From IMG/VR virus record IMGVR_UViG_3300050132_000156, positions 1 to 54,909 of that record: a DNA stretch of 54,909 nucleotides; one strand, 5' to 3'. The position numbers and the translations under genes are program-made. The DNA comes from a virus. The notes below the pieces were generated by a model, which saw only the letters and a list, made by a program, of their open reading frames with translations, did not search any database and was not told where the DNA came from. Of this stretch, positions 1 to 54,909 are shown piece after piece (positions within the stretch are counted from its first letter, which is position 1; each line of letters starts with the position of its first letter).

Positions 1-181
1 GAATATGGAGACTGCTGCGAGGGACGACTTAATATGGCTGACGTAAGAAGTATTAATAATCACCGCACGCTCGCGCCGGATCAGGCGACGGTGCTGCAGT
101 GCAAGGCTGGCGGCGGGGAGTACACTCCCATCGGCGGTGAAAATGGAAAACAGTGCATGCTGTGCGCGATGGACAAGAAGG
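1..181. repeat. Left copy of 181-bp terminal direct repeat
   Basis: These bases reappear at 54729-54909 with one substitution (T at 54, C at 54782). Overlapping contig ends of this kind usually mean a circular or circularly permuted genome assembled past its own start. The repeat falls inside an operon (end of one gene and start of the next), not at a noncoding end, which favours an assembly overlap over a physical terminal repeat. Confidence 0.95.
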
Positions 182-399
182 AACACGCCACCATCCACCT
201 GCGGCCGAGGTGCCAGCACTGCGGCGGGGACGGCACGCGCCTGGCGGCGATCCCGATGCGGCTGGGGCCGATCGACGGATTTCAGATCTTCTGTACACTT
301 TGTGGACACACTGTCCACTACGGCGTCCTCGGAATAGCGCAGCAGCAGAGCCCGGTGCTTGCCCCTGATGGCGGCCCTTTGATTATGGGAGGGCGGTAA
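34..399 (+). CDS. Hypothetical Cys-rich (zinc-binding-like) protein
   Basis: 121 aa, function not recognised. Two C-x2-C pairs are visible in the second half (CQHC near residue 60 and CTLCGH near 88) and a CMLC near 41, suggesting one or two zinc-binding knuckles. The gene lies 1 nt after the stop of the gene at 54494-54760 on the circular map and 1 nt before the next gene, so it is inside one operon. The first 148 bases of this gene are duplicated at the right end of the window. Confidence 0.7.
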   Translation: MADVRSINNHRTLAPDQATVLQCKAGGGEYTPIGGENGKQCMLCAMDKKEHATIHLRPRCQHCGGDGTRLAAIPMRLGPIDGFQIFCTLCGHTVHYGVLGIAQQQSPVLAPDGGPLIMGGR

Positions 400-400
400 C

Positions 401-1021
401 GTGCTCGACGTCAGATTCCGGCCCATGGAGGATCCGCGCAAGCACCGCTCCCGCAAGCGCTCGACGTTCCGCTCCAAGTGTAACGACACGATCAACCTGA
501 TCGAATACGAACTGGGGCGGCTGTCGGCGCGCGACATCGTGATCGAGGCGGGATTCCGGCTGACCCAGATCCGCAATGACGGCTGGCCTTACGCGGCGGC
601 GGTCCCTTCCCATCCGGCGGTGCGGCTGTCGTTTAGTTCTCGCGGCAAGCCGATGGCATTCCCGTGCGACACCTACCTGACCATCGACGACAACCTGCGT
701 GCGATCGGCCTCACGCTCAAGTCTCTTCGGGACATCGACCGCTATGGCGTGACGCAGGACGCGGAGCAGTACAAGGGCTGGCTGCGGCTGGAGGCCCCGC
801 CCGCCGAGGACACACTGGATTACCGAAAGGCACTACAGTTCGTGGCCCTGCACAGCGGCATCTCCCCCAAGACGATCATGTCCGACGATGGCATGCTGAA
901 GTTGGCCTTCCGGAATGCGGCTAAGAAGCTCCACCCGGATACCGGCGGGAACGAACCCGAGTTCAAGATCCTGCAGCAGGCTATGACGATCCTGGAGGGC
1001 GGTACGAATGCCACTCAATAG
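401..1021 (+). CDS. J-domain-like (DnaJ-type) C-terminal protein
   Basis: 206 aa from a GTG start just behind the previous stop. Residues about 165-200 read KLAFRNAAKKLHPDTGG followed by EFKILQQA, matching helix II, the HPD loop and helix III of a J domain, the part that stimulates Hsp70 (DnaK). The N-terminal 150 residues are unrecognised; a basic stretch lies at residues 12-25. Several phages carry small J-domain proteins; the partner here (host DnaK) and role in replication or assembly are inferred. It overlaps the next gene by 14 nt. Confidence 0.6.
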   Translation: MLDVRFRPMEDPRKHRSRKRSTFRSKCNDTINLIEYELGRLSARDIVIEAGFRLTQIRNDGWPYAAAVPSHPAVRLSFSSRGKPMAFPCDTYLTIDDNLRAIGLTLKSLRDIDRYGVTQDAEQYKGWLRLEAPPAEDTLDYRKALQFVALHSGISPKTIMSDDGMLKLAFRNAAKKLHPDTGGNEPEFKILQQAMTILEGGTNATQ

Positions 1022-1793
1022 CGAGAAAATCCCCAACAACCCCCTGACCGGCGTGGAGTTGCAGGCCCGCGTGCTCTACGTCCTGCGCAAGCTCTTCGAG
1101 GAAAGGTTGCCGCCGCCGATCGACAAGGCGTTCCCGTCGATTCCGCTGGCGATGCTTGACCTCGAATGCCGCAACGACTACATCTTCTCGGCCATTGTGA
1201 TCTACCCTTCCGTGAGTTGGCTCGCGACCTTCAAGGCGCATTTCACGGCTCCCGATGTCGAGCCGCTGGCGGTGCAGTACTCCCTCTCGGTTGAATTCAA
1301 ATTCAGAAACATAACCATGCCGAAGCACCTCGTCAAGGTGCGCTCGACGCCTCCACCGCTGCCGACCAGCATCGTGGAGCGAGCCGAGACTGGCGTGGTG
1401 GCCTTCACGGTCTCCGAATCCGTCGAGAACCCGAATTTAATTCGCGTCAACTCAGGGATCCCCATCACGATCACCCGGGCGATCCGGCCCGAACCTGGCG
1501 AGTTCATCGGCAAGATCGAGCGGCACGACATCCAGTACGACAAGACGGACTACCCGGAGCCGCCGGAGCCGGTGGTGGTGGACATCTCCGAGGAGTGCCG
1601 GCGCGAGTGGGGCGTTCCGGAGCCGAAGGTGAGCGAGCCGTTGGACCTCGATTCCGTCGTGCTCAAGCCCAACCATCCCATCTCGGAGCACTTCTTGAAG
1701 CAGGCGAAGGAGCGCAGCCAGCCCGCCAAGACCGCCGGGAAGTACAGCCTGAAGGACAAGGCGGACCTGGACGCCATCGGGCAAGAGGAGTAG
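1008..1793 (+). CDS. Hypothetical protein
   Basis: 261 aa, not recognised. The ATG at 1008 follows a GGAGGGCGG ribosome-binding site and lies inside the end of the J-domain gene, indicating translational coupling. The middle is beta-rich with many Val/Pro residues and the C-terminus is charged (KDKADLDAIGQEE). Its place just ahead of the terminase genes suggests packaging or early-late DNA functions, but nothing in the sequence proves it. Confidence 0.6.
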   Translation: MPLNSEKIPNNPLTGVELQARVLYVLRKLFEERLPPPIDKAFPSIPLAMLDLECRNDYIFSAIVIYPSVSWLATFKAHFTAPDVEPLAVQYSLSVEFKFRNITMPKHLVKVRSTPPPLPTSIVERAETGVVAFTVSESVENPNLIRVNSGIPITITRAIRPEPGEFIGKIERHDIQYDKTDYPEPPEPVVVDISEECRREWGVPEPKVSEPLDLDSVVLKPNHPISEHFLKQAKERSQPAKTAGKYSLKDKADLDAIGQEE

Positions 1794-1794
1794 C

Positions 1795-2031
1795 GTGACC
1801 GGCATGGCCCTGCTTCGTCTCGTGGTTTGGCTCAAACGTATCGCCTTGGCGGTCGAACGTCTCGACGCACGCGATCAGATGCGCTACGACCGGGACTACC
1901 CGCCGGTGGGGGTGGACCCGCCCGGCAGACGTAAAATGGAAGTCTACAAGGTCAGCCTTGAAGAGCGCGAAGTCGCGGCCGAGCGGCGGCGAGTGGAGCG
2001 GCTTACGGGGATGAACCAGGACGAACTATAG
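1795..2031 (+). CDS. Hypothetical small basic protein
   Basis: 78 aa from GTG 1795, immediately after the previous stop. The start is hydrophobic (MALLRLVVWLKRIALAVERL), possibly an amphipathic helix or short membrane anchor, then a charged Arg/Glu-rich tail (EEREVAAERRRVERL). The stop overlaps the next start by one base. Function unknown. Confidence 0.55.
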   Translation: MTGMALLRLVVWLKRIALAVERLDARDQMRYDRDYPPVGVDPPGRRKMEVYKVSLEEREVAAERRRVERLTGMNQDEL

Positions 2032-2762
2032 TGGCAAAGGGTAAACGACTCGAATACGGCCCGACCGAGCAGATGGAGCAGAATGCTCTCGACAAGCTCG
2101 AAGTGACCCGCGAGGCCGTCTCGAACGTCCCGGCCATCTCGCACATCCTGAAGTCCGCGGCGGTCGATCCGTGGCCCTACCTCGAAGGCTCCGAGGATGT
2201 GAACGCGCGCCGGCTGATCGCGACCCGCCGCAAGATGACCTTGACGGAGTTCCGGCACTCGACCATCGAGGCCATCTGCCTGAGCGCGGGCGTGCCAACC
2301 AAGCAGGCCCTCTCGGTCATCATGGCCGAGGTCTTTCAGCAGTCGGGGCGCGCGGCCGAGCTGCTGTACGCGGCGAACCACCAGGGCGTGGTGCAGGCTA
2401 CCATCGACTCAGCCAAGACGCCGTTCGGCGCCGCCGACCGGAAACTGTTGTTGCAGCATCAGGGGTTCGCGCCGGTCCCGAAGACGAACATCGTCAAGAT
2501 CTTCGGTGGGCAGAACGTGCTCGGCGGCGCGCAGACCAACCAGACGGCGGTGCTTGCGCCGATGGAGGATAAAGCCAAGCGGCTGCAGGACCGGTTTAAC
2601 GAGCGGCTGGGCCTGCCACCCACGGGCGAGATGGCGCGGATTGAAGCGCCGGAGCCGGAGCCGCTGGATGACTCGGGCGGGGACGACCTCACGGTTGAGA
2701 ACGAAGACGACATCGAAGTTGAGGGCGACGAGATCGAGTTCGAGGAGGACACCGACGACTGA
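2031..2762 (+). CDS. terS: Putative small terminase subunit or terminase-associated protein
   Basis: 243 aa from GTG 2031, directly upstream of and overlapping the large terminase by one base. Residues 60-130 are helical with a possible HTH (TEFRHSTIEAICLSAGV near 75-92), and the C-terminal 45 residues are extremely acidic (EDDIEVEGDEIEFEEDTDD). A DNA-recognising small subunit is usual at this position. The assignment is by position and composition, not by a clear signature motif. Confidence 0.5.
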   Translation: MAKGKRLEYGPTEQMEQNALDKLEVTREAVSNVPAISHILKSAAVDPWPYLEGSEDVNARRLIATRRKMTLTEFRHSTIEAICLSAGVPTKQALSVIMAEVFQQSGRAAELLYAANHQGVVQATIDSAKTPFGAADRKLLLQHQGFAPVPKTNIVKIFGGQNVLGGAQTNQTAVLAPMEDKAKRLQDRFNERLGLPPTGEMARIEAPEPEPLDDSGGDDLTVENEDDIEVEGDEIEFEEDTDD

Positions 2763-5071
2763 TGTACTGCAATGAGGTAGTCGAGCAACGTCTGGAGGCC
2801 GCCCGCGAAGAGAACGGGTGGTTGCCGGAGTATCACTCGATCCCAGACATAGAGGCGTTCGATGCCAAACTGCTCGCGCGGTTCCCCAAGGAGCACGAGG
2901 AGGCCCGCCTCAACTCGGTCGGCACCGAAGACCCATCCAAGGCATTTCAACTCTCGATCACGCGGGCGCTGAACGATCCACGCAATCCCCGGCTGAATAA
3001 GGATGAAATCCGCTTCATCGACAACGAGCAGGCACTTGTGCAGTGCGATGCGGCGTACTATTTGACCCGCTACTACAAGATCAAGAATCGGCAGAACCTC
3101 ATCCAACACTTTAGCTTTCAAGGTGGGCAGAGGATTCTGTTCAACGTGATTTCGGAATTGGAGCGGATGGGGCGCTCAATTGAGATCCTTATCAACAAAG
3201 CTCGTCAACTCGGGTGTAGCACGCTGGCGCAGGGTCTCATTGGGCACAAGGCCGAATTCTTCTACGGCACCAGTGGCGTCGTCGCCTCGGCAGACAAGGC
3301 CAAGACCGGCGAGATGGTCAAGATGATGCTGATGGGTTACGACATGCAGCCCTGGTGGCTACGGCCGCTGACCAGCCGGCGCGTCGAGAGTCAGAATGGC
3401 ATGATTACCTGGGGTGCCATGAACTCAGGTATCAGTTTTCAGCACGGCAACCAGGTGAACCCGATCGCCATGGGCTCGACGCCGATCACCTACCACCTCT
3501 CCGAAGTCTCCAGCTTCTACGACGCGGCTTACGAACTGATCGACGTAGGCTTGTTCAAGTGCGTCCACCCCTCGCGGCATGTGCTCGGGTTCCTGGAATC
3601 AACGGCCAAGGGGAACACGGGATACTGGGCCGACACTTACTGGGGATCCAAGGCCGGATGGGAAAAAGGCACTTCTCGTCTGATGGCGCTTTTTTTGCCC
3701 TTCTTCTGTGCTGACGACATGTACCCGAACCAGACCGAACTGGAGACGCATCCGGTACCGGAGAACTGGCGGCCAGAGGACGAGACGCGGCAGATGATCG
3801 CCGAGAGCGAGCTGTACATCAAGTCAAACCCGATTCTTGAGAAGGTTCTGAAGCAAAGGTCCGGCCAGCCCGGAGACTGGAAGATGCCTCGCGAGAAGGC
3901 GTGGTATTGGGAGTGGAACTTCCTCGAAGCGCGCGGAAAAGGCCGAGAAAAAGACTGGTACCAGGAAGTCGCGCATACTGACAAAGCCTCCTTCCAGGGA
4001 AGCTATGACAACGTGTTCGGGCGCGAAGTCATCACCGAAGCCTGGGCCAATCGTGACACGAAATACTCCGTCTACGGCATCGTCGGGCAGTCGATTCAGG
4101 AGCGACACGAGCCGGACCCGGAGGACGTGGATAACAGTCTGCCGCGGCTCACAGTCAAGCGCGACAACCGCAAGGGAGAGCCGTTCCAGTGGGAGTTTGT
4201 GCCGCTGTTCTGGGAGGAGCCTTTCAAGGATCTCGACGACAAGGAGTTGTTCGAGAACGAATCCCACATGGGCAAGCTGTTCGTCTGGATGGAGCCCGAG
4301 CCCGGCTACGACTACTCGATCGGCGTCGACACCTCCAAGGGCGTCGGCAAGGACGGCACGGTCGTAGCAGTCAGCCGGCGCGGGCGCTCGCCCTCGGAGC
4401 GGGACATCCAGGCGGCGGAGTGGCGCGACAACTATGTGAGCCACGTCGAGGCGTGGTCCTGGGTGCTGGCGATTGCGTCGTACTACTCGCGCTACATGGG
4501 CCAGCACGGCATCATGTTCCGAGAGCCCTACGTGGCAATCGAGCAGATCGAGGCTGTGGGAGACACCTGCCAGGACCAGATGAGTCTGTGCGGCTACTCG
4601 CGGTTCCACCGCATGATCCGCTACGATTCGATGCCCAAGCAGATGAAGAAGTCCAAGGCCCACAAGCGCGGCTGGTTCACCTCCGGCTGGTCGCGCCCGA
4701 TGCTGACGGACGGCTTTGTGGTCAACACGCAGAACGGCTGGTATCAGGTCAACTCGCCGTACACGATCTGGGAGATGGACCACTGGGAAGTGCATTACAC
4801 GCGGGCCGGGACGAAAGAGAAGTTCGAGCACGGCGAGGACACTACAGACGACGGGATTTTCGCGAACGCGCTGGCGTCGTTCTGCCCGAATGATAGGAAG
4901 ATGCAGGCCGACCGGAGCGAGAACAAGTTCCGGCAGGCCACGTCGCGAGCGCCGGAGTTGGACCTAACCCCAACGAAATCAGGGTACTTTGTTCCCGAGA
5001 TGGGCTATGATTCGAGTAGGGACAAAGACATTCGCAAGATGCTGAGTGGAAGCGTGAGAGGGAGACGATAA
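2762..5071 (+). CDS. terL: Terminase large subunit
   Basis: 769 aa, ATP-driven packaging motor plus nuclease. A variant Walker A lies near residues 145-155 (NKARQLGCST), an acidic Walker B/catalytic Glu region near 245 (ITYHLSEVSSF), and a coupling motif near 280 (ESTAKGNTG). The C-terminal RNase H-like nuclease shows its acidic residues in GVDTSKGVGKDGT (about 520), VAIEQIEAVGDT (about 595) and EDTTDDGIFANA (about 695). At 769 aa it is longer than most terminases (450-650), with extra N-terminal sequence and an insert between ATPase and nuclease. The ATG overlaps the preceding stop. Confidence 0.93.
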   Translation: MYCNEVVEQRLEAAREENGWLPEYHSIPDIEAFDAKLLARFPKEHEEARLNSVGTEDPSKAFQLSITRALNDPRNPRLNKDEIRFIDNEQALVQCDAAYYLTRYYKIKNRQNLIQHFSFQGGQRILFNVISELERMGRSIEILINKARQLGCSTLAQGLIGHKAEFFYGTSGVVASADKAKTGEMVKMMLMGYDMQPWWLRPLTSRRVESQNGMITWGAMNSGISFQHGNQVNPIAMGSTPITYHLSEVSSFYDAAYELIDVGLFKCVHPSRHVLGFLESTAKGNTGYWADTYWGSKAGWEKGTSRLMALFLPFFCADDMYPNQTELETHPVPENWRPEDETRQMIAESELYIKSNPILEKVLKQRSGQPGDWKMPREKAWYWEWNFLEARGKGREKDWYQEVAHTDKASFQGSYDNVFGREVITEAWANRDTKYSVYGIVGQSIQERHEPDPEDVDNSLPRLTVKRDNRKGEPFQWEFVPLFWEEPFKDLDDKELFENESHMGKLFVWMEPEPGYDYSIGVDTSKGVGKDGTVVAVSRRGRSPSERDIQAAEWRDNYVSHVEAWSWVLAIASYYSRYMGQHGIMFREPYVAIEQIEAVGDTCQDQMSLCGYSRFHRMIRYDSMPKQMKKSKAHKRGWFTSGWSRPMLTDGFVVNTQNGWYQVNSPYTIWEMDHWEVHYTRAGTKEKFEHGEDTTDDGIFANALASFCPNDRKMQADRSENKFRQATSRAPELDLTPTKSGYFVPEMGYDSSRDKDIRKMLSGSVRGRR

Positions 5072-5073
5072 AC

Positions 5074-5562
5074 ATGGCTGAAACCGGATTCTCCAACGGC
5101 ACGCTGAACCCCATTATCTACTTCAAGCGCGGCTCAGACGGCTACGTGATCCTGGCGCCGCACGAAAAGGGCCACGGCCTTGAAGTCGCCCACATGCTCT
5201 ACGACCAGCGCTACCGGCACGAGTGGGAGTGGTGCGAGGCTCACACTTTGCGCGAGGCGCAGCAACTTGAAAAGCAACTGATCGAGCAGGCCATGCGCGA
5301 GCGCGAGCACCAGGCCGAAGTCGTGGGCAGAGAGCGCGAGAACGTCAAGAAACAGGTCGCAAGCGCCATGTACGCGCGGCTTGTTTCGTCCAGCACCTCC
5401 GAGTACGAGAAGGAGTTCATCCGCTGCTGGATGGCGCTGAGTGAGAGCAAGCGCGACAAGTACGCGCAGCGGCTCAAGGAGCACAACGACTACCTTTGGG
5501 CGCTACAGATGGACTCGGGAAAGAAGATCGAAGACCGCATGATCGGCGACAACTCACTGTGA
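5074..5562 (+). CDS. Hypothetical coiled-coil protein between terminase and portal
   Basis: 162 aa, not recognised. The first 45 residues look beta-like (IIYFKRGSDGYVILAP); residues 50-110 are a highly charged helix (REAQQLEKQLIEQAMREREHQ) consistent with a coiled coil. It sits 2 nt after the terminase stop and 8 nt before the portal start, so it is co-expressed with the packaging genes and may assist portal or terminase assembly. Confidence 0.65.
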   Translation: MAETGFSNGTLNPIIYFKRGSDGYVILAPHEKGHGLEVAHMLYDQRYRHEWEWCEAHTLREAQQLEKQLIEQAMREREHQAEVVGRERENVKKQVASAMYARLVSSSTSEYEKEFIRCWMALSESKRDKYAQRLKEHNDYLWALQMDSGKKIEDRMIGDNSL

Positions 5563-5570
5563 GGTTTTAA

Positions 5571-7661
5571 GTGCCCCTGACCGTCCCGAAATCCTGGCAG
5601 TGCCCCTCGGCGGAGGAGCCCGAAAAATACCGCCTCGGCTGGCTCGACGAGCAGTGCCAGGAAGGCGAGCGATGGACCAAGTCGCAGCGCGGCGTCCAAA
5701 ACGCCCAGGAGTACCGTCGCGCGCTCGACATTATCTCAGGCCGGGAGTCCTCTCGCGAGCAGATCGACGGTCGCGGCCGGATCACCGGCAAGCGGCTCAA
5801 GACCAACATTCGAGTCTCGATCTCGGGTCTCTCGAACATCCGCCCGATCTGGGGCTGGCACGCGGCCAAGGCATACGCCAACTACGCCAGCATGATGAAT
5901 AAGACGGCCCGGGCCCTGTACCTGGAGGGCAGTTGGGACCGCTCCGTCAAGGAAGTTCTGGCCTGGGCAGCGGCGACCTGCACCGGCTGGATGCGGCCGG
6001 TCTACATGCGCGACCAGGCCGGGCGCGGCAAGGGCTCGATCAAACTGCTCACCTACGGGATGCCCTCGGTCCTGCCGACGCAGGTGCCCATGAATGGAGA
6101 CTTCCAGGAAGCCTACGCTATGACGCTGCTCGACGAAGTGCCGATTTACATGGCGCACTCGAAGTTTCCGGACTTCCAGGACCGCTTGAAGCCGACATCT
6201 TCACGCTATTGGTACGCGAGCGAGATCCGCGGTGCCGCTAAGCAGAACGCCTGCCAGCGGGCGTCGTCGCTGTTCCGCAAGCGCGACAACGACGAGATGG
6301 CCGACACCTACATCCCGATCCGGTGGACGACGGTGATCGACAACAGCCTGAACCTGAGCGGCCACACCCTGCCGATGGGCGAGCCCGGCAGCCCGTGGTA
6401 CTACGAAGTCCCTTCTATCGGCCAGGAGATCCCTGCCGGCCGCGACGAGAGCGGGCACGACCTGACGCGCCGGGCGAATGAGAACGACGCCCGGATGTAT
6501 CCCTACCGCCGGCTGTTCATTGCCTCGCAGGATTGCATCATGTACGACGGGCCGGCCTTCAACTGGCACGGCCAATGCGACCTGATCCCGTTCGCGCTGG
6601 ACAAGTGGCCGTGGGAGCCGATCGGCTTCAGCCTCGTGCATGACGGATGGGCGCTCCAGGACGCCATCGACGAGATCGACAACGGCGCGCATACCAAGAT
6701 CACGGCCGAGATGAACATGCCGCTGGCCTACGATCTGAATGCCGTCACGCTGAAAGAGGCCAAAGAGGTCGATCCGTTTGAGCCCAACGGGCGCTACGGC
6801 TACGACGGCAATTATGTGGACGGCAAGCCCTTCCAGAGTGTCGTCGGCCCGGAGGTCTACCAGATCAGCCCGCAGACTCTCGCCATGCGCGAGGCCTACC
6901 AGGAGGAGTTGGACTATCAACTCCAGGTCCGCGACATCGTGGAACTCGGCAAGGCCCGCGCGCTCGGCAAGGGCATGGACCAGATCGAGGCGCTGGTGGC
7001 GGCCAACGGTCCTGTCGTGCGCGATATGTGCCGGGACATGGAGATGTCGCTCGGCAAAGTCGGCGAGCAGGTCGGGTGGCTGGTACTGCAGTACGAGAAC
7101 ACGGCGCGGCTGATGCAGATCGTGGGGCCGGAGTCGATGGATAACCAAGTCTTCGACTACAACCCGGCGGACATCACGCCGAGCCACCTGCCCGACGAGA
7201 CGATCCACGATCCGGTCACACAAGTCCTTATTCCCTCGAAGTACTCCCAAGCCCAACGGGCGCGCTGGTTTGCGGAGAACGTGCGCTACTATCTGATGCC
7301 TCACTCGGCGCACGAAATCACACAGATGGCCTACCGCCTGATGCTGCTACAAGGTCGCCAGCGCGGCCTGCCGATCAGCGCGGCGACGACCATGCAGTCG
7401 ATGGAGATCCCGGACACCGGGATTCCGGACGGCAACACCGAGCAGGAGCGGTTCTACAACGAGAAAGAGGTCGAAATCCACCACGCCGCGCGGATCCAGG
7501 CCATCATCAAGGCCGAGGCGATCGACAACAACATCGTCGAGGCGCTGGGCGGCAAGCCGAGCGGCAGCACGAAGTCCGGCGGTCGTCCTCCGAGCAACAA
7601 GACAGCGCCGCACCAGGAAACCAAGAGCGGCGGGCGGCCGATCATCAGCACCAGCGAATGA
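5571..7661 (+). CDS. Portal protein
   Basis: 696 aa from GTG 5571, with GAGGT as ribosome-binding site. Size, position right after terminase, and the long helical C-terminal part (LDYQLQVRDIVELGKARALGKGMDQIEALVAANG near 440-475) match podovirus-type portals, the dodecameric DNA channel at one capsid vertex. The N-terminus carries a Trp/Arg-rich region (WGWHAAKAYANYASMMNKTARALYLEGSW, given in part). The C-terminal 50 residues are low-complexity Gly/Lys/Pro/Ser. The assignment rests on size, order and composition. Confidence 0.82.
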   Translation: MPLTVPKSWQCPSAEEPEKYRLGWLDEQCQEGERWTKSQRGVQNAQEYRRALDIISGRESSREQIDGRGRITGKRLKTNIRVSISGLSNIRPIWGWHAAKAYANYASMMNKTARALYLEGSWDRSVKEVLAWAAATCTGWMRPVYMRDQAGRGKGSIKLLTYGMPSVLPTQVPMNGDFQEAYAMTLLDEVPIYMAHSKFPDFQDRLKPTSSRYWYASEIRGAAKQNACQRASSLFRKRDNDEMADTYIPIRWTTVIDNSLNLSGHTLPMGEPGSPWYYEVPSIGQEIPAGRDESGHDLTRRANENDARMYPYRRLFIASQDCIMYDGPAFNWHGQCDLIPFALDKWPWEPIGFSLVHDGWALQDAIDEIDNGAHTKITAEMNMPLAYDLNAVTLKEAKEVDPFEPNGRYGYDGNYVDGKPFQSVVGPEVYQISPQTLAMREAYQEELDYQLQVRDIVELGKARALGKGMDQIEALVAANGPVVRDMCRDMEMSLGKVGEQVGWLVLQYENTARLMQIVGPESMDNQVFDYNPADITPSHLPDETIHDPVTQVLIPSKYSQAQRARWFAENVRYYLMPHSAHEITQMAYRLMLLQGRQRGLPISAATTMQSMEIPDTGIPDGNTEQERFYNEKEVEIHHAARIQAIIKAEAIDNNIVEALGGKPSGSTKSGGRPPSNKTAPHQETKSGGRPIISTSE

Positions 7662-7897
7662 CATCCCCGACCCCAATCCGAAGGGCCATCAAGGAGACCC
7701 GGCATGTGGTCCGGAACCGCAGTTTTACGGTCGATGACGACTCCCTGGCCCGTGCTTCCGCGAGGCTTTTGTCAACTATAATTGACGGCTCCAGCTTCAC
7801 CGGAACGATCACGTTGCACGTGTTTCGGGGCGTGGCGACGGCGGTCTGCGCGGAGGACCGGGCATCGGTCGATCCGCATTCTCCTGCAAAGCCTTGA
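7658..7897 (+). CDS. Hypothetical protein
   Basis: 79 aa, start overlapping the portal stop (ATGA). Basic N-terminus, then a beta-rich core (TFTGTITLHVFRGVATAV-like). Function unknown. The -35 box of the promoter at 7894 overlaps its stop codon, so transcription may be reset just after this gene. Confidence 0.55.
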   Translation: MTSPTPIRRAIKETRHVVRNRSFTVDDDSLARASARLLSTIIDGSSFTGTITLHVFRGVATAVCAEDRASVDPHSPAKP

Positions 7898-7923
7898 CAG
7901 GCAAGGAAATGTAGGAACATAAT
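7894..7923 (+). promoter_or_regulatory. Sigma70-type promoter
   Basis: TTGACA at 7894-7899 and CATAAT at 7918-7923 with an 18-nt spacer; the start point would be near 7930. The -35 is a perfect consensus and the -10 differs by one base. It lies between the packaging genes and the capsid genes. Confidence 0.75.
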
Positions 7924-7929
7924 TCAAGC

Positions 7930-8037
7930 AGCAAGCACCATCTTTTCCAGGATTGGTGTGCGAGTGACGGGAAGCGGCCTCTCTTTGCATCAGCATCAGG
8001 CGCCCCGAACGGAATAGATACCCGTTCGGGGCGTTTC
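7930..8037 (+). ncRNA. Candidate ~110-nt RNA or attenuated leader of capsid operon
   Basis: From the predicted start of the promoter at 7894 to the terminator at 8001 there is no convincing ORF. The 5' part can fold through CACCA (about 7936) with TGGTG (about 7953). Either a free-standing small RNA is made, or the terminator is leaky and sets the level of the capsid genes downstream. The sequence does not distinguish these. Confidence 0.45.
8001..8037 (+). terminator. Intrinsic terminator or attenuator
   Basis: CGCCCCGAACGG (8001-8012) pairs perfectly with CCGTTCGGGGCG (8022-8033), a 12-bp GC-rich stem with a 9-nt loop, followed by TTTCTGCGTTT. The T tract is interrupted, so termination may be partial. 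Confidence 0.75.
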
Positions 8038-8079
8038 TGCGTTTGCGGGGCACCGATCCCGAGAAAGGACAACGACATC

Positions 8080-8151
8080 ATGGATCTCAACTTCCGCAAG
8101 GGCGGCAAAAAGGGCCACAAAAAGGGCGGCAAAAAGCACGGCCGTAAGTAG
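8080..8151 (+). CDS. Tiny polycationic protein 1 (23 aa)
   Basis: A 23-residue ORF with AAAGGA ribosome-binding site. After MDLNFRK it consists of Gly, Lys and His repeats (KKGHKKGGKK) and ends HGRK. Almost half of the residues are basic. First of three consecutive tiny basic genes ahead of the scaffold gene; a nucleic-acid-binding or capsid-interior role is possible but unproven. Confidence 0.55.
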   Translation: MDLNFRKGGKKGHKKGGKKHGRK

Positions 8152-8267
8152 TCATCCCCTCGATCCCGGAAACGAGTTGCTCACAAGGCGGCTCCCCGAG
8201 ATAAGGGTCAACCGGAATAGAGGGGCGGACGCGAGTTCACCCCTCCCTCCCAAACAAGGAGATCGAA

Positions 8268-8372
8268 ATGAAGCACAAGGGAATGGGAAAGAAGCGTCCG
8301 GGCTTGAAACTGAAGGGTGATGCCTTCCAGAAGGACAAGCTCAAGAAGCACGGCGGGAAGGGCCGCATCTAG
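8268..8372 (+). CDS. Tiny polycationic protein 2 (34 aa)
   Basis: 34 residues preceded by AAGGAG at good distance. Lys/Gly-rich throughout (MKHKGMGKKRPGLKLKG, ending KKHGGKGRI). It shares style with the 23-aa protein at 8080 and the 49-aa protein at 8375, and the three are probably one expression unit. A hairpin (AGGGG...CCCCT, about 8220-8244) precedes its ribosome-binding site. Confidence 0.6.
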   Translation: MKHKGMGKKRPGLKLKGDAFQKDKLKKHGGKGRI

Positions 8373-8374
8373 CC

Positions 8375-8524
8375 ATGAAGCGAGCCATGAAGGGCAAACC
8401 GATGGCGATGGCGAAAAAGTCCCGGCGTCGCACGCTCGCCAGCCGAGTTCTCGGCAAGGGCGAGCATACCCGCGGAGGCTTTGGCAAGAGAATGGCGTCC
8501 GGCGGCAAAGTCGGGCCGAGGTAA
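8375..8524 (+). CDS. Tiny basic protein 3 (49 aa)
   Basis: 49 residues starting 2 nt after the previous stop. Rich in Lys/Arg (MKRAMKGKPMAMAKKSRRR), ending in FGKRMASGGKVGPR. No family recognised. Together with its two neighbours it forms a cluster of strongly cationic peptides encoded just before the scaffold and capsid genes. Confidence 0.6.
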   Translation: MKRAMKGKPMAMAKKSRRRTLASRVLGKGEHTRGGFGKRMASGGKVGPR

Positions 8525-8527
8525 CAG

Positions 8528-8827
8528 ATGGCGTCAGGCTACCAGGGCGGGCCGGTAGGACCGATGGGAGAGGGCGCTCCGGGTCCACCTCAGGACGGCG
8601 GCCCCGGTCCCGCGGGCAGCATGATCTCCCCGGCTCCAGCCCAAGCAGACCCGAACACCATGGCTCTCGGCTGGATCCGCGACGTCGTATCGAACGCGCG
8701 CCGGATCGGGATGAAGTACCCGGCCGCGGCCGAGGAAGTCCGCACGATCAACAATGCTGTGCAACGCATACAGCAGAAGATTCTCCAATCGCAGCCCGCG
8801 CCCGAAGCGCAGGCGCCTCCCGTCTAA
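8528..8827 (+). CDS. Hypothetical protein upstream of scaffold
   Basis: 99 aa, 3 nt after the previous stop. The first half is Gly/Pro-rich and probably disordered (GGPVGPMGEGAPGPPQDGG), the second half is a helix (ARRIGMKYPAAAEEVRTINNAVQRIQQKI). The position suggests a head-assembly accessory; function not recognised. Confidence 0.6.
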   Translation: MASGYQGGPVGPMGEGAPGPPQDGGPGPAGSMISPAPAQADPNTMALGWIRDVVSNARRIGMKYPAAAEEVRTINNAVQRIQQKILQSQPAPEAQAPPV

Positions 8828-8839
8828 CAAGGTGACTCA

Positions 8840-9706
8840 ATGACTCTCGAACAAATTCTCAAATCCAAGGGCTACACGGACGCAGACCTCGAAGCCCTGA
8901 AACCGATGTTGAGCGATTCGCGCTTTCGCGCCTCGATGGAAGAGCAGCTCGGCGCTCTCGAAAATGAGCGCAACGACTTCAAGGCGAAGTACGAAGGCAA
9001 GGAAACCGAGATTGAGGACTGGCGCGCCAACGTGGTGAATCCGCGCATCGCCGCCGCCGAGCAGGAAGCCGTCAAGGCCCGCCAGGAAGCAGCCCTGCTT
9101 CGAGAGCAAGTCCAGATCGCCAAAGACTACGGGCTGATCCCCGAGGGCGAGAAGCCGGCCGCTCCGCCTTCCGTGAGCGCGACTCCGGGCAACGACTTCG
9201 ATCCCTCCAAGCACAACCTCGTGACGCGCGACGAAATCGGACGCTTTGCCGACCTCGAAGGCCAGGCGATCGCCATGGCGTCCGACGTCCTCGAAGAGTA
9301 CCGCTACCTCAGCGGCGGCAAGTCGCTCTACGACTACGTGGCGCCGGACGGCAAGCGCGGGATGCAGGCCCTCCGCACCGAGGCCGTCAAGCAGAAGATG
9401 CCGCTCGATCAGTTCGTGGCCCAGAAGTTCGATTTCGCCGGCAAACGGCAGGCAATCGAAGCCAAGCGGCAGGAAGAGCACGACGCGCAGATCAGCAAGG
9501 AAGCGATCTCGAAGTACATCACCGAGAACGGAGCGAATCCGAACACCCGCACGCCGGGGCCGTCGCGGAACCCGTTTATCCCGCGCCAGCAGGGATCGAG
9601 CCCGGCGGGCGGGGCCAAGCAGCCGTGGGACGTCCCGGCGCAGGAACGCAAGAACGCACGCCAGGAGCGGGCCATGACCCGGCTGGCGACGGAAAGATTG
9701 AATTAG
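8840..9706 (+). CDS. Putative scaffolding protein
   Basis: 288 aa, directly upstream of the major capsid protein. Residues 20-95 are strongly charged and helical (ASMEEQLGALENERNDFKAKYE, in part), typical of scaffolds that fill the procapsid core. The C-terminus is basic (QERKNARQERAMTRLATERLN), the usual site of contact with coat protein in scaffolds. Assigned by position and composition. Confidence 0.75.
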   Translation: MTLEQILKSKGYTDADLEALKPMLSDSRFRASMEEQLGALENERNDFKAKYEGKETEIEDWRANVVNPRIAAAEQEAVKARQEAALLREQVQIAKDYGLIPEGEKPAAPPSVSATPGNDFDPSKHNLVTRDEIGRFADLEGQAIAMASDVLEEYRYLSGGKSLYDYVAPDGKRGMQALRTEAVKQKMPLDQFVAQKFDFAGKRQAIEAKRQEEHDAQISKEAISKYITENGANPNTRTPGPSRNPFIPRQQGSSPAGGAKQPWDVPAQERKNARQERAMTRLATERLN

Positions 9707-9752
9707 AAAAGGAGATAGAGGTAGCCAATTAAATCGCTAACTCTAACAAAAC

Positions 9753-10904
9753 ATGGCAGATCCTCTCTTTGACCAGTTGAGCGCCGTAACTTTAAGCGAC
9801 ATGCAGCGCGACGTCCTCGTCGACAACTTCTTCGTCGACGGGGCGTGGCAGCGGCTCACGCGCTACTACGCCGCCGAGCGTCCCTTCACTGGCGGTCTGT
9901 TCATGCAGATCCCGTTTCAGTACGACCGCGTGAACGGCGGTGCCTACACCCCGGGCGCGGACGTCCAGGTCGTCGAGAAGCAGATCATCGGCGCGATGGG
10001 ATTCATGCCCAAGGCATACAAAGAGGACATCGCCCTCAATCTGTTCCAGCTCGGCGTCATCAACAACGGGCCGGCCGCCGCGGTGAGCATCTACGATGCC
10101 TACTACGAGAACGCGACCTCGGCGATGAGCACCGATCTGAACATCGACGCCTATCAGCACGGCCAGCCCAATTCCTCGACGGTACTGCAGAACCGCACGC
10201 CGTTTATGGACGGCATGGACGAAGCCTGCAACGACGGCGTGAATCCGGGCTTCATGGGCAACGTCTACCCGCTCTACGGCGGGAACACCCGCAACGGCGT
10301 GGTGGGCAACACGCTGAACTCCGTGCCGCTGTGGGCCGGCGACCAGAACGGCAACCCCGGCCAGGTGACTTACTCGCTGCTGTTCGGCGCCTACCTGAAC
10401 TGCGTGCGCCCGCCGGACACCGGGCTGTGCAACAAGGCCTGCTTCCAGTACATCGGCGCGCGCAACGAGCCCAAGCAGATCTTCGCACAGGAAACCGACG
10501 TCCGCATCGGCCTGACGGGCTTCAAGATCATGGAGGCCTACATCCATGTTGACAAGCTCGCCCCGTCCACCAAATACGGGCAACTCCTGCCCGCCGGCCT
10601 GTCAATGACCACGGGCGTGCAGCCGCCGACGAGTTTCACAACCTCAGCCCTGACCGCCACGCAGAAGGCGATCTCGAACTACCCGGCCTCGACCGCCTGC
10701 AAACCCGGCGAGCCGTTCTGGTGGCTGCGGATGCAGGAGTGGCAGATCCGGCCGACCGACGATCCGGAGTACAACCACAACTTCACTCCGCTGATCCGGT
10801 CGCAGAGTAATCCGGATCTCGTTGTGGCCTTCTATAAACTGGCCCTCAACTATTACACCGAGTCCCCGCGCGACAACGTGGAGATCGTGGGAATCGGTTA
10901 CTGA
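9753..10904 (+). CDS. Major capsid protein
   Basis: 383 aa, the expected size and place (after scaffold) for an HK97-fold coat protein. It starts behind a 46-nt leader containing AAAAGGAG. Features consistent with a coat protein are a charged N-terminal segment, a Gly/Asn-rich central region (about 140-220) and an ordered C-terminal domain ending NVEIVGIGY. No database comparison was possible; the call rests on position and size. Confidence 0.85.
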   Translation: MADPLFDQLSAVTLSDMQRDVLVDNFFVDGAWQRLTRYYAAERPFTGGLFMQIPFQYDRVNGGAYTPGADVQVVEKQIIGAMGFMPKAYKEDIALNLFQLGVINNGPAAAVSIYDAYYENATSAMSTDLNIDAYQHGQPNSSTVLQNRTPFMDGMDEACNDGVNPGFMGNVYPLYGGNTRNGVVGNTLNSVPLWAGDQNGNPGQVTYSLLFGAYLNCVRPPDTGLCNKACFQYIGARNEPKQIFAQETDVRIGLTGFKIMEAYIHVDKLAPSTKYGQLLPAGLSMTTGVQPPTSFTTSALTATQKAISNYPASTACKPGEPFWWLRMQEWQIRPTDDPEYNHNFTPLIRSQSNPDLVVAFYKLALNYYTESPRDNVEIVGIGY

Positions 10905-10952
10905 CAACTTCGCAACCGCTTCGACCCTGGGCGCATACAAGGAGATTGAACC

Positions 10953-11693
10953 ATGGCATCCGGCAGATTCAGTAAGCAGGCTGCTCCGTTTTTCGGACAA
11001 GGCCGCGCGATCAATAACGGCTCTGGCGATTCGGTCGTCGGAGGCTCCCTCACGGGCGCCCCGTCCGGCATCGGCGCTACAGCATGGCAGCAGAACTTGC
11101 CGGGCGACCGCGTGATCTTCTCGCCCTCCGACGCTCTGGCGTACTCGAACAACAGCGTAGGCAATCTCTACACGGGAACCTACCGCTACGTCGGGACGCG
11201 CAACAACTCGACGTCCTCGCCGGTTCTCGGACGCGCGGCGTTCTGGGACTGCACGGCGACCGGGACGGGCAACAACATCAGTTCGGCGGCCTGCGATGCG
11301 CTTTATCAGGTGAACAGCGACGGCAACGCGACGGGCTACACGAACTCCCTGTTCGCCGGCGTCTACATCAACAACATCGCCAAGGGCAACTGGTGGTGGA
11401 TCCAGGAATCTGGCAAGGCAACCTGCCAGTTCCGTGCGGGGATCACCGGCACGGCGGCGATTGGAGCGGGCGTTTACGTCGTCGGCGGCGTGAACAACAA
11501 CAACGCGACCGACAACGGGGCCTTCGATCAGGTTTCCGGAGCGAACATCGGCACAGGCGGCGCCGCCGCGGCGAACTTCTACGCGAGCGTCGAAGCATTG
11601 CTGCTGGCGCATGTCGGGGTGGCCGAGACGCTCCCGGCCAACAACAACCTGGCGCTGGTCGACCTGTTCCCGATGCGATTTTTCCGTTGGTAG
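10953..11693 (+). CDS. Putative head decoration or minor structural protein
   Basis: 246 aa directly after the capsid gene, with ribosome-binding site AAGGAG. Rich in Gly, Asn, Ala and Thr, beta-prone, with motifs such as WWWIQESGKATCQFRAG near 150. A decoration protein or head fibre is likely from position. Its TAG stop (11691-11693) overlaps a possible -10 box for the CRISPR-repeat-like RNA that follows. Confidence 0.65.
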   Translation: MASGRFSKQAAPFFGQGRAINNGSGDSVVGGSLTGAPSGIGATAWQQNLPGDRVIFSPSDALAYSNNSVGNLYTGTYRYVGTRNNSTSSPVLGRAAFWDCTATGTGNNISSAACDALYQVNSDGNATGYTNSLFAGVYINNIAKGNWWWIQESGKATCQFRAGITGTAAIGAGVYVVGGVNNNNATDNGAFDQVSGANIGTGGAAAANFYASVEALLLAHVGVAETLPANNNLALVDLFPMRFFRW

Positions 11694-11696
11694 GAT
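11691..11696 (+). promoter_or_regulatory. Possible -10 box for repeat-mimic RNA 1
   Basis: TAGGAT matches TATAAT at the key first, second, fifth and sixth positions and overlaps the stop codon of the preceding gene. No good -35 is visible 16-18 nt upstream, so this is weak. It sits at a similar distance from the repeat as the TATAAT of the second copy. Confidence 0.3.
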
Positions 11697-11700
11697 TCGA

Positions 11701-11731
11701 GACAGCCGCCCGCAGGGGCGTGGATTGAAAC
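11701..11731 (+). ncRNA. Solitary CRISPR-repeat mimic 1 (type I-C-like)
   Basis: The core is CGCCC (11707-11711), loop GCAG, then GGGCGTGGATTGAAAC (11716-11731). CGCCC pairs with GGGCG to make a 5-bp stem, leaving TGGATTGAAAC, identical in form to the 11-nt 5' handle released when Cas5 cuts type I-C repeats. There is no array and no cas gene in the window. The 37 nt between the repeat end and the terminator stem at 11769 equals a spacer length. Phage solitary repeats with this design are known as RNA anti-CRISPRs (Racr). Function here is inferred. Confidence 0.7.
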
Positions 11732-11768
11732 GAGACGGATTTCTTCCGAGTCACTTTGCAGCAGCCTT

Positions 11769-11796
11769 GGGGAGTAGGAAACTACTCCCCTCTTTT
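11769..11796 (+). terminator. Intrinsic terminator with GAAA tetraloop
   Basis: GGGGAGTAG (11769-11777), loop GAAA, CTACTCCCC (11782-11790), then TCTTTT. The 9-bp stem is perfect. It ends any transcript from the capsid operon and also any RNA that starts at the CRISPR-repeat mimic at 11701. Confidence 0.9.
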
Positions 11797-11820
11797 CATG
11801 TTTGAGTGTATGCTGATGGC

Positions 11821-12072
11821 ATGCTGATCCGCATGGGCGCTTGCCCCGACACTCAGATCTCCGTCAGTTCCTTCGACGACACCGTGGCCCGCGAGAGGGG
11901 CCGGTTGCTTGCGGCCCAGGCAATGGCGAACAATCCCGAGCAGAAGCGCGTCGTGGAAGACACGTTTGGCGTTCAGTATTGCCGGAACCGTTACCCCGAG
12001 GCGTACTACAGCACGCTCAAGACGGGCATCGGGCGGCTTCTCGACAACATGAAAATCTTCCTGACGCAGTAA
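11821..12072 (+). CDS. Orphan small protein in accessory island (anti-CRISPR candidate by context)
   Basis: 83 aa from ATG 11821 (a GTG at 11806 would give 88 aa). TATGCT at 11809-11814 would place the transcription start at about 11821, implying leaderless translation. The protein is not recognised: it is mixed-charge and helical (FDDTVARERGRLLAAQAMANN) ending in DNMKIFLTQ. It is followed by an HTH gene and preceded by the repeat mimic, an arrangement similar to acr-aca loci. That resemblance is positional only. Confidence 0.6.
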   Translation: MLIRMGACPDTQISVSSFDDTVARERGRLLAAQAMANNPEQKRVVEDTFGVQYCRNRYPEAYYSTLKTGIGRLLDNMKIFLTQ

Positions 12073-12101
12073 TTGACACCGTAAGCGGAATAGCTTATGA
12101 T
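12073..12101 (+). promoter_or_regulatory. Near-consensus sigma70 promoter (leaderless)
   Basis: TTGACA at 12073-12078, a 17-nt spacer and TATGAT at 12096-12101. The start point would fall at about 12108-12109, exactly at the GTG start of the HTH gene, so the mRNA would have no 5' leader. It is the best promoter I see in the structural half of the genome. Confidence 0.8.
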
Positions 12102-12108
12102 CTGAGGT

Positions 12109-12360
12109 GTGGAAAACAAAGAATGGCCCCGTCTACAGACCGCAATCCGGGACTACCGGGCCGTTGGTCTCAACGCCACTACGCTGTTAGAGATCATCAT
12201 ATGCCGACTCGTAAAGATCGTGAGCAATGACGGGCTAAGTGCCACTGCTCGCAGGATCGGCATAAGCGCCCAATACCTCCACGACGTAATCCACCACAAG
12301 CGCCCCGTTTCGGAGAACTTCCTCGACAAGATCGAAGAAACGGCAGGAGACGGGCTGTGA
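12109..12360 (+). CDS. Small helix-turn-helix regulator
   Basis: 83 aa from GTG 12109. Residues 40-75 (LSATARRIGISAQYLHDVI, then HHKRPVSENFLDKI) fit an XRE/Cro-type HTH: helix 2, turn at GIS, recognition helix AQYLHDVIHH. It is driven by its own strong promoter at 12073, so it can be expressed independently of the late operon, as moron and Aca-type regulators are. It could repress the promoter that drives it. It overlaps the HNH gene by 4 nt. Confidence 0.7.
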   Translation: MENKEWPRLQTAIRDYRAVGLNATTLLEIIICRLVKIVSNDGLSATARRIGISAQYLHDVIHHKRPVSENFLDKIEETAGDGL

Positions 12361-12797
12361 GTTCAATCCTGGAGAAAATCATGGATAAGGTATCTCCTGA
12401 GCCCAACTCTGGATGTTGGCTGTGGATGGGTGCCCTCGGAAGGGACGGATACGGGCAGACGTCATTCCCCTATTTGTCTAAAAGCAGGAGGGCGCATCGG
12501 ATATCTTGGGAATTGTTCAGGGGGGAAATACCGAAAGGGATGGTCTTGGACCACTTGTGCCGGGTCCACTCTTGCGTAAACCCAGACCACCTACAGGTTG
12601 TTACGTCAGCGGAAAACATAAAGCGTGGATTTCGGGACAGAGCGCACAAGAAGCCGGATTGTTGCACCAAGGGCCATCCGTACGATGCGGAGAACACCTA
12701 CTTCTATGGGATCAAACGGGAGAAGCGAGGATGTAAGGCCTGCCGCAGAAAGAACGTTTCCAATTTCTGGAAAAGGAAGAGAACCGCTAGTGCCTAG
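12357..12797 (+). CDS. HNH homing endonuclease
   Basis: 146 aa from GTG 12357 (alternative ATG 12381). The N-terminal part (GCWLWMGALGRDGYGQ) and core (RAHRISWELFRGEIPKGMVLDHLC, given in part) with C-x4-C and NPDHLQVVT match the phage HNH-3 homing endonuclease family; the catalytic His is in LDHLC and the Asn-Pro-x-His pair completes the fold. A C-terminal zinc-binding segment (CCTKGHPYDAENTYFY, then CKACR) is typical of free-standing phage HNH genes. Base composition is visibly less GC-rich than its neighbours, consistent with recent arrival. Confidence 0.9.
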   Translation: MSSILEKIMDKVSPEPNSGCWLWMGALGRDGYGQTSFPYLSKSRRAHRISWELFRGEIPKGMVLDHLCRVHSCVNPDHLQVVTSAENIKRGFRDRAHKKPDCCTKGHPYDAENTYFYGIKREKRGCKACRRKNVSNFWKRKRTASA

Positions 12798-14142
12798 CCT
12801 ATCGAACCGCAAGACCTTTTACACCCTCTCAGTCAACGACTACGAGCCCATGATCCAGGAACTCACGTTCCCGCTCATGGAGCAGTACGCCTTGAAGATC
12901 GGTGCCGACTTCGAGGTTATCGAGGAGCGCGAGTTCCCCTCTTGGCCGGTCCCGGTGGAGAAACTGCAGATCTCCCAAAAGGCAAAGGAAAACAGGGACG
13001 AGTGGAGCATCTATGCCGACGCGGATTGCCTCATCAGCCCGGACATGTTCGACGTAACCGAACATCTCCGCAAGGATACGGTCTGCCAGAACGGGCGGGA
13101 CTTCGCCGGAGTTCGGCTCAACGCGGACAAGTATTTCCGGCGCGACGGCCGCTGGACCGGGTGCTGCGGTTGGTTCACTGTCGCCTCGGACTGGTGTGCC
13201 TCCGACCTCTGGCGCATGCCCGACGACCTCACCCCCGAGCAGGCCATCCGCAACTGCCATAGCACCGTCGCCGAGCGGCTGTCTGGAGTCTGCGATGAAG
13301 GCCACCTCGTTGACGACTATCTCCTCGCCCGCAACATCGCGCGCTTCGGGCTGAAATACAAGACCGTGACCGAGATCTGCGCCGAGATCGGCTGGAAGAC
13401 ACCGGACGGGCGCGGCTTCAACCCGGCGCTGTGGCACATCTACGCCCTGCCGCGGGAAGAGAAGATTCGCCGGATGCTCTCGGTGCTCTACACGGAGCAT
13501 CAGCGGGTCATCCCCGACCCGGAGAATCCAAACAAGCCGCCAGTGGGCTCGGGCTGGGGCCTCATGTCGCACGACCAGGCAGCGGACTACATGGAGCGCT
13601 GGAAGAAGGAGATCTACTTCCCGCCGGCGCCCGAGATCCAGGGCTGGATGACGCACGTGGAACTCGACTGGCTGTTCAAGCAGGCCCGCGCACACCAGCA
13701 GATCGTCGAGATCGGCTCCTGGTTCGGCCGCTCCACGCACGCGCTCTGCACGGCCTGCGACGGCCATGTCTCAGCGGTCGATCACTTCCAGGGCTCACCG
13801 GCGGAACTGGCAGGACCGCATCAGTTCGCCAAGACCGGCGACGTCTTCGCGGAATTCTGGAAGAACTGCGGCGACTTCGACAACATGGAAGCCTTCAAGA
13901 TGCCGAGCGCGGAGGCTGCAGCACAGTTCGGGGACGGCTCGCTCGACATGGTGTTCGTGGACGGGGACCATACCAAGGCAGGCGTCCTGGCCGACCTGAC
14001 GCTGTGGCGGCCCAAGCTGCGCCCGGGCGGGCTGCTGTGCGGCCATGACCGTTACCAGGATGGCGTGCCGGCGGCGCTCACGGAGTTCTTTGGCGAGGCT
14101 CCTGCGGCGGTCGCGGGAAGTATTTGGGCAACGTCTGTATAA
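12790..14142 (+). CDS. Bifunctional glycosyltransferase-methyltransferase
   Basis: 450 aa from GTG 12790; the frame is open further upstream but that part overlaps the HNH gene. Residues about 1-240 resemble a GT-A glycosyltransferase with a DxD-type motif (YADADCLI near 77). Residues about 290-450 are a class I SAM-dependent methyltransferase: motif I IVEIGSWFGRST (near 305) and an acidic post-motif VFVDGDHTKAG (near 395). Such fusions modify glycans. In the middle of structural genes it may decorate the virion or alter host surface sugar. Its TAA stop lies inside the TATAAT box of the second repeat mimic. Confidence 0.8.
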   Translation: MPSLSNRKTFYTLSVNDYEPMIQELTFPLMEQYALKIGADFEVIEEREFPSWPVPVEKLQISQKAKENRDEWSIYADADCLISPDMFDVTEHLRKDTVCQNGRDFAGVRLNADKYFRRDGRWTGCCGWFTVASDWCASDLWRMPDDLTPEQAIRNCHSTVAERLSGVCDEGHLVDDYLLARNIARFGLKYKTVTEICAEIGWKTPDGRGFNPALWHIYALPREEKIRRMLSVLYTEHQRVIPDPENPNKPPVGSGWGLMSHDQAADYMERWKKEIYFPPAPEIQGWMTHVELDWLFKQARAHQQIVEIGSWFGRSTHALCTACDGHVSAVDHFQGSPAELAGPHQFAKTGDVFAEFWKNCGDFDNMEAFKMPSAEAAAQFGDGSLDMVFVDGDHTKAGVLADLTLWRPKLRPGGLLCGHDRYQDGVPAALTEFFGEAPAAVAGSIWATSV

Positions 14143-14143
14143 T
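14138..14143 (+). promoter_or_regulatory. Consensus -10 box for repeat-mimic RNA 2
   Basis: TATAAT at 14138-14143, overlapping the stop codon of the preceding gene. The start point is expected near 14150, the first base of the CGCCC stem. No matching -35 hexamer is visible, so it may rely on an activator or be weak. Confidence 0.5.
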
Positions 14144-14147
14144 TTTT

Positions 14148-14174
14148 GTCGCCCTTCTGGGCGTGGATTGAAAC
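14148..14174 (+). ncRNA. Solitary CRISPR-repeat mimic 2 (type I-C-like)
   Basis: GT, then CGCCC (14150-14154), loop TTCT, then GGGCGTGGATTGAAAC (14159-14174). Stem and 3' handle are identical to mimic 1; all four loop bases differ. The leading GTCGCCC matches the usual 5' end of type I-C repeats (GTCGCCCC...). A TATAAT box ends 4 nt before it, so the RNA may begin at the repeat. Unlike copy 1 there is no close terminator; the next hairpin is at 14328-14343 (CAGACG-TCCT-CGTCTG). Function is inferred. Confidence 0.7.
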
Positions 14175-14389
14175 AAAGTTGGTGCTTCAGGTGCATACTG
14201 ATAAGCGTATGAGCCATCATGATGAGCACGTGCCGCATTGGGTGCGCGAGATCGAGGAACGGCTCAATTCGTTACTGCACTCACGCCGCGAGATTATCGA
14301 ACTGCTCGAATGCCTCTTACATCCGCGCAGACGTCCTCGTCTGGCATTCTCTATTTCCTTTGAAACCGTTCGAGTCCAAGGAGTTAACA

Positions 14390-14733
14390 TGACGTTTACG
14401 ATGCTTCCGACGCAGAACGTGTCGGCTGTGATTTCCCCCGTTCAGGCTGATGGCGTGACGCCTTCACTGGCAACGCTTTCGGCTCAGACCTACACCAGTT
14501 CGGATCCTTCCGTCCTCACGGCAGTGCAGGATCCGACCAACCCGAGTGCAGTTATTATCACTGGCCTCGGCGTGGCTGGCTCCGCGATCGTCACCGCGAC
14601 CGCGACTGCCACCGAGCCCGATGGTACGACCACGGAGGTCATCACCGGTGCCGTGACGGTCATCCTGGCCGTTCCTCCGCCCGCTCCGGCAGCCGCACTC
14701 GTGTTCACGTTCGGTACGCCGGTCGCGAACTAA
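14390..14733 (+). CDS. Ig-like (Big2-type) beta-sandwich protein
   Basis: 114 aa from ATG 14390 behind AAGGAG. The sequence LSAQTYTSSDPSVLTAVQDP, followed by VIITGLGVAGSAIVTATATA, is the pattern of bacterial Ig-like domains (the SSDPSVATV... GxxAGxATITA signature). Probably a capsid or tail surface decoration that sticks to carbohydrate. The frame stays open upstream to an ATG at 14210, so a longer form (174 aa) with a charged helical N-terminus (VPHWVREIEERLNSLLHSRR) is possible. Confidence 0.7.
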
Positions 14734-14750
14734 CGCTACACCACAAAGAG

Positions 14751-14809
14751 GGGGATAGCATCCCCACATGCACGTAGGGCCGGAGGGGAAACTCTCCGGC
14801 CCTACGTGC
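14751..14809 (+). terminator. Two stacked hairpins after Ig-like gene
   Basis: First GGGGAT-AGC-ATCCCC (14751-14765), then a perfect 16-bp stem: 14770-14785 (GCACGTAGGGCCGGAG) pairs with 14794-14809. No T tract follows, so this may act as a strong RNA end-protecting or processing hairpin, or a bidirectional terminator of unusual type. Confidence 0.6.
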
Positions 14810-14826
14810 GTCTGGCCTCAAAGTCC

Positions 14827-14855
14827 TTGAGCCTCAATCGTTTCTCCCCTATGCT
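14827..14855 (+). promoter_or_regulatory. Sigma70-type promoter
   Basis: TTGAGC at 14827-14832, 17-nt spacer, TATGCT at 14850-14855. It sits between the long hairpin and the ATG at 14876, so the connector genes have their own promoter after the hairpin. Confidence 0.55.
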
Positions 14856-14875
14856 GAAGGTGAGGTATTGCGTCC

Positions 14876-15238
14876 ATGGCTCTCAACAAGATCCCGGTCC
14901 AGGGCTACCCTTTTTCCGGTTCGGTGAAACGCCAGCAGTGGCTTGGCGACCTGACTGGAAACAACAACTACCAGCAGGCCGGAGATGTGATCTACGCCCG
15001 GGATTTCGGGATGGGCGGTTTCGAGACGTTCGGAATCCCCTTTAGCGGGTATTCGAATTCGGGGACTTATTACGCTCGGGCGTATCCTCCGACGACCGCA
15101 TCGAACTACACCGAGACGTTTGCCCCGGTCTACAACAACGTCACGGTGCATTGGTACTACGCGGCCAACTCTGCCGAAGTCGCCAACAATGCGAACCTTT
15201 CGGCGGAAGTGATTCGGCTCGACCTGCGCGGCGTCTAG
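14876..15238 (+). CDS. Small structural protein, possible head-tail joining
   Basis: 120 aa, not recognised. Gly/Tyr/Asn-rich and beta-prone (FGMGGFETFGIPFSGYSNSG; YPPTTASNYTETFAPV), 10 nt ahead of the connector gene. A virion component is likely from context. Confidence 0.6.
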   Translation: MALNKIPVQGYPFSGSVKRQQWLGDLTGNNNYQQAGDVIYARDFGMGGFETFGIPFSGYSNSGTYYARAYPPTTASNYTETFAPVYNNVTVHWYYAANSAEVANNANLSAEVIRLDLRGV

Positions 15239-15248
15239 GAGGCTCGCG

Positions 15249-16238
15249 ATGAGCTTCGCCTCGATGGCATCGGAGGTCTCCGGCTCCGTGCCGAAGATGC
15301 CCGTGGACTACGCCTACACCTGCGTTAGTAGGGCGTACAAGGATGTCCGGCGGCAGAACCTCTGGTCGTTCCTGCTCTTCGACGCCAACTGGACCACGCC
15401 CTCGATCGTCAACGCCGGGACCGTGACTGTCACGCAGGGCACCAAGACGGTCGTATTCGACGCCGCGGCCTCGGCTGCGATCACGGCCATCGGAGCGTTC
15501 CCGAGCGCGGTTACGCAGCGCCAGTTCCGCATCGGCATCGGGACGATCTACAACATCTGGGCGATCAGCACAACGCTCGGGATCGTCACGCTCACGCTCG
15601 ACCGGAACTACCAGGAAGCCTCCGGGGCGGGCATCGCGTACATGATCTATCAGGTCTACTACGCGGCACCGATGCAGGATTTCTGGAGTTGGCTCTCGGT
15701 CATGGAGACGACCAACTTCAACGACCTCTTGACCACGAAGAGCCGGGCCTGGCTGAACGGAGTCGACCCGCAGCGCACGGTGTTCTACCTGCCCACCCAC
15801 GTCGTCCCCTACCAGAAGGATGCGAACCCGGCGAGCCCGACGTTCGGGTTCATGCTGTTCGAGCTGTGGGGCAGCCCGACGTTCAACCTGACCTATCAGT
15901 TGTACGGCATCCGCAAGGGGCTCGACCTCGTGAACGACGCCGACAATCTGCCGGCCGAAATTGGCGAGGATTGCGTCCTGGCGCTCGCCAAGAAGTACGC
16001 CTACGAGTGGGCCGAGGCGAACAAGGGCGACATGCCGCGCGCCGTGGGGTCGGACTACCGGTTCCTGATCGGGGACACAAAGAGCGAGTACAAGCGGCTG
16101 TACATGGAGTACCGGAAGCAGGACCGGGAAGTGGTGGACAATTGGCGGACGCGGCTGCGGCGGAACTGGACCTGGGGCACGCTTGAGGGCTACTACAGCA
16201 GCATCGCGGGCATAGCGAGTCCAGGGGCAAGTTGGTGA
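15249..16238 (+). CDS. Putative head-tail connector/adaptor protein
   Basis: 329 aa. N-terminal helices (SVPKMPVDYAYTCVSRAYKDV), a beta-rich insert (about 50-120) and C-terminal helical domain (VLALAKKYAYEWAEANKGD, YKRLYMEYRKQDREV). This helical bundle with inserted beta domain is typical of connector (gp4/gp6-like) proteins that bind beneath the portal in podoviruses. Assigned by order and pattern. Confidence 0.6.
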   Translation: MSFASMASEVSGSVPKMPVDYAYTCVSRAYKDVRRQNLWSFLLFDANWTTPSIVNAGTVTVTQGTKTVVFDAAASAAITAIGAFPSAVTQRQFRIGIGTIYNIWAISTTLGIVTLTLDRNYQEASGAGIAYMIYQVYYAAPMQDFWSWLSVMETTNFNDLLTTKSRAWLNGVDPQRTVFYLPTHVVPYQKDANPASPTFGFMLFELWGSPTFNLTYQLYGIRKGLDLVNDADNLPAEIGEDCVLALAKKYAYEWAEANKGDMPRAVGSDYRFLIGDTKSEYKRLYMEYRKQDREVVDNWRTRLRRNWTWGTLEGYYSSIAGIASPGASW

Positions 16239-16243
16239 AGACT

Positions 16244-17584
16244 ATGAAACAAATCATTGCAATTCTGTTTGTTGCTTGCGGGCTTCTGAGTGCGCAGGTG
16301 AATCCGCCGACCATCTGGCGTTCGTCCCGCACGACTCCGAGCGGGAACTGCGCTGCGGGGACGGGCGTCGAGACCATCCCCGGCGGCGTGCTCTACACCT
16401 GCCAGGCTGGCACGTGGGTTCAGATCTCAGGCGGCGGCGGGTCGAGCATCGCGCCCTTCACCACGGACGGGACGAACGTGACGCTGCCGAACGGCAACCT
16501 TTCGGTGGGGAATACGGTGCTTGATCCGGTGCAGGGAGTCAGCAACCCTGTGGCCGCCATGCTGCCAAAGTGGCGCCTAGCATTAGCCAATGTCAGGGCA
16601 GGCATTGCTGATGCCAACATTCTCTGTATGGGTGATTCAACGACAGCGGGAGCGGGGGGGCCGAATTCTGCTACAGTACCGCAACTTGATTCCGCCTGCT
16701 GGCAACTAGGGGTAATGTTGGCAACGGATGGCATACCCTGGGCTCCGGGGTTTTTGCCGATGGGCAACCCGGCTCACCCAGTCCATAACGCTCAGCTGAC
16801 ATATGGGACAGATTGGACGGACGCTACATTTGGGTTCTCTGGGTCATCGAGTTTAAAGACTACAACGGACGCATCCAACTTAGTGTTCACGCCCGCCGGT
16901 GGTTTCGCATATGACCGCTTTGACGTTTACTACGTTAGGAACACTGGGGATGGCACACTGACAATGACCGCTACGGGAGGCACGCCTGTTGTGCAATTAA
17001 CTGCTGGCACCGGCGCTCTGCTGAAGGTGACCGTGAGTGCAGCTACTGCCGCAACCAATAATACCCTGACAATCGTCCCAAGCAGTGGAACCGTTTACGT
17101 CTGGGGGATTGAGCCGTGGCTATCGACAACGAAGCGAGTACGAATAGGAAACGCAGGGCAGTATGGCACGACGAGTTCCCAGTGGGCTTTGACCGGTCCA
17201 TTCTATACTCCGGGTGCGGTAACCCTGTACTCTCCTAATTTATCTATCTGTTCACTCGGCATCAACGACGCGACGACCAGTGTATCGCCTGCCACGCTGC
17301 AAACTAATTTGCAGGCAATTATTACCTCTGCCGAAACCACAGGAGATGTGATGCTTTGGACAATGCCCCCATCCAGCGGATCTCCATACACGACAGTTGA
17401 GCCAACGTATCAGGCCGTATATGCGAGTCTCGCCACAACCAACAATGTTCCGCTGGTAGACATTTGGAAACGATTTGGGGGTGTGTGGAACTCATCGTGG
17501 ATGAACGATTTTACCCATCCAAATCTAGCGGGTTACTGGGATATTGCCAGCGCAATCTATAGGACTCTGCGGCAAGCGCAGTAG
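16244..17584 (+). CDS. SGNH/GDSL-hydrolase tail protein with signal-like N-terminus
   Basis: 446 aa from ATG 16244 (frame open from TTG 16232). It begins with a signal-like stretch MKQIIAILFVACGLLSAQ. After a Gly-rich region comes an SGNH hydrolase: block I ILCMGDSTTAGAG (Ser), block III SLGINDAT (Asn), block V DFTHPNLAGYW (Asp, His). Such enzymes remove acetyl groups from surface glycans and could act as a depolymerase/receptor protein. From about 16560 onward composition shifts to lower GC, so the enzymatic part looks imported onto a native N-terminus. A signal peptide on a phage tail protein is odd. Confidence 0.8.
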   Translation: MKQIIAILFVACGLLSAQVNPPTIWRSSRTTPSGNCAAGTGVETIPGGVLYTCQAGTWVQISGGGGSSIAPFTTDGTNVTLPNGNLSVGNTVLDPVQGVSNPVAAMLPKWRLALANVRAGIADANILCMGDSTTAGAGGPNSATVPQLDSACWQLGVMLATDGIPWAPGFLPMGNPAHPVHNAQLTYGTDWTDATFGFSGSSSLKTTTDASNLVFTPAGGFAYDRFDVYYVRNTGDGTLTMTATGGTPVVQLTAGTGALLKVTVSAATAATNNTLTIVPSSGTVYVWGIEPWLSTTKRVRIGNAGQYGTTSSQWALTGPFYTPGAVTLYSPNLSICSLGINDATTSVSPATLQTNLQAIITSAETTGDVMLWTMPPSSGSPYTTVEPTYQAVYASLATTNNVPLVDIWKRFGGVWNSSWMNDFTHPNLAGYWDIASAIYRTLRQAQ

Positions 17585-17655
17585 GCAACCTTTTCGTTTT
17601 GGGCAGTGCTCGAATGGGCGGAGCCAGTACGGCGTCCGCCCACAGTTGGAGGCGG

Positions 17656-17904
17656 TTAGATGTACGAGGGAACGCAGCGGTTGTAATCCGCGCGGATGTT
17701 CTTGTTGGTCGGGTGCAGGTAGTAAGACATAGTGGTCGAGATAAACGTGTGGCCAAGCAACGCCTGAATCGAATAGACGCTCGCCCCACGGCTCAGGAGC
17801 GAAGTGGCAAGCGAGTGCCGGAAGAGATGCGGCCACACCCGGCCCTCAATGCCGCATCGCTTTGCCATGACCCTGACGAACTTCCGAATGTCTTGGGTCT
17901 GCAT
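17656..17904 (-). pseudogene. Tyrosine recombinase (integrase) C-terminal remnant
   Basis: 82 codons on the minus strand. WPHLFRHSLATSLLSRGAS contains the H-x-x-R box, IQALLGHTFISTT the G-H box, and YYLHPT the catalytic tyrosine region. The first Arg box and the whole N-terminal core-binding domain are absent: reading upstream, an in-frame TAA precedes the fragment by seven codons. It is oriented against the surrounding late genes. It is likely the relic of an integration module or of a mobile element. Confidence 0.75.
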
Positions 17905-17940
17905 CTGGTGATGGTTCCGTGGGAATTAAGTACCTGAACC

Positions 17941-18228
17941 ATGCTGAAACTCACCGAAGTAATGCTTCACGAAGAGCGCCCGCAGCGCCGGTCTTCTGAC
18001 GTGGAGCAATGGATTCGGCTTGCGGTATCCGAGCATCCACACATCACGGTAGATGATTTTCTGTGTGGCGAGCGGGACGATCACGGCCATGTGCGGCCGA
18101 CGGGCTACACCGGCTGGTTCTGGCTTCTTGGCAGGGGCTCGTCGCCCGCTTGTGTGTCGCGGGTGTGCTCGCAGATGCAGTGCTATCCGGCAACGCCGGT
18201 TGCGGATCTTCTGGAGGTTACGGCATGA
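17941..18228 (+). CDS. Hypothetical protein
   Basis: 95 aa, not recognised. Mixed composition with a central GYTGWFWLLGRG stretch and two C-terminal cysteines. It begins the membrane-protein cluster and overlaps the next gene by 4 nt (ATGA). Confidence 0.5.
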   Translation: MLKLTEVMLHEERPQRRSSDVEQWIRLAVSEHPHITVDDFLCGERDDHGHVRPTGYTGWFWLLGRGSSPACVSRVCSQMQCYPATPVADLLEVTA

Positions 18229-18389
18229 CGGACGCTGAACGCATTGCGGAACTTGAGGCGCAAGTCGCGCAATTGACCAAAGAACGCGACGAGGCGAGGT
18301 GCGGGCTGGAGATCATGGAAGGCGCGGCGAACATTGCCATTGCGGCTGCGAAGCTCGCGGCAGCACAATTAGAGCAAGCGAGCAAGTGA
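18225..18389 (+). CDS. Small coiled-coil protein (54 aa)
   Basis: 54 aa starting in the previous stop. Residues 1-25 form a heptad helix (ERIAELEAQVAQLTKERDE), the rest is Ala-rich (ANIAIAAAKLAAAQLEQASK). Similar small coiled-coil proteins occur in phage lysis cassettes; function not proven. Confidence 0.6.
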   Translation: MTDAERIAELEAQVAQLTKERDEARCGLEIMEGAANIAIAAAKLAAAQLEQASK

Positions 18390-18395
18390 ACCATA

Positions 18396-18476
18396 TTGAA
18401 AATCCTCACGGATTCCGACGTTCACATTCCGCGGCCGCATCCGTTGCCGCCGCCTCATCCGCCGAACCCCTATTGA
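18396..18476 (+). CDS. Possible Pro/His-rich micropeptide (26 aa)
   Basis: A TTG-started ORF fills the gap between two genes. The peptide begins MKILTDSDV and ends with Pro-His repeats (PRPHPLPPPHPPNPY). The repeating composition is unlike random out-of-frame sequence, but the ribosome-binding site is weak. Confidence 0.35.
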   Translation: MKILTDSDVHIPRPHPLPPPHPPNPY

Positions 18477-18487
18477 GGAGAATCCGC

Positions 18488-18925
18488 ATGACGACTACAG
18501 CCCCCTTATTTTCCGACCCTGTGGCCATTGCGCTCATTGGGATGATTGGCACGTTCCTGACGGCGGCACTTGGTGTAGCGACGGCTTACCTGACGCGGCA
18601 GAATGCGAAAGGCTTGGCCGCTACCCAGGCGAGTGTTGACGCGCAGCACGGGACCATCGCGGCGTTGGAGAAGAACACCAACTCGATCAAAGACGCCCTG
18701 GTCAAAGTAACAGGAGAGAGCGAGTTCGCAAAAGGCTTGAAGCTCGGCACTGACGCAGCCGGGGGAAGTGCCGCTGGCGTTGCGGCCCTCGCAGCGGACG
18801 TTCAGGCCAAGGCAGCTCATGCTCAAGGAGTGGCCGAGGGAACAGCCGCCGAGAAGAATCGCGCCAATGCCGAAGCGGCGGCGCATGCCGATCCGGGGAA
18901 GACCGTGGAGGTCCAGCCGAAATGA
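18488..18925 (+). CDS. Membrane protein, lysis-cassette candidate
   Basis: 145 aa from ATG 18488 (GGAG at 18477). One transmembrane segment at about 11-34 (PVAIALIGMIGTFLTAALGV), then a helical domain with Ala/Glu/Lys repeats (AALAADVQAKAAHAQGVAEG). This layout (N-terminal anchor plus periplasmic helix) fits an inner-membrane spanin or a class III-like holin. No enzymatic motif. Confidence 0.6.
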   Translation: MTTTAPLFSDPVAIALIGMIGTFLTAALGVATAYLTRQNAKGLAATQASVDAQHGTIAALEKNTNSIKDALVKVTGESEFAKGLKLGTDAAGGSAAGVAALAADVQAKAAHAQGVAEGTAAEKNRANAEAAAHADPGKTVEVQPK

Positions 18926-19104
18926 TTATCTACCACAAGGGCAAGGGCCGCAAGCACACAGCCTGGATTGAAGATGAAACCGGCAAGATCATATGGAGCG
19001 CGGGTGGCGTTTCGGAAGCGGATGCCATCTTCAATCTGCTCTATGCTCTTACGCAGCGCGACGATCCTACCTTGGAGCCTCATGTGGAGATCGTGGAGAA
19101 ATAA
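18922..19104 (+). CDS. Hypothetical small protein (60 aa)
   Basis: 60 aa, ATGA overlap with the previous gene. Reads as a small alpha/beta protein (HTAWIEDETGKIIWSAGGVS, EADAIFNLLYAL). Not recognised. Confidence 0.6.
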   Translation: MIIYHKGKGRKHTAWIEDETGKIIWSAGGVSEADAIFNLLYALTQRDDPTLEPHVEIVEK

Positions 19105-19105
19105 G

Positions 19106-19375
19106 ATGAAGCCACTGTCCTGGAAGACGACCGTTTGCGGCATCATCACGGCGCTGGCGGGCTGGGTCGCATTCAGCCCTGAGATATTTCAGCACTGGCC
19201 GTGGGTTATCAGCCTGGCGAAGTACATCATGATCGGAGGTTTTGCTGGTTCCGGCATTCTCAGCAAGGATTACTCCCAGCACTCGACACAGGCCGAGGTG
19301 ACGCAGGCCACCGTGGACAAGTCTGCCGCCCTCAACGCGGCAGCCACGAAGGCCGCCAATGAAGGCGGAAAGTAA
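19106..19375 (+). CDS. Putative holin
   Basis: 89 aa starting 1 nt after the previous stop. Two hydrophobic segments: about 9-24 (TVCGIITALAGWVAFS) and 35-53 (ISLAKYIMIGGFAGSGIL), then a hydrophilic Ala/Lys tail. Two-TM small proteins in this position are usually holins. Overlaps the next gene by 17 nt. Confidence 0.6.
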   Translation: MKPLSWKTTVCGIITALAGWVAFSPEIFQHWPWVISLAKYIMIGGFAGSGILSKDYSQHSTQAEVTQATVDKSAALNAAATKAANEGGK

Positions 19376-19778
19376 ATTGAACCTCCCCCTCTCGGTCCCG
19401 GATACCGTCATCGCGGTTTTGGGATACGCATGTCTGAATTACGTACAGATCCCGCTGAACTTGACGGCGGAGCAAGAGACGTTCAAGTGGCTGGTCTCCA
19501 TCGCGGGAGGGCTCCTATTCTGCGGATTTCTGGCAGGCCGAATCTGGCGAGAGTTCGTCAGTTCCAGGAGTAAACTGGCAGCCGACGACATGCGGATGCG
19601 GTCGCACGACAAGCGCCTCCGCGCATTGGAGATGGAACGCGCGGCGCTGCGGGCGACTTTCGTGGCGTTGCTCGGACGCTTCGACATTGAGAAAACAAGG
19701 CTCTCGCAGATCAATGCGGAAATCGCCCGCTACGACGTGGATGAAGATCCGACCGACGACGGAACCGGTTCAAGTTAG
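19359..19778 (+). CDS. Membrane-anchored coiled-coil protein, possible second holin or spanin
   Basis: 139 aa. Two hydrophobic stretches (VPDTVIAVLGYACLNYVQI; FKWLVSIAGGLLFCGFLAG) and then a charged helix (RMRSHDKRLRALEMERAALR). Overlaps the holin-like gene, so coupled translation is likely. No endolysin gene was recognised nearby. Confidence 0.55.
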   Translation: MKAESKLNLPLSVPDTVIAVLGYACLNYVQIPLNLTAEQETFKWLVSIAGGLLFCGFLAGRIWREFVSSRSKLAADDMRMRSHDKRLRALEMERAALRATFVALLGRFDIEKTRLSQINAEIARYDVDEDPTDDGTGSS

Positions 19779-19797
19779 TCCAAGTCGGGCGTAAACT
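19769..19797 (+). promoter_or_regulatory. Possible promoter, leaderless start
   Basis: TTCAAG (19769-19774), 17-nt spacer, TAAACT (19792-19797); predicted start coincides with ATG 19804. Both boxes are imperfect. Confidence 0.35.
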
Positions 19798-19803
19798 ATT
19801 GTC

Positions 19804-21156
19804 ATGGCGTATGCTTGGCAGACTCTCGCGGGCGCTCAGTCGGACCTCGCGGCGCGTCTGTATGACGCCGGGCAGCAGTGGTGGGGGCCGGACGAACTAA
19901 CCATCCGCATCGTTGAGGCCCTGCGGACCTGGAATGCCCTCACGTCGTTCTGGCGCTCCGACATGAGCCTGACCATGGCCTCCACGACGGTATGGTACGA
20001 CATCTCCGCAGCGACCGGCTCTCCGCGCCCGATGACCGTCACCGACAACGACCTGCTTCAGTCTATCGAATACAGCCTCGTGGAGCCTCCGACCGCAGCC
20101 TATCCGCTGGTCTGGACCGGAACCGATCAGTTCAACGTCAACGACATCCTGACTGCGATCCAGCGGCGGCGCGACGAAACTCTTTCGACGACGGGCTGCA
20201 CGGTGACACGCCAACTCGTCACGGCTCCGATGGGCGGGCGCATCTCTCTTCCCGACAACGTGATCGACATCCGGCGCGTGGCGTGGCTTCCGTCTGGGAT
20301 CATCTACAAGCCCACCGCTCTGCGGCAGGCCGATGCGATGTCGAAATCCTTCTACGACCGGGGCTGGATGGGAGCCGCCGCCGCGCCTCCGCGAACCTAC
20401 CTCCAAAGCTCCCAGCCTCCGCTTAGTTTCGACGTGGACCGCACGCCGCCGGTCGCGGGGAACTATGAGGTCATGGCGGTTGAGGCCGGCGCGGCGCTGG
20501 TCACTACGGCGCCCGCTGTGCTCGGGGTTCCCGACGACTGGGCTTGGGTCATCAAATTCGGAGCCTTGTCCGAATTGTTTGGCCTGGAGTCCGAGGCCAA
20601 GGACCAGATGCGCTCGGACTATTGCGCCTGGCGATACAAGCAGGGACTCGCCTTGATGATGGACGCTCCAGCGGTATTGAGCGCTCAAATAGGTAGTTCG
20701 ATCTGCGCCATCGACGCGGTTGCCAACGCCGACGACTTCAACCCTGGGTGGCAGGCATCTGTGCTCACGGGGTTGCCACGTAGCGTTTATCTGGCAGGGC
20801 AGAATATGCTCGCGCCGAGTTCTCCCTGGGTCAGCGGAATGACGCTCCAGGTAGTCCAGAACGCGCCCATCCCGTCCGTGTCGACCGATCCTATCCAGTT
20901 GGGCCGCGAGGACTACGCGGCGGTACTCGACGAGGCACAGCACCTCGCCACGCTTAGCCTGGGCGGGTCCGAGTTTATGGCGACGGTCGGGCTGCACAAG
21001 CGCTTCATCGAACGCGCGGCGCTCTACAATTCCAAACTCCTCGGTTTGGGCGACTACCCGCGTTCGATGTACGAGATCAGCCAACTCGAATCAGAGCGGG
21101 CCCCAGTCTACGGCGGCGTGAAGCCGCAGGAGGTGCTTGGTGGCGGAAACCAGTAA
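19804..21156 (+). CDS. Tail-associated structural protein
   Basis: 450 aa, begins MAYAWQTLAGAQSDLAARL. The N-terminal 90 residues look like a connector-type helical bundle, followed by beta-rich sequence and another helical section (EDYAAVLDEAQHLATLSLGG, RFIERAALYNSKLL). Placed before the largest tail gene. No specific family recognised; a tail-tube/adaptor component is inferred. Confidence 0.65.
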   Translation: MAYAWQTLAGAQSDLAARLYDAGQQWWGPDELTIRIVEALRTWNALTSFWRSDMSLTMASTTVWYDISAATGSPRPMTVTDNDLLQSIEYSLVEPPTAAYPLVWTGTDQFNVNDILTAIQRRRDETLSTTGCTVTRQLVTAPMGGRISLPDNVIDIRRVAWLPSGIIYKPTALRQADAMSKSFYDRGWMGAAAAPPRTYLQSSQPPLSFDVDRTPPVAGNYEVMAVEAGAALVTTAPAVLGVPDDWAWVIKFGALSELFGLESEAKDQMRSDYCAWRYKQGLALMMDAPAVLSAQIGSSICAIDAVANADDFNPGWQASVLTGLPRSVYLAGQNMLAPSSPWVSGMTLQVVQNAPIPSVSTDPIQLGREDYAAVLDEAQHLATLSLGGSEFMATVGLHKRFIERAALYNSKLLGLGDYPRSMYEISQLESERAPVYGGVKPQEVLGGGNQ

Positions 21157-24100
21157 CCCGGTTGCAATTCGTTTTGCGTTTGGTGGGATGAACCTACGCG
21201 ACGTGGCGGACGCGCTCCCTTCCGGCAAATTCTCCATGGGGCAGAACATCCGCGACACGGCAGCCGGCTCGATTCGCACGCGACCCGGCTACGTCCCTGC
21301 ATTCTCGACGGGCAACAATGCCATTACGGACATCCGCTCCTACGCCACGCTGGAAACGGACAATAAGCCCCGATTCCTGGCACGCGACACCGCCGGTGAG
21401 GTCTGGCTGGACAGCGACATGAGCGTCGTCACGCTTGGCGGAAACAACCATGGTGCGGGCGTGCGCATGATTCCGTTCCGGCCGTCCTCCAGCCCGCAGT
21501 CGTGGATGTATGTCGTCGATCAGGGCGACTACCAGAAGATTTCCGCGCCCGACGCGAACAACGCCGTGACCGTCCAGAAGGTCGGCATCGCCGAGCCGCA
21601 GTTCCAGTGTGAGGCGGCTCCATTGACCCTGGCGTATACGGACTTCTCCGCACCCGCAAACAACTGGACTCCCGGTGGCACCGTCGCTACGCCCACAGAC
21701 GAGAACCGGACCACGGACACGGCGGGATCTGTCCTCACGGACCCGATCAACTCGAACCGTTCCAGCGTCCAGGTCTCCACTACGGAAGCCTACGTGATCG
21801 GGCAGACCGTGAGCTTCGGGGCGAACAATAACAACAAGGCTGCGGTGATACAGGATGTCCTGCCGCCGGCCTCCAACGTCTCCCTGCAGTCGGTCTATTA
21901 CTTCGCGGGGAACAACGGAACGTGTTTGGTCGTTCCCTCGCAACTCCCGGTAGGGCAGGCCTCGGTAGTAAATCAGCTCGGCTACCTGCGCCGCGGCGCG
22001 CTGATTAAGTTCAGCGGCAACAACGAAGTCGCGTTCGTGCAGAGCGTCACGGTCGGCCCGGACGGCTCGCAGTGCGTGCAGACGGCGACTGTGGGCGCTC
22101 ACAATTCGAGCGAAACGATCGTTGGGCTCCCGACCATCGTAGTGGATGGAGCCGTTGCCGCGGCTTCTTCCGTGCTCAGCGTGGACGTGAACACGACAGC
22201 CACGCCGGGCATCGGGACATTGCTCCAGACCTTCGCCACGAACCCGTTCTCCAAGCCCATGGGCACGGGCGGTCCGCTGCCGCAGCAGGACGACTACATC
22301 CACTTCTCCGTGAATGTGTCGGACTACACACAAGTCCTGGAGATTGACTTGCGTTTCAACGTCGATCCGGTCGATACGACGGTAACGCAGAACTACTACC
22401 AATGGGTCGTCACGCAGGACATCCTGGCCGCGGCCGTGGCTGGGGCGTCTTCGAGTATTCAGACATCGGCAGCGACCTCTACATCGGGATCGACCGGCGC
22501 GCTGGCCTCCTTGCAGCAACAGCTCACGGAATTGCAGAGCCGGCTCTATCAAGTCCAGAACAACCAACCTGGACAATACTACGATGCCCCTGCGTATGTC
22601 AGGAGCGGCATCATCGCTGGCCTCCAGCAGGCGATCTCGTCCATCAATTCCCAGATCGCCTTCCTGTCCCCGAGCACGACAAGCACGAGCACAAGCGGCG
22701 GGGCGACCGCGGTAGCAGCGGAGCAGTGGGCGGAGATCATGATCCCGATCTCTTCGCTAACCCGCATCGGCGGAGACGCCTCACGTAGTCTGTCGGACTG
22801 CAGCGCGGTGCAAATACGCATCAACACGACCGGAGCGGGAACGGCGACGTGGCAGGCCGCAGCGTCCTACTCCCTGAACCAGGAGATCCTGGACGCCACC
22901 GGGCACACGCAGAAAACCATTACCGCCGGCGTGAGCGGGCTCGTCGTGCCCACATGGAACGACACGGGCGGGACCACGACGGACGGAACGGTCGTATGGG
23001 CGGATCAGGGCGTCGTGGCGGCCTCCACGGTCCTGCGCATCGGTTCGTTCTGGGTAGGCGGCGGCAGCGAGCCCGACACGGGCAGTGGCGGGGCTCCGTA
23101 TCGTTACCGCGTGGTCCCTTACTCCAGCCTGACCGGAGCGAAGGGCAACCCGTCGCCCGACATGAGATACGGCGTGACGCCGCGGCGCCAGCAGGTCACG
23201 GTGTATCTTCCGGACTCGACCTACGACCCGCAGATCGACACATGGATGATCGAGCGTTACGGCGGGACGGTCACGAGTTGGCGCTTCATTGGGAGTTGTC
23301 TCTCCGCGGACCAGGCCTTCATCGACAAGTATTTCGACGACACGGCAGAAGGCGGCTCGCTCATGGAGACCGACAACTTCGAGCCGTGGCCGAGCGTCGA
23401 TGTCCCATACAGCCCTTCGACGGTTCCCGGTTCTTCGCCGCTCACGTTCGGAGTGACCGTCTGGGGTACGGTGGTCGTCGCCACCAATGCGAGCGGGGTG
23501 TGGCCCGCCACGATCGACAACTGGTTGCCCGGGACGCTCATCCAGGTGGCCTACCAGAGTGTCTACACGCTGCGTGCCCGGCCAACGAAACTGACCGACT
23601 ATTCGTACCTATTCCAGATTGAGGAGTGCGGCGGCTTTCAGAACCAAATCTTCGGATTCATCGTGGCCGAGCCAATCGTCGCCCGGGCCTTCGCTCCAGG
23701 ATCATGGGGACCGGACGCGCAGGGAACGGTCTTTGCGGTGCTAGATCCGATGCGGCCGGGCGTGGTGAACTTCTCGAAGCAGTACAATCCGGACGCCTGC
23801 CAGAACGCCGCCCTGGAACTCGTGCCGCCATCGGAGCCGCTGATCGGCGGGGAGGTTCTGGCCGGGCTGAGCCTTGTCTCTTCCAGCGCGCGCTGGTGGG
23901 CGCTGTATCCGGCCTTCCAGTCGGCGCAACTCTATGAGCCGATCGAGCAGACGGTCGGGCGCGGGCTGGTGAGTCCCTTCGGAATCTGCACGGACGGGGC
24001 AAAGATCTACTTCTGGGCCAAGGATTGCATCGCCTCCCATTCCGGTGGCGGGTACGAAGACCTAACCTCCGAGGACTTGGAACCCCTGTTCCCGCACGAC

Positions 24101-24685
24101 GGTGTGCAGGGCATGGACGTGACGCGCAATGGTGTCACGATCCACACTCCGGACTACTCCAAGGCCGGCACATTCCGGTTGCGCTGCGTGGGCGGCTACC
24201 TGTACGCCGACTACGCGGACTCGACCGGCGGGCGCTCTACGCTTGTGATGAATCTGCGCACGAAGGCCTGGATGTCGGACGCCTACAACGAAGCCATGAC
24301 GGTCCACTACGGCCCCGAGCAACAGGAGGGGACACTCCTGGCCGCGACTCCGGCGCTGTACCCAACGCTCCTGATGGGTGACGCGGAGGGCAACGTCTGG
24401 AAGCAGCAGGCCGACCATAACGATGGCACGACCGGGATCTCCTGCGTCGTGGGCACGCGCGAGATGGACGGCCAGCAGGGACCGTCGCAACTGTGGCGGA
24501 ATCAGTACCTCGACCTTGTTTCGACGGGCGGGGCAACGGCGGTCCCGGTCAACATGGGAAATCCGGTCACCACGCCGACGACCATCCCGGGTAAGCCCGA
24601 CCGACAGTTCGCGATGGTGCGCGTCGGTCCCGGCGCCGCGAGTCGATTCCTCGGAATGCAGATCAACTGGACGGACGCCTTCTGA
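21140..24685 (+). CDS. Large tail protein (nozzle/hub candidate)
   Basis: 1181 aa from GTG 21140, which has AGGAGG 6 nt upstream (a TTG at 21137 is possible). N-terminus RFAFGGMNLRDVADALPSGK resembles the start of podovirus tail-nozzle-type proteins. The rest is beta-rich with a Gln/Ser helical insert near 470-530 (TGALASLQQQLTELQSRLYQ). Likely the main tail tube/hub. Its stop overlaps the next start (TGATG). Confidence 0.7.
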   Translation: MAETSNPVAIRFAFGGMNLRDVADALPSGKFSMGQNIRDTAAGSIRTRPGYVPAFSTGNNAITDIRSYATLETDNKPRFLARDTAGEVWLDSDMSVVTLGGNNHGAGVRMIPFRPSSSPQSWMYVVDQGDYQKISAPDANNAVTVQKVGIAEPQFQCEAAPLTLAYTDFSAPANNWTPGGTVATPTDENRTTDTAGSVLTDPINSNRSSVQVSTTEAYVIGQTVSFGANNNNKAAVIQDVLPPASNVSLQSVYYFAGNNGTCLVVPSQLPVGQASVVNQLGYLRRGALIKFSGNNEVAFVQSVTVGPDGSQCVQTATVGAHNSSETIVGLPTIVVDGAVAAASSVLSVDVNTTATPGIGTLLQTFATNPFSKPMGTGGPLPQQDDYIHFSVNVSDYTQVLEIDLRFNVDPVDTTVTQNYYQWVVTQDILAAAVAGASSSIQTSAATSTSGSTGALASLQQQLTELQSRLYQVQNNQPGQYYDAPAYVRSGIIAGLQQAISSINSQIAFLSPSTTSTSTSGGATAVAAEQWAEIMIPISSLTRIGGDASRSLSDCSAVQIRINTTGAGTATWQAAASYSLNQEILDATGHTQKTITAGVSGLVVPTWNDTGGTTTDGTVVWADQGVVAASTVLRIGSFWVGGGSEPDTGSGGAPYRYRVVPYSSLTGAKGNPSPDMRYGVTPRRQQVTVYLPDSTYDPQIDTWMIERYGGTVTSWRFIGSCLSADQAFIDKYFDDTAEGGSLMETDNFEPWPSVDVPYSPSTVPGSSPLTFGVTVWGTVVVATNASGVWPATIDNWLPGTLIQVAYQSVYTLRARPTKLTDYSYLFQIEECGGFQNQIFGFIVAEPIVARAFAPGSWGPDAQGTVFAVLDPMRPGVVNFSKQYNPDACQNAALELVPPSEPLIGGEVLAGLSLVSSSARWWALYPAFQSAQLYEPIEQTVGRGLVSPFGICTDGAKIYFWAKDCIASHSGGGYEDLTSEDLEPLFPHDGVQGMDVTRNGVTIHTPDYSKAGTFRLRCVGGYLYADYADSTGGRSTLVMNLRTKAWMSDAYNEAMTVHYGPEQQEGTLLAATPALYPTLLMGDAEGNVWKQQADHNDGTTGISCVVGTREMDGQQGPSQLWRNQYLDLVSTGGATAVPVNMGNPVTTPTTIPGKPDRQFAMVRVGPGAASRFLGMQINWTDAF

Positions 24686-25305
24686 TGATTTCTTCTATCT
24701 GCGCATCGAATCGTCCCTCGCTTATCCCGCAAGTCATCGCGCAGTGGAAGGCGCAGACCTACGCTGACCGCGAACTGGTCATTGTCCAGAACGCCGACGA
24801 AGCGCCCGCGCCGGTCCCTGCTGGCATCGTAAGCGTGATCGCGCCCGCTGGCACTCTCCTGGGCCAGAAGCTCAACTTGGGCATCGCGGCGGCACACGGC
24901 GACCTGTTCCATAAGTGGGACGATGACGATCTGTACGAACCGGGATTCCTCGCTCGCGGCGTCTCGGCGCTCGCGGACGGCAAGGCGGATTTCTGCACCT
25001 GGACGCGCAACCTGCTCTACTTCCCCGGAGACATGCGCGTCATCCTTTGGTTCGGCGTGGGCGGATCCTCGATCTTCACGCGCAAGCTCGCGGCCAAGTG
25101 CCCCTACCGCAACGTGGCGAGCGACGTGGACGGCGGGCTGGTCCAGGACATGCGGCGGGCCGGGTTCCGCGCAATTGGCGTGAGCGACTCGCCGGCGCTG
25201 TTCACCTATGTTCGGGATGGGAACAACCTCTGGAAGACGATGCCATGGGGCGAGCCCGTGGACGACTACTTGAAGCGTTGCTCGTCTCCCTGGAGAACTG
25301 AGTAA
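24685..25305 (+). CDS. GT2-family glycosyltransferase
   Basis: 206 aa. N-terminus MISSICASNRPSLIPQVI, ending of strand beta-1 as in GT2 enzymes, with nucleotide-binding region ELVIVQN. The metal-binding acidic motif is HKWDDDDLYEP near residue 80, and a later GGSSIFTRKLA and DVDGGLVQDMRRAG match acceptor-loop positions. It is shorter than typical GT2 (250-300 aa) but has all core motifs. Located between tail genes with overlapping starts and stops, so it may glycosylate a virion protein. Confidence 0.8.
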   Translation: MISSICASNRPSLIPQVIAQWKAQTYADRELVIVQNADEAPAPVPAGIVSVIAPAGTLLGQKLNLGIAAAHGDLFHKWDDDDLYEPGFLARGVSALADGKADFCTWTRNLLYFPGDMRVILWFGVGGSSIFTRKLAAKCPYRNVASDVDGGLVQDMRRAGFRAIGVSDSPALFTYVRDGNNLWKTMPWGEPVDDYLKRCSSPWRTE

Positions 25306-27557
25306 TGCCAGTCTTAACGCCAGTATCCACGACGCTCGACGGGGATACCTTCCAGATCGACTTGGGATCTCCCACGGCGTTTGATTCCGTCGTCTATACA
25401 GATGGCGGATCGACGGGAATCCTAATCAGCGTTACGGTCAATGAGGTTGTCGGCGACGACCTATCTGCGAATTTCAGTTCTGCGGGATTTGCTAGTACCG
25501 TGAGCGGAACTGCGTACGCTTCGGTCGGCCCTTACACGGAAGGCCCGTTTGTTGAGCCCGGGACCCCCGACACCTACGGAACATCCATACTCACGGCAAA
25601 CTCTAAGCGGCGTTACATCCACGTGACCATCATCGGCGGGACGCCGCCATACGGGACAGTCAGCATTGGACAGGGTGTTCCAGACCCTAACCCGCCCGCG
25701 CCCGTCCAGAATCCAGCCCCGACCGACGCTGCAAATCCGGCCATCATGGCTGGAGGTCTCTCGGCGTCCTGGGTCGGTCCGATCCAGTACAACGGGCTGC
25801 TTTACGTGGTCCAGATCGACGACAGTGCAACTACCCGTATCTATAAGTTCAATTTGGACGGAACGGGGTGGACGGAATCTGGCGTGGCCTGCCCCATCGT
25901 CGGTAACTACGGTGAAGGCAGCGCGACACCGTGGTGGGATGGCGATCACACAATTACGCTCGCGGTGATGGATGGCAGTTCAGGGAGACCGCAGTTGGCC
26001 GATTTCGATTTATCCGCCGAGACGTGGGGCGCGGCTTACGGCACAAGCGAAGGGCCGCCACTGAAGTCGGCTTATGCCCTGTACAAGCGCCCGGACGGAT
26101 CGCTCTTGCTCATCGGTGAGAAAAGCACCGGGGCGGAAGTCCTGCCCGCTTGCGTGTATTCTGCCGGGGCGTGGGGAACACCCTTCGATGTGGCCGCGAA
26201 TGTTGTGGCGCTCGGTTACGTTCAGCCTTCCGAGTTTGTTTACCAGAACACGAATCCGCCGAAATCCTGCATGGACGCGAGCGGGAACGTGTATGTCTTC
26301 TTCCAGGCCAAAGGACGCACGTCGTTCCCAAGCAGCACCGGAGCCGGGCCTGACAGCGCATGGTACGGAAGGGCCTTTTACCAGCGCATCCCCATTGACA
26401 ACAGCATCCCGGCTGGCGCAGGGAACTTTCTGGACTTCCCCGGCCAAGACTCCGTGGTTGATGCGGGCGGCACGTTCCCCACGTTCAAAGACGGCGATCT
26501 CGCCTGGAACGTTCACAAGGGCAGTCTCGCGGGGCAATCGTACCGCGACAGAGGCGGCGACTGCTTCGGCAAGCCAACCTTCATTGGCAGCAAGCTCATC
26601 GTTCCGATTCGGCGTAAGATCCCCGGAAGCTCTGGGTTTTACGACGCGAACACCGACGAGCAATTGAACACCTACTGCACGCTGCTGGTCGGGAACGGCT
26701 TGCCTTCGCCCTCGTTTACCGAAGTGGCGCAGGGCGTCGAACCGGGAATAGCAACTGCAAGCCCGAACAAGTGCGATGCTGTGGGGCGGGCCTTCTACGA
26801 TCCTGGGACCGGCGTCCTGTCGGTCGTCTACTTGTATTCGACCATCGCCACTCCAGACACTTACACGACCAACAACACGGCCATGCAGCGGGCGGTGCGG
26901 CTGTGCCAGTGCCAGGACGTGACAGGCGATCCGGGGACGTGGGCCTGGAAGAGCGTCACCATCTACGACATCGACAGTCCATTCTCGCTCCCCGTCCCGT
27001 TCGGAATGGATGCGGTTTCCAACGTCACCTTCACGCTGTACGGCAGCACAGTTGTCGTGATCGCCGACGCCATGTTCGTCTTCGGATGCGGCAGTTTGAC
27101 TGGCAGCGGAGTTCACATCTTCCTGGGTCTTGGGCTGGGGCCGATCCAAGCAGTCCGGTCCTTATTCGCCCCCGTTTTCATCGCCGGCACGACCGAACTT
27201 TTCCTGTGGCTCTACCAAGGCGTCCCGAACGGAGTCCTCGAATGGGCTACGCAGCCGTCGAATCTGGGCATCCCCGGATTCAAATCCATTGTCCGCATGG
27301 AGTTCGTCTACACCGCGAACGCCGACGTGACGTTCCTGGTGACTTCCGACGGGACATCGCCCGCGACCCTGACGCTGCCCAGCACCGGCGGCCTGGCGGC
27401 GCATGTCTTCTTGACGCTTACACCCAACAAGGGAACGCTGTACGCCTTCGCGGCGTCCTCCACCGACCTGTTCCAGATTATCCAGGCCGAGTGCGACTTC
27501 TCGGTCGCGCAGTGGGGCCGCACAGGCGAGATGGCACAACTTCACGAGGTAGTATGA
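25305..27557 (+). CDS. Tail spike / receptor-binding protein, propeller-like
   Basis: 750 aa. Beta-rich throughout with recurrent motifs such as ASGNVYVFFQAKGRTS and DGSSGRPQLADF that look like BNR/beta-propeller blades in a sialidase-like fold (about 140-560), and a C-terminal lectin-like sandwich (about 630-745). No catalytic set was identified. A host-recognition spike is the most likely role. Confidence 0.6.
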   Translation: MPVLTPVSTTLDGDTFQIDLGSPTAFDSVVYTDGGSTGILISVTVNEVVGDDLSANFSSAGFASTVSGTAYASVGPYTEGPFVEPGTPDTYGTSILTANSKRRYIHVTIIGGTPPYGTVSIGQGVPDPNPPAPVQNPAPTDAANPAIMAGGLSASWVGPIQYNGLLYVVQIDDSATTRIYKFNLDGTGWTESGVACPIVGNYGEGSATPWWDGDHTITLAVMDGSSGRPQLADFDLSAETWGAAYGTSEGPPLKSAYALYKRPDGSLLLIGEKSTGAEVLPACVYSAGAWGTPFDVAANVVALGYVQPSEFVYQNTNPPKSCMDASGNVYVFFQAKGRTSFPSSTGAGPDSAWYGRAFYQRIPIDNSIPAGAGNFLDFPGQDSVVDAGGTFPTFKDGDLAWNVHKGSLAGQSYRDRGGDCFGKPTFIGSKLIVPIRRKIPGSSGFYDANTDEQLNTYCTLLVGNGLPSPSFTEVAQGVEPGIATASPNKCDAVGRAFYDPGTGVLSVVYLYSTIATPDTYTTNNTAMQRAVRLCQCQDVTGDPGTWAWKSVTIYDIDSPFSLPVPFGMDAVSNVTFTLYGSTVVVIADAMFVFGCGSLTGSGVHIFLGLGLGPIQAVRSLFAPVFIAGTTELFLWLYQGVPNGVLEWATQPSNLGIPGFKSIVRMEFVYTANADVTFLVTSDGTSPATLTLPSTGGLAAHVFLTLTPNKGTLYAFAASSTDLFQIIQAECDFSVAQWGRTGEMAQLHEVV

Positions 27558-27760
27558 ACGCCCCCACCCAGGCGCCGTACCGTCCGCAGAAAACGGGGAA
27601 CGCCGTGATGGATGAGGCGCTACGCAAGGCGTTCGACTACATCTACGTCCTCCAGGCGCAGGTCAACACGCTTCTCGCGGCGCAAAGCTCGGCCGCGGCC
27701 AGCACGAAGACCACGACACAGGCCACCACCGTCGCTACGGTGCAGACCAAGAGTTCCTGA
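27554..27760 (+). CDS. Small helical protein (68 aa)
   Basis: 68 aa, ATGA overlap with the spike gene. Helical core (VMDEALRKAFDYIYVLQAQV) and Thr/Ala-rich tail. May be a chaperone or trimerisation partner of the spike; not recognised. Confidence 0.55.
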   Translation: MNAPTQAPYRPQKTGNAVMDEALRKAFDYIYVLQAQVNTLLAAQSSAAASTKTTTQATTVATVQTKSS

Positions 27761-27773
27761 GCTACGGAAGCCA

Positions 27774-27802
27774 TTCCAAACGCGGGACTTCTGCTGTACT
27801 AT
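27774..27802 (+). promoter_or_regulatory. Possible promoter
   Basis: TTCCAA (27774-27779), 17-nt spacer, TACTAT (27797-27802) before ATG 27818. Weak -35. Confidence 0.3.
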
Positions 27803-27817
27803 CGACTTAGGTGAACC

Positions 27818-28264
27818 ATGGCTCTCTCCGTCCAAAAGAACAGAACCGGCGTCGTCTGGCCGCTCGGATTCGTCAAGGTCACGACACCGGGAACTCCCGT
27901 TTGCATCATGGCGAACGTGGACGCGAACAACGTCAATGCGCCTGGCGTGCCGACGAGTAACCTGAGTTCAGAGTACAGCCCGGCCGCGCGCGGATTGGGG
28001 ATTCAAGCATTCCTGCCCAACGCCAACAACTCGGGGATGCAGCAGACCACCGGGAACATCTACCTGCTAGTTCCGGCTGCGGGCGGCAACGGAAACCTGA
28101 CGGACTTCGGAAGCATGGTCAAGATTATCGCGAGTGGATCCGACTTCTTCTTCCCTCCAGAGGGCTGCGGCGTCGATCTGTTCAACCCCTACGGGCTGTT
28201 CCTGGACGCCGATGTGGCGGGCGACGGGGCGCTCGTGACGCTGTACGGAGGCGTGAATCCATGA
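27818..28264 (+). CDS. Hypothetical virion protein
   Basis: 148 aa, beta-rich (GVVWPLGFVKVTTPGTPVCI; SDFFFPPEGCGVDLF). Overlaps the next gene by 4 nt. Likely structural by context. Confidence 0.6.
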   Translation: MALSVQKNRTGVVWPLGFVKVTTPGTPVCIMANVDANNVNAPGVPTSNLSSEYSPAARGLGIQAFLPNANNSGMQQTTGNIYLLVPAAGGNGNLTDFGSMVKIIASGSDFFFPPEGCGVDLFNPYGLFLDADVAGDGALVTLYGGVNP

Positions 28265-28659
28265 CGCTGCGTTGGCTCGACGGCGGCGAGGCTGTCGACC
28301 TGCTCAACCCGATCATCGAAGCGCAGGGCTGGACGCCGCTGAACGACCGGACCTGCCGCGTTCTGGTGGCATTCGACGATGGAGAGCCGGAAGCAGTCCT
28401 CGGATTCCTGGTGCTCCAACTCTTCCCCTTGCTAGGCCCGGAGTATGTCGATCCGGCGGCGCGTGACGCGGGCGTGATGTTCCAACTCCACGCCGAGATG
28501 CAGAAGTTCCTCGTCAAGGCGCAGGCCCGCGGCGTGATGGTCATCGCCGAGTCCGAAGTCTCGAAGCGGCTTTGCGAACGGGCGCGCATGACTCCCATCG
28601 AAGCACCTGTCTATATTGCCACCGAGTTCGGCGGTTCGCTCGACCAGGAGGTGAACTGA
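28261..28659 (+). CDS. Hypothetical protein, GNAT-acetyltransferase-like
   Basis: 132 aa. The run of strand (PEAVLGFLVLQLFPLLGPEYV), long helix (MFQLHAEMQKFLVKAQARG) and short strand-helix (VMVIAESEVSKRLCERARM) fits the second half of a GNAT fold, as in small acetyltransferase-like proteins between tail and internal genes of other podoviruses. The acetyl-CoA P-loop (Q/R-x-x-G-x-G/A) is not clear, so activity is doubtful. Confidence 0.4.
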   Translation: MTLRWLDGGEAVDLLNPIIEAQGWTPLNDRTCRVLVAFDDGEPEAVLGFLVLQLFPLLGPEYVDPAARDAGVMFQLHAEMQKFLVKAQARGVMVIAESEVSKRLCERARMTPIEAPVYIATEFGGSLDQEVN

Positions 28660-29279
28660 TGGGCGGGTTCATGGGAATTGGGGGTTCATCGGCAAAAACC
28701 GATAGAGGCCAAACGCTCGGCGATTACGGCAAGCTCAACAACGTCTTTTCGCAGGGCATGGCGATCGGAAACCAGCAGGAGACCGCCGGGCAGGGCATGG
28801 TCCAGAACGCGCAGAGCACCCTCGCGCCGGCAGAGACCTACTATCGCAATCTGTTGACCGCCGGGCGCACTCAGACGGCAGAGCAGGCGGCTCCGGCCAT
28901 TCAGGGTGCACTCGCTCAGTCCGACGCAGCCAAGCGGGAGTCCGCGGCGACGGGGACCAGCCGCTCAGGCGGCACGGCAGCGGCAAATGCGGAGGCGGGC
29001 TCGAAAACCGGCGCGACCATCGACAACATCATCAACGAGAACCTGATGGGCGGCAAGAAGGCCGGGGCTGAGGGCCTGATGGGCGTGGCGAAGGACAAGG
29101 CTGTCCTGGGAAACATGACGCTCGCGAACGCCATGCAGGCGCTCGGGCTCGGGGCCGGAGCGTCGGAAGACACGCTCGCGGCGAGCATCGGTTCTCGGCA
29201 GCTCTCCGATCAGATCGGGCAGGAGACGGGAGCGGCATACGGGCAGTTGGCGGCCATGATTCTGACGGGCGACAGATAA
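28659..29279 (+). CDS. Putative internal virion/ejection protein 1
   Basis: 206 aa from ATG 28659 (TGATG overlap). Starts MGGFMGIGGSSAKTD, then Ala/Gln/Gly-rich helices. One of three consecutive genes whose products begin MGGF. Composition fits small ejection proteins that leave the head before DNA. Confidence 0.6.
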   Translation: MGGFMGIGGSSAKTDRGQTLGDYGKLNNVFSQGMAIGNQQETAGQGMVQNAQSTLAPAETYYRNLLTAGRTQTAEQAAPAIQGALAQSDAAKRESAATGTSRSGGTAAANAEAGSKTGATIDNIINENLMGGKKAGAEGLMGVAKDKAVLGNMTLANAMQALGLGAGASEDTLAASIGSRQLSDQIGQETGAAYGQLAAMILTGDR

Positions 29280-29289
29280 GGAGATCAAG

Positions 29290-29568
29290 ATGGGCGGATT
29301 CAGTGGGTTTGTATCGGGCTTGTCGGGCGGCGGCGGTGGCGATGCCATCAAGAAGCTCAAATCCAAGTTCAAGCAGAAGAAGGGACCGGGCGGTGCGGAC
29401 TCCGGGACCAACGCCGCATCCTCCGGCGAGACAGAAGGCGGCGGGCTCGGCGTCCCGGCCATGAAGAAGGGCGGCCCGATCAAGAAGACGCGGACGTACT
29501 TGCTCCACAAGGGCGAGCGGGTCTTGAACAAGAGCCAAGCCAAGCGGTACAGCAGGAAACGGGGTTAG
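29290..29568 (+). CDS. Small virion-associated protein with YLLHKGERV motif
   Basis: 92 aa, starts MGGFSGFVSG. Gly-rich and Lys-rich, ending with KKTRTYLLHKGERVLNKS, a short motif recurrent in phage structural proteins. Ribosome-binding site AAGGAG. Only 2 nt separate it from the next gene. Confidence 0.6.
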   Translation: MGGFSGFVSGLSGGGGGDAIKKLKSKFKQKKGPGGADSGTNAASSGETEGGGLGVPAMKKGGPIKKTRTYLLHKGERVLNKSQAKRYSRKRG

Positions 29569-29570
29569 CC

Positions 29571-31364
29571 GTGGGCGGATTCGCGGGATTCACGAAGGGC
29601 TTCACCGGCGTCATCGAACCGAAGCTCGAAGCCAATCGCCAGAAGAAGGACGCGCAGGACTCCGAACTGCGTAAATACTGGCTGGGCGTAGCTCTGTCGA
29701 TGGACAAGGACACGCCTGACGCGATCCGGCAGCAGGCCGAGAAGGAACTCGGTAAACTCTACGGAGACAAGGAATCGAAGTCGCTCATCCAGCGCGCCGC
29801 CGGGATGGTCGGCAAGATTCGCGGCAAGGTCCACGGCCAAGGCCAGCAGCAGGCATCACCCGCCGGGGCCGTCCCTCCGATGCAGCAGAGCGGCCAGCAG
29901 CCGTCCGCTGCCGACGCCTCGGGCGCAGAGACCGGAGGCACGCCGCAGTCGCCGGCGCAGGCACCAGCGCAGGGCCAGCCGATGAACGGAGTCCCACCGC
30001 GACCGCAGGCGCAGGCGTCTCCAGGCGCGGTCCCGCCACGACCGCAGGCACCGCCGGGTCCAGGGCAGTCGATGGTCGCGGCGAGCATGGAGGCGAACGC
30101 GGCCAAGCAGCGACAATCCGAGCAGACCGCGCAGTCGGACCAGGACCGCAAGGACAAGAGCGCTGTGAACGTCCACAGGCAGGAGAAGGCCGTTGACACC
30201 CAGTCCACGATGGATGTCTACAAACAGGAGCGCGAGTACGACGCGGCGCATCCCGACCCCAATAAGGTAGCTCCCAAGAAGACAGACATCCACTACCTGA
30301 GCAAGGCCGATGGCGAGTGGCATCTCGGCAAGGAAGACGCGCAGGGCAACAAGTTCACGCAGGACGAAAAGCCCGTCGATCCCACCGACGTGATGGACGT
30401 GAGCAAGAGCGGGCCAAAACCGGAGAAATTCACTGGAGAACTCGGGCAGAGGCTCGCGGCGCAGGCGATCATCGACAATCCAAAGTCCACGCCGTCTGAA
30501 GTCAAGCAGGCCAAGGCTCAGTTGAAGAAGCTGGACGCCGCCGCCACCAGCGTTACGATCCGCAATGAAGTTGCTCGCGAAAACGCGGGAGTCCCAGTCA
30601 CTACTTGGGACAAGACCGGCGAGGATGCGCTTAAGGGGCAACCTGAAATAGTGAAGGCCCTAGTGCGTTCAGTCGCACATTACGACCAAAAGCTCCCATC
30701 CGGCTTTGCGCTGAAGAGTGAACCGTGGAAAAGCGTTGCGGCGCTTGCTCCGCTCTATTCTGGGGGCAAGTGGAAGGAATACAACTACGACATCGCCCGT
30801 TCGATGAAGCAGGACTACACCAACACCAAGGGCAACGCGACCGGAGCGAAGATCATCTCGCTGAACACCCTGACGCAGCACCTCGACACCTTTGAGCAGG
30901 CCGCGAACGCCATGAATGCGAAGGACACGCGGCTGTTGAATAAGTTCATCAACGAGATCCGCACGCAAACAGGATCGAAACAGGTGACGAACTTCGAGAC
31001 CGCCAGAACGGCGATTGCGGACGAACTCGCGACGGCCCTCAAGCAAAGCGGTGCCACTGACGTGACCATCGGCCACTGGCGCGAGAACTTCCAGCAGGCG
31101 TCCTCCAAAGGGCAATTCAAGGGTGCAATCCAGGAAGCCTACAACCTCATGGCGGGACGCCTGAAGCCGCTTAAAGAAGAGTACGAGCAGGTCATCGGGA
31201 ATCTCGACGTACCAATTGTGCTGAAGTCTTCGAAGCCTTACTTTGAGGCCCATGGCATCAATCCGGACACGCTGGAGCCGAAGCAGCAGGCGTCTCCGAA
31301 GGGTCAGGTCGGCCCCATGGTCGATCCCAAGGTCAAAGAACTCCGCAATAAGTACAACTACTGA
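29571..31364 (+). CDS. Putative internal virion/ejection protein 2
   Basis: 597 aa from GTG 29571. N-terminus MGGFAGFTKGF as in its neighbours. Residues 90-190 are Pro/Gln/Ala low complexity; the C-terminal 200 residues are helical (NTLTQHLDTFEQAANAMNAK, FINEIRTQTGSKQVTNFETA), a pattern seen in predicted internal proteins of many podovirus-like contigs. No lytic transglycosylase or lysozyme motif is visible. Confidence 0.6.
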   Translation: MGGFAGFTKGFTGVIEPKLEANRQKKDAQDSELRKYWLGVALSMDKDTPDAIRQQAEKELGKLYGDKESKSLIQRAAGMVGKIRGKVHGQGQQQASPAGAVPPMQQSGQQPSAADASGAETGGTPQSPAQAPAQGQPMNGVPPRPQAQASPGAVPPRPQAPPGPGQSMVAASMEANAAKQRQSEQTAQSDQDRKDKSAVNVHRQEKAVDTQSTMDVYKQEREYDAAHPDPNKVAPKKTDIHYLSKADGEWHLGKEDAQGNKFTQDEKPVDPTDVMDVSKSGPKPEKFTGELGQRLAAQAIIDNPKSTPSEVKQAKAQLKKLDAAATSVTIRNEVARENAGVPVTTWDKTGEDALKGQPEIVKALVRSVAHYDQKLPSGFALKSEPWKSVAALAPLYSGGKWKEYNYDIARSMKQDYTNTKGNATGAKIISLNTLTQHLDTFEQAANAMNAKDTRLLNKFINEIRTQTGSKQVTNFETARTAIADELATALKQSGATDVTIGHWRENFQQASSKGQFKGAIQEAYNLMAGRLKPLKEEYEQVIGNLDVPIVLKSSKPYFEAHGINPDTLEPKQQASPKGQVGPMVDPKVKELRNKYNY

Positions 31365-33391
31365 TGCCCCCCGAACTCAGCGAAGAGAACCGGACTAAAC
31401 TCGACGGCATCGTTCAGCAGATGACGGTGAACAAAGAGTCCGACGACAACGTGAAACTTGTCGTCGAGGACTTCAAAAAGAAGTATTCCGGGCAGGGCAG
31501 CGGGCAAAAGAAAGAACCGGGATTTCTCCAGAATGCGATGGGCTATGCTGCGGGAGCCTTCGCCAATCTCACCAAGACCGCTCCGATCACCGGAGCGCTC
31601 AAGGGCGCGGCGCACACCGCTACCAATCTCGCGGACATCGGGAACATGGCGGCGGGCGACTTCAGCAAGCAGCCCGGTCGCGAAAAGATCGACAAGGCGA
31701 TCACCCCGACCAAGGAAGAGAAGCCCTGGTACATGGGCGAGCAGTTCGCGGAGTTCTTCATTCCGACCGGCACCGGCGAGATCAAGGCTGCGGCGAACGC
31801 TCCGCGCTGGATCAAGGCGCTCGTGGGCGCGGGACGCGAAGCGCTCGACATCGGCATGAAGACCTTTGCGCAGACCAAAGACCCGATGGCGTCCCTCAAG
31901 GCGGCGGGCATCGGCGGGGCGGTCGGAGCGGTAAGCGGGGGTCTGGCGGGCAAGGATCTCACCGTGAAGTCCAGGCTCTCCCCGAAGTCGGAAGCGGCGC
32001 AGGCCGAAGTAAGGGCACAAGGAATCCCCAGCAGCGTCGGGGACAGGACAGGCAATCCGAATTGGAGAATGAGGGAACAGAGGACTGCGTTGAAGCATGG
32101 CGCAGTCGGCAAGATGGAGGACTTTGCGGAGAGGAAGTCCACCGAGTCGATGAGGGCGATCAAGGAAATACCCGCTCGCGTCGGCGGCAAATCCGGCACT
32201 GAAGTTGACGCTGGGGCCGACATCGAGAGAGGCGTGAAGGGTCGCTATTCCGAGCAGAAACAGATCGCCGACAAGGAATACTCGACCGTGCGGGAGACTG
32301 CGGCCAAGGCTAGCAAGACGGCTCAAGTCGGGACGAAGAGGAGTTCCGTTCTGGACTCTCGCGGGAACCCCGTAGAAACTCCGATCATGGGCACGGTCGA
32401 GGCCCCGGTCCCGATGGCCCCGATCCGCTCCAAACTGACTCCGTATTTCGACGAACTCACAGGAACGCTCCCGCAGGCAGTCAAAGACAACTCTCCAGGC
32501 TACGCCGCTCTGAGAGACATCGTGCAAGGCAAAGAGGAGTCGATAGATGCCCTGAAGCTCGACAAGAGCCTGTCTGCGCTCAAGGGCTTCATGCGCAAGT
32601 ACGGCGGCGGGCCGGTGGACAAGTCTGGGCGCTACGCGATGGCGACCATAGAGGAGCTTGAGGGCGGCATGGCGGCGGCGCTGAAGAAGGAGGCTTCAGG
32701 GGCATACGAGGCCCTGCTGAGAGGCCGCGCGGCCGTGAAGAAGTACGCCTTCGCCAACGAACTCCTATCTCGTCTGCTGCCGGAGAACGCAGCTACATCG
32801 GTGATCTTTGACAGGCTTACGGCGGCCAGCGGACGGATGCTGCCCGACCTGAAGGTGCTCAAGGGGATAGCTCCCGAGGAAGTCAAGACGGTAGGCCGGA
32901 CGTACCTTCAGGGCTTGGTAGACCACATGACTGAGGGCGGCAAGACAGAGCGCGTCAAGTCGGCCCTAAATAAGTTCCGAAACCTTCAGCCCGAGGTCCG
33001 CGAGATCCTGTTCGGCAAGGCGCAGTCGGAAAAGATCGACAACCTGCTGCAAGGCATACGCGACAACGGGATAGACACGAACCCGTCTGGATCTGGCAAG
33101 TGGGGAATGCTTGAAAAAGCCATCGGTGGAACGGCTGCCGTTAGCGTGCCTAGCTTTATGTCGGCGGGAAAGCCAGAGATGGCGGCGTATGCGGCCGGAA
33201 TTGGCGCTGCTACGGCAGCGGGTAAAGCACTGTTCAACAACCGCCTCGCATGGCTGATGACCTCCGAGCGGGGTATCCGTATGCTCACGAATACCCTCAA
33301 ACTGCCGGAGAACACCTACGGTTTCAGCCGCGCTCTGGAGGCTCTGGGGGCGGAGGCAGCGAAGGCGGATCAGGAGGAGACTGTGCCATGA
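31364..33391 (+). CDS. Putative internal virion/ejection protein 3
   Basis: 675 aa, ATG overlaps the preceding stop. Charged N-terminus, an Ala/Gly hydrophobic segment near 185-200 (AAGIGGAVGAVSGGLAGK) and another near 610-630 (MAAYAAGIGAATAAGKALF) that could insert in a membrane during ejection. Rest helical. Last gene of the late operon; its final 68 nt overlap the opposing gene at 33324. Confidence 0.65.
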   Translation: MPPELSEENRTKLDGIVQQMTVNKESDDNVKLVVEDFKKKYSGQGSGQKKEPGFLQNAMGYAAGAFANLTKTAPITGALKGAAHTATNLADIGNMAAGDFSKQPGREKIDKAITPTKEEKPWYMGEQFAEFFIPTGTGEIKAAANAPRWIKALVGAGREALDIGMKTFAQTKDPMASLKAAGIGGAVGAVSGGLAGKDLTVKSRLSPKSEAAQAEVRAQGIPSSVGDRTGNPNWRMREQRTALKHGAVGKMEDFAERKSTESMRAIKEIPARVGGKSGTEVDAGADIERGVKGRYSEQKQIADKEYSTVRETAAKASKTAQVGTKRSSVLDSRGNPVETPIMGTVEAPVPMAPIRSKLTPYFDELTGTLPQAVKDNSPGYAALRDIVQGKEESIDALKLDKSLSALKGFMRKYGGGPVDKSGRYAMATIEELEGGMAAALKKEASGAYEALLRGRAAVKKYAFANELLSRLLPENAATSVIFDRLTAASGRMLPDLKVLKGIAPEEVKTVGRTYLQGLVDHMTEGGKTERVKSALNKFRNLQPEVREILFGKAQSEKIDNLLQGIRDNGIDTNPSGSGKWGMLEKAIGGTAAVSVPSFMSAGKPEMAAYAAGIGAATAAGKALFNNRLAWLMTSERGIRMLTNTLKLPENTYGFSRALEALGAEAAKADQEETVP

Positions 33392-33713
33392 TGAGAGGCA
33401 GATCCAATGATCGCAATTTCTCGGTCTCCAGGATGGCCTTGACCCACCAAGCCGCATCTGATCCAGGCTGACGCGGCTCAGGTACAGAATGGACCCTATC
33501 GATCGTATCTATCATGACCCCAACGACATGGCATGGACGCCCAGGTCCCGACATATCTTCCCGCAAGATCGGGAATATGAGTTGTTTCTCGGCGTCTTCT
33601 GGAAATGCCTTGCATTCCCAGTCTCCGCTTGAATTTTTGAACGGTCTTGCGATGCAATAGCCTCTATACGACCGCTCTAATTCTAAGCCAAACAGCGGCA
33701 ATTTATATTTCAT
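33324..33713 (-). CDS. Hypothetical protein
   Basis: 129 aa, minus strand, GAGG ribosome-binding site. N-terminal globular part (MKYKLPLFGLELERSYRGY), C-terminal Pro-rich tail (PPDPPSLPPPPEPPERG) encoded on the antisense of the last late gene, so the tail may not be essential. Not recognised. Confidence 0.55.
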   Translation of the reverse strand: MKYKLPLFGLELERSYRGYCIARPFKNSSGDWECKAFPEDAEKQLIFPILREDMSGPGRPCHVVGVMIDTIDRVHSVPEPRQPGSDAAWWVKAILETEKLRSLDLPLIMAQSPPDPPSLPPPPEPPERG

Positions 33714-33719
33714 GATTCC

Positions 33720-33956
33720 TCAACCCTCCACTCCAGATTCAGCCTCCGCAATAAGCCTGCGCTGCCGGAACAATTGAAGGTCTAGCCTCCAACCAGCCAC
33801 TTTCCACTGAGGGCCGAACCACTTGTCGTCCGAGGACGCAATTTCCAACATGAGGTCTTCTGCCTTGTTGAGTAGTTCCTCGGCCTGTTCCTCGAATGAA
33901 GCCGCCGGGTTCAGCGACCCAGAAAACGTCAACGACGGATGTAACGGTTCCAGCAT
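33720..33956 (-). CDS. Hypothetical protein, paralogue of 34341-34703
   Basis: 78 aa from ATG at 33956 (AGGAGG upstream); the frame is open further upstream but that part overlaps the next gene. Shares LNPAxS, EEQAEELL, and the ending FRQRRLIAEAE with the protein at 34341. The duplicated 31-bp segment encoding FRQRRLIAEA is identical at the DNA level. Function unknown. Confidence 0.6.
   Translation of the reverse strand: MLEPLHPSLTFSGSLNPAASFEEQAEELLNKAEDLMLEIASSDDKWFGPQWKVAGWRLDLQLFRQRRLIAEAESGVEG
33741..33771. repeat. Direct repeat copy 1 (31 bp, identical)
   Basis: Identical to 34392-34422. Begins AGCCTCCGCAATAAGCC and ends GCTGCCGGAAC. Encodes the shared C-terminal FRQRRLIAEA of two paralogous minus-strand genes. 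Confidence 0.9.
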
Positions 33957-33957
33957 C

Positions 33958-34389
33958 TCAGCCTCCTGGCCGCAGCCGTCTCTTGTTGGGGCCGCCGCAG
34001 CGCAAATCGGGCAGTACGCTTTCGTGCCACATGCCGAATTCAAACACGAGTTCACGAAGCCTGTCAGGGTAATGCCCCGGCTCATTGCGAAGACACACCA
34101 CCTCGCGGCAAAGAGATATTGTAACCGCAGACTCCCAATGGCAGTCTGTCGTGAATTCAGCCAACTCCACTTCGTCCATGTCTCCGATCTGCCGCTCGGA
34201 TGCAGGCCCTTGCGAATCCCAGAATTTGAGCACTGCGACGCCTCGGCCATCACGGATGACCGTGCCATAGTATTTCCCGGCAAGCGGATCTATTGACCAC
34301 GGAGCGGGAAATGACTCCAAAACCGCGCCGAACCAGTCCTTTACCGACGAGAAGCCCCATCGTCCTCGGTCGTCAAATCCGTATGACAT
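33958..34389 (-). CDS. Hypothetical protein
   Basis: 143 aa between the two paralogues. N-terminus SYGFDDRGRWGFSSVKDWF is Trp/Phe-rich; a C-terminal basic tail (CGGPNKRRLRPGG). The region is less GC-rich than most of the genome. Not recognised. Confidence 0.55.
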   Translation of the reverse strand: MSYGFDDRGRWGFSSVKDWFGAVLESFPAPWSIDPLAGKYYGTVIRDGRGVAVLKFWDSQGPASERQIGDMDEVELAEFTTDCHWESAVTISLCREVVCLRNEPGHYPDRLRELVFEFGMWHESVLPDLRCGGPNKRRLRPGG

Positions 34390-34703
34390 TTAGCCTCCGC
34401 AATAAGCCTGCGCTGCCGGAACTTCCAAAAGTCGGCGGTCCAGCGTTCGATGATCGCCCTCCGGCATTGGGATAAATCATCGCAAGCGGTTGCGATCTGA
34501 AACGCCGCCTCCGCGCGCTCCAGCAACTCCTCCGCCTGCTCGTCGAGCGAATACGCCGGGTTCAGCATCTTGCCTTCCTTCCTGTTCCTGAATTGCATCC
34601 GGACAACGCGGCCCTGGTACATCAGGTTACTGCGCGGCTTACCACGGCTCATCAAAACCTCCACCTGACTAACGTACTTCCCATCCACGGCCACCAAAGC
34701 CAC
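34341..34703 (-). CDS. Hypothetical protein, paralogue of 33720-33956
   Basis: 120 aa from ATG 34703; an internal ATG at 34568 with GGAAGG in front gives a 76-aa product that aligns along its length with the paralogue (MLNPAYSLDEQAEELLERAE). The longer form adds a basic N-terminal part. Overlaps the next gene by 49 nt. Confidence 0.55.
   Translation of the reverse strand: MALVAVDGKYVSQVEVLMSRGKPRSNLMYQGRVVRMQFRNRKEGKMLNPAYSLDEQAEELLERAEAAFQIATACDDLSQCRRAIIERWTADFWKFRQRRLIAEAKCHTDLTTEDDGASRR
34392..34422. repeat. Direct repeat copy 2 (31 bp, identical)
   Basis: Identical to 33741-33771, 651 bp away; the intervening unit contains one paralogue and the gene at 33958. Suggests a recent tandem duplication or recombination. 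Confidence 0.9.
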
Positions 34704-34759
34704 GGCCTCTCGCCTCGGTCAAACACGCTGAAATGGAACCACGGGCAATCAATCGTCAC

Positions 34760-35086
34760 TCAGCCCTCCAGCCTTTCTTTAATCTTCTCCTCCACGTGCT
34801 CATCCTGCCCATCGTTGGACGTCAGCAACCGTGCCTTCAACTCTCGCGGCGCTTCTTCCAGCATCTCCTCGACGCTCGCCTCTTCAGGCGCGGGAACATC
34901 CCGAAGGCCCTCTTTCCTATTGACGCTCAAAGCCTCTAGGATCTGATCCAGCGCGTAGCACATGCAGACGAAAAGCCACATGAACGCGAGTCCCAAGTTT
35001 CCGCGCGCCAGAAGCGTGCAGAACACCAACGGTGGGATAACGATCCATGCCGTGAGAGTCAGCACGAACCTAAGAAACGGAACCAT
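34760..35086 (-). CDS. Membrane protein with charged cytoplasmic tail
   Basis: 108 aa from ATG 35086. Two adjoining hydrophobic segments (FVLTLTAWIVIPPLVFCTLL and GLAFMWLFVCMCYALDQIL), then an acidic helix (PAPEEASVEEMLEEAPREL). Not recognised; the membrane location suggests a role in exclusion or host takeover, unproven. Confidence 0.6.
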   Translation of the reverse strand: MVPFLRFVLTLTAWIVIPPLVFCTLLARGNLGLAFMWLFVCMCYALDQILEALSVNRKEGLRDVPAPEEASVEEMLEEAPRELKARLLTSNDGQDEHVEEKIKERLEG

Positions 35087-35087
35087 C

Positions 35088-35981
35088 TCACCCCTCCACT
35101 CCGTAACACTTCCACTGCCACTGGCACGCATACGGCTTGTCGCACGCCGGCCTGAAGATCGGCAACTCCCGGTAATCTTCCGGCAACGCCTCCAGCCGCG
35201 CGGCTTCTTGCCTGACGTGCTCCACGTTCCGTGCGCACAGTTTCTCTGACGCCTGCTTCAGATTCCGATGGTGGATCAGCCGCACGTTGTCGCGCTCCAT
35301 CATGTTTACCCAGTCCTTCGCATTGTTCGCCGTCGAATCCTGGAACCAGATCGGTTTCCAATCGCCCTGCAACGGCCTGCCGTCCTGCTTCTGAAAGGCG
35401 AACCGGCCTGCCACTGCGGGATGCTTGTACGCCTTGCACCAGGCCGTGTGCTGGTGGCCGTGGCGCTGGCTGCCGATCTCGACGAGGTGCAACTGCATCG
35501 GCACGCGCGCCGCGAGCATATCGCCCGAGACGTACCAGGAGTGCAGTTCGGCCATTGGAATCGAGTCCTCAATCTTGTCGATAGTGGCCCAACGGTGTAG
35601 CGTGCCGGTGTCGTCCTGAAAGCAGGAGCAACGCCACCTTAACTCTCCATCCAGGATGATCGTCGGCCCTGGCTTCAAACTCAGGATCGTCTCGCGCGAG
35701 ATCGCCTCCAGGATCGTCTGCAGCATCGCGATGTAATCCTGCGCGATGGTGAACGGGTCGCGCCCGGTGTCGAGCCCGGGCGACTTCGCGGCCTTCAGGA
35801 ACATCTCGACGGCCACCGCAGTCGCGTTCGTGTTCCCTTGCGACAGGGTATATATACCAGAGCGCAGGCAGCGGTCGAAGAGCACCTTCGGATACCAGCG
35901 GCGCTCGGCTTGCTCGGCGTTGAGGATCGCGAGGCGCGGGCAGCGCTGGAGGTTCGTCAGGAGAGGGGCGGATAAAATCAT
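35088..35981 (-). CDS. Cys-cluster protein, possible PD-(D/E)XK (Cas4/RecB-like) nuclease
   Basis: 297 aa. An early cysteine (LQRCPRL) and a C-terminal cluster C-x6-C-x5-C (CDKPYACQWQWKCYG) reproduce the four-cysteine Fe-S layout of Cas4/AddB-type nucleases. The central DGELRWR, TIDKIED and LVEIGSQR could host catalytic acids, but the expected E-x-K motif is not clear. It lies next to and divergent from a YqaJ-type nuclease. Could be an inactive or divergent member. Confidence 0.4.
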   Translation of the reverse strand: MILSAPLLTNLQRCPRLAILNAEQAERRWYPKVLFDRCLRSGIYTLSQGNTNATAVAVEMFLKAAKSPGLDTGRDPFTIAQDYIAMLQTILEAISRETILSLKPGPTIILDGELRWRCSCFQDDTGTLHRWATIDKIEDSIPMAELHSWYVSGDMLAARVPMQLHLVEIGSQRHGHQHTAWCKAYKHPAVAGRFAFQKQDGRPLQGDWKPIWFQDSTANNAKDWVNMMERDNVRLIHHRNLKQASEKLCARNVEHVRQEAARLEALPEDYRELPIFRPACDKPYACQWQWKCYGVEG

Positions 35982-35992
35982 TCAAAAACCAC

Positions 35993-36022
35993 TTGACATA
36001 AGCGTACTACCGGAACTACAGT
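35993..36022 (+). promoter_or_regulatory. Early promoter (rightward)
   Basis: TTGACA (35993-35998), 18-nt spacer, TACAGT (36017-36022). Drives the RHH gene and the recombination/replication operon. It overlaps a leftward promoter face to face. Confidence 0.65.
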
Positions 36023-36029
36023 GGGTCAA
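36001..36029 (-). promoter_or_regulatory. Leftward promoter facing the early promoter
   Basis: On the minus strand TTGACC (36029-36024), 17-nt spacer, TACGCT (36006-36001). Would start near 35994 and serve the gene at 35981. Direct ACTAC repeats (ACTAC-CGGA-ACTAC, about 36006-36019) lie in the shared core and may be operator half-sites. Confidence 0.5.
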
Positions 36030-36043
36030 GGAAAACGTATTAC

Positions 36044-36214
36044 ATGGGAAGAAAAAAGAAGCCGGACAAAATGCAGGTCGTCTGCACCAAGATGCCGCCG
36101 GGCCTCATCGTAGCGCTCGACCGGCTTGCCCGCAAGCTCAAGGGAACGCGGTCTGTGCTGATCCGGGCCGTGCTGATTGACCACGTGGCGAAGGAGAAGC
36201 AGGTCTATGACTGA
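36044..36214 (+). CDS. Ribbon-helix-helix (Arc/CopG-like) regulator
   Basis: 56 aa. The sequence DKMQVVCTKMPPGLIVALDRLARKL, shown here only by its key parts (strand MQVVCTKMP, helix LIVALDRLARKL, turn KGTRS, helix VLIRAVLIDHVAKE), is a textbook RHH fold, with the beta strand contacting DNA. First gene of the early operon directly behind the divergent promoters, so autoregulation of both directions is likely. Confidence 0.8.
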   Translation: MGRKKKPDKMQVVCTKMPPGLIVALDRLARKLKGTRSVLIRAVLIDHVAKEKQVYD

Positions 36215-37133
36215 GCGCGAGAAGTTCCTGGCCGAGCGGCAGTTGGGCTGCGGCGGCAGTGATGCGGCGAGCCTGTTCAACCTTGGATGGGGCTGCCAGC
36301 GGCGGCTCTGGTACGACAAGACCGCGCAGGAGGTTGACTCGCCACGCAAGCCATCCCCAATCATGGAAATCGGGAACTTGCTAGAACCTCTGTTCGCTCG
36401 GATGTATCACGACGCAACCGGCAGTTTGGTCAGCATGGAGAAGGTCTTCGTCCAGGACAAAGAGGCCCACATCGCGGTCCACATTGACGCCTGGGTGATT
36501 TCTGATCGCGGTAACCGCGGAGTCGCCGAGATCAAAGCATGCGGTCGCGGCGCGTTTTACAAGTACAAACGAGAAGGGCTGCCCGAAGACTACGTGCTGC
36601 AACTTCAGACCGGCATGGGCGTTACGGGCTCTGAATGGGGCGTTTTTATTATTGGCTGTCGGGATAGCGGTGAGATCCTACATTGGGAAGTGGAAGCGCG
36701 AGGGGGTATTTACACCGAGATCCTGGCGGCGGCGGCGGTGTTCTGGAAAGACCTGAAGGCCGAGCAGAACCCCTACGAGCGCCTGGAGCCCGACGACAAG
36801 CGCTGCGCCTCGTGCTCCTACCGAACGACCTGCCAGGGCGAGCACATCTCGCTCGCGGCGGCTGGCCTGACGGCCAAGGACGGCTACGAGATGGATAACT
36901 CGATCCTGCCGCTGCTGATCGAGCGGGCCGAGCGGTCAGCACTGAAGAAAGAAGCCGAGAACCTGTTCGACGAGACGAACGAAGAGATCAAGGCGCGGCT
37001 CGGAGACCGGAAACTGGTCTGCACCGAGCAGGGGCACAAGGTTCAATACTATTCGTTCCACAAGGCCGAGTACGTTGTGAAGGCTCACGACGAAAGGCCG
37101 CTGAGAGTGTACGCACCGAAGGGGGAGAAATGA
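36207..37133 (+). CDS. YqaJ-type viral exonuclease
   Basis: 308 aa from ATG 36207 overlapping the RHH stop. GGSDAASLF near residue 14 and GNLLEPLFARMYHDATG near 55, then the PD-(D/E)XK core IAVHIDAWVI...VAEIKAC (catalytic D, E-x-K near 90-115) and a following Gln helix (YVLQLQTGMGVTG). A Cys cluster CASCSYRTTC sits near 205. Such exonucleases produce 3' single strands for phage recombination or degrade host DNA. Confidence 0.88.
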   Translation: MTEREKFLAERQLGCGGSDAASLFNLGWGCQRRLWYDKTAQEVDSPRKPSPIMEIGNLLEPLFARMYHDATGSLVSMEKVFVQDKEAHIAVHIDAWVISDRGNRGVAEIKACGRGAFYKYKREGLPEDYVLQLQTGMGVTGSEWGVFIIGCRDSGEILHWEVEARGGIYTEILAAAAVFWKDLKAEQNPYERLEPDDKRCASCSYRTTCQGEHISLAAAGLTAKDGYEMDNSILPLLIERAERSALKKEAENLFDETNEEIKARLGDRKLVCTEQGHKVQYYSFHKAEYVVKAHDERPLRVYAPKGEK

Positions 37134-37444
37134 GCAAGGTATTTCACAAGGCGAAGGACATCGGACCGCCGATAGATCCGGCTCTTATCGCGCACAAACA
37201 AAGCTTTTTCAACGCAGGCATAAATACCTATAACCTTCCTCCGCGTTCGCCGGAAGAGGAAAGGCGAGTCATCGCCGAAGTGAACTGGGAGCGGTCCAAG
37301 AAACAAGAGCGCGAGCGCTGCGCCAAGATCGCCGAAGACGCTTACCTGCTGACCGAGCCGTACTCGCACAACGTCCAGAATCAGTCAGTGCGAAAGAAGT
37401 TCGGGAAACTGATCGCTGCAAAGATACGAGAGGAGTTGAAGTGA
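37130..37444 (+). CDS. Hypothetical early protein
   Basis: 104 aa, overlaps both neighbours by 4 nt. Contains SPEEERRVIAEVNWERSKKQ and ERERCAKIAEDAY, a signature often present in small phage early proteins of unknown role. Confidence 0.6.
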   Translation: MSKVFHKAKDIGPPIDPALIAHKQSFFNAGINTYNLPPRSPEEERRVIAEVNWERSKKQERERCAKIAEDAYLLTEPYSHNVQNQSVRKKFGKLIAAKIREELK

Positions 37445-38715
37445 GCACCCAACCATTGCCGGGCGTCCTCTACGGATTGACCCATACTGAAGAAGGCGTG
37501 CCGATTATTCGCGAATCCCGGCTCCTGAAGGTCTCCATCGGCTTGCCACGCGGCAAGGCGCTGAACGTCTGGACGGTGAGCCAGGACGGCGCGCTGAAGT
37601 GGAAGATCGTCCGAGGCTTCAAGCGCGATGCGATGAAGACCTGGACTTTCGACACGCGCCAGCAGGCCGAAGAGTTTTACTCGAAAAACATCGGAGACGC
37701 GCCGATCTGCAACTACCCGCGCAAGATCCCCTTCTACACCTTCACGCGCCCGGTGCTCGGGGAAGATGGGACCGAAACGTTCCTGCCGGACTTCGCGGCC
37801 ATCGAGGCCCACGGTCCATGCCCGACTGAGATCGACGTTGTCTTCTTCGACGACAACCCGTTCAACGGCGCTTATCAATTCTGGAGTACGTCCGAGTTGA
37901 AGTGCAAGGGCGACGGCATTAACGCGATGCGCGTGCTCACCATGGCGCCGCCCGACGTTCAGAAGCAGTTGGCCGGTGAGAAGTACTTCAACATCGTAGA
38001 GGGCTGCTGGACGCGCGGCTGCCAGTACGCCGGCAAGGAATGCAAGCCGGGCGGCGACCTGAAGTTCCAGCTTGCGAACAACATCCGGCTCGGCGGGACA
38101 GCGTACTTTCACACGACCGGATACCGCTCGATCTCGCAGATCTTTTCTTCGCTCGAACGGATCAAGACGCTTACCCGCGGCCGTCTGGTCGGACTGCCTC
38201 TCAAGATGACGCTGCGGCCGTACAAGGTCACGGCTCCCGATGGCAAGCCCACGACGCAGTATGGTGTCTCGCTGGAACTCCGGGCCGAGGATATGGACCG
38301 GCTGCGTAAGATGCTGTTCTCGAACCTCTGGGATCAGGCGGGCCAGATCGCGGCGGCGCCGAAGATGATCGAGGAAGCGAGCACGGCGGCCGAGGAGCCG
38401 ATCCTGAGCGCGGCTGCGATCACGGCTGAGTTCTACCCCGAAGCCACCGACGACGCAGAGGAACAAGCGCAGGCCGAGCCGCCGAAGCCCGAGATCGCCA
38501 AGGCGACCGAAGCGAAGACCGACGCGCTGGCGGACAAACTGAAGGCGAAGCGCGCGCCGAAACAAGAGGCCGCTCCGTCGCCTGGGCAAGCACCGGAACC
38601 GCCGAAGCCTCCGGCTCCCGCACCGCCCCCTGCACCGGCTCCCGCGCCGGCGCAAACCGCAACGCAACCCGGAGTGATCCCTCCGGCGACGTACAATCGC
38701 GACGATCTGTTTTAA
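37441..38715 (+). CDS. Recombination directionality factor-like / hydrolase-or-metal-binding phage protein
   Basis: 424 aa from GTG 37441. Residues 200-290 (LGGTAYFHTTGYRSISQIFS, SLERIKTLTRGRLVGLPLKM, then DGKPTTQYGVSLEL) resemble the conserved core of phiC31 gp3-type RDF proteins. Two Cys pairs at about 180-195 (CWTRGCQYAGKEC) suggest metal binding. The C-terminal 100 residues are Ala/Pro/Glu low complexity ending DRDDLF-like, a possible protein-docking tail of ssDNA-binding type. With no complete integrase in the genome, a recombination/replication role is more likely than excision. Confidence 0.55.
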   Translation: MSTQPLPGVLYGLTHTEEGVPIIRESRLLKVSIGLPRGKALNVWTVSQDGALKWKIVRGFKRDAMKTWTFDTRQQAEEFYSKNIGDAPICNYPRKIPFYTFTRPVLGEDGTETFLPDFAAIEAHGPCPTEIDVVFFDDNPFNGAYQFWSTSELKCKGDGINAMRVLTMAPPDVQKQLAGEKYFNIVEGCWTRGCQYAGKECKPGGDLKFQLANNIRLGGTAYFHTTGYRSISQIFSSLERIKTLTRGRLVGLPLKMTLRPYKVTAPDGKPTTQYGVSLELRAEDMDRLRKMLFSNLWDQAGQIAAAPKMIEEASTAAEEPILSAAAITAEFYPEATDDAEEQAQAEPPKPEIAKATEAKTDALADKLKAKRAPKQEAAPSPGQAPEPPKPPAPAPPPAPAPAPAQTATQPGVIPPATYNRDDLF

Positions 38716-38860
38716 CGGTCTTTCCTTCGGGCCAGTGGTTCCGCTACCGAGTGGACCCTGCGCGGATGGCTTAGCGAACCCGATAGCGAAGCCCTCAAGC
38801 CTGCACGAGTTGAGTGGTACGAGAACGCCGTGAACCAAGCAGCAGGCAATCGTGGACGAA

Positions 38861-38924
38861 CCTGACTCGCGCCCTAGACGCGGATCGGCTAAGTCGGAGG
38901 CGTGACAATCCGGGAGAGACCGGC
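38861..38924 (+). repeat. Structured unit copy 1
   Basis: Begins CCTGACTCG and ends GTGACAATCCGGGAGAGACC plus GGC. Matches 39028-39096 at both ends, with a different middle. Confidence 0.7.
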
Positions 38925-39027
38925 GCTGGGAGCCGCGAACCGGGCTCTGAGGGGATTCTTGGCTTACAAGGCCCCAGGTTGCACTACTGCGGCTTAAAGC
39001 AGGGTAGGGAAGGCCTCCGAAAATAGG

Positions 39028-39096
39028 CCTGACTCGACGGAGAGTAGTCTAGGGAACTCCCCTGAAAGAAGGAGTGACAAGCCGGGAGAGACCGGC
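39028..39096 (+). repeat. Structured unit copy 2
   Basis: Begins CCTGACTCG and ends GTGACAAGCCGGGAGAGACC plus GGC, directly in front of the next gene (start 39119). Contains an AGGG-AACT-CCCCT hairpin. Confidence 0.7.
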
Positions 39097-39118
39097 AAAC
39101 TTACCTCTTGAGGTTTCC

Positions 39119-40519
39119 ATGAGACTGCAACACGTCACGATCACAGACATGGCCGGCTTCGCCGGAGTCCACGAATTCGACCTTCCGGCCATCTGCCTGA
39201 TCACGGGCAAGAACGGGCGCGGCAAGTCCTCGCTCCTGGACTGCCTGCGCTATTGCTTCGACTCAGGCCACGACGAGGACATGATCCATTCCGGCGCGGA
39301 GTGCGGCGAGATCATCGTCATTCTCGACGACGGCGGCGCGGTCAGGGCCAGGGCTGCGAAGGCCGACAACAAGACGACGCGCGACTGGAGGCTGCCTGGC
39401 GCGCGCAAGTGGAACATCAACCGCAGCTTCATCGACAAGATCAGCGCGGCGATCTCCTACAACGCGGCGTCGTTCCTGGACCTGCCGGAGCGCAAGCAGA
39501 TCGAAGCCCTGCTTGCGATGATGCCGATCAAGGTGGACACATCAGAGGTCAACGAGGCGATCGGCACAGCGGCGTCTCTGGTGAAACTCCCGGTCTTGCC
39601 GCCGACCGTCAACGGGCTTGAACTCGTGGACTTGAGTTACGACTCGATCTACGATCAGCGGCGCGAGTTGAACGTGGCCGCCGACACGCAGGAGAAGCAC
39701 GCCTCGGAACTGGAGCGGGCGCTGCCGCCGCCGGCACCGGAGGGCGAGCAGTGGAACGATCAGGTTCAGTCGCTCCAGGTACAGATCAAGGCGCTCGAAG
39801 ACCAGGAGCGTTCCGACCTTAACGAACTCACTGTTATGTTCCGTGCGGTCAAGGATGATCAGGCCGCGAAGTGCAGCAAAGCGGAAGCGGACATCAATGA
39901 GGGCATCAACGCAAAAATCAGGGAACTGGAATTGAACCGCGCGGACATGCTTGGAACCGTTCACAAGGACCGCGACTCCTACATCGAAGAGGCCCGCCAG
40001 ATCGGCGTCTCCGAAGCTGCCCGCATCCGTGGCGAGAATGCCCCGGTCCGCGAGCAGTTGACCGCTGAGCTTGCCACTGCCGAAGAACGGGCTCGCCAGC
40101 ACGAGCGCACCGAGGGAACGCGCGAGGCGGCCATTGTGGCCCGGCGCGAGGCCACCGACAAGAAGGCCAACTCCGAGATCCTGACCGAATCCCTCACGCG
40201 CCTGAAGGATCTGCGGCTCAAGGTGGCCGAGCGGCTGCCGATCAAGAACATCCGCATTCAGGACGGGCGGCTGTTCAACTTGGACAAGGTGGCATTCAAG
40301 CGCTGGAACACGGTCCAGCAGTTGATCTTCTGCCTGAAGATCGCCGTGATCGCGCACCGCGAGGCCGGGTTCGTCTGCGTCGATAACTTCGAGCACTTCG
40401 ATTCCCAGATGCGCGATGCGGCCCTTGCCGCCTGCCGGAAGTACGCAGAGGATGAGGGTATGCAGTTCCTTGTCTGTTCGGTGTCGGATGAACCGGAATT
40501 GAGCGTGAGGGAGGCGTAG
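39119..40519 (+). CDS. SbcC/RecF-like ABC-type ATPase
   Basis: 466 aa from ATG 39119. Walker A GKNGRGKSS at about 31-39, long coiled-coil region (about 195-370, e.g. ELATAEERARQHERTEGTRE), and Walker B-like FVCVDNFEHFD near 420 followed by a DALAACRKY-type helix and FLVCSVSDE. A one-gene SMC/Rad50-like ATPase, expected to work with a nuclease such as the YqaJ protein upstream in phage recombination. Confidence 0.82.
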   Translation: MRLQHVTITDMAGFAGVHEFDLPAICLITGKNGRGKSSLLDCLRYCFDSGHDEDMIHSGAECGEIIVILDDGGAVRARAAKADNKTTRDWRLPGARKWNINRSFIDKISAAISYNAASFLDLPERKQIEALLAMMPIKVDTSEVNEAIGTAASLVKLPVLPPTVNGLELVDLSYDSIYDQRRELNVAADTQEKHASELERALPPPAPEGEQWNDQVQSLQVQIKALEDQERSDLNELTVMFRAVKDDQAAKCSKAEADINEGINAKIRELELNRADMLGTVHKDRDSYIEEARQIGVSEAARIRGENAPVREQLTAELATAEERARQHERTEGTREAAIVARREATDKKANSEILTESLTRLKDLRLKVAERLPIKNIRIQDGRLFNLDKVAFKRWNTVQQLIFCLKIAVIAHREAGFVCVDNFEHFDSQMRDAALAACRKYAEDEGMQFLVCSVSDEPELSVREA

Positions 40520-40520
40520 G

Positions 40521-41933
40521 GTGATTCCGACGCTCTGGCCCGACCAGGAACTCGACTTGAACCGCGTCCGCGCCTCCATGCGAGAGCACCGCGCCGTCGC
40601 CCTGGTGCGGCCCTGCGGATCGGGCAAAGGGACCATCGCGAGTTACGTGGTTCACTCTGCCGAGTCGCGCGGCAAGCGAGTCATCTTCGCCGTTGATAGG
40701 CGCGTGCTGGTTCACGACATGAGCATGCGCTTGGACCGGCTCGGGATCGAACACGGCGTCATCATGGGCGACGACAAGCGCCGCAAGCCCTGGCTCGGCA
40801 CTCACGTCGCGAGCATCGACACGCTCACCCGCCGCGAGGTTCTGCCGGTCGCGGATTTGATCATCATCGACGAAACGCACAAGGCGGTCGCTCCGAAGTG
40901 GAAAAAGGTTCTCGACCGCTACCCGCAGGCCAAGATTCTCGGTCTAACGGCGACTCCGATCCGGCTGGACGGGCGCGGCTTGGAAGAGATCTACGATGAC
41001 ATGGTGGTCGGCCCCTCGGTCGAGGACTTACTCAATCTGAAACTGATCGTGCCGAGCGTCGTGTTCGCGCCGCCGCGCCAGATCAACACGAGCAAGGCCA
41101 AGAAGACTGGCGGCGACTACAACAGCGCCGCCCTGGCCCATGTGTGCGACAACGCCAAACTGGTCGGCGACATCGTGGCCCACTGGCAGAAGCATGCCTC
41201 CGAGCGCAAGACGGCGTTCTTCGGAGTGGACTGCAAGCACGCCCGCAACACGGCCGAGCAGTTCCGCTGCGCCGGCGTCGAGACGGCCTACGTGGACGCG
41301 GACACGCCCGACGATGAGCGGCAGAAGATATGGGATGACTTCGACCGTGGAACGTGTCGGATTATTTGTAGCGTCGGCGTGATTGGAATCGGATGGGACC
41401 ACTCGATCTGTTCGTGCATCATCGACGGCTGCCCGACACTCTCGATCGAGCGGTTCCTGCAACGCATTGGGCGCGGATCAAGGACGCATCCGGGCAAGAC
41501 AAACTTCCTCATTCTCGACCACGCGGGCAACACGCACAGGCACGGATTCTATGAAGACCCGCGTTGCTGGAGTTTAACCGGCAAGGCGCTCAAGGAAGAA
41601 GAAGAAAAGTCCGAGTCGCCCTACACCTGCGTGGTCTGCCGGGCGGTATTCCGTAGAAAGGGTGCTCTCGCTTGCCCATATTGCGGCGCTGCAATACAGG
41701 TGAAGCATAGAGACATCACGGTAGTAAAGGGAGACTTGGAAGAACTCAGCAGGACTCAAACGGCTGAAAAATGGAGAGCGCTGACTCCAGAGAAAAGAGA
41801 AATAATGTACCGGCGGATGGTCATCACTGCGGAGCAGCGGGGATATAGTTCCAAGTGGCCGATGGCTAGGTATCACGCATTGTTTAATGAATGGCCGAGG
41901 AGAGAATGGAATGCCAGACAAACCTACGCTTGA
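40521..41933 (+). CDS. SF2 DNA helicase (DEAD/DEAH-like)
   Basis: 470 aa from GTG 40521. Motif I RPCGSGKGT (about 30), motif II IIDETHK (about 115), motif III LGLTATPIR (about 140), motif V/VI region GVIGIGWD and FLQRIGRGSR (about 290-320). A zinc finger follows (CVVCRAVF...CPYCGAA near 370-395). Typical of phage and host UvsW/RadD-like helicases for remodelling recombination intermediates. C-terminus overlaps the next gene. Confidence 0.88.
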   Translation: MIPTLWPDQELDLNRVRASMREHRAVALVRPCGSGKGTIASYVVHSAESRGKRVIFAVDRRVLVHDMSMRLDRLGIEHGVIMGDDKRRKPWLGTHVASIDTLTRREVLPVADLIIIDETHKAVAPKWKKVLDRYPQAKILGLTATPIRLDGRGLEEIYDDMVVGPSVEDLLNLKLIVPSVVFAPPRQINTSKAKKTGGDYNSAALAHVCDNAKLVGDIVAHWQKHASERKTAFFGVDCKHARNTAEQFRCAGVETAYVDADTPDDERQKIWDDFDRGTCRIICSVGVIGIGWDHSICSCIIDGCPTLSIERFLQRIGRGSRTHPGKTNFLILDHAGNTHRHGFYEDPRCWSLTGKALKEEEEKSESPYTCVVCRAVFRRKGALACPYCGAAIQVKHRDITVVKGDLEELSRTQTAEKWRALTPEKREIMYRRMVITAEQRGYSSKWPMARYHALFNEWPRREWNARQTYA

Positions 41934-42795
41934 ACTAATGTCCGGGTTGAAGATCGGGGCATACACCCTGCTGAGAAAAATAGTAGACCCTGAGTCTCCT
42001 TCCCGATGGGAATGTCGATGCGATTGCGGCAACATCCGCACTGTAGCTTCGGGTAATCTAAGGGCTAGAAATAGCCTGTCTTGCGGATGCCTGCGAGGCG
42101 AGTTACGGGTGAAAACGAGGCATACGCACGGAGAGGCCGGCGTAAGATCCTCCCAGAGAACAGCAGAATACCGGGCTTGGGCTAACATCAAAAACAGATG
42201 TCACAACGAGCTTACACCAGCCTATGCTTATTACGGCGCTCGTGGAATCGCCGTTTGCGACAAATGGAGGAATAGCTACGAGTCGTTTCTGGCGGACATG
42301 GGCAGGCGGCCATCCCCAAGTCACAGCATAGACCGCATCGACAACGACCGAGGATACGAGCCGGGAAACTGCCGTTGGGCCACCCTTTCGGAGCAGCGCC
42401 GGAATACGAGGGCAGTCCAGAGATTTGAACACGGCGGCGACAAGCTGATGGCTATCGAGTGGCAGGAGAAAACTGGGCTTCGCTCCAAGATCATCAGACG
42501 CCGTCTGATCCGAGGTTGGTCGATAGAGAAGGCGGTTACGACTCCGAAGCTTGAGCCCGGAGAGGGTCACGCGAGTCAGTACGTCAGCAATAGGAACTCT
42601 TCTGGGTTCAAGGGCGTTTCCACTTCAGATAAAAAGAATAAACCATGGCGTGCCGTCGTTCGGCAGGATGGCCGGCAGTCCTTCGTCGGTTACTATGCCA
42701 CGGCAGAAGAAGCCGCGCGAGCTTACGACGCGAGAGCTATCTCCATCTACGGAGAGCACGCACTGCTCAACTTCCCCGAGGCGGTGCCCGCATGA
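41911..42795 (+). CDS. HNH-AP2 homing endonuclease
   Basis: 294 aa from ATG 41911. N-terminal Cys motif (WECRCDCGNIRTVASGNL), HNH-like core (YYGARGIAVCDKWRNSYESF, HSIDRIDNDRGYEPGNCRWA), and a C-terminal AP2 DNA-binding domain (SGFKGVSTSDKKNKPWRAVV, GYYATAEEAARAYDARA). This is a known free-standing selfish endonuclease architecture. Less GC-rich than its neighbours and inserted between replication genes. Confidence 0.9.
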   Translation: MPDKPTLELMSGLKIGAYTLLRKIVDPESPSRWECRCDCGNIRTVASGNLRARNSLSCGCLRGELRVKTRHTHGEAGVRSSQRTAEYRAWANIKNRCHNELTPAYAYYGARGIAVCDKWRNSYESFLADMGRRPSPSHSIDRIDNDRGYEPGNCRWATLSEQRRNTRAVQRFEHGGDKLMAIEWQEKTGLRSKIIRRRLIRGWSIEKAVTTPKLEPGEGHASQYVSNRNSSGFKGVSTSDKKNKPWRAVVRQDGRQSFVGYYATAEEAARAYDARAISIYGEHALLNFPEAVPA

Positions 42796-43145
42796 AGCCC
42801 GCCGACGTCCTCACCAACGAGCTGCGCGTGGCGCTGTCGGCCAAGTATGGCCGTGATGCCTTCCTCCAGCGCGTCAACGTGATCGCCATGGCGACCACGA
42901 CGCGCGGCATGGTGCGGAGCTGCCAGCCGGGCACAGCGGACCTGCTCGGCGTCGTCAAGTGCTACGCCGTGGCAATCGAGGTCAAGGCGGGTAAGGACCG
43001 GCAGCGGGAGTCGCAACGCAATTTCCAGGAGTGCTGGGAACGCGCCGGCGGGATTTACCTGATCTGCCGGGATGTGGAAGAGACGCTGAAGCAACTCCAG
43101 GGGATCATGGATTCAGTCAAGGACATGCTGGCAAGGCACACATGA
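42792..43145 (+). CDS. VRR-NUC nuclease
   Basis: 117 aa, ATGA overlap. CQPGTADLLGVVKCYAVAIE followed by VKAGKDRQRESQRNF holds the catalytic D and E-x-K of the VRR-NUC PD-(D/E)XK family; RAGGIYLICRDVEETL completes it. Stand-alone VRR-NUC proteins cut Holliday-junction-like structures. Confidence 0.9.
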   Translation: MKPADVLTNELRVALSAKYGRDAFLQRVNVIAMATTTRGMVRSCQPGTADLLGVVKCYAVAIEVKAGKDRQRESQRNFQECWERAGGIYLICRDVEETLKQLQGIMDSVKDMLARHT

Positions 43146-43810
43146 GGCAGCCCCGCCAGATGGTCGTCCCCGACCCAGCCACAATCGAGCAGATCAAACA
43201 CTCGATTGACCTGCGTGCGTTCGTGGCCGAGTACATCCCGCTGCGTAAGCAGGGCGCGACCTCCAAGGGAGTCTGCCCGTTCCACTCTGAGACGGTCGGC
43301 TCTTTCGTTGTGCATGAAGACTATTTCAAATGCTTCGGTTGCGGCGCCGCGGGCGACGTTATTTCATTCGTCCAGCAGTTCGACCGCATGAACTTCATGG
43401 AGGCTCTGCGCAGCCTGGCCGAGTACACCGGCATCGCGTTGCAAACAGTGGACCGCAAGACCGCACTCCGCCGCCAGGAGTTCATCCGCCGCGAGGCCGA
43501 GTGCGTGTGGCATTTCTGGGGCGCGCTGTATTTGGAGTTTGAGACCCGCAAGCGCCGGGCGTATGCTTGGGTTCAGGTCGTGGCTGGAACGTGCCTCGAA
43601 GATGCATTCCTGCTGGACCTAGAAGAAAATGCGAAAGCTATGTTTCTGATCGAGACGGCATCGGCTCGTCAGTTGCTCGACATTTACCGCGAGCAGGTCA
43701 ACTCGGGCCACACCGTCCAGGTGCGCTGCGAAGACCCGCTCGACCGGCCGGGAATTTTCCTAAGATCTATCCGAACGGAGAACTACAGTGGAATTCACGC
43801 AAGCTGTTAA
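43142..43810 (+). CDS. CHC2 zinc-finger primase-like protein (no Toprim)
   Basis: 222 aa. Residues 15-90 are a DnaG-type N-terminus: IEQIKHSIDLRAFVAEYIPL, then the zinc ligands in GVCPFHSE and FKCFGCGAAGDVISFV. The catalytic Toprim core is absent: the remaining 130 residues are helical and unrecognised. It may deliver template recognition to the VapE-like protein or a host primase. Overlaps the next gene by 23 nt. Confidence 0.85.
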   Translation: MRQPRQMVVPDPATIEQIKHSIDLRAFVAEYIPLRKQGATSKGVCPFHSETVGSFVVHEDYFKCFGCGAAGDVISFVQQFDRMNFMEALRSLAEYTGIALQTVDRKTALRRQEFIRREAECVWHFWGALYLEFETRKRRAYAWVQVVAGTCLEDAFLLDLEENAKAMFLIETASARQLLDIYREQVNSGHTVQVRCEDPLDRPGIFLRSIRTENYSGIHASC

Positions 43811-44087
43811 AAAATGCCCCAAGGGGCACATCATCCCAGACGGGGACTACCCGCTCGACGAACTCGGGGAACCGCTCGCCGTCAAGGACAAGCGTACTGG
43901 CGAGATGGTCCTCGCGCATCGCACTAAGCCGATGATCTGCTGCCCGGAGTGCGCCAAGGCCGTCGAGGTGCCAGCCGGGGTGGCGAGGCTCTTCACGCCA
44001 CCGCCGCGTCTCGCCAAGGGCGAAGTCGTCAAGGAGCAGACCACGATCCGCGAGATTCTCGGCGAAGTCCCGATGTTCCACCTGTAA
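43788..44087 (+). CDS. Zinc-ribbon-like small protein
   Basis: 99 aa from GTG 43788. CPKGHI near the start and CCPEC near 50 form a likely zinc site. Lies between primase-like and helicase genes, translationally coupled. Function unknown. Confidence 0.6.
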   Translation: MEFTQAVKKCPKGHIIPDGDYPLDELGEPLAVKDKRTGEMVLAHRTKPMICCPECAKAVEVPAGVARLFTPPPRLAKGEVVKEQTTIREILGEVPMFHL

Positions 44088-44096
44088 TCGGCTCCC

Positions 44097-45575
44097 ATGA
44101 AGCCGGATCCAGTCAAGCGCGAACTCGCGTCCGAAGTCGCCCCGTCGAACGTCACGGGCAGCGCTACCTTTGCCGCCCAGCAGGTCATTGCCGGCAAGGA
44201 CTCGCAGGCTGCGTTCAAGCCGGAGTTCATCCAGCGCTGCGCCCTACTGACAACCGAGGAGCTATGGGATGTCCGCCTGCTGCTGGCCCGGGCCTTCCCC
44301 AAGGACGGCTTCGGGCCGCGAGGTGAGTTCTCGCGCCGCGTCAAGGCCGCTCAGATCGACATGGACCCGATCGAGCGCCGGGCGGGTTGGACCGCAGGGC
44401 TGCTGCTTAGCGACAACGGAGCGGCCAAGCCGGTGCTCGCCAACGCCATCCTGGCGCTGCAGTTGGCGCCGGAGTGGTCCGGAGTGGTCGGATTCGACGA
44501 GTTTTCGCAGCGTTTACGCATTCTCAAGGCGGCGCCCTGGGAGCGCTCGGACTGCGACTGGCAGGACCGGGACGACACCGAGTTGTCGAACTGGCTGCAG
44601 CACCACGGCATCATGGTCTCCTCGGCGCTAGCGCACGAGGCCGCGGCGAAGGCTGGCTTCGAGAATAGCTACCATCCTGTCAGGGCGTACCTCAAGAGCC
44701 TGGAGCCGAGCGATGAGGTGCTGATCAACGGCTGGCTGGGCCAGTTCCTCGGCGTGAAGGCGGCCGACGATGAACAGGAGAGGTACGTCGCCGCGGTGGG
44801 GCGCAAGTGGCTGATCTCCGCCGTGGCGCGCATCTTCGAGCCGGGCTGCAAAGCCGACTGCTGCCTGCTAATCGAAGGAAAAACGGGAGTGGGCAAGTCC
44901 ACCACTCTATCAACTCTGGGCTCGCCGTGGTTCGCGGATTCACTGATGGTGCTCGGCAATCACGATTTTTACCAGACGATCCAGGGCAAGTGGATCATAG
45001 AGATCGCCGATTTGGCCGGGTACAACAAAGCGGAGATCGAGATGGTCAAGTCAGTATTCTCATCGTCGTGCGACACCTACCGCAAGTCCTACGGCCGCAA
45101 CGCCGAGGACCATCCCCGCCAGTGTGTATTTGCCTGCACCACCGAGGCCGACAATTGGAGCAAGGAAGCCTCGGCCCGCCGGTTCTGGCCGGTGGCCGCC
45201 GGCACGGTGGATATGATGGGCCTCAAGAATGCCAAGCACCAGCTCTGGGCCGAGGCCGTGCGCGCCTACAAAGACGGCGAGGCCTGGTATCTGGATGAAC
45301 CCGAACTGGTCAAGGCATCTCAGTCGGAGCAGTTGGACCGCTGGGAGCGGCACCCCTGGCTCAAGGCAATCGGGGAATATGTCGCCCAACTCGGCGATAC
45401 GTGTTCTGAGGACATCCTCCGTTCGGCCATCACTAAGCCCCTGGAGCGGCAGACACGCGCCGACCAGATGGCGGTGGGCGGGTGCCTGCGGTTCCTGGGA
45501 TGGAGCAAGCGGAAGACAACGGTTGGCGGCGGCCGGAGCGTGCAGCGGTGGTATCCGCCGGATACGCTGGATTAG
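44097..45575 (+). CDS. VapE/VirE-like replicative helicase (P-loop)
   Basis: 492 aa. Walker A LLIEGKTGVGKSTTLS at about 257, then IIEIADLAGYNKAEIEMVKS (Walker B region) and CVFACTTEADNWSKE (sensor-type) and ARRFWPV (Arg finger), all classic for the virulence-associated E family used by phages and mobile islands as DNA helicase. The C-terminal 70 residues form a winged helix ending GWSKRKTTVGGGRSVQRWYP, which recurs as separate small proteins at 51562-52855. Confidence 0.88.
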   Translation: MKPDPVKRELASEVAPSNVTGSATFAAQQVIAGKDSQAAFKPEFIQRCALLTTEELWDVRLLLARAFPKDGFGPRGEFSRRVKAAQIDMDPIERRAGWTAGLLLSDNGAAKPVLANAILALQLAPEWSGVVGFDEFSQRLRILKAAPWERSDCDWQDRDDTELSNWLQHHGIMVSSALAHEAAAKAGFENSYHPVRAYLKSLEPSDEVLINGWLGQFLGVKAADDEQERYVAAVGRKWLISAVARIFEPGCKADCCLLIEGKTGVGKSTTLSTLGSPWFADSLMVLGNHDFYQTIQGKWIIEIADLAGYNKAEIEMVKSVFSSSCDTYRKSYGRNAEDHPRQCVFACTTEADNWSKEASARRFWPVAAGTVDMMGLKNAKHQLWAEAVRAYKDGEAWYLDEPELVKASQSEQLDRWERHPWLKAIGEYVAQLGDTCSEDILRSAITKPLERQTRADQMAVGGCLRFLGWSKRKTTVGGGRSVQRWYPPDTLD

Positions 45576-45808
45576 GCCCACTCCCTTACCATTTCTTTCG
45601 GGTTCTCGATCCCCGCCTTCCGGCAGCAGTCGAAGCACCGCGCGATCGCCCGCTTCAGGGTGCTGCGGTTGCACGGACATCTCGGAACGTCCGCCTTGAA
45701 CTTGGCGCAGCCGGAGAGCGCGATCGTGCCGGCGCGCAGCCCGACGCCGCGGGCCTTTCCGCCGAGACGGCCGAGCGCCACGGCCGCCGGATTTTTTTCG
45801 TGTGTCAT
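45572..45808 (-). CDS. Small Cys-rich protein
   Basis: 78 aa from ATG 45808; overlaps the end of the helicase gene by 4 nt on the opposite strand. Contains Gly/Arg-rich ALGRLGGKARGVGLRAG and C-x-C / CFDCC cysteines. The N-terminal ALGxLGGKARGxxL motif is widespread in small phage/bacterial proteins of unknown role. Confidence 0.6.
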   Translation of the reverse strand: MTHEKNPAAVALGRLGGKARGVGLRAGTIALSGCAKFKADVPRCPCNRSTLKRAIARCFDCCRKAGIENPKEMVREWA

Positions 45809-45810
45809 GT

Positions 45811-46110
45811 TTACCTCTTCAGGTTCGCTATCAGGAGCGCGAGCACGACTGCCGCCAGGACCAGGAAGGTGAGGCGCCACCACGGCGTCATCTGGTCGTT
45901 TTTCCGCCCCGTCTCCCAGCTGACGAGGTTTTTCTGTTCGTCGAACGTCGCCTGGATGATCCGGCACAGGTCCACGCGCTCTTCGGGGAACAGCACGGCA
46001 TCACGCGCCACTTCCCACTCCGCCAGGATGCACATGGTGAGCAACACCGCCACCGGTGAGGCCAGCACGCGCGGCTCAGTTCCGCCTTTCAGGATTCGCT
46101 CAGCCCTCAT
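45811..46110 (-). CDS. Membrane protein (C-terminal anchor)
   Basis: 99 aa from ATG 46110. Ends with a transmembrane segment WRLTFLVLAAVVLALLIANL plus KR; a second hydrophobic stretch near 18-30 (PVAVLLTMCILAE). Part of a chain of small minus-strand genes with 2-14 nt overlaps or gaps. Confidence 0.6.
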   Translation of the reverse strand: MRAERILKGGTEPRVLASPVAVLLTMCILAEWEVARDAVLFPEERVDLCRIIQATFDEQKNLVSWETGRKNDQMTPWWRLTFLVLAAVVLALLIANLKR

Positions 46111-46342
46111 TTTCAGCCGTCCCTTCCGCGAACATCTCCAACTCGCCCTCTTCGAGGCTCTGTTCGTAGGCTTCCCGCGCCGCGAGCAACGCCCGCAGCC
46201 GGGCCCGGGCGTGCAGGGCATGCAGCCGCGCCGCCTTTTCCGCCGCCTCGCTCAGCAGCAGCGCCGGGATGATTTTCGTGAGCGCGTAGACCGTCGTCAG
46301 GATCGCCGCCGCGTATCCGCAGCCCGCCAGGAATTCGCTCAT
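46100..46342 (-). CDS. Small membrane protein with coiled coil
   Basis: 80 aa from ATG 46342. Hydrophobic N-terminus (GYAAAILTTVYALTKIIPAL) and Ala/Arg/Glu helix (ARLHALHARARLRALLAARE). Not recognised. Confidence 0.6.
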   Translation of the reverse strand: MSEFLAGCGYAAAILTTVYALTKIIPALLLSEAAEKAARLHALHARARLRALLAAREAYEQSLEEGELEMFAEGTAENEG

Positions 46343-46584
46343 TTCCAGTACCTCTCGATCACCAGCTCCGCGAACAGCGCCACAGCAACCGCCAGGCTGA
46401 ATAGCCCGGCGAGCCACAGCAGCCCGGCTTGCGCCCGCTGCGACAGGTTCGGACCTGCCCGCCGTTGCCGGAAGTGCAGCGCCTTTACGGGTTCTCTGGA
46501 CGCCGCAAACGGTTCGTCTGCCGCCATTCTCTTGAGCGCCGCCTTGGATGCCGCGCCCGCCCATGCCAAACCTTCGAGTTTCAC
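46339..46584 (-). CDS. Small protein B (VKLEGLAW family), C-terminal membrane anchor
   Basis: 81 aa from GTG 46584 behind GGAGG. N-terminus VKLEGLAWAGAASKAALKRM is duplicated at 47198-47270. Ends with a transmembrane segment LLWLAGLFSLAVAVALFAEL. Overlaps its neighbours by 4 nt on each side. Confidence 0.6.
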   Translation of the reverse strand: MKLEGLAWAGAASKAALKRMAADEPFAASREPVKALHFRQRRAGPNLSQRAQAGLLWLAGLFSLAVAVALFAELVIERYWK

Positions 46585-46593
46585 GGCTTCACC
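46521..46593. repeat. Duplicated 73-bp block, B copy
   Basis: Closely matches 47198-47270 (most positions identical, CCAAACCTTCGAGTTTCACG identical). Encodes the VKLEGLAWxGAASKAAL N-terminus in both places. Confidence 0.85.
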
Positions 46594-47348
46594 TCCGCCG
46601 GATAGAGCGCCTCGATAGGCTGTTCCGTGATGGCCCATTCCGCGATGGCAAAGAGGTTGAAGGCCTCCACCCACGCCTCCGCCCACGCCTCCACCGCCGC
46701 CTGCGCCGCCGCCGCCTCCCACGCCGCCGCCGCCGCCCTCGCCGCCGCCGCCGTGCGATCTTTTCCACTCAGCCAGCCGGTTGCCCGTTTTTTCCAGGCA
46801 ACTGAGGCTCGCGGCCAGGCGCAGCCGATTGCGAATCGCACGCGCTGCTCCGTTGTGATCTCCGGCAGTGGCAGCACTTCGACCGTCGTGAGCGCGCGGC
46901 AGCCGCATTTCAACGGCCCGTCGCGCTTGCCGATTTCGCCGCGGCACGACCAAAGCTGCGGGTTTTTCAGATTGGCGTGGATCGGGTTCAGCAGCACCGC
47001 CACGAGCGGATGCTCGTAGGCGTGGATCCAGGATGCCGAGCACAGCGGGCCATCGGCCGGCCCTTTCGCCTCGTGCGTAATGCCCGCGCCCCATTGGGTA
47101 TGATTAGTTCCGTCGCCGTGGGTCTGACCCTGAGCGTCGGTGAGTTTGTAGAGAGTTACTGCAGCCATCGTGTTCCTTCCGCTATTGTTACGCCGTGCCG
47201 CCATCCTTTCCAGCGCCGCTTTGGAGGCCGCGCCGGACCACGCCAAACCTTCGAGTTTCACGGCTTCACCCCCTTGAATGTTGATCGTTCCGCCGCCGTG
47301 GGTCTGGCCCTGAGCGTCGGTGAGTTTATAGAGCGTCGCTTCTGCCAT
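46581..47348 (-). CDS. Ala/Trp-repeat phage protein with fused truncated duplicate
   Basis: A single open frame of 255 aa from ATG 47348; an internal ATG at 47168 with GGAAGG gives the presumed original 195-aa protein. The original form begins MAAVTLYKLTDAQGQTHG, then WIHAYEHPLVAVLLNPIHAN and an Ala-rich WEAAAAQAAVEAWAEAW tract, a known small phage protein family of unknown role. The extra N-terminal 60 residues are a shortened copy of A fused in frame to the start of B (VKLEGLAWSG), the former ribosome-binding site being read as RRNNSGRNT. Confidence 0.65.
   Translation of the reverse strand: MAEATLYKLTDAQGQTHGGGTINIQGGEAVKLEGLAWSGAASKAALERMAARRNNSGRNTMAAVTLYKLTDAQGQTHGDGTNHTQWGAGITHEAKGPADGPLCSASWIHAYEHPLVAVLLNPIHANLKNPQLWSCRGEIGKRDGPLKCGCRALTTVEVLPLPEITTEQRVRFAIGCAWPRASVAWKKRATGWLSGKDRTAAAARAAAAAWEAAAAQAAVEAWAEAWVEAFNLFAIAEWAITEQPIEALYPAEVKP
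46660..46760. repeat. GCC-rich low-complexity tract
   Basis: Repeats of GCC/CGC on the plus strand encode the Ala/Trp/Glu-rich segment of the minus-strand protein. Slippage-prone, length likely variable between relatives. Confidence 0.7.
47105..47188. repeat. Duplicated block, A copy 1
   Basis: Matches 47285-47369 (offset 180) with a few substitutions; includes the ribosome-binding site and the first about 20 codons of protein A (TLYKLTDAQGQTHG). Confidence 0.85.
47198..47270. repeat. Duplicated 73-bp block, B copy inside fusion
   Basis: Counterpart of 46521-46593, here read in frame with the truncated A copy. Confidence 0.85.
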
Positions 47349-47369
47349 GCGTGTTCCTTCCGTTATTTT
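47285..47369. repeat. Duplicated block, A copy 2
   Basis: Counterpart of 47105-47188; carries the start codon at 47348. Confidence 0.85.
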
Positions 47370-47404
47370 GCCGCTATTCCGCCATCGGGTCAAGTGGAAA
47401 TCGG

Positions 47405-47674
47405 TTAACTGCCAGATCTATCCCAGAACATCGTCGCGTCGTCATAGGGCGTGCCGTAATCGCCCGCGCCCCGTTGCGTTTTCCGCTCGGAAAGCATAGC
47501 CTCCGCCATGCTATAAGCCATTTCCGCCATTTCAGACGGGAGCGCCTTGATTTCAGGGTTGGCGCAGAGTCCAGTCAGGGCGTGTTTCGCAAACAAGTCC
47601 AAGCTGGCCCAGTAAGCCTCCAATGCCTGCCGCCGCCGCAGTTCGACCCAATCTTCTTTTTTTAAGTCGGTCAT
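47405..47674 (-). CDS. Hypothetical protein
   Basis: 89 aa. Helical, charged (DLKKEDWVELRRRQALEAYW; EMAEMAYSMAEAMLSERK). Not recognised. Confidence 0.65.
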   Translation of the reverse strand: MTDLKKEDWVELRRRQALEAYWASLDLFAKHALTGLCANPEIKALPSEMAEMAYSMAEAMLSERKTQRGAGDYGTPYDDATMFWDRSGS

Positions 47675-47738
47675 TGTCGCTTTCCGCCTTTCGTCTTTCG
47701 CTCGAACAGTTTCCGCCGGACATGCGGCACGAAGGCCG

Positions 47739-48050
47739 CTACTGCGCTGCTACGGCTTCGCCGCGATGCAGCCACAAGTTCGCCATCTCCGGAGTGCCCT
47801 CCAGTTCCGCAGAAACCTCCCAGCCACCCTTGCCGCCGAGAATGCCACTGCTGAGATTGATGGCCTTGATTGCTTTCACGCCGGTGGCATTGTAGCCGCA
47901 GCCACCAACACAGTACCCCACATGGCCGCGATAGCCGAGAATGGCTACCTTAAGGGCTTCTTCTTCGGTTGCTCCCTCGCCTACCAAGGTGGCTCCGCCG
48001 CCGAACGCGTCGAGCGAATGCGCTCTGAATTTCCAAACCATGTTTCCCAT
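47739..48050 (-). CDS. Hypothetical protein
   Basis: 103 aa. Alpha/beta with MVWKFRAHSLDAFGGGATLV and ATEEEALKVAILGY, like a small phage protein domain that adopts a swapped beta sheet. Function unknown. Confidence 0.65.
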   Translation of the reverse strand: MGNMVWKFRAHSLDAFGGGATLVGEGATEEEALKVAILGYRGHVGYCVGGCGYNATGVKAIKAINLSSGILGGKGGWEVSAELEGTPEMANLWLHRGEAVAAQ

Positions 48051-48068
48051 TTTGTTTCTCCTCCCGGT

Positions 48069-48350
48069 TTAAGCCTCCGGGTGGCTCTTTCGCTCGAACA
48101 ATTTCCGCCCGTCGAGGACCGTATAGCGCCAGGCCGGATGTGCCGCCTTTTCCGCCAGCACCGGCCCGTCGTAGCAGTCCCCGCAAATCAGTTCGTGGAT
48201 TTTCCGCCCTTCCACCCCGGGCTCGACCTCGACCGCCTCGACGCTTACCGCCCGGCTCAGGCACAGCGGCGCCGCGCAGCGCCCGCAGAAGGGCTGACTT
48301 GTTACGCGCCGGCGCAGGGTGTCGTGAGCCGTGAGGGTGAGCCGGATCAT
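48069..48350 (-). CDS. Zinc-binding hypothetical protein
   Basis: 93 aa. CGRCAAPLC near 22-30 and CGDC near 57 provide a four-cysteine zinc site. Overlaps the ComM-like gene by 4 nt. Confidence 0.65.
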   Translation of the reverse strand: MIRLTLTAHDTLRRRVTSQPFCGRCAAPLCLSRAVSVEAVEVEPGVEGRKIHELICGDCYDGPVLAEKAAHPAWRYTVLDGRKLFERKSHPEA

Positions 48351-48946
48351 GCGACCGCGATCCGTTCCGGCCTGAAGTAAGTTCCGCCGTATTGAATCGC
48401 CTCTGCAATGTGTTTCGCCTGTATCCGCTCGGAGGCTCCGAGGTTCGCAATCACGCGCGCCACGCGCAGCGCTTTCTGATATTGCCCGTTCGACATCGCA
48501 AGCCGGCGCAGCGCCATTTCCGCCGTTCGGCGCGCCATGCCATCCAATTCGAGGCCCAGGTGATTTTTCCCGAACTCCACGGCCGCGGCTACCCGCTTTT
48601 CCCGCCAGGTGTCGTCATCGGGCGCGTTCATCTGCCGCCCGAGCATATCCGCCGCGGTCGCCATGCAGGTTTCGATAATCAAGTCGAATTCTTCCGCCTC
48701 ACGCTCAAGCCGCCGGTACCAGCGGTAGAGCAGCCGCGCGCTGCAGGTACACTCGCGCCCCGGGTTCATGTAGTTTCCGCACGGGCAGGAATCCCGCTCG
48801 GCGCTTTCCACGTCGGGGAACGCCGCCCGCAGCGTGGTCTTGGAGCTGCCGCGCGGCCCGACCAGCATGACTTTCAGGCCGCCCGCTTGCGCCACTTCGA
48901 AGGCGCGTTTCGCCGTCGCGTTTCCTCGGATCTCGTATTGTTTCAT
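48347..48946 (-). CDS. Miniature ComM/Mg-chelatase-like AAA protein
   Basis: 199 aa. Walker A-like VGPRGSSKTTL near 30 and a Cys cluster CPCGNYMNPGRECTC near 55, both as in ComM/YifB, then the C-terminal lid MALRRLAMSNGQYQKALRVA, RVIANLGASERIQAKHIAEA. ComM is about 500 aa; the N-terminal Lon-like domain and the Walker B segment are missing. It may be a mimic or subunit that poisons host ComM (branch migration helicase) rather than an active motor. Confidence 0.7.
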   Translation of the reverse strand: MKQYEIRGNATAKRAFEVAQAGGLKVMLVGPRGSSKTTLRAAFPDVESAERDSCPCGNYMNPGRECTCSARLLYRWYRRLEREAEEFDLIIETCMATAADMLGRQMNAPDDDTWREKRVAAAVEFGKNHLGLELDGMARRTAEMALRRLAMSNGQYQKALRVARVIANLGASERIQAKHIAEAIQYGGTYFRPERIAVA

Positions 48947-49019
48947 CGTGTTTCCGCCTTTCCTCGTATCATCGGCACGTGCGGCCGCCCGCTGCGACAG
49001 GCGGCCTGGCTTGCAGACG

Positions 49020-49241
49020 CTACTTTTCCGCCCGCCGCTTTTCCCGCTGCAGTTTCGCGTGGAAGTAGCGCGCCCGCGATCCGTTCGCGTTGCTCGGCCG
49101 CCTGTAGTGGCAGTAGTTCGCCTCTACCAGCAGAACTTCCACTTGCGCCGTGTTCAGGGTGTGAAAGTCCACCGCTATGATGCCCGACAGGTCCATCGGT
49201 GGTACTTCCCGCGTTTCCGCCGTTCGCTGTGTCTGTTTCAT
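49020..49241 (-). CDS. Hypothetical small basic protein
   Basis: 73 aa. VEANYCHYRRPSNANGSRAR and a basic C-terminus (FHAKLQREKRRAEK). Not recognised. Confidence 0.55.
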   Translation of the reverse strand: MKQTQRTAETREVPPMDLSGIIAVDFHTLNTAQVEVLLVEANYCHYRRPSNANGSRARYFHAKLQREKRRAEK

Positions 49242-49246
49242 GGTTG

Positions 49247-49333
49247 CTATGCTCCCAGTACGCAGAACGCCTCACTGCCGTAGTCGTTTGTTTTTCCACT
49301 CGGCAGGGTGAGCTTGAAAAGTGTGTAGGCCAT
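49247..49333 (-). CDS. 28-aa micropeptide with YTLFKLT start
   Basis: ATG at 49333 behind AAAGGGAG. Begins MAYTLFKLTLPSGKTNDYG and ends FCVLGA. The first residues resemble the TLYKLTDAQGQTH start of protein A, so it may be another, shrunken relative in the same operon. Confidence 0.5.
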   Translation of the reverse strand: MAYTLFKLTLPSGKTNDYGSEAFCVLGA

Positions 49334-49401
49334 GGCTAAACTCCCTTTCGGTCAATTTCCGCACTCGTGCCCGCTGCGACGGGCACTGATTCGGGGACTG
49401 A

Positions 49402-49725
49402 TCAGACACTCACGTATTGCCCGCGCGCCACCGCGAACGTGGAGAACCGCAATTCCTGCAAGAGCGTGAAGTTTGCGTCTCTCCGCGCTTCGAAGTGGAA
49501 CGCGGACATGCCCGTGTCGATTTCCTGAATGCCCCACGTGGCGCAAGGGTATGTGTTGCCCGTGGACATGTTCTTGGCGATGCAAGTGCACCGCGAATCA
49601 GGCGCGCGCCTGTATCCGAGCGCTTTTAGTTCGGCGTCTAGCGTCGCAATGGACACTTGGCGGCCGCCATATTCAAGCGTCCGCTTCACTTCCAGCGTCA
49701 ATCCGATGCTCTTGTACTCTGGCAT
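49402..49725 (-). CDS. Hypothetical protein
   Basis: 107 aa from ATG 49725 with AGGAG. A central RCTCIAKNMSTGNTY and beta-rich C-terminus (LLQELRFSTFAVARGQYVSV). Not recognised. Confidence 0.6.
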   Translation of the reverse strand: MPEYKSIGLTLEVKRTLEYGGRQVSIATLDAELKALGYRRAPDSRCTCIAKNMSTGNTYPCATWGIQEIDTGMSAFHFEARRDANFTLLQELRFSTFAVARGQYVSV

Positions 49726-49733
49726 GGTGACTC

Positions 49734-50294
49734 CTAGACGATCGCCCATATCTCGCGCAACGTCCGACTGGTCTTGAAGTACAGCGTGACGTTGCCGTGG
49801 TCGTTTACAACAGCCACTTCACCACGAAACCATACAGGGACTTCGGAGAGGTCCGAAACCTTGATATTCTCGACGTCAAAGTCCCAAACGTTGCCACCAT
49901 TGACAAACGTCGGAACCGAGAACTCTTCGTCCCATTCTTCACTCAACCAAAACCCATAGTCGGAACCATCGCCGGGATGCGCGCCAAAGTAGAAATAAGG
50001 TGCGGCGTACTCGCCGAGTGCATCGCAGAGCGATTCGAGGTCGTACTCGGCGTCTTCGGACTCGTAATAGCCGATTTCGGCGTCGTCTTCCGTCTCTCCA
50101 CGTAACTCAATCCGTCTCTCAATCTCGCGGGCCAGCTTCGCGTGCTGGCGTCTGGACTTAGCTGGCAGGATGCCAGTCTGGCGCGCCAGACCTTGCAGCT
50201 CGTAACAGAACGTCGGGATCAAGTCCTCTTCGCGCATGGTGGCGCAAGAGACTGAACCCATTGGGTAATTGGCAGTTCGTTTGCCGGACTTCAT
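49734..50294 (-). CDS. Hypothetical early protein
   Basis: 186 aa, first gene of the leftward operon, GGAG ribosome-binding site. Acidic with APYFYFGAHPGDGSDYGFWL, a conserved-looking motif found in phage early proteins of unknown function. Driven by the promoter at 50335. Confidence 0.7.
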   Translation of the reverse strand: MKSGKRTANYPMGSVSCATMREEDLIPTFCYELQGLARQTGILPAKSRRQHAKLAREIERRIELRGETEDDAEIGYYESEDAEYDLESLCDALGEYAAPYFYFGAHPGDGSDYGFWLSEEWDEEFSVPTFVNGGNVWDFDVENIKVSDLSEVPVWFRGEVAVVNDHGNVTLYFKTSRTLREIWAIV

Positions 50295-50334
50295 TGTAAT
50301 CTCCTATCGAATCGAACATCCTATCTACTCTTCT

Positions 50335-50363
50335 ACTATGCGCTCAATCCGCTATCGCGTCAA
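50335..50363 (-). promoter_or_regulatory. Promoter of the leftward operon
   Basis: On the minus strand TTGACG (50363-50358), 17-nt spacer, CATAGT (50340-50335). Start near 50328, 34 nt before the first ATG. The palindromes at 50430-50512 lie just upstream. Confidence 0.65.
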
Positions 50364-50429
50364 GAGGTATTACGAAAATAGGTGGAAATAATCGGAGAGG
50401 GGCAAACGGGCAGGACCGCGACAGGTCGA

Positions 50430-50450
50430 GTGTGGTACTTTCTACCACAC
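50430..50450. promoter_or_regulatory. Palindromic operator-like site 1
   Basis: GTGTGGTA (50430-50437), ctttc, TACCACAC (50443-50450): an 8-bp perfect inverted repeat with 5-bp centre. Confidence 0.7.
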
Positions 50451-50495
50451 CTTTGGCAGTTAATACCACGCAAGGTGTGGCTTGATTGACACACT

Positions 50496-50512
50496 GTGGT
50501 AGAACGTACCAC
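50496..50512. promoter_or_regulatory. Palindromic operator-like site 2
   Basis: GTGGTA (50496-50501), gaacg, TACCAC (50507-50512), same half-sites and spacing as site 1. Further half-sites TACCACGC (50464) and ACCACGCT (about 50530) lie nearby. Confidence 0.7.
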
Positions 50513-50824
50513 GCTGTATGTGTCAAACGGACCACGCTGGCAAGTGCCGCAAGGTGTAGTGAGAGATGAGGGTATGAAACCACGTTCGAGGTGTACAGCG
50601 GCTTCGCTGTGCGCGCGCGGAGACCTCGACAGCTCGCCGGATCGCCCGACGGCCGCAAGAATCAGGCGGAAACAGTCAACTTCTGATAATCACTATTACG
50701 TTAACTCCGACATGATAGCGGATTGTCCTAGCAAGTCGTTTGTAATCAACACTTGCAAGTGATAACGCGGAAATACGCGCCCATCTGGACCGCGATAATG
50801 GAGCTGATGCGCGACTATGCCGGC

Positions 50825-50844
50825 GTTTGAACGGGTTTGAACGG
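50825..50844. repeat. Tandem 10-bp repeat
   Basis: GTTTGAACGG occurs twice head to tail (50825-50834, 50835-50844). Iteron-like. Confidence 0.7.
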
Positions 50845-51184
50845 TGTTATCAGAAGTCAGGCGCGCCGCGGCCGCCGGCATAGTCCGACCGATCGGTTGT
50901 CCGATATGGTGATCGAGCGTAACAGTGGACAGATGCCCGCCGTCCCATTCCAAACGCCCTCTTGCATTTTCTGGTAGCTATATTTTTTGGGCCCGGCGCC
51001 ACGGAAAGAGCCGGAAGGCAGGATGCCTGCCTGTTCCATAAACGTGTCTGAGTTCCTCCCGCCTAGTTCCGTGCTCTCTTCCGGACTGATGCGCCTTGAT
51101 CGTAGCTGGCGCTTGACACTCCAGCCTGCTGGGTCTACTCTGGATCTGCGTGTTCCCCGCCGTTGGGTTGAGTTCCGGATCATT

Positions 51185-51222
51185 CTTCGGCCCGTCTGGT
51201 GATTCTGCCAGCCGGGCCGAAG
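51185..51222. repeat. GC-rich inverted repeat
   Basis: CTTCGGCCC (51185-51193) pairs with GGGCCGAAG (51214-51222), with an inner CTGG/CCAG stem. No T tract follows. Confidence 0.75.
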
Positions 51223-51238
51223 TTGCGTCTGTGGCTCA

Positions 51239-51278
51239 GAATTCCAACCTCCCTACCATCGTTCGATGGTTGGAATTC
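51239..51278. repeat. Inverted repeat with nested palindrome
   Basis: GAATTCCAACC (51239-51249) and GGTTGGAATTC (51268-51278) are perfect 11-bp arms; inside, ACCATCG-tt-CGATGGT forms an alternative 7-bp hairpin. Two mutually exclusive folds are possible. Confidence 0.8.
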
Positions 51279-51295
51279 CTGCAAGTCTTTTAGAA

Positions 51296-51429
51296 AACCT
51301 CTCCAACTCCCGTCCTACCAAATCGTGCGGCTTCATATACGCGCGTGTGTGCTATTACGCGCGTTATACACACTATTACCTATATAATCTTTTATCAAAC
51401 CAATTAGAAGGGCGGGAGTTGGGGAGGTT
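51296..51429. repeat. 20-bp inverted repeat enclosing AT-rich tract
   Basis: Arms 51296-51315 and 51410-51429 pair along 20 positions (two G-T wobbles). The 94-nt interior is AT-rich and contains TATATAAT (51381-51388) and GTGTGT/ACACAC. This layout is expected for an unwinding element or a large RNA stem-loop. Confidence 0.75.
51383..51388 (+). promoter_or_regulatory. Possible -10 box for rightward operon
   Basis: TATAAT within TATATAAT, about 175 nt before the first rightward gene. No good -35 seen. Confidence 0.3.
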
Positions 51430-51561
51430 AAACAAAGGGCTTAGCGTCATTCCTACCTATGATTCAGGCAAGCTACGAGGTAGGACGGAATGCAGGTTAC
51501 GGTTATCCTTGCATGGTTCACTGGATCAATGGTATGGTCTATGGTGGAAAGGATATGCGCA

Positions 51562-51894
51562 GTGAGCACAACGAAGGATGGGTTTTGGGCGCTGGAGGTG
51601 GGCAAGTCTCCAATTTGGAGCCGCCGCCGGCTTCCTGTTGTCGAGGCCGGGGTTCTGGAAGATTACTTGCTGCGGCTGCTGGATGCGCTGCGCGCAACTC
51701 CGGGCGCGATCAACTGCTTCTCGGTCGCTGCCATGCTGAAAGACCTGGGGATGGACGAGGGCCCGGCAAACCAGATGTGGCTGGGTGGCGAATTGCGCTC
51801 GCGCGGCTGGTCCCGGCGCAAAGTTTGGCTGGAGTCTTCCGGACCTAGGAACCGCTGGTTCCCGCCGATCATTCCCTTGGACGATAGGTCCTGA
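51562..51894 (+). CDS. Winged-helix-like small protein 1 (VapE C-terminal domain homologue)
   Basis: 110 aa from GTG 51562 (AAAGGA 8 nt upstream). Residues 50-105 (FSVAAMLKDLGMDEGP, LGGELRSRGWSRRKVWL, RNRWFPP) reproduce the C-terminal winged helix of the helicase at 44097: GW, basic stretch, R-x-W-F-P-P. It probably binds DNA at the phage origin or competes with the helicase domain. Confidence 0.65.
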   Translation: MSTTKDGFWALEVGKSPIWSRRRLPVVEAGVLEDYLLRLLDALRATPGAINCFSVAAMLKDLGMDEGPANQMWLGGELRSRGWSRRKVWLESSGPRNRWFPPIIPLDDRS

Positions 51895-51896
51895 AT

Positions 51897-52520
51897 ATGC
51901 CACGAACCGCCCGTAGTGCCGAACAGATGGGAGCTTCAGTCGCTCGGGAGGAGTGGGCGCTCATTGCCCGCTCGCGCGATTCGGAGTGGTACGACGCCCT
52001 TGTGCGCGAGTTCCGGGAGAAGGGCCACGTCCGCATCGACCGCCGCTCGTCTCCTCCCATCCCGGTTTTGCGCGAAGAACTGCGTAAACGGCTGGCGTTC
52101 ACCGACGACCCCACGCGCCGTAAGTTTACCCTCAAATTGGCGATCCCGGCCAAGATCCCAGTTAAGGCCAACGGAAGGCCTGTCCACCAGAAGCGGAACG
52201 TACTGCTTCTCGACGCGATTCCTCCCAGCGTGCGGGTGAAGTCCACTTTAGTGCCGCAGCCTCCCAAACTGCTCGAATGCGTTTTGCCGGCTCTCTCGAA
52301 CGTCTGGGGTGAAGCACTTGCCGCCGATCCACTAACCCGCTGGTTCCGGCTGGTGGACGTGGCGGGGCGTGCCGGGGTCGAACCCACGCAGCGGAACCAC
52401 ATGGCCGTCGCCGCGGCGCTGCGCTATGCCGGCTGGACACAGCACGCCGTCAAGGATCCAGCGGCGGAAGGCCGACTGGCCCGGCGTTGGTTCCCGCCGA
52501 TCGTGCAGGAGGAGAAATGA
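51897..52520 (+). CDS. Winged-helix-like protein 2
   Basis: 207 aa. N-terminal region (WALIARSRDSEWYDALVREF) unrecognised; C-terminal residues 140-205 (FRLVDVAGRAGVEPTQRNHM, AVAAALRYAGWTQHAV, RRWFPP) carry the same winged-helix pattern as the VapE C-terminus. Starts 2 nt after the previous gene. Confidence 0.65.
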   Translation: MPRTARSAEQMGASVAREEWALIARSRDSEWYDALVREFREKGHVRIDRRSSPPIPVLREELRKRLAFTDDPTRRKFTLKLAIPAKIPVKANGRPVHQKRNVLLLDAIPPSVRVKSTLVPQPPKLLECVLPALSNVWGEALAADPLTRWFRLVDVAGRAGVEPTQRNHMAVAAALRYAGWTQHAVKDPAAEGRLARRWFPPIVQEEK

Positions 52521-52855
52521 AGAATTTCATGCCGATCGGGAATGTGCTCCCGCGCAATGCTGTCCTTTTCGATCCGATCTACATCGACCGGGCGCAACTG
52601 AAGCGGCTGGTGGAATGGGACAAGCTCCGGCTGGCCGGCAAACTGGAGCGGCCCATCGAAGAGATCCCAGTCACGGTCAACCGGATCATGAGCGACCTGC
52701 GCATCTTCCCAGACAAGAAGAACCAGCGGATGATCGAGTCGTGTCTCAAGTCGATTGGCTGGATCTACGATAAGCCGCCCCGCAGGGCACTGAAACGCAT
52801 GCATGCCTGGTTCCCTCCGCCGGCCGCCCCGGATGCCGCAGCGGAGAAACCCTGA
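52517..52855 (+). CDS. Winged-helix-like protein 3
   Basis: 112 aa, ATGA overlap. Ends with MIESCLKSIGWIYDKPPRRA then MHAWFPP, third stand-alone copy of the motif in a row. N-terminus (VLFDPIYIDRAQLKRLVEWD) unique. Confidence 0.65.
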   Translation: MKNFMPIGNVLPRNAVLFDPIYIDRAQLKRLVEWDKLRLAGKLERPIEEIPVTVNRIMSDLRIFPDKKNQRMIESCLKSIGWIYDKPPRRALKRMHAWFPPPAAPDAAAEKP

Positions 52856-52920
52856 AAATTCCCGGCACGATTCCGCCCGGTCGGGAGTACACTTCAGATA
52901 GCTATTAGGAGATAGCTCGC

Positions 52921-53466
52921 ATGATCCACATGAACCGCTCCCGCTTCACGCCGTTCCTGGCGCTTACCATCATCCTCTGCCTGGCTCTCGCCGGCTGCCC
53001 TGCCTCAACGCCCGTCACGCCCGATCAGGCGCTCACCGCACTGGAGGCCGCCGTCGCCTCGGCCGAGGTCGTAGTCGTCGCGCTCGGGGCGACTGGCGTG
53101 ATCCCTGTCGACGTCGCCGCCGAGATCACCGCGGCGATGCTGCCGCTGCCCGGGATCTTCAGACAGACCGCGCAGGAGATGGCGAGCACGGATACCGACA
53201 TCGTCAAGTCGCTCAAGATCGCGGAGTACTTCCAACCCGAGATCCAGGCGTTGACGATACTGCCGGCTCAGGCGCAGGTCTGGACTGGCGCTGTGATGTC
53301 GGCGATCAAGGTGTTTTTGAGCTTCTATGTGGTGCCGCAGGGGATGACACTCGTGACAGCGCCCAGGGGCGGGCACGTCACGACGTTCGATCCGACGCAC
53401 CTGTCGACTGTCGCGCTGAAGATCGGCGCGTTCGACCAGCACGTAAAGGCAATCAAGGGTCGATGA
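52921..53466 (+). CDS. Phage lipoprotein
   Basis: 181 aa, AGGAG ribosome-binding site. Signal peptide with lipobox: FLALTIILCLALAGC, cleavage before Cys near residue 25. Then Ala/Val-rich helical domain. Phage lipoproteins act as outer spanins or superinfection-exclusion factors; length is greater than typical o-spanins, so exclusion is plausible. Confidence 0.75.
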   Translation: MIHMNRSRFTPFLALTIILCLALAGCPASTPVTPDQALTALEAAVASAEVVVVALGATGVIPVDVAAEITAAMLPLPGIFRQTAQEMASTDTDIVKSLKIAEYFQPEIQALTILPAQAQVWTGAVMSAIKVFLSFYVVPQGMTLVTAPRGGHVTTFDPTHLSTVALKIGAFDQHVKAIKGR

Positions 53467-53702
53467 GCGAGATTCTGGGCCACGGCATCCTGACGCCCGT
53501 TATTGCCAGAGACGATGTGGAGAGAGTGGTCAACGCCTGCCCGGACTGGCGCTCGGAGCGGGAGATTATGATTGCGACGGGACTGGGGAAGGGACGGGCG
53601 ACTAGGGCTATCGTCTGCGCTGGGGATCGGTTGGAGCGAATGGCGCAGAACCGCAATACCTGCACGCAGAGATGGATCTGGAGGCGGCGTGGAACAGCCT
53701 GA
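53463..53702 (+). CDS. Small winged-helix-like protein
   Basis: 79 aa, ATGA overlap. CPDWRSEREIMIATGLGKGR and RATRAIVCAGDRLERMAQNR look like a helix-turn-helix with a C-terminal wing ending RWIWRRR. Likely DNA binding. Confidence 0.6.
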   Translation: MSEILGHGILTPVIARDDVERVVNACPDWRSEREIMIATGLGKGRATRAIVCAGDRLERMAQNRNTCTQRWIWRRRGTA

Positions 53703-53886
53703 CGGGTATCCGCCCGGGACCGAGTGCCAATGCCTGCGCTGCGGGAAGCCGTGGCGGACCCGGCAGGCCGGGAAGCCGCCGCAGTGTCCAAATTGCCACT
53801 CGTCGTATTGGGACAAGGAGCGGAAACCTCGCAAGGGGGTTTCACGTGGAACGGGAGGACCCGGTGGCACGATTCCTGGAAAATGA
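53689..53886 (+). CDS. Zinc-ribbon protein (CxxC...CPxC)
   Basis: 65 aa from GTG 53689, overlapping the previous gene by 14 nt. CLRCGKPWRTRQAGKPPQCP, then NCHSSYWDKERK: the very common small phage zinc ribbon with a WD(K)-x-R ending. Tail is Gly/Pro-rich. Confidence 0.8.
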   Translation: MEQPDGYPPGTECQCLRCGKPWRTRQAGKPPQCPNCHSSYWDKERKPRKGVSRGTGGPGGTIPGK

Positions 53887-54319
53887 AGGCGACCTGTTCG
53901 GCGGCGACCGCGGCAAGGTGATGAAGGGGATTCTGCACAAGCCCCGAAAGAACGCGGCCGCTCCGAAGCCACGTAAGAAAAAAGAGCCCGTCGTCGAGCC
54001 CTTGCTGAGCAAGGCGCCGTACAAGCAGAGGATTAAGGATCTGCTGCTGGCGACCGGTTGGACGGTCTACGACGAGGACTTCCTGGCGAAGTGGGGCTTC
54101 AGCGGGGATACCGTGATCCGCCAGATGAACGGAGCGTTCCAGGCCAACGTGCTGTTCGTGCGGCGGCTGGTCCGGCTGGAGGCGATGTTCGAGAACGAGT
54201 TGAAGGCGGTCCACGCCGGTCTTATCAAGATGGCCCCGCCGAGAAGGGGAGAGCGCCCGGTGCGGTTGGATCTGCGGCGGGTCAAAACGGTGGTGGAGGA
54301 CGGGAAGCGTGGGCTATGA
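53846..54319 (+). CDS. Hypothetical protein with HTH-like segment
   Basis: 157 aa from GTG 53846 with AAGGGGG. Basic linker (NAAAPKPRKKKEP) and a helical part YKQRIKDLLLATGWTVYDED, FLAKWGFSGDTVIRQMNGAF similar to HTH segments. Might be a DNA-binding regulator. Confidence 0.5.
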   Translation: MEREDPVARFLENEGDLFGGDRGKVMKGILHKPRKNAAAPKPRKKKEPVVEPLLSKAPYKQRIKDLLLATGWTVYDEDFLAKWGFSGDTVIRQMNGAFQANVLFVRRLVRLEAMFENELKAVHAGLIKMAPPRRGERPVRLDLRRVKTVVEDGKRGL

Positions 54320-54504
54320 AGATCAAGGATTTTGACTTGGTGACAAGGCGGGTGGTCTATTTGGCGCACATCGTCGATCAACGCCCCACGCCCGACAACC
54401 TTGCTCGCTTGAGGTTGGCGCTGGAAGACTTCGATAGAGTCCACGAGGCCGAACGCACAGAGAACCTTCTTCGCGCTTTGCGGGAGGCGGACATTGAAGT
54501 CTAG
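54316..54504 (+). CDS. Small helical hypothetical protein
   Basis: 62 aa, ATGA overlap. Helical with Leu/Arg heptads (NLARLRLALEDFDRVHEAER). Not recognised. Confidence 0.55.
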   Translation: MKIKDFDLVTRRVVYLAHIVDQRPTPDNLARLRLALEDFDRVHEAERTENLLRALREADIEV

Positions 54505-54760
54505 GCTCGTAAGCAGGGAAACCCTTGACGCCCGCATCGGTCGGCGTTGGAGAAGATGGGCCTATTTGGGAGACAACTTCAAGGAACGGCACGAAGGTTG
54601 GATGCGCTATATATTACTGCGGGGCGTGACAGTGCGGACGATCCAAATCAACAACTTGGACGATCCTCTGCTGGGCGACTTGGACCGTGAGAGGCTTCTC
54701 TCTGATTATCAGGAGCGGAAGTCTAAGAGAATATGGAGACTGCTGCGAGGGACGACTTAA
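54494..54760 (+). CDS. Hypothetical basic protein
   Basis: 88 aa from TTG 54494 (GGGAGG in front). Arg/Trp-rich (RIGRRWRRWAYLGDNFKERH), ending KRIWRLLRGTT. Its stop is 1 nt before the start of the gene duplicated at 34, which closes the circle. Confidence 0.55.
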   Translation: MKSRLVSRETLDARIGRRWRRWAYLGDNFKERHEGWMRYILLRGVTVRTIQINNLDDPLLGDLDRERLLSDYQERKSKRIWRLLRGTT

Positions 54761-54909
54761 TATGGCTGACGTAAGAAGTATCAATAATCACCGCACGCTC
54801 GCGCCGGATCAGGCGACGGTGCTGCAGTGCAAGGCTGGCGGCGGGGAGTACACTCCCATCGGCGGTGAAAATGGAAAACAGTGCATGCTGTGCGCGATGG
54901 ACAAGAAGG
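54729..54909. repeat. Right copy of terminal direct repeat
   Basis: Same 181 bases as 1-181 apart from C at 54782. Shows that the ends overlap and the map is circular. Confidence 0.95.
54762..54909 (+). CDS. Partial repeat of the Cys-rich protein gene at 34
   Basis: The first 148 bases of the gene at 34-399, cut by the window end. The T/C difference is the third base of an ATT/ATC isoleucine codon, so it is silent. Confidence 0.9.
   Translation, partial: MADVRSINNHRTLAPDQATVLQCKAGGGEYTPIGGENGKQCMLCAMDKK

Follow-up and report, generated by a model that had tools for sequence, protein, structure and literature searches.

The window, by which we mean the whole 54,909-nt stretch of DNA that was analysed, is a complete circular phage contig with a 181-nt end repeat (IMGVR_UViG_3300050132_000156). 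An acidobacterial host is plausible for this phage on sequence grounds, because its nearest isolates, the distant Tunturi phages with ~30% protein identity, infect an acidobacterium (Acidobacteriota). The capsid protein is common to 12 IMG/VR contigs at 31-69% identity, and the five closest relatives (L001 and L029-L032) keep the order decoration protein, 88-aa-like gene and transferase gene. The window's own decoration-protein-like ORF, the second gene of the capsid pair (246 aa; 10953-11693, + strand), has no match in PHROGs or Pfam, and its counterpart adjoins the major capsid protein in the same five relatives. No known RNA families or tRNAs were found in the window, and a search of the whole window for the Cas5 family gave no match; like the carriers of RNA anti-CRISPRs (Racr), the phage is a mobile element without matching cas genes of its own. 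A tyrosine-recombinase (PF00589) match of 89 residues at 17707-17979 on the - strand is interrupted by one internal stop codon and looks, from its sequence, like a broken or partial integrase.

Two compact type I-C repeats and the capsid-operon 3' UTR

The space between the capsid pair and the next gene, flanked by ORFs that end at 11693 and start at 11806, is occupied by a solitary compact type I-C repeat, E1 (11707-11731, + strand), whose stem begins 13 nt after the capsid-pair stop codon. E1 consists of a 5-bp stem (5' arm CGCCC, 11707-11711; 3' arm GGGCG, 11716-11720) closed by a GCAG loop (11712-11715) and followed by the 11-nt type I-C handle TGGATTGAAAC (11721-11731, + strand). A 37-nt tail (11732-11768, + strand) separates the repeat from the intrinsic terminator of the capsid operon (11769-11790, + strand), a perfect GGGGAGTAG-GAAA-CTACTCCCC hairpin followed by TCTTTTC. 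All of the elements that the first-pass annotation had listed for 11701-11796, from the CGCCC/GGGCG stem to the GAAA-loop terminator, are thus present. The E1 region folds better than shuffled sequences (z = -2.5), and a fold over a longer stretch pairs part of the handle with the 5' flank.

The sequence GCGTGGATTGAAAC, which is the exact handle of the I-C arrays recovered in a scan of IMG/VR, is found at just two places in the window, 11718-11731 and 14161-14174, and has no exact match on the other strand. Motifs made of a 5-bp stem, a 4-nt loop and TGGATTGAAAC are expected ~2e-5 times in the whole window and are observed twice. The second is E2 (14148-14174, + strand), which reads GTCGCCC-TTCT-GGGCG-TGGATTGAAAC (in full, GTCGCCCTTCTGGGCGTGGATTGAAAC), and the label "candidate 1" given earlier to E1 proved apt in that a real sibling exists. 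E2 lies directly after the stop codon of the upstream ORF (14140-14142), which is overlapped by a perfect -10-like hexamer, TATAAT (14138-14143, + strand), just 5' of the repeat; no good -35 partner was found near this hexamer, and neither a terminator nor a PAM-anchored duplication was found at E2. The interval 12109-12797, between E1 and E2, encodes an HNH endonuclease and contains an 83-aa ORF that weakly matches HTH-type regulators and is preceded by a good promoter-like site (12073-12101); in the relative L001, a tRNA-Met is found at about this place. No promoter-like site was found directly upstream of E1, and its RNA would therefore come with the late capsid mRNA, which is late for an anti-CRISPR; transcription of E1 via read-through of the capsid operon is plausible.

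E1 and E2 belong to a known class, as SRU/Racr candidates of compact form with a predicted function, because SRUs are widespread and experiments have validated one Racr of type I-C, RacrIC1 (PMC10651486). E1 has the hairpin and the subtype-specific 3' handle of a known repeat, is intergenic and has no second repeat within 100 bp, the exact handles being 2.4 kb apart. The earlier assignment of E1 to the Racr class as a solitary type I-C repeat is upheld by the cas-less phage, the exact I-C handle and the precedent of RacrIC1. The compact 5-bp stem of E1 is unlike that of the usual array repeat, so E1 was not freshly copied from a common one. The type I-C handle is absent from 12 of 12 viral relatives, several of which are fragments, and from Tunturi_1, which is literally the absence from all related phages that the first-pass annotation would have held against the element; we do not count it so, because sporadic occurrence is normal for anti-CRISPR elements. 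The same sporadic distribution, together with a degenerate repeat start (GC instead of GT), would suit a non-functional array remnant or a neutral insertion scar. Such an origin is improbable, however, since the handle and paired stem are intact in both E1 and E2 with differing loops, and since unrelated viral contigs repeatedly carry compact hairpins with UUCG or GNRA loops.

The 37 nt between repeat and terminator had been taken to represent a spacer, and this part of the earlier interpretation did not survive comparison with relatives. The decoration gene of L029 has an intrinsic terminator 40 nt after it and that of L030 has one after 35 nt (counted from the sequences), and neither relative has the repeat there. 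The corresponding distance in the window is 75 nt, or 42 nt after removal of the repeat and the duplicated bases, a difference that makes E1 look as if it had been inserted into a short 3' UTR; the insertion is read from spacing because no close relative of the window phage with an empty site was found. The tail is probably just native 3' UTR of the capsid operon, and is most simply regarded as the rest of that UTR, because the corresponding stop codon and terminator of L029 and L030 are 35-40 nt apart with no repeat between them. The 37-nt distance, in other words, matches the native spacing of stop codon and terminator in relatives that lack the repeat. In a first control the repeat-to-terminator distance looked very special (P = 1.6e-8), but against matched intergenic controls terminators 25-60 nt 3' of solitary repeats are only ~4-fold commoner (8/103 vs 15/746, P = 0.004), and with the relatives' UTRs similar in the absence of a repeat, the spacer-length tail was dropped as proof of a dummy crRNA.

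The length of the tail would also fit a single-spacer mini-array, in which the tail guides host Cascade against competing phages, as archaeal viruses do (PMC11656645). This use is very unlikely, because there is no second repeat and the first 19 nt of the tail have no exact match in IMG/VR. Neither the window nor, in significant matches, phages and plasmids yielded a target for the E1 tail, and none was found in phages for 13 pooled tails, and the tail was accordingly dropped as a guide.

Solitary type I-C repeats as a class in viruses

The pattern scan of IMG/VR returned many solitary type I-C repeats among the matches listed. Among these, 103 of 144 lie outside called genes, a fraction to be compared with 20% of bases, and 24 of 91 are found 0-20 nt after a stop codon, compared with 7% at random. 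Lengths of 29 nt or less were recorded for 20 of 100 solitary repeats and 1 of 92 array repeats in the non-redundant matches listed (P = 1e-5 by repeat), a contrast that is weaker by array locus (20/100 vs about 1/21) because the array repeats come from 21 loci only. The compact form is therefore over-represented among solitary repeats, with the same weakening by locus, and the proposal that E1 is a shortened repeat stands to that extent. The exact compact form was matched eight times in 84,980 species genomes, never within an array of at least three repeats. UUCG or GNRA loops are frequent in compact solitary repeats.

Several genomes carry solitary repeats at different places, namely the window, L054, the genome of L062 and L072, and that of L020, L025 and L026. 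The last of these is a 57.7-kb viral contig, IMGVR_UViG_3300007351_000481, with at least four solitary I-C-like repeats in which the stem base is identical and the loops are different. Two other viral contigs, L014 and L018, have ~190 nt in common 5' of a compact UUCG-loop I-C repeat, and their tails diverge after ~21-25 nt.

Compact repeats were also encountered in bacterial sequences. In a Desulfovibrio MAG (L006, 5600-5760), a pair of compact I-C repeats spaced by 61 nt lies directly 3' of an ORF that by eye resembles a reverse transcriptase. In Thiothrix, Thiofilum and Rhodoferax, an intergenic element present in dispersed copies (L008-L013) ends in a compact I-C-like repeat and includes a hairpin region of ~80 nt upstream that is common to the copies; this ~80-nt sequence is absent at E1, and membership of E1 in that host element was rejected. 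Cultured phages gave no useful set of type I-C repeats. Repeats of other subtypes were noted in them, including a Racr-like arrangement in Pseudomonas phage IME307 (L248, 1501-1580), where an I-F-like repeat is followed after ~20 nt by a second, degenerate I-F-like repeat and then a terminator. Samwavirus phages of Corynebacterium (L242-L247, ~2900-3100 in each) have a conserved type I-E-like mini-array between two terminators, with three repeat-like units and two spacer-length gaps; these I-E repeats were set aside as empty-site material, being conserved mini-arrays for which no empty site was found.

PAM-anchored duplications flanking solitary repeats

At E1, the trinucleotide TTC (11696-11698, + strand), which is a functional type I-C PAM (PMC8406640), lies immediately 5' of a truncated left copy of the tail start, GAGACA (11699-11704, + strand; 5/6 identical to GAGACG), giving the layout GATTC-GAGACA-[repeat]-GAGACGG. 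This duplication, like the promoter-like TATAAT at E2, had been missed in the first-pass annotation. Taken alone, TTC plus GAGAC in the 45 nt upstream of E1 has a chance of 0.0015, and with a duplication this short (5 nt plus the PAM) the arrangement could be of chance origin at that level.

The general layout is TTC-X[1..n]-repeat-X, that is, a PAM and a shortened copy of X, the repeat, and then the full copy, and it is displayed by ~5-10% of the solitary viral I-C repeats among the matches listed, E1 included. In the flanks of ~106 solitary repeats among the matches listed, a direct-duplication alignment score of at least 11 was reached in 5, compared with 0.05 expected. The test applied asked how often the 45 nt 5' of the repeat contain TTC joined to the tail's first k nt. 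The pattern had been noticed in the discovery set (n = 104) before being tested there; a second set of 45 repeats with other repeat endings is the sole independent test of the PAM pattern. At k = 4, 6/104 repeats in the discovery set (among the matches listed) were positive vs 0.41 expected, and in the second set there were 4/45 vs 0.16 expected, with 3 vs 0.02 at k = 6. When all 64 triplets were ranked, TTC came first at k = 3-5 in the discovery set (among the matches listed) and at every k tried in the second set. The signal occurs only 5' of the repeat and on the same strand, with 9 cases vs 0.45 expected (E1 counted) and 0-2 in five other regions.

The clearest X-repeat-X case is L115 (- strand, IMGVR_UViG_3300032053_000217), in which a perfect 34-nt X, the length of a spacer, flanks a 32-nt I-C repeat on both sides and TTC precedes the left copy. 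The duplication matches at 15/16 positions in L079 and at 6/6 in L110. In L061 (repeat ~892-922, + strand), a 34-nt copy is present on each side, again with TTC before the left one, and the copies encode near-identical C-terminal peptides (ADVSNTLMEM.. and ADIGNTLMEM..) with many synonymous differences. A homologous region is shared by L048 and L168, where the relative without the repeat has CTC before the post-repeat sequence, the intervening bases differing as well. L168 sits amid short local repeats and was considered doubtful as a clean example of the second set, and matches of the type of L221, six of which are in the second set, are coding coincidences that merely dilute the test.

A PAM followed by a seed-like match upstream of the repeat is also what would be expected if the repeat-tail RNA acted as a guide in the manner of CreA, steering host Cascade to the upstream TTC site and repressing transcription in an autoregulatory fashion. 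The upstream matches reach 11-14 nt in L079, L186 and L193, and in E1, L019 and L056 the mismatch falls at the flipped-out position 6. Regulation of this kind is nevertheless very unlikely, because the 4-8-nt matches of E1, L110 and L069 fall short of what known partial-match repression needs, and because in L115, L110, L069, L079 and L092 the match extends up to the repeat boundary, as insertion predicts. CreA antitoxin RNAs resemble the present elements in joining a degenerate repeat to a guide, with a PAM and short seed match nearby, but the two repeats and toxin RNA gene of CreA genes (PMC8501985) are not seen here: there is no second repeat and no CreT-like toxin gene, and the target site abuts the repeat. 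CreA guides have a seed of ~10 nt plus a PAM in the target promoter, whereas E1 matches over 5 nt and then at position 7, and E2 has no match.

The duplications also bear on another account of E1, that of a plain trans-acting RNA anti-CRISPR against type I-C that was selected for its RNA only, with TTC-GAGAC coincidental. A known class with a validated I-C example, an intact hairpin and 11-nt handle, a terminator that gives a discrete 3' end, and the ~4-fold excess of such terminators over intergenic controls all speak for it. We regard it as somewhat unlikely, because it leaves unexplained both the PAM-anchored duplications in two sets and the multi-repeat genomes listed above, and because E1 has no promoter of its own that could be found. 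The PAM-anchored insertion signature was not described in the literature found, which stopped short of preprints and most subscription papers, and as a property of solitary viral I-C repeats it is new here. Judged from the flanking sequences, it suggests that such repeats were captured at targeted protospacers, with a host array as their source.

Proposed origin and action of E1 and comparison with known systems

Our preferred reading, to which we assign a probability of a little under one half (about 0.48), is that E1 entered the phage genome by insertion at a protospacer within the capsid-operon 3' UTR, with a host array as the likely source, and that it may serve as camouflage in cis and as a decoy in trans. 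What is observed is the repeat, its position, the PAM-anchored duplication and the recurrence of this arrangement in other viral contigs, and from these we infer an array origin and a loss of targeting. The order at E1 would be TTC as the PAM, the first ~5 nt of protospacer X, the repeat, X itself (the tail, starting GAGACGG) and the terminator. The orientation would be that of a repeat before spacer X in a host array, with the tail starting where a spacer follows the PAM. Before insertion, the site would have run GGTAGGATTC-GAGACGGATTTC unbroken, and spacer X in the source array, most likely a host type I-C array, would start GAGACGGATTTCTTCCGAGTCACTTTGCAGC. The repeat may have been copied by recombination, or during repair of DNA cut by the type I-C machinery.

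In cis, X would now be preceded by a repeat instead of a PAM, such that the protospacer would resemble the host array to Cascade, which spares its own array. In trans, the read-through RNA of the capsid operon, with its hairpin and 11-nt handle, could be bound and cut by host Cas5c; cleavage by Cas5c leaves an 11-nt handle (PMC5965380), and a Cas5c-Cas7 clamp on the handle nucleates Cascade assembly (PMC7684278). The resulting RNA would carry a handle but have no target, and would occupy Cas5c and Cas7, as in RNA anti-CRISPRs, Cas binding and inhibition being further steps that we infer. The two effects are compatible and may both hold. Against this reading stand the shortness of the duplication at E1 and its absence at E2, the compact stem that sets E1 apart from the usual array repeat, the partial pairing of the E1 handle in the longer fold, and the late timing of capsid mRNA.

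More generally, it is a tentative suggestion, rather less likely than not, that phages escape type I-C systems by gaining a host repeat between PAM and protospacer, probably through recombination with the host array or repair from it, and that the captured repeat can later act as an RNA anti-CRISPR. Each solitary viral repeat would in that case be both a scar and a trophy of one CRISPR attack, which would explain the origin of these repeats and the presence of several in one genome. Earlier reviews saw SRUs as dominant-negative inhibitors, or as aids to viral integration into arrays by recombination (PMC8616872), and a 2024 review described as an enigma that viruses took up CRISPR repeat RNAs so widely as inhibitors when they apparently did not do so with Cas proteins (PMC11656645). 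A PAM-anchored insertion signature would trace solitary viral repeats to a concrete event, capture at a targeted protospacer; it would also add a cis way of hiding a protospacer and let each repeat be read as the record of an earlier attack.

Viral CRISPR mini-arrays resemble E1 in that a viral repeat with a spacer-length tail relies on host Cas proteins, and differ from it in that E1 has a single repeat and a tail for which no target was found. The elements also resemble the SRUs found by SRUFinder, which are lone intergenic repeats with no cas genes or array within 100 bp. SRUFinder requires that coverage and identity relative to a database repeat each reach 90%, with 50-90% coverage counted as partial, and judged by these thresholds E1 and E2, at ~27 vs 32 nt, would fall below 90% coverage and would probably be partial matches only, which suggests that some members with compact repeats are missed by current repeat-matching searches. 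A close counterpart is RacrIC1, a prophage element of Bifidobacterium pseudocatenulatum (Camara-Wilpert et al. 2023; PMC10651486), which lies 11 nt downstream of a gene with which it is expected to be co-transcribed. Both are solitary type I-C repeats in a virus, a few nt 3' of a gene. The upstream gene is acrIC5 in RacrIC1 and a capsid gene here, the stem of E1 is compact and its activity is predicted, and a PAM-anchored duplication like that of E1 is not reported for RacrIC1 in the part of the source that was accessible. Overall, E1 is a real element of a known kind with a predicted function, whose flanks point to a probable origin by capture at a protospacer.
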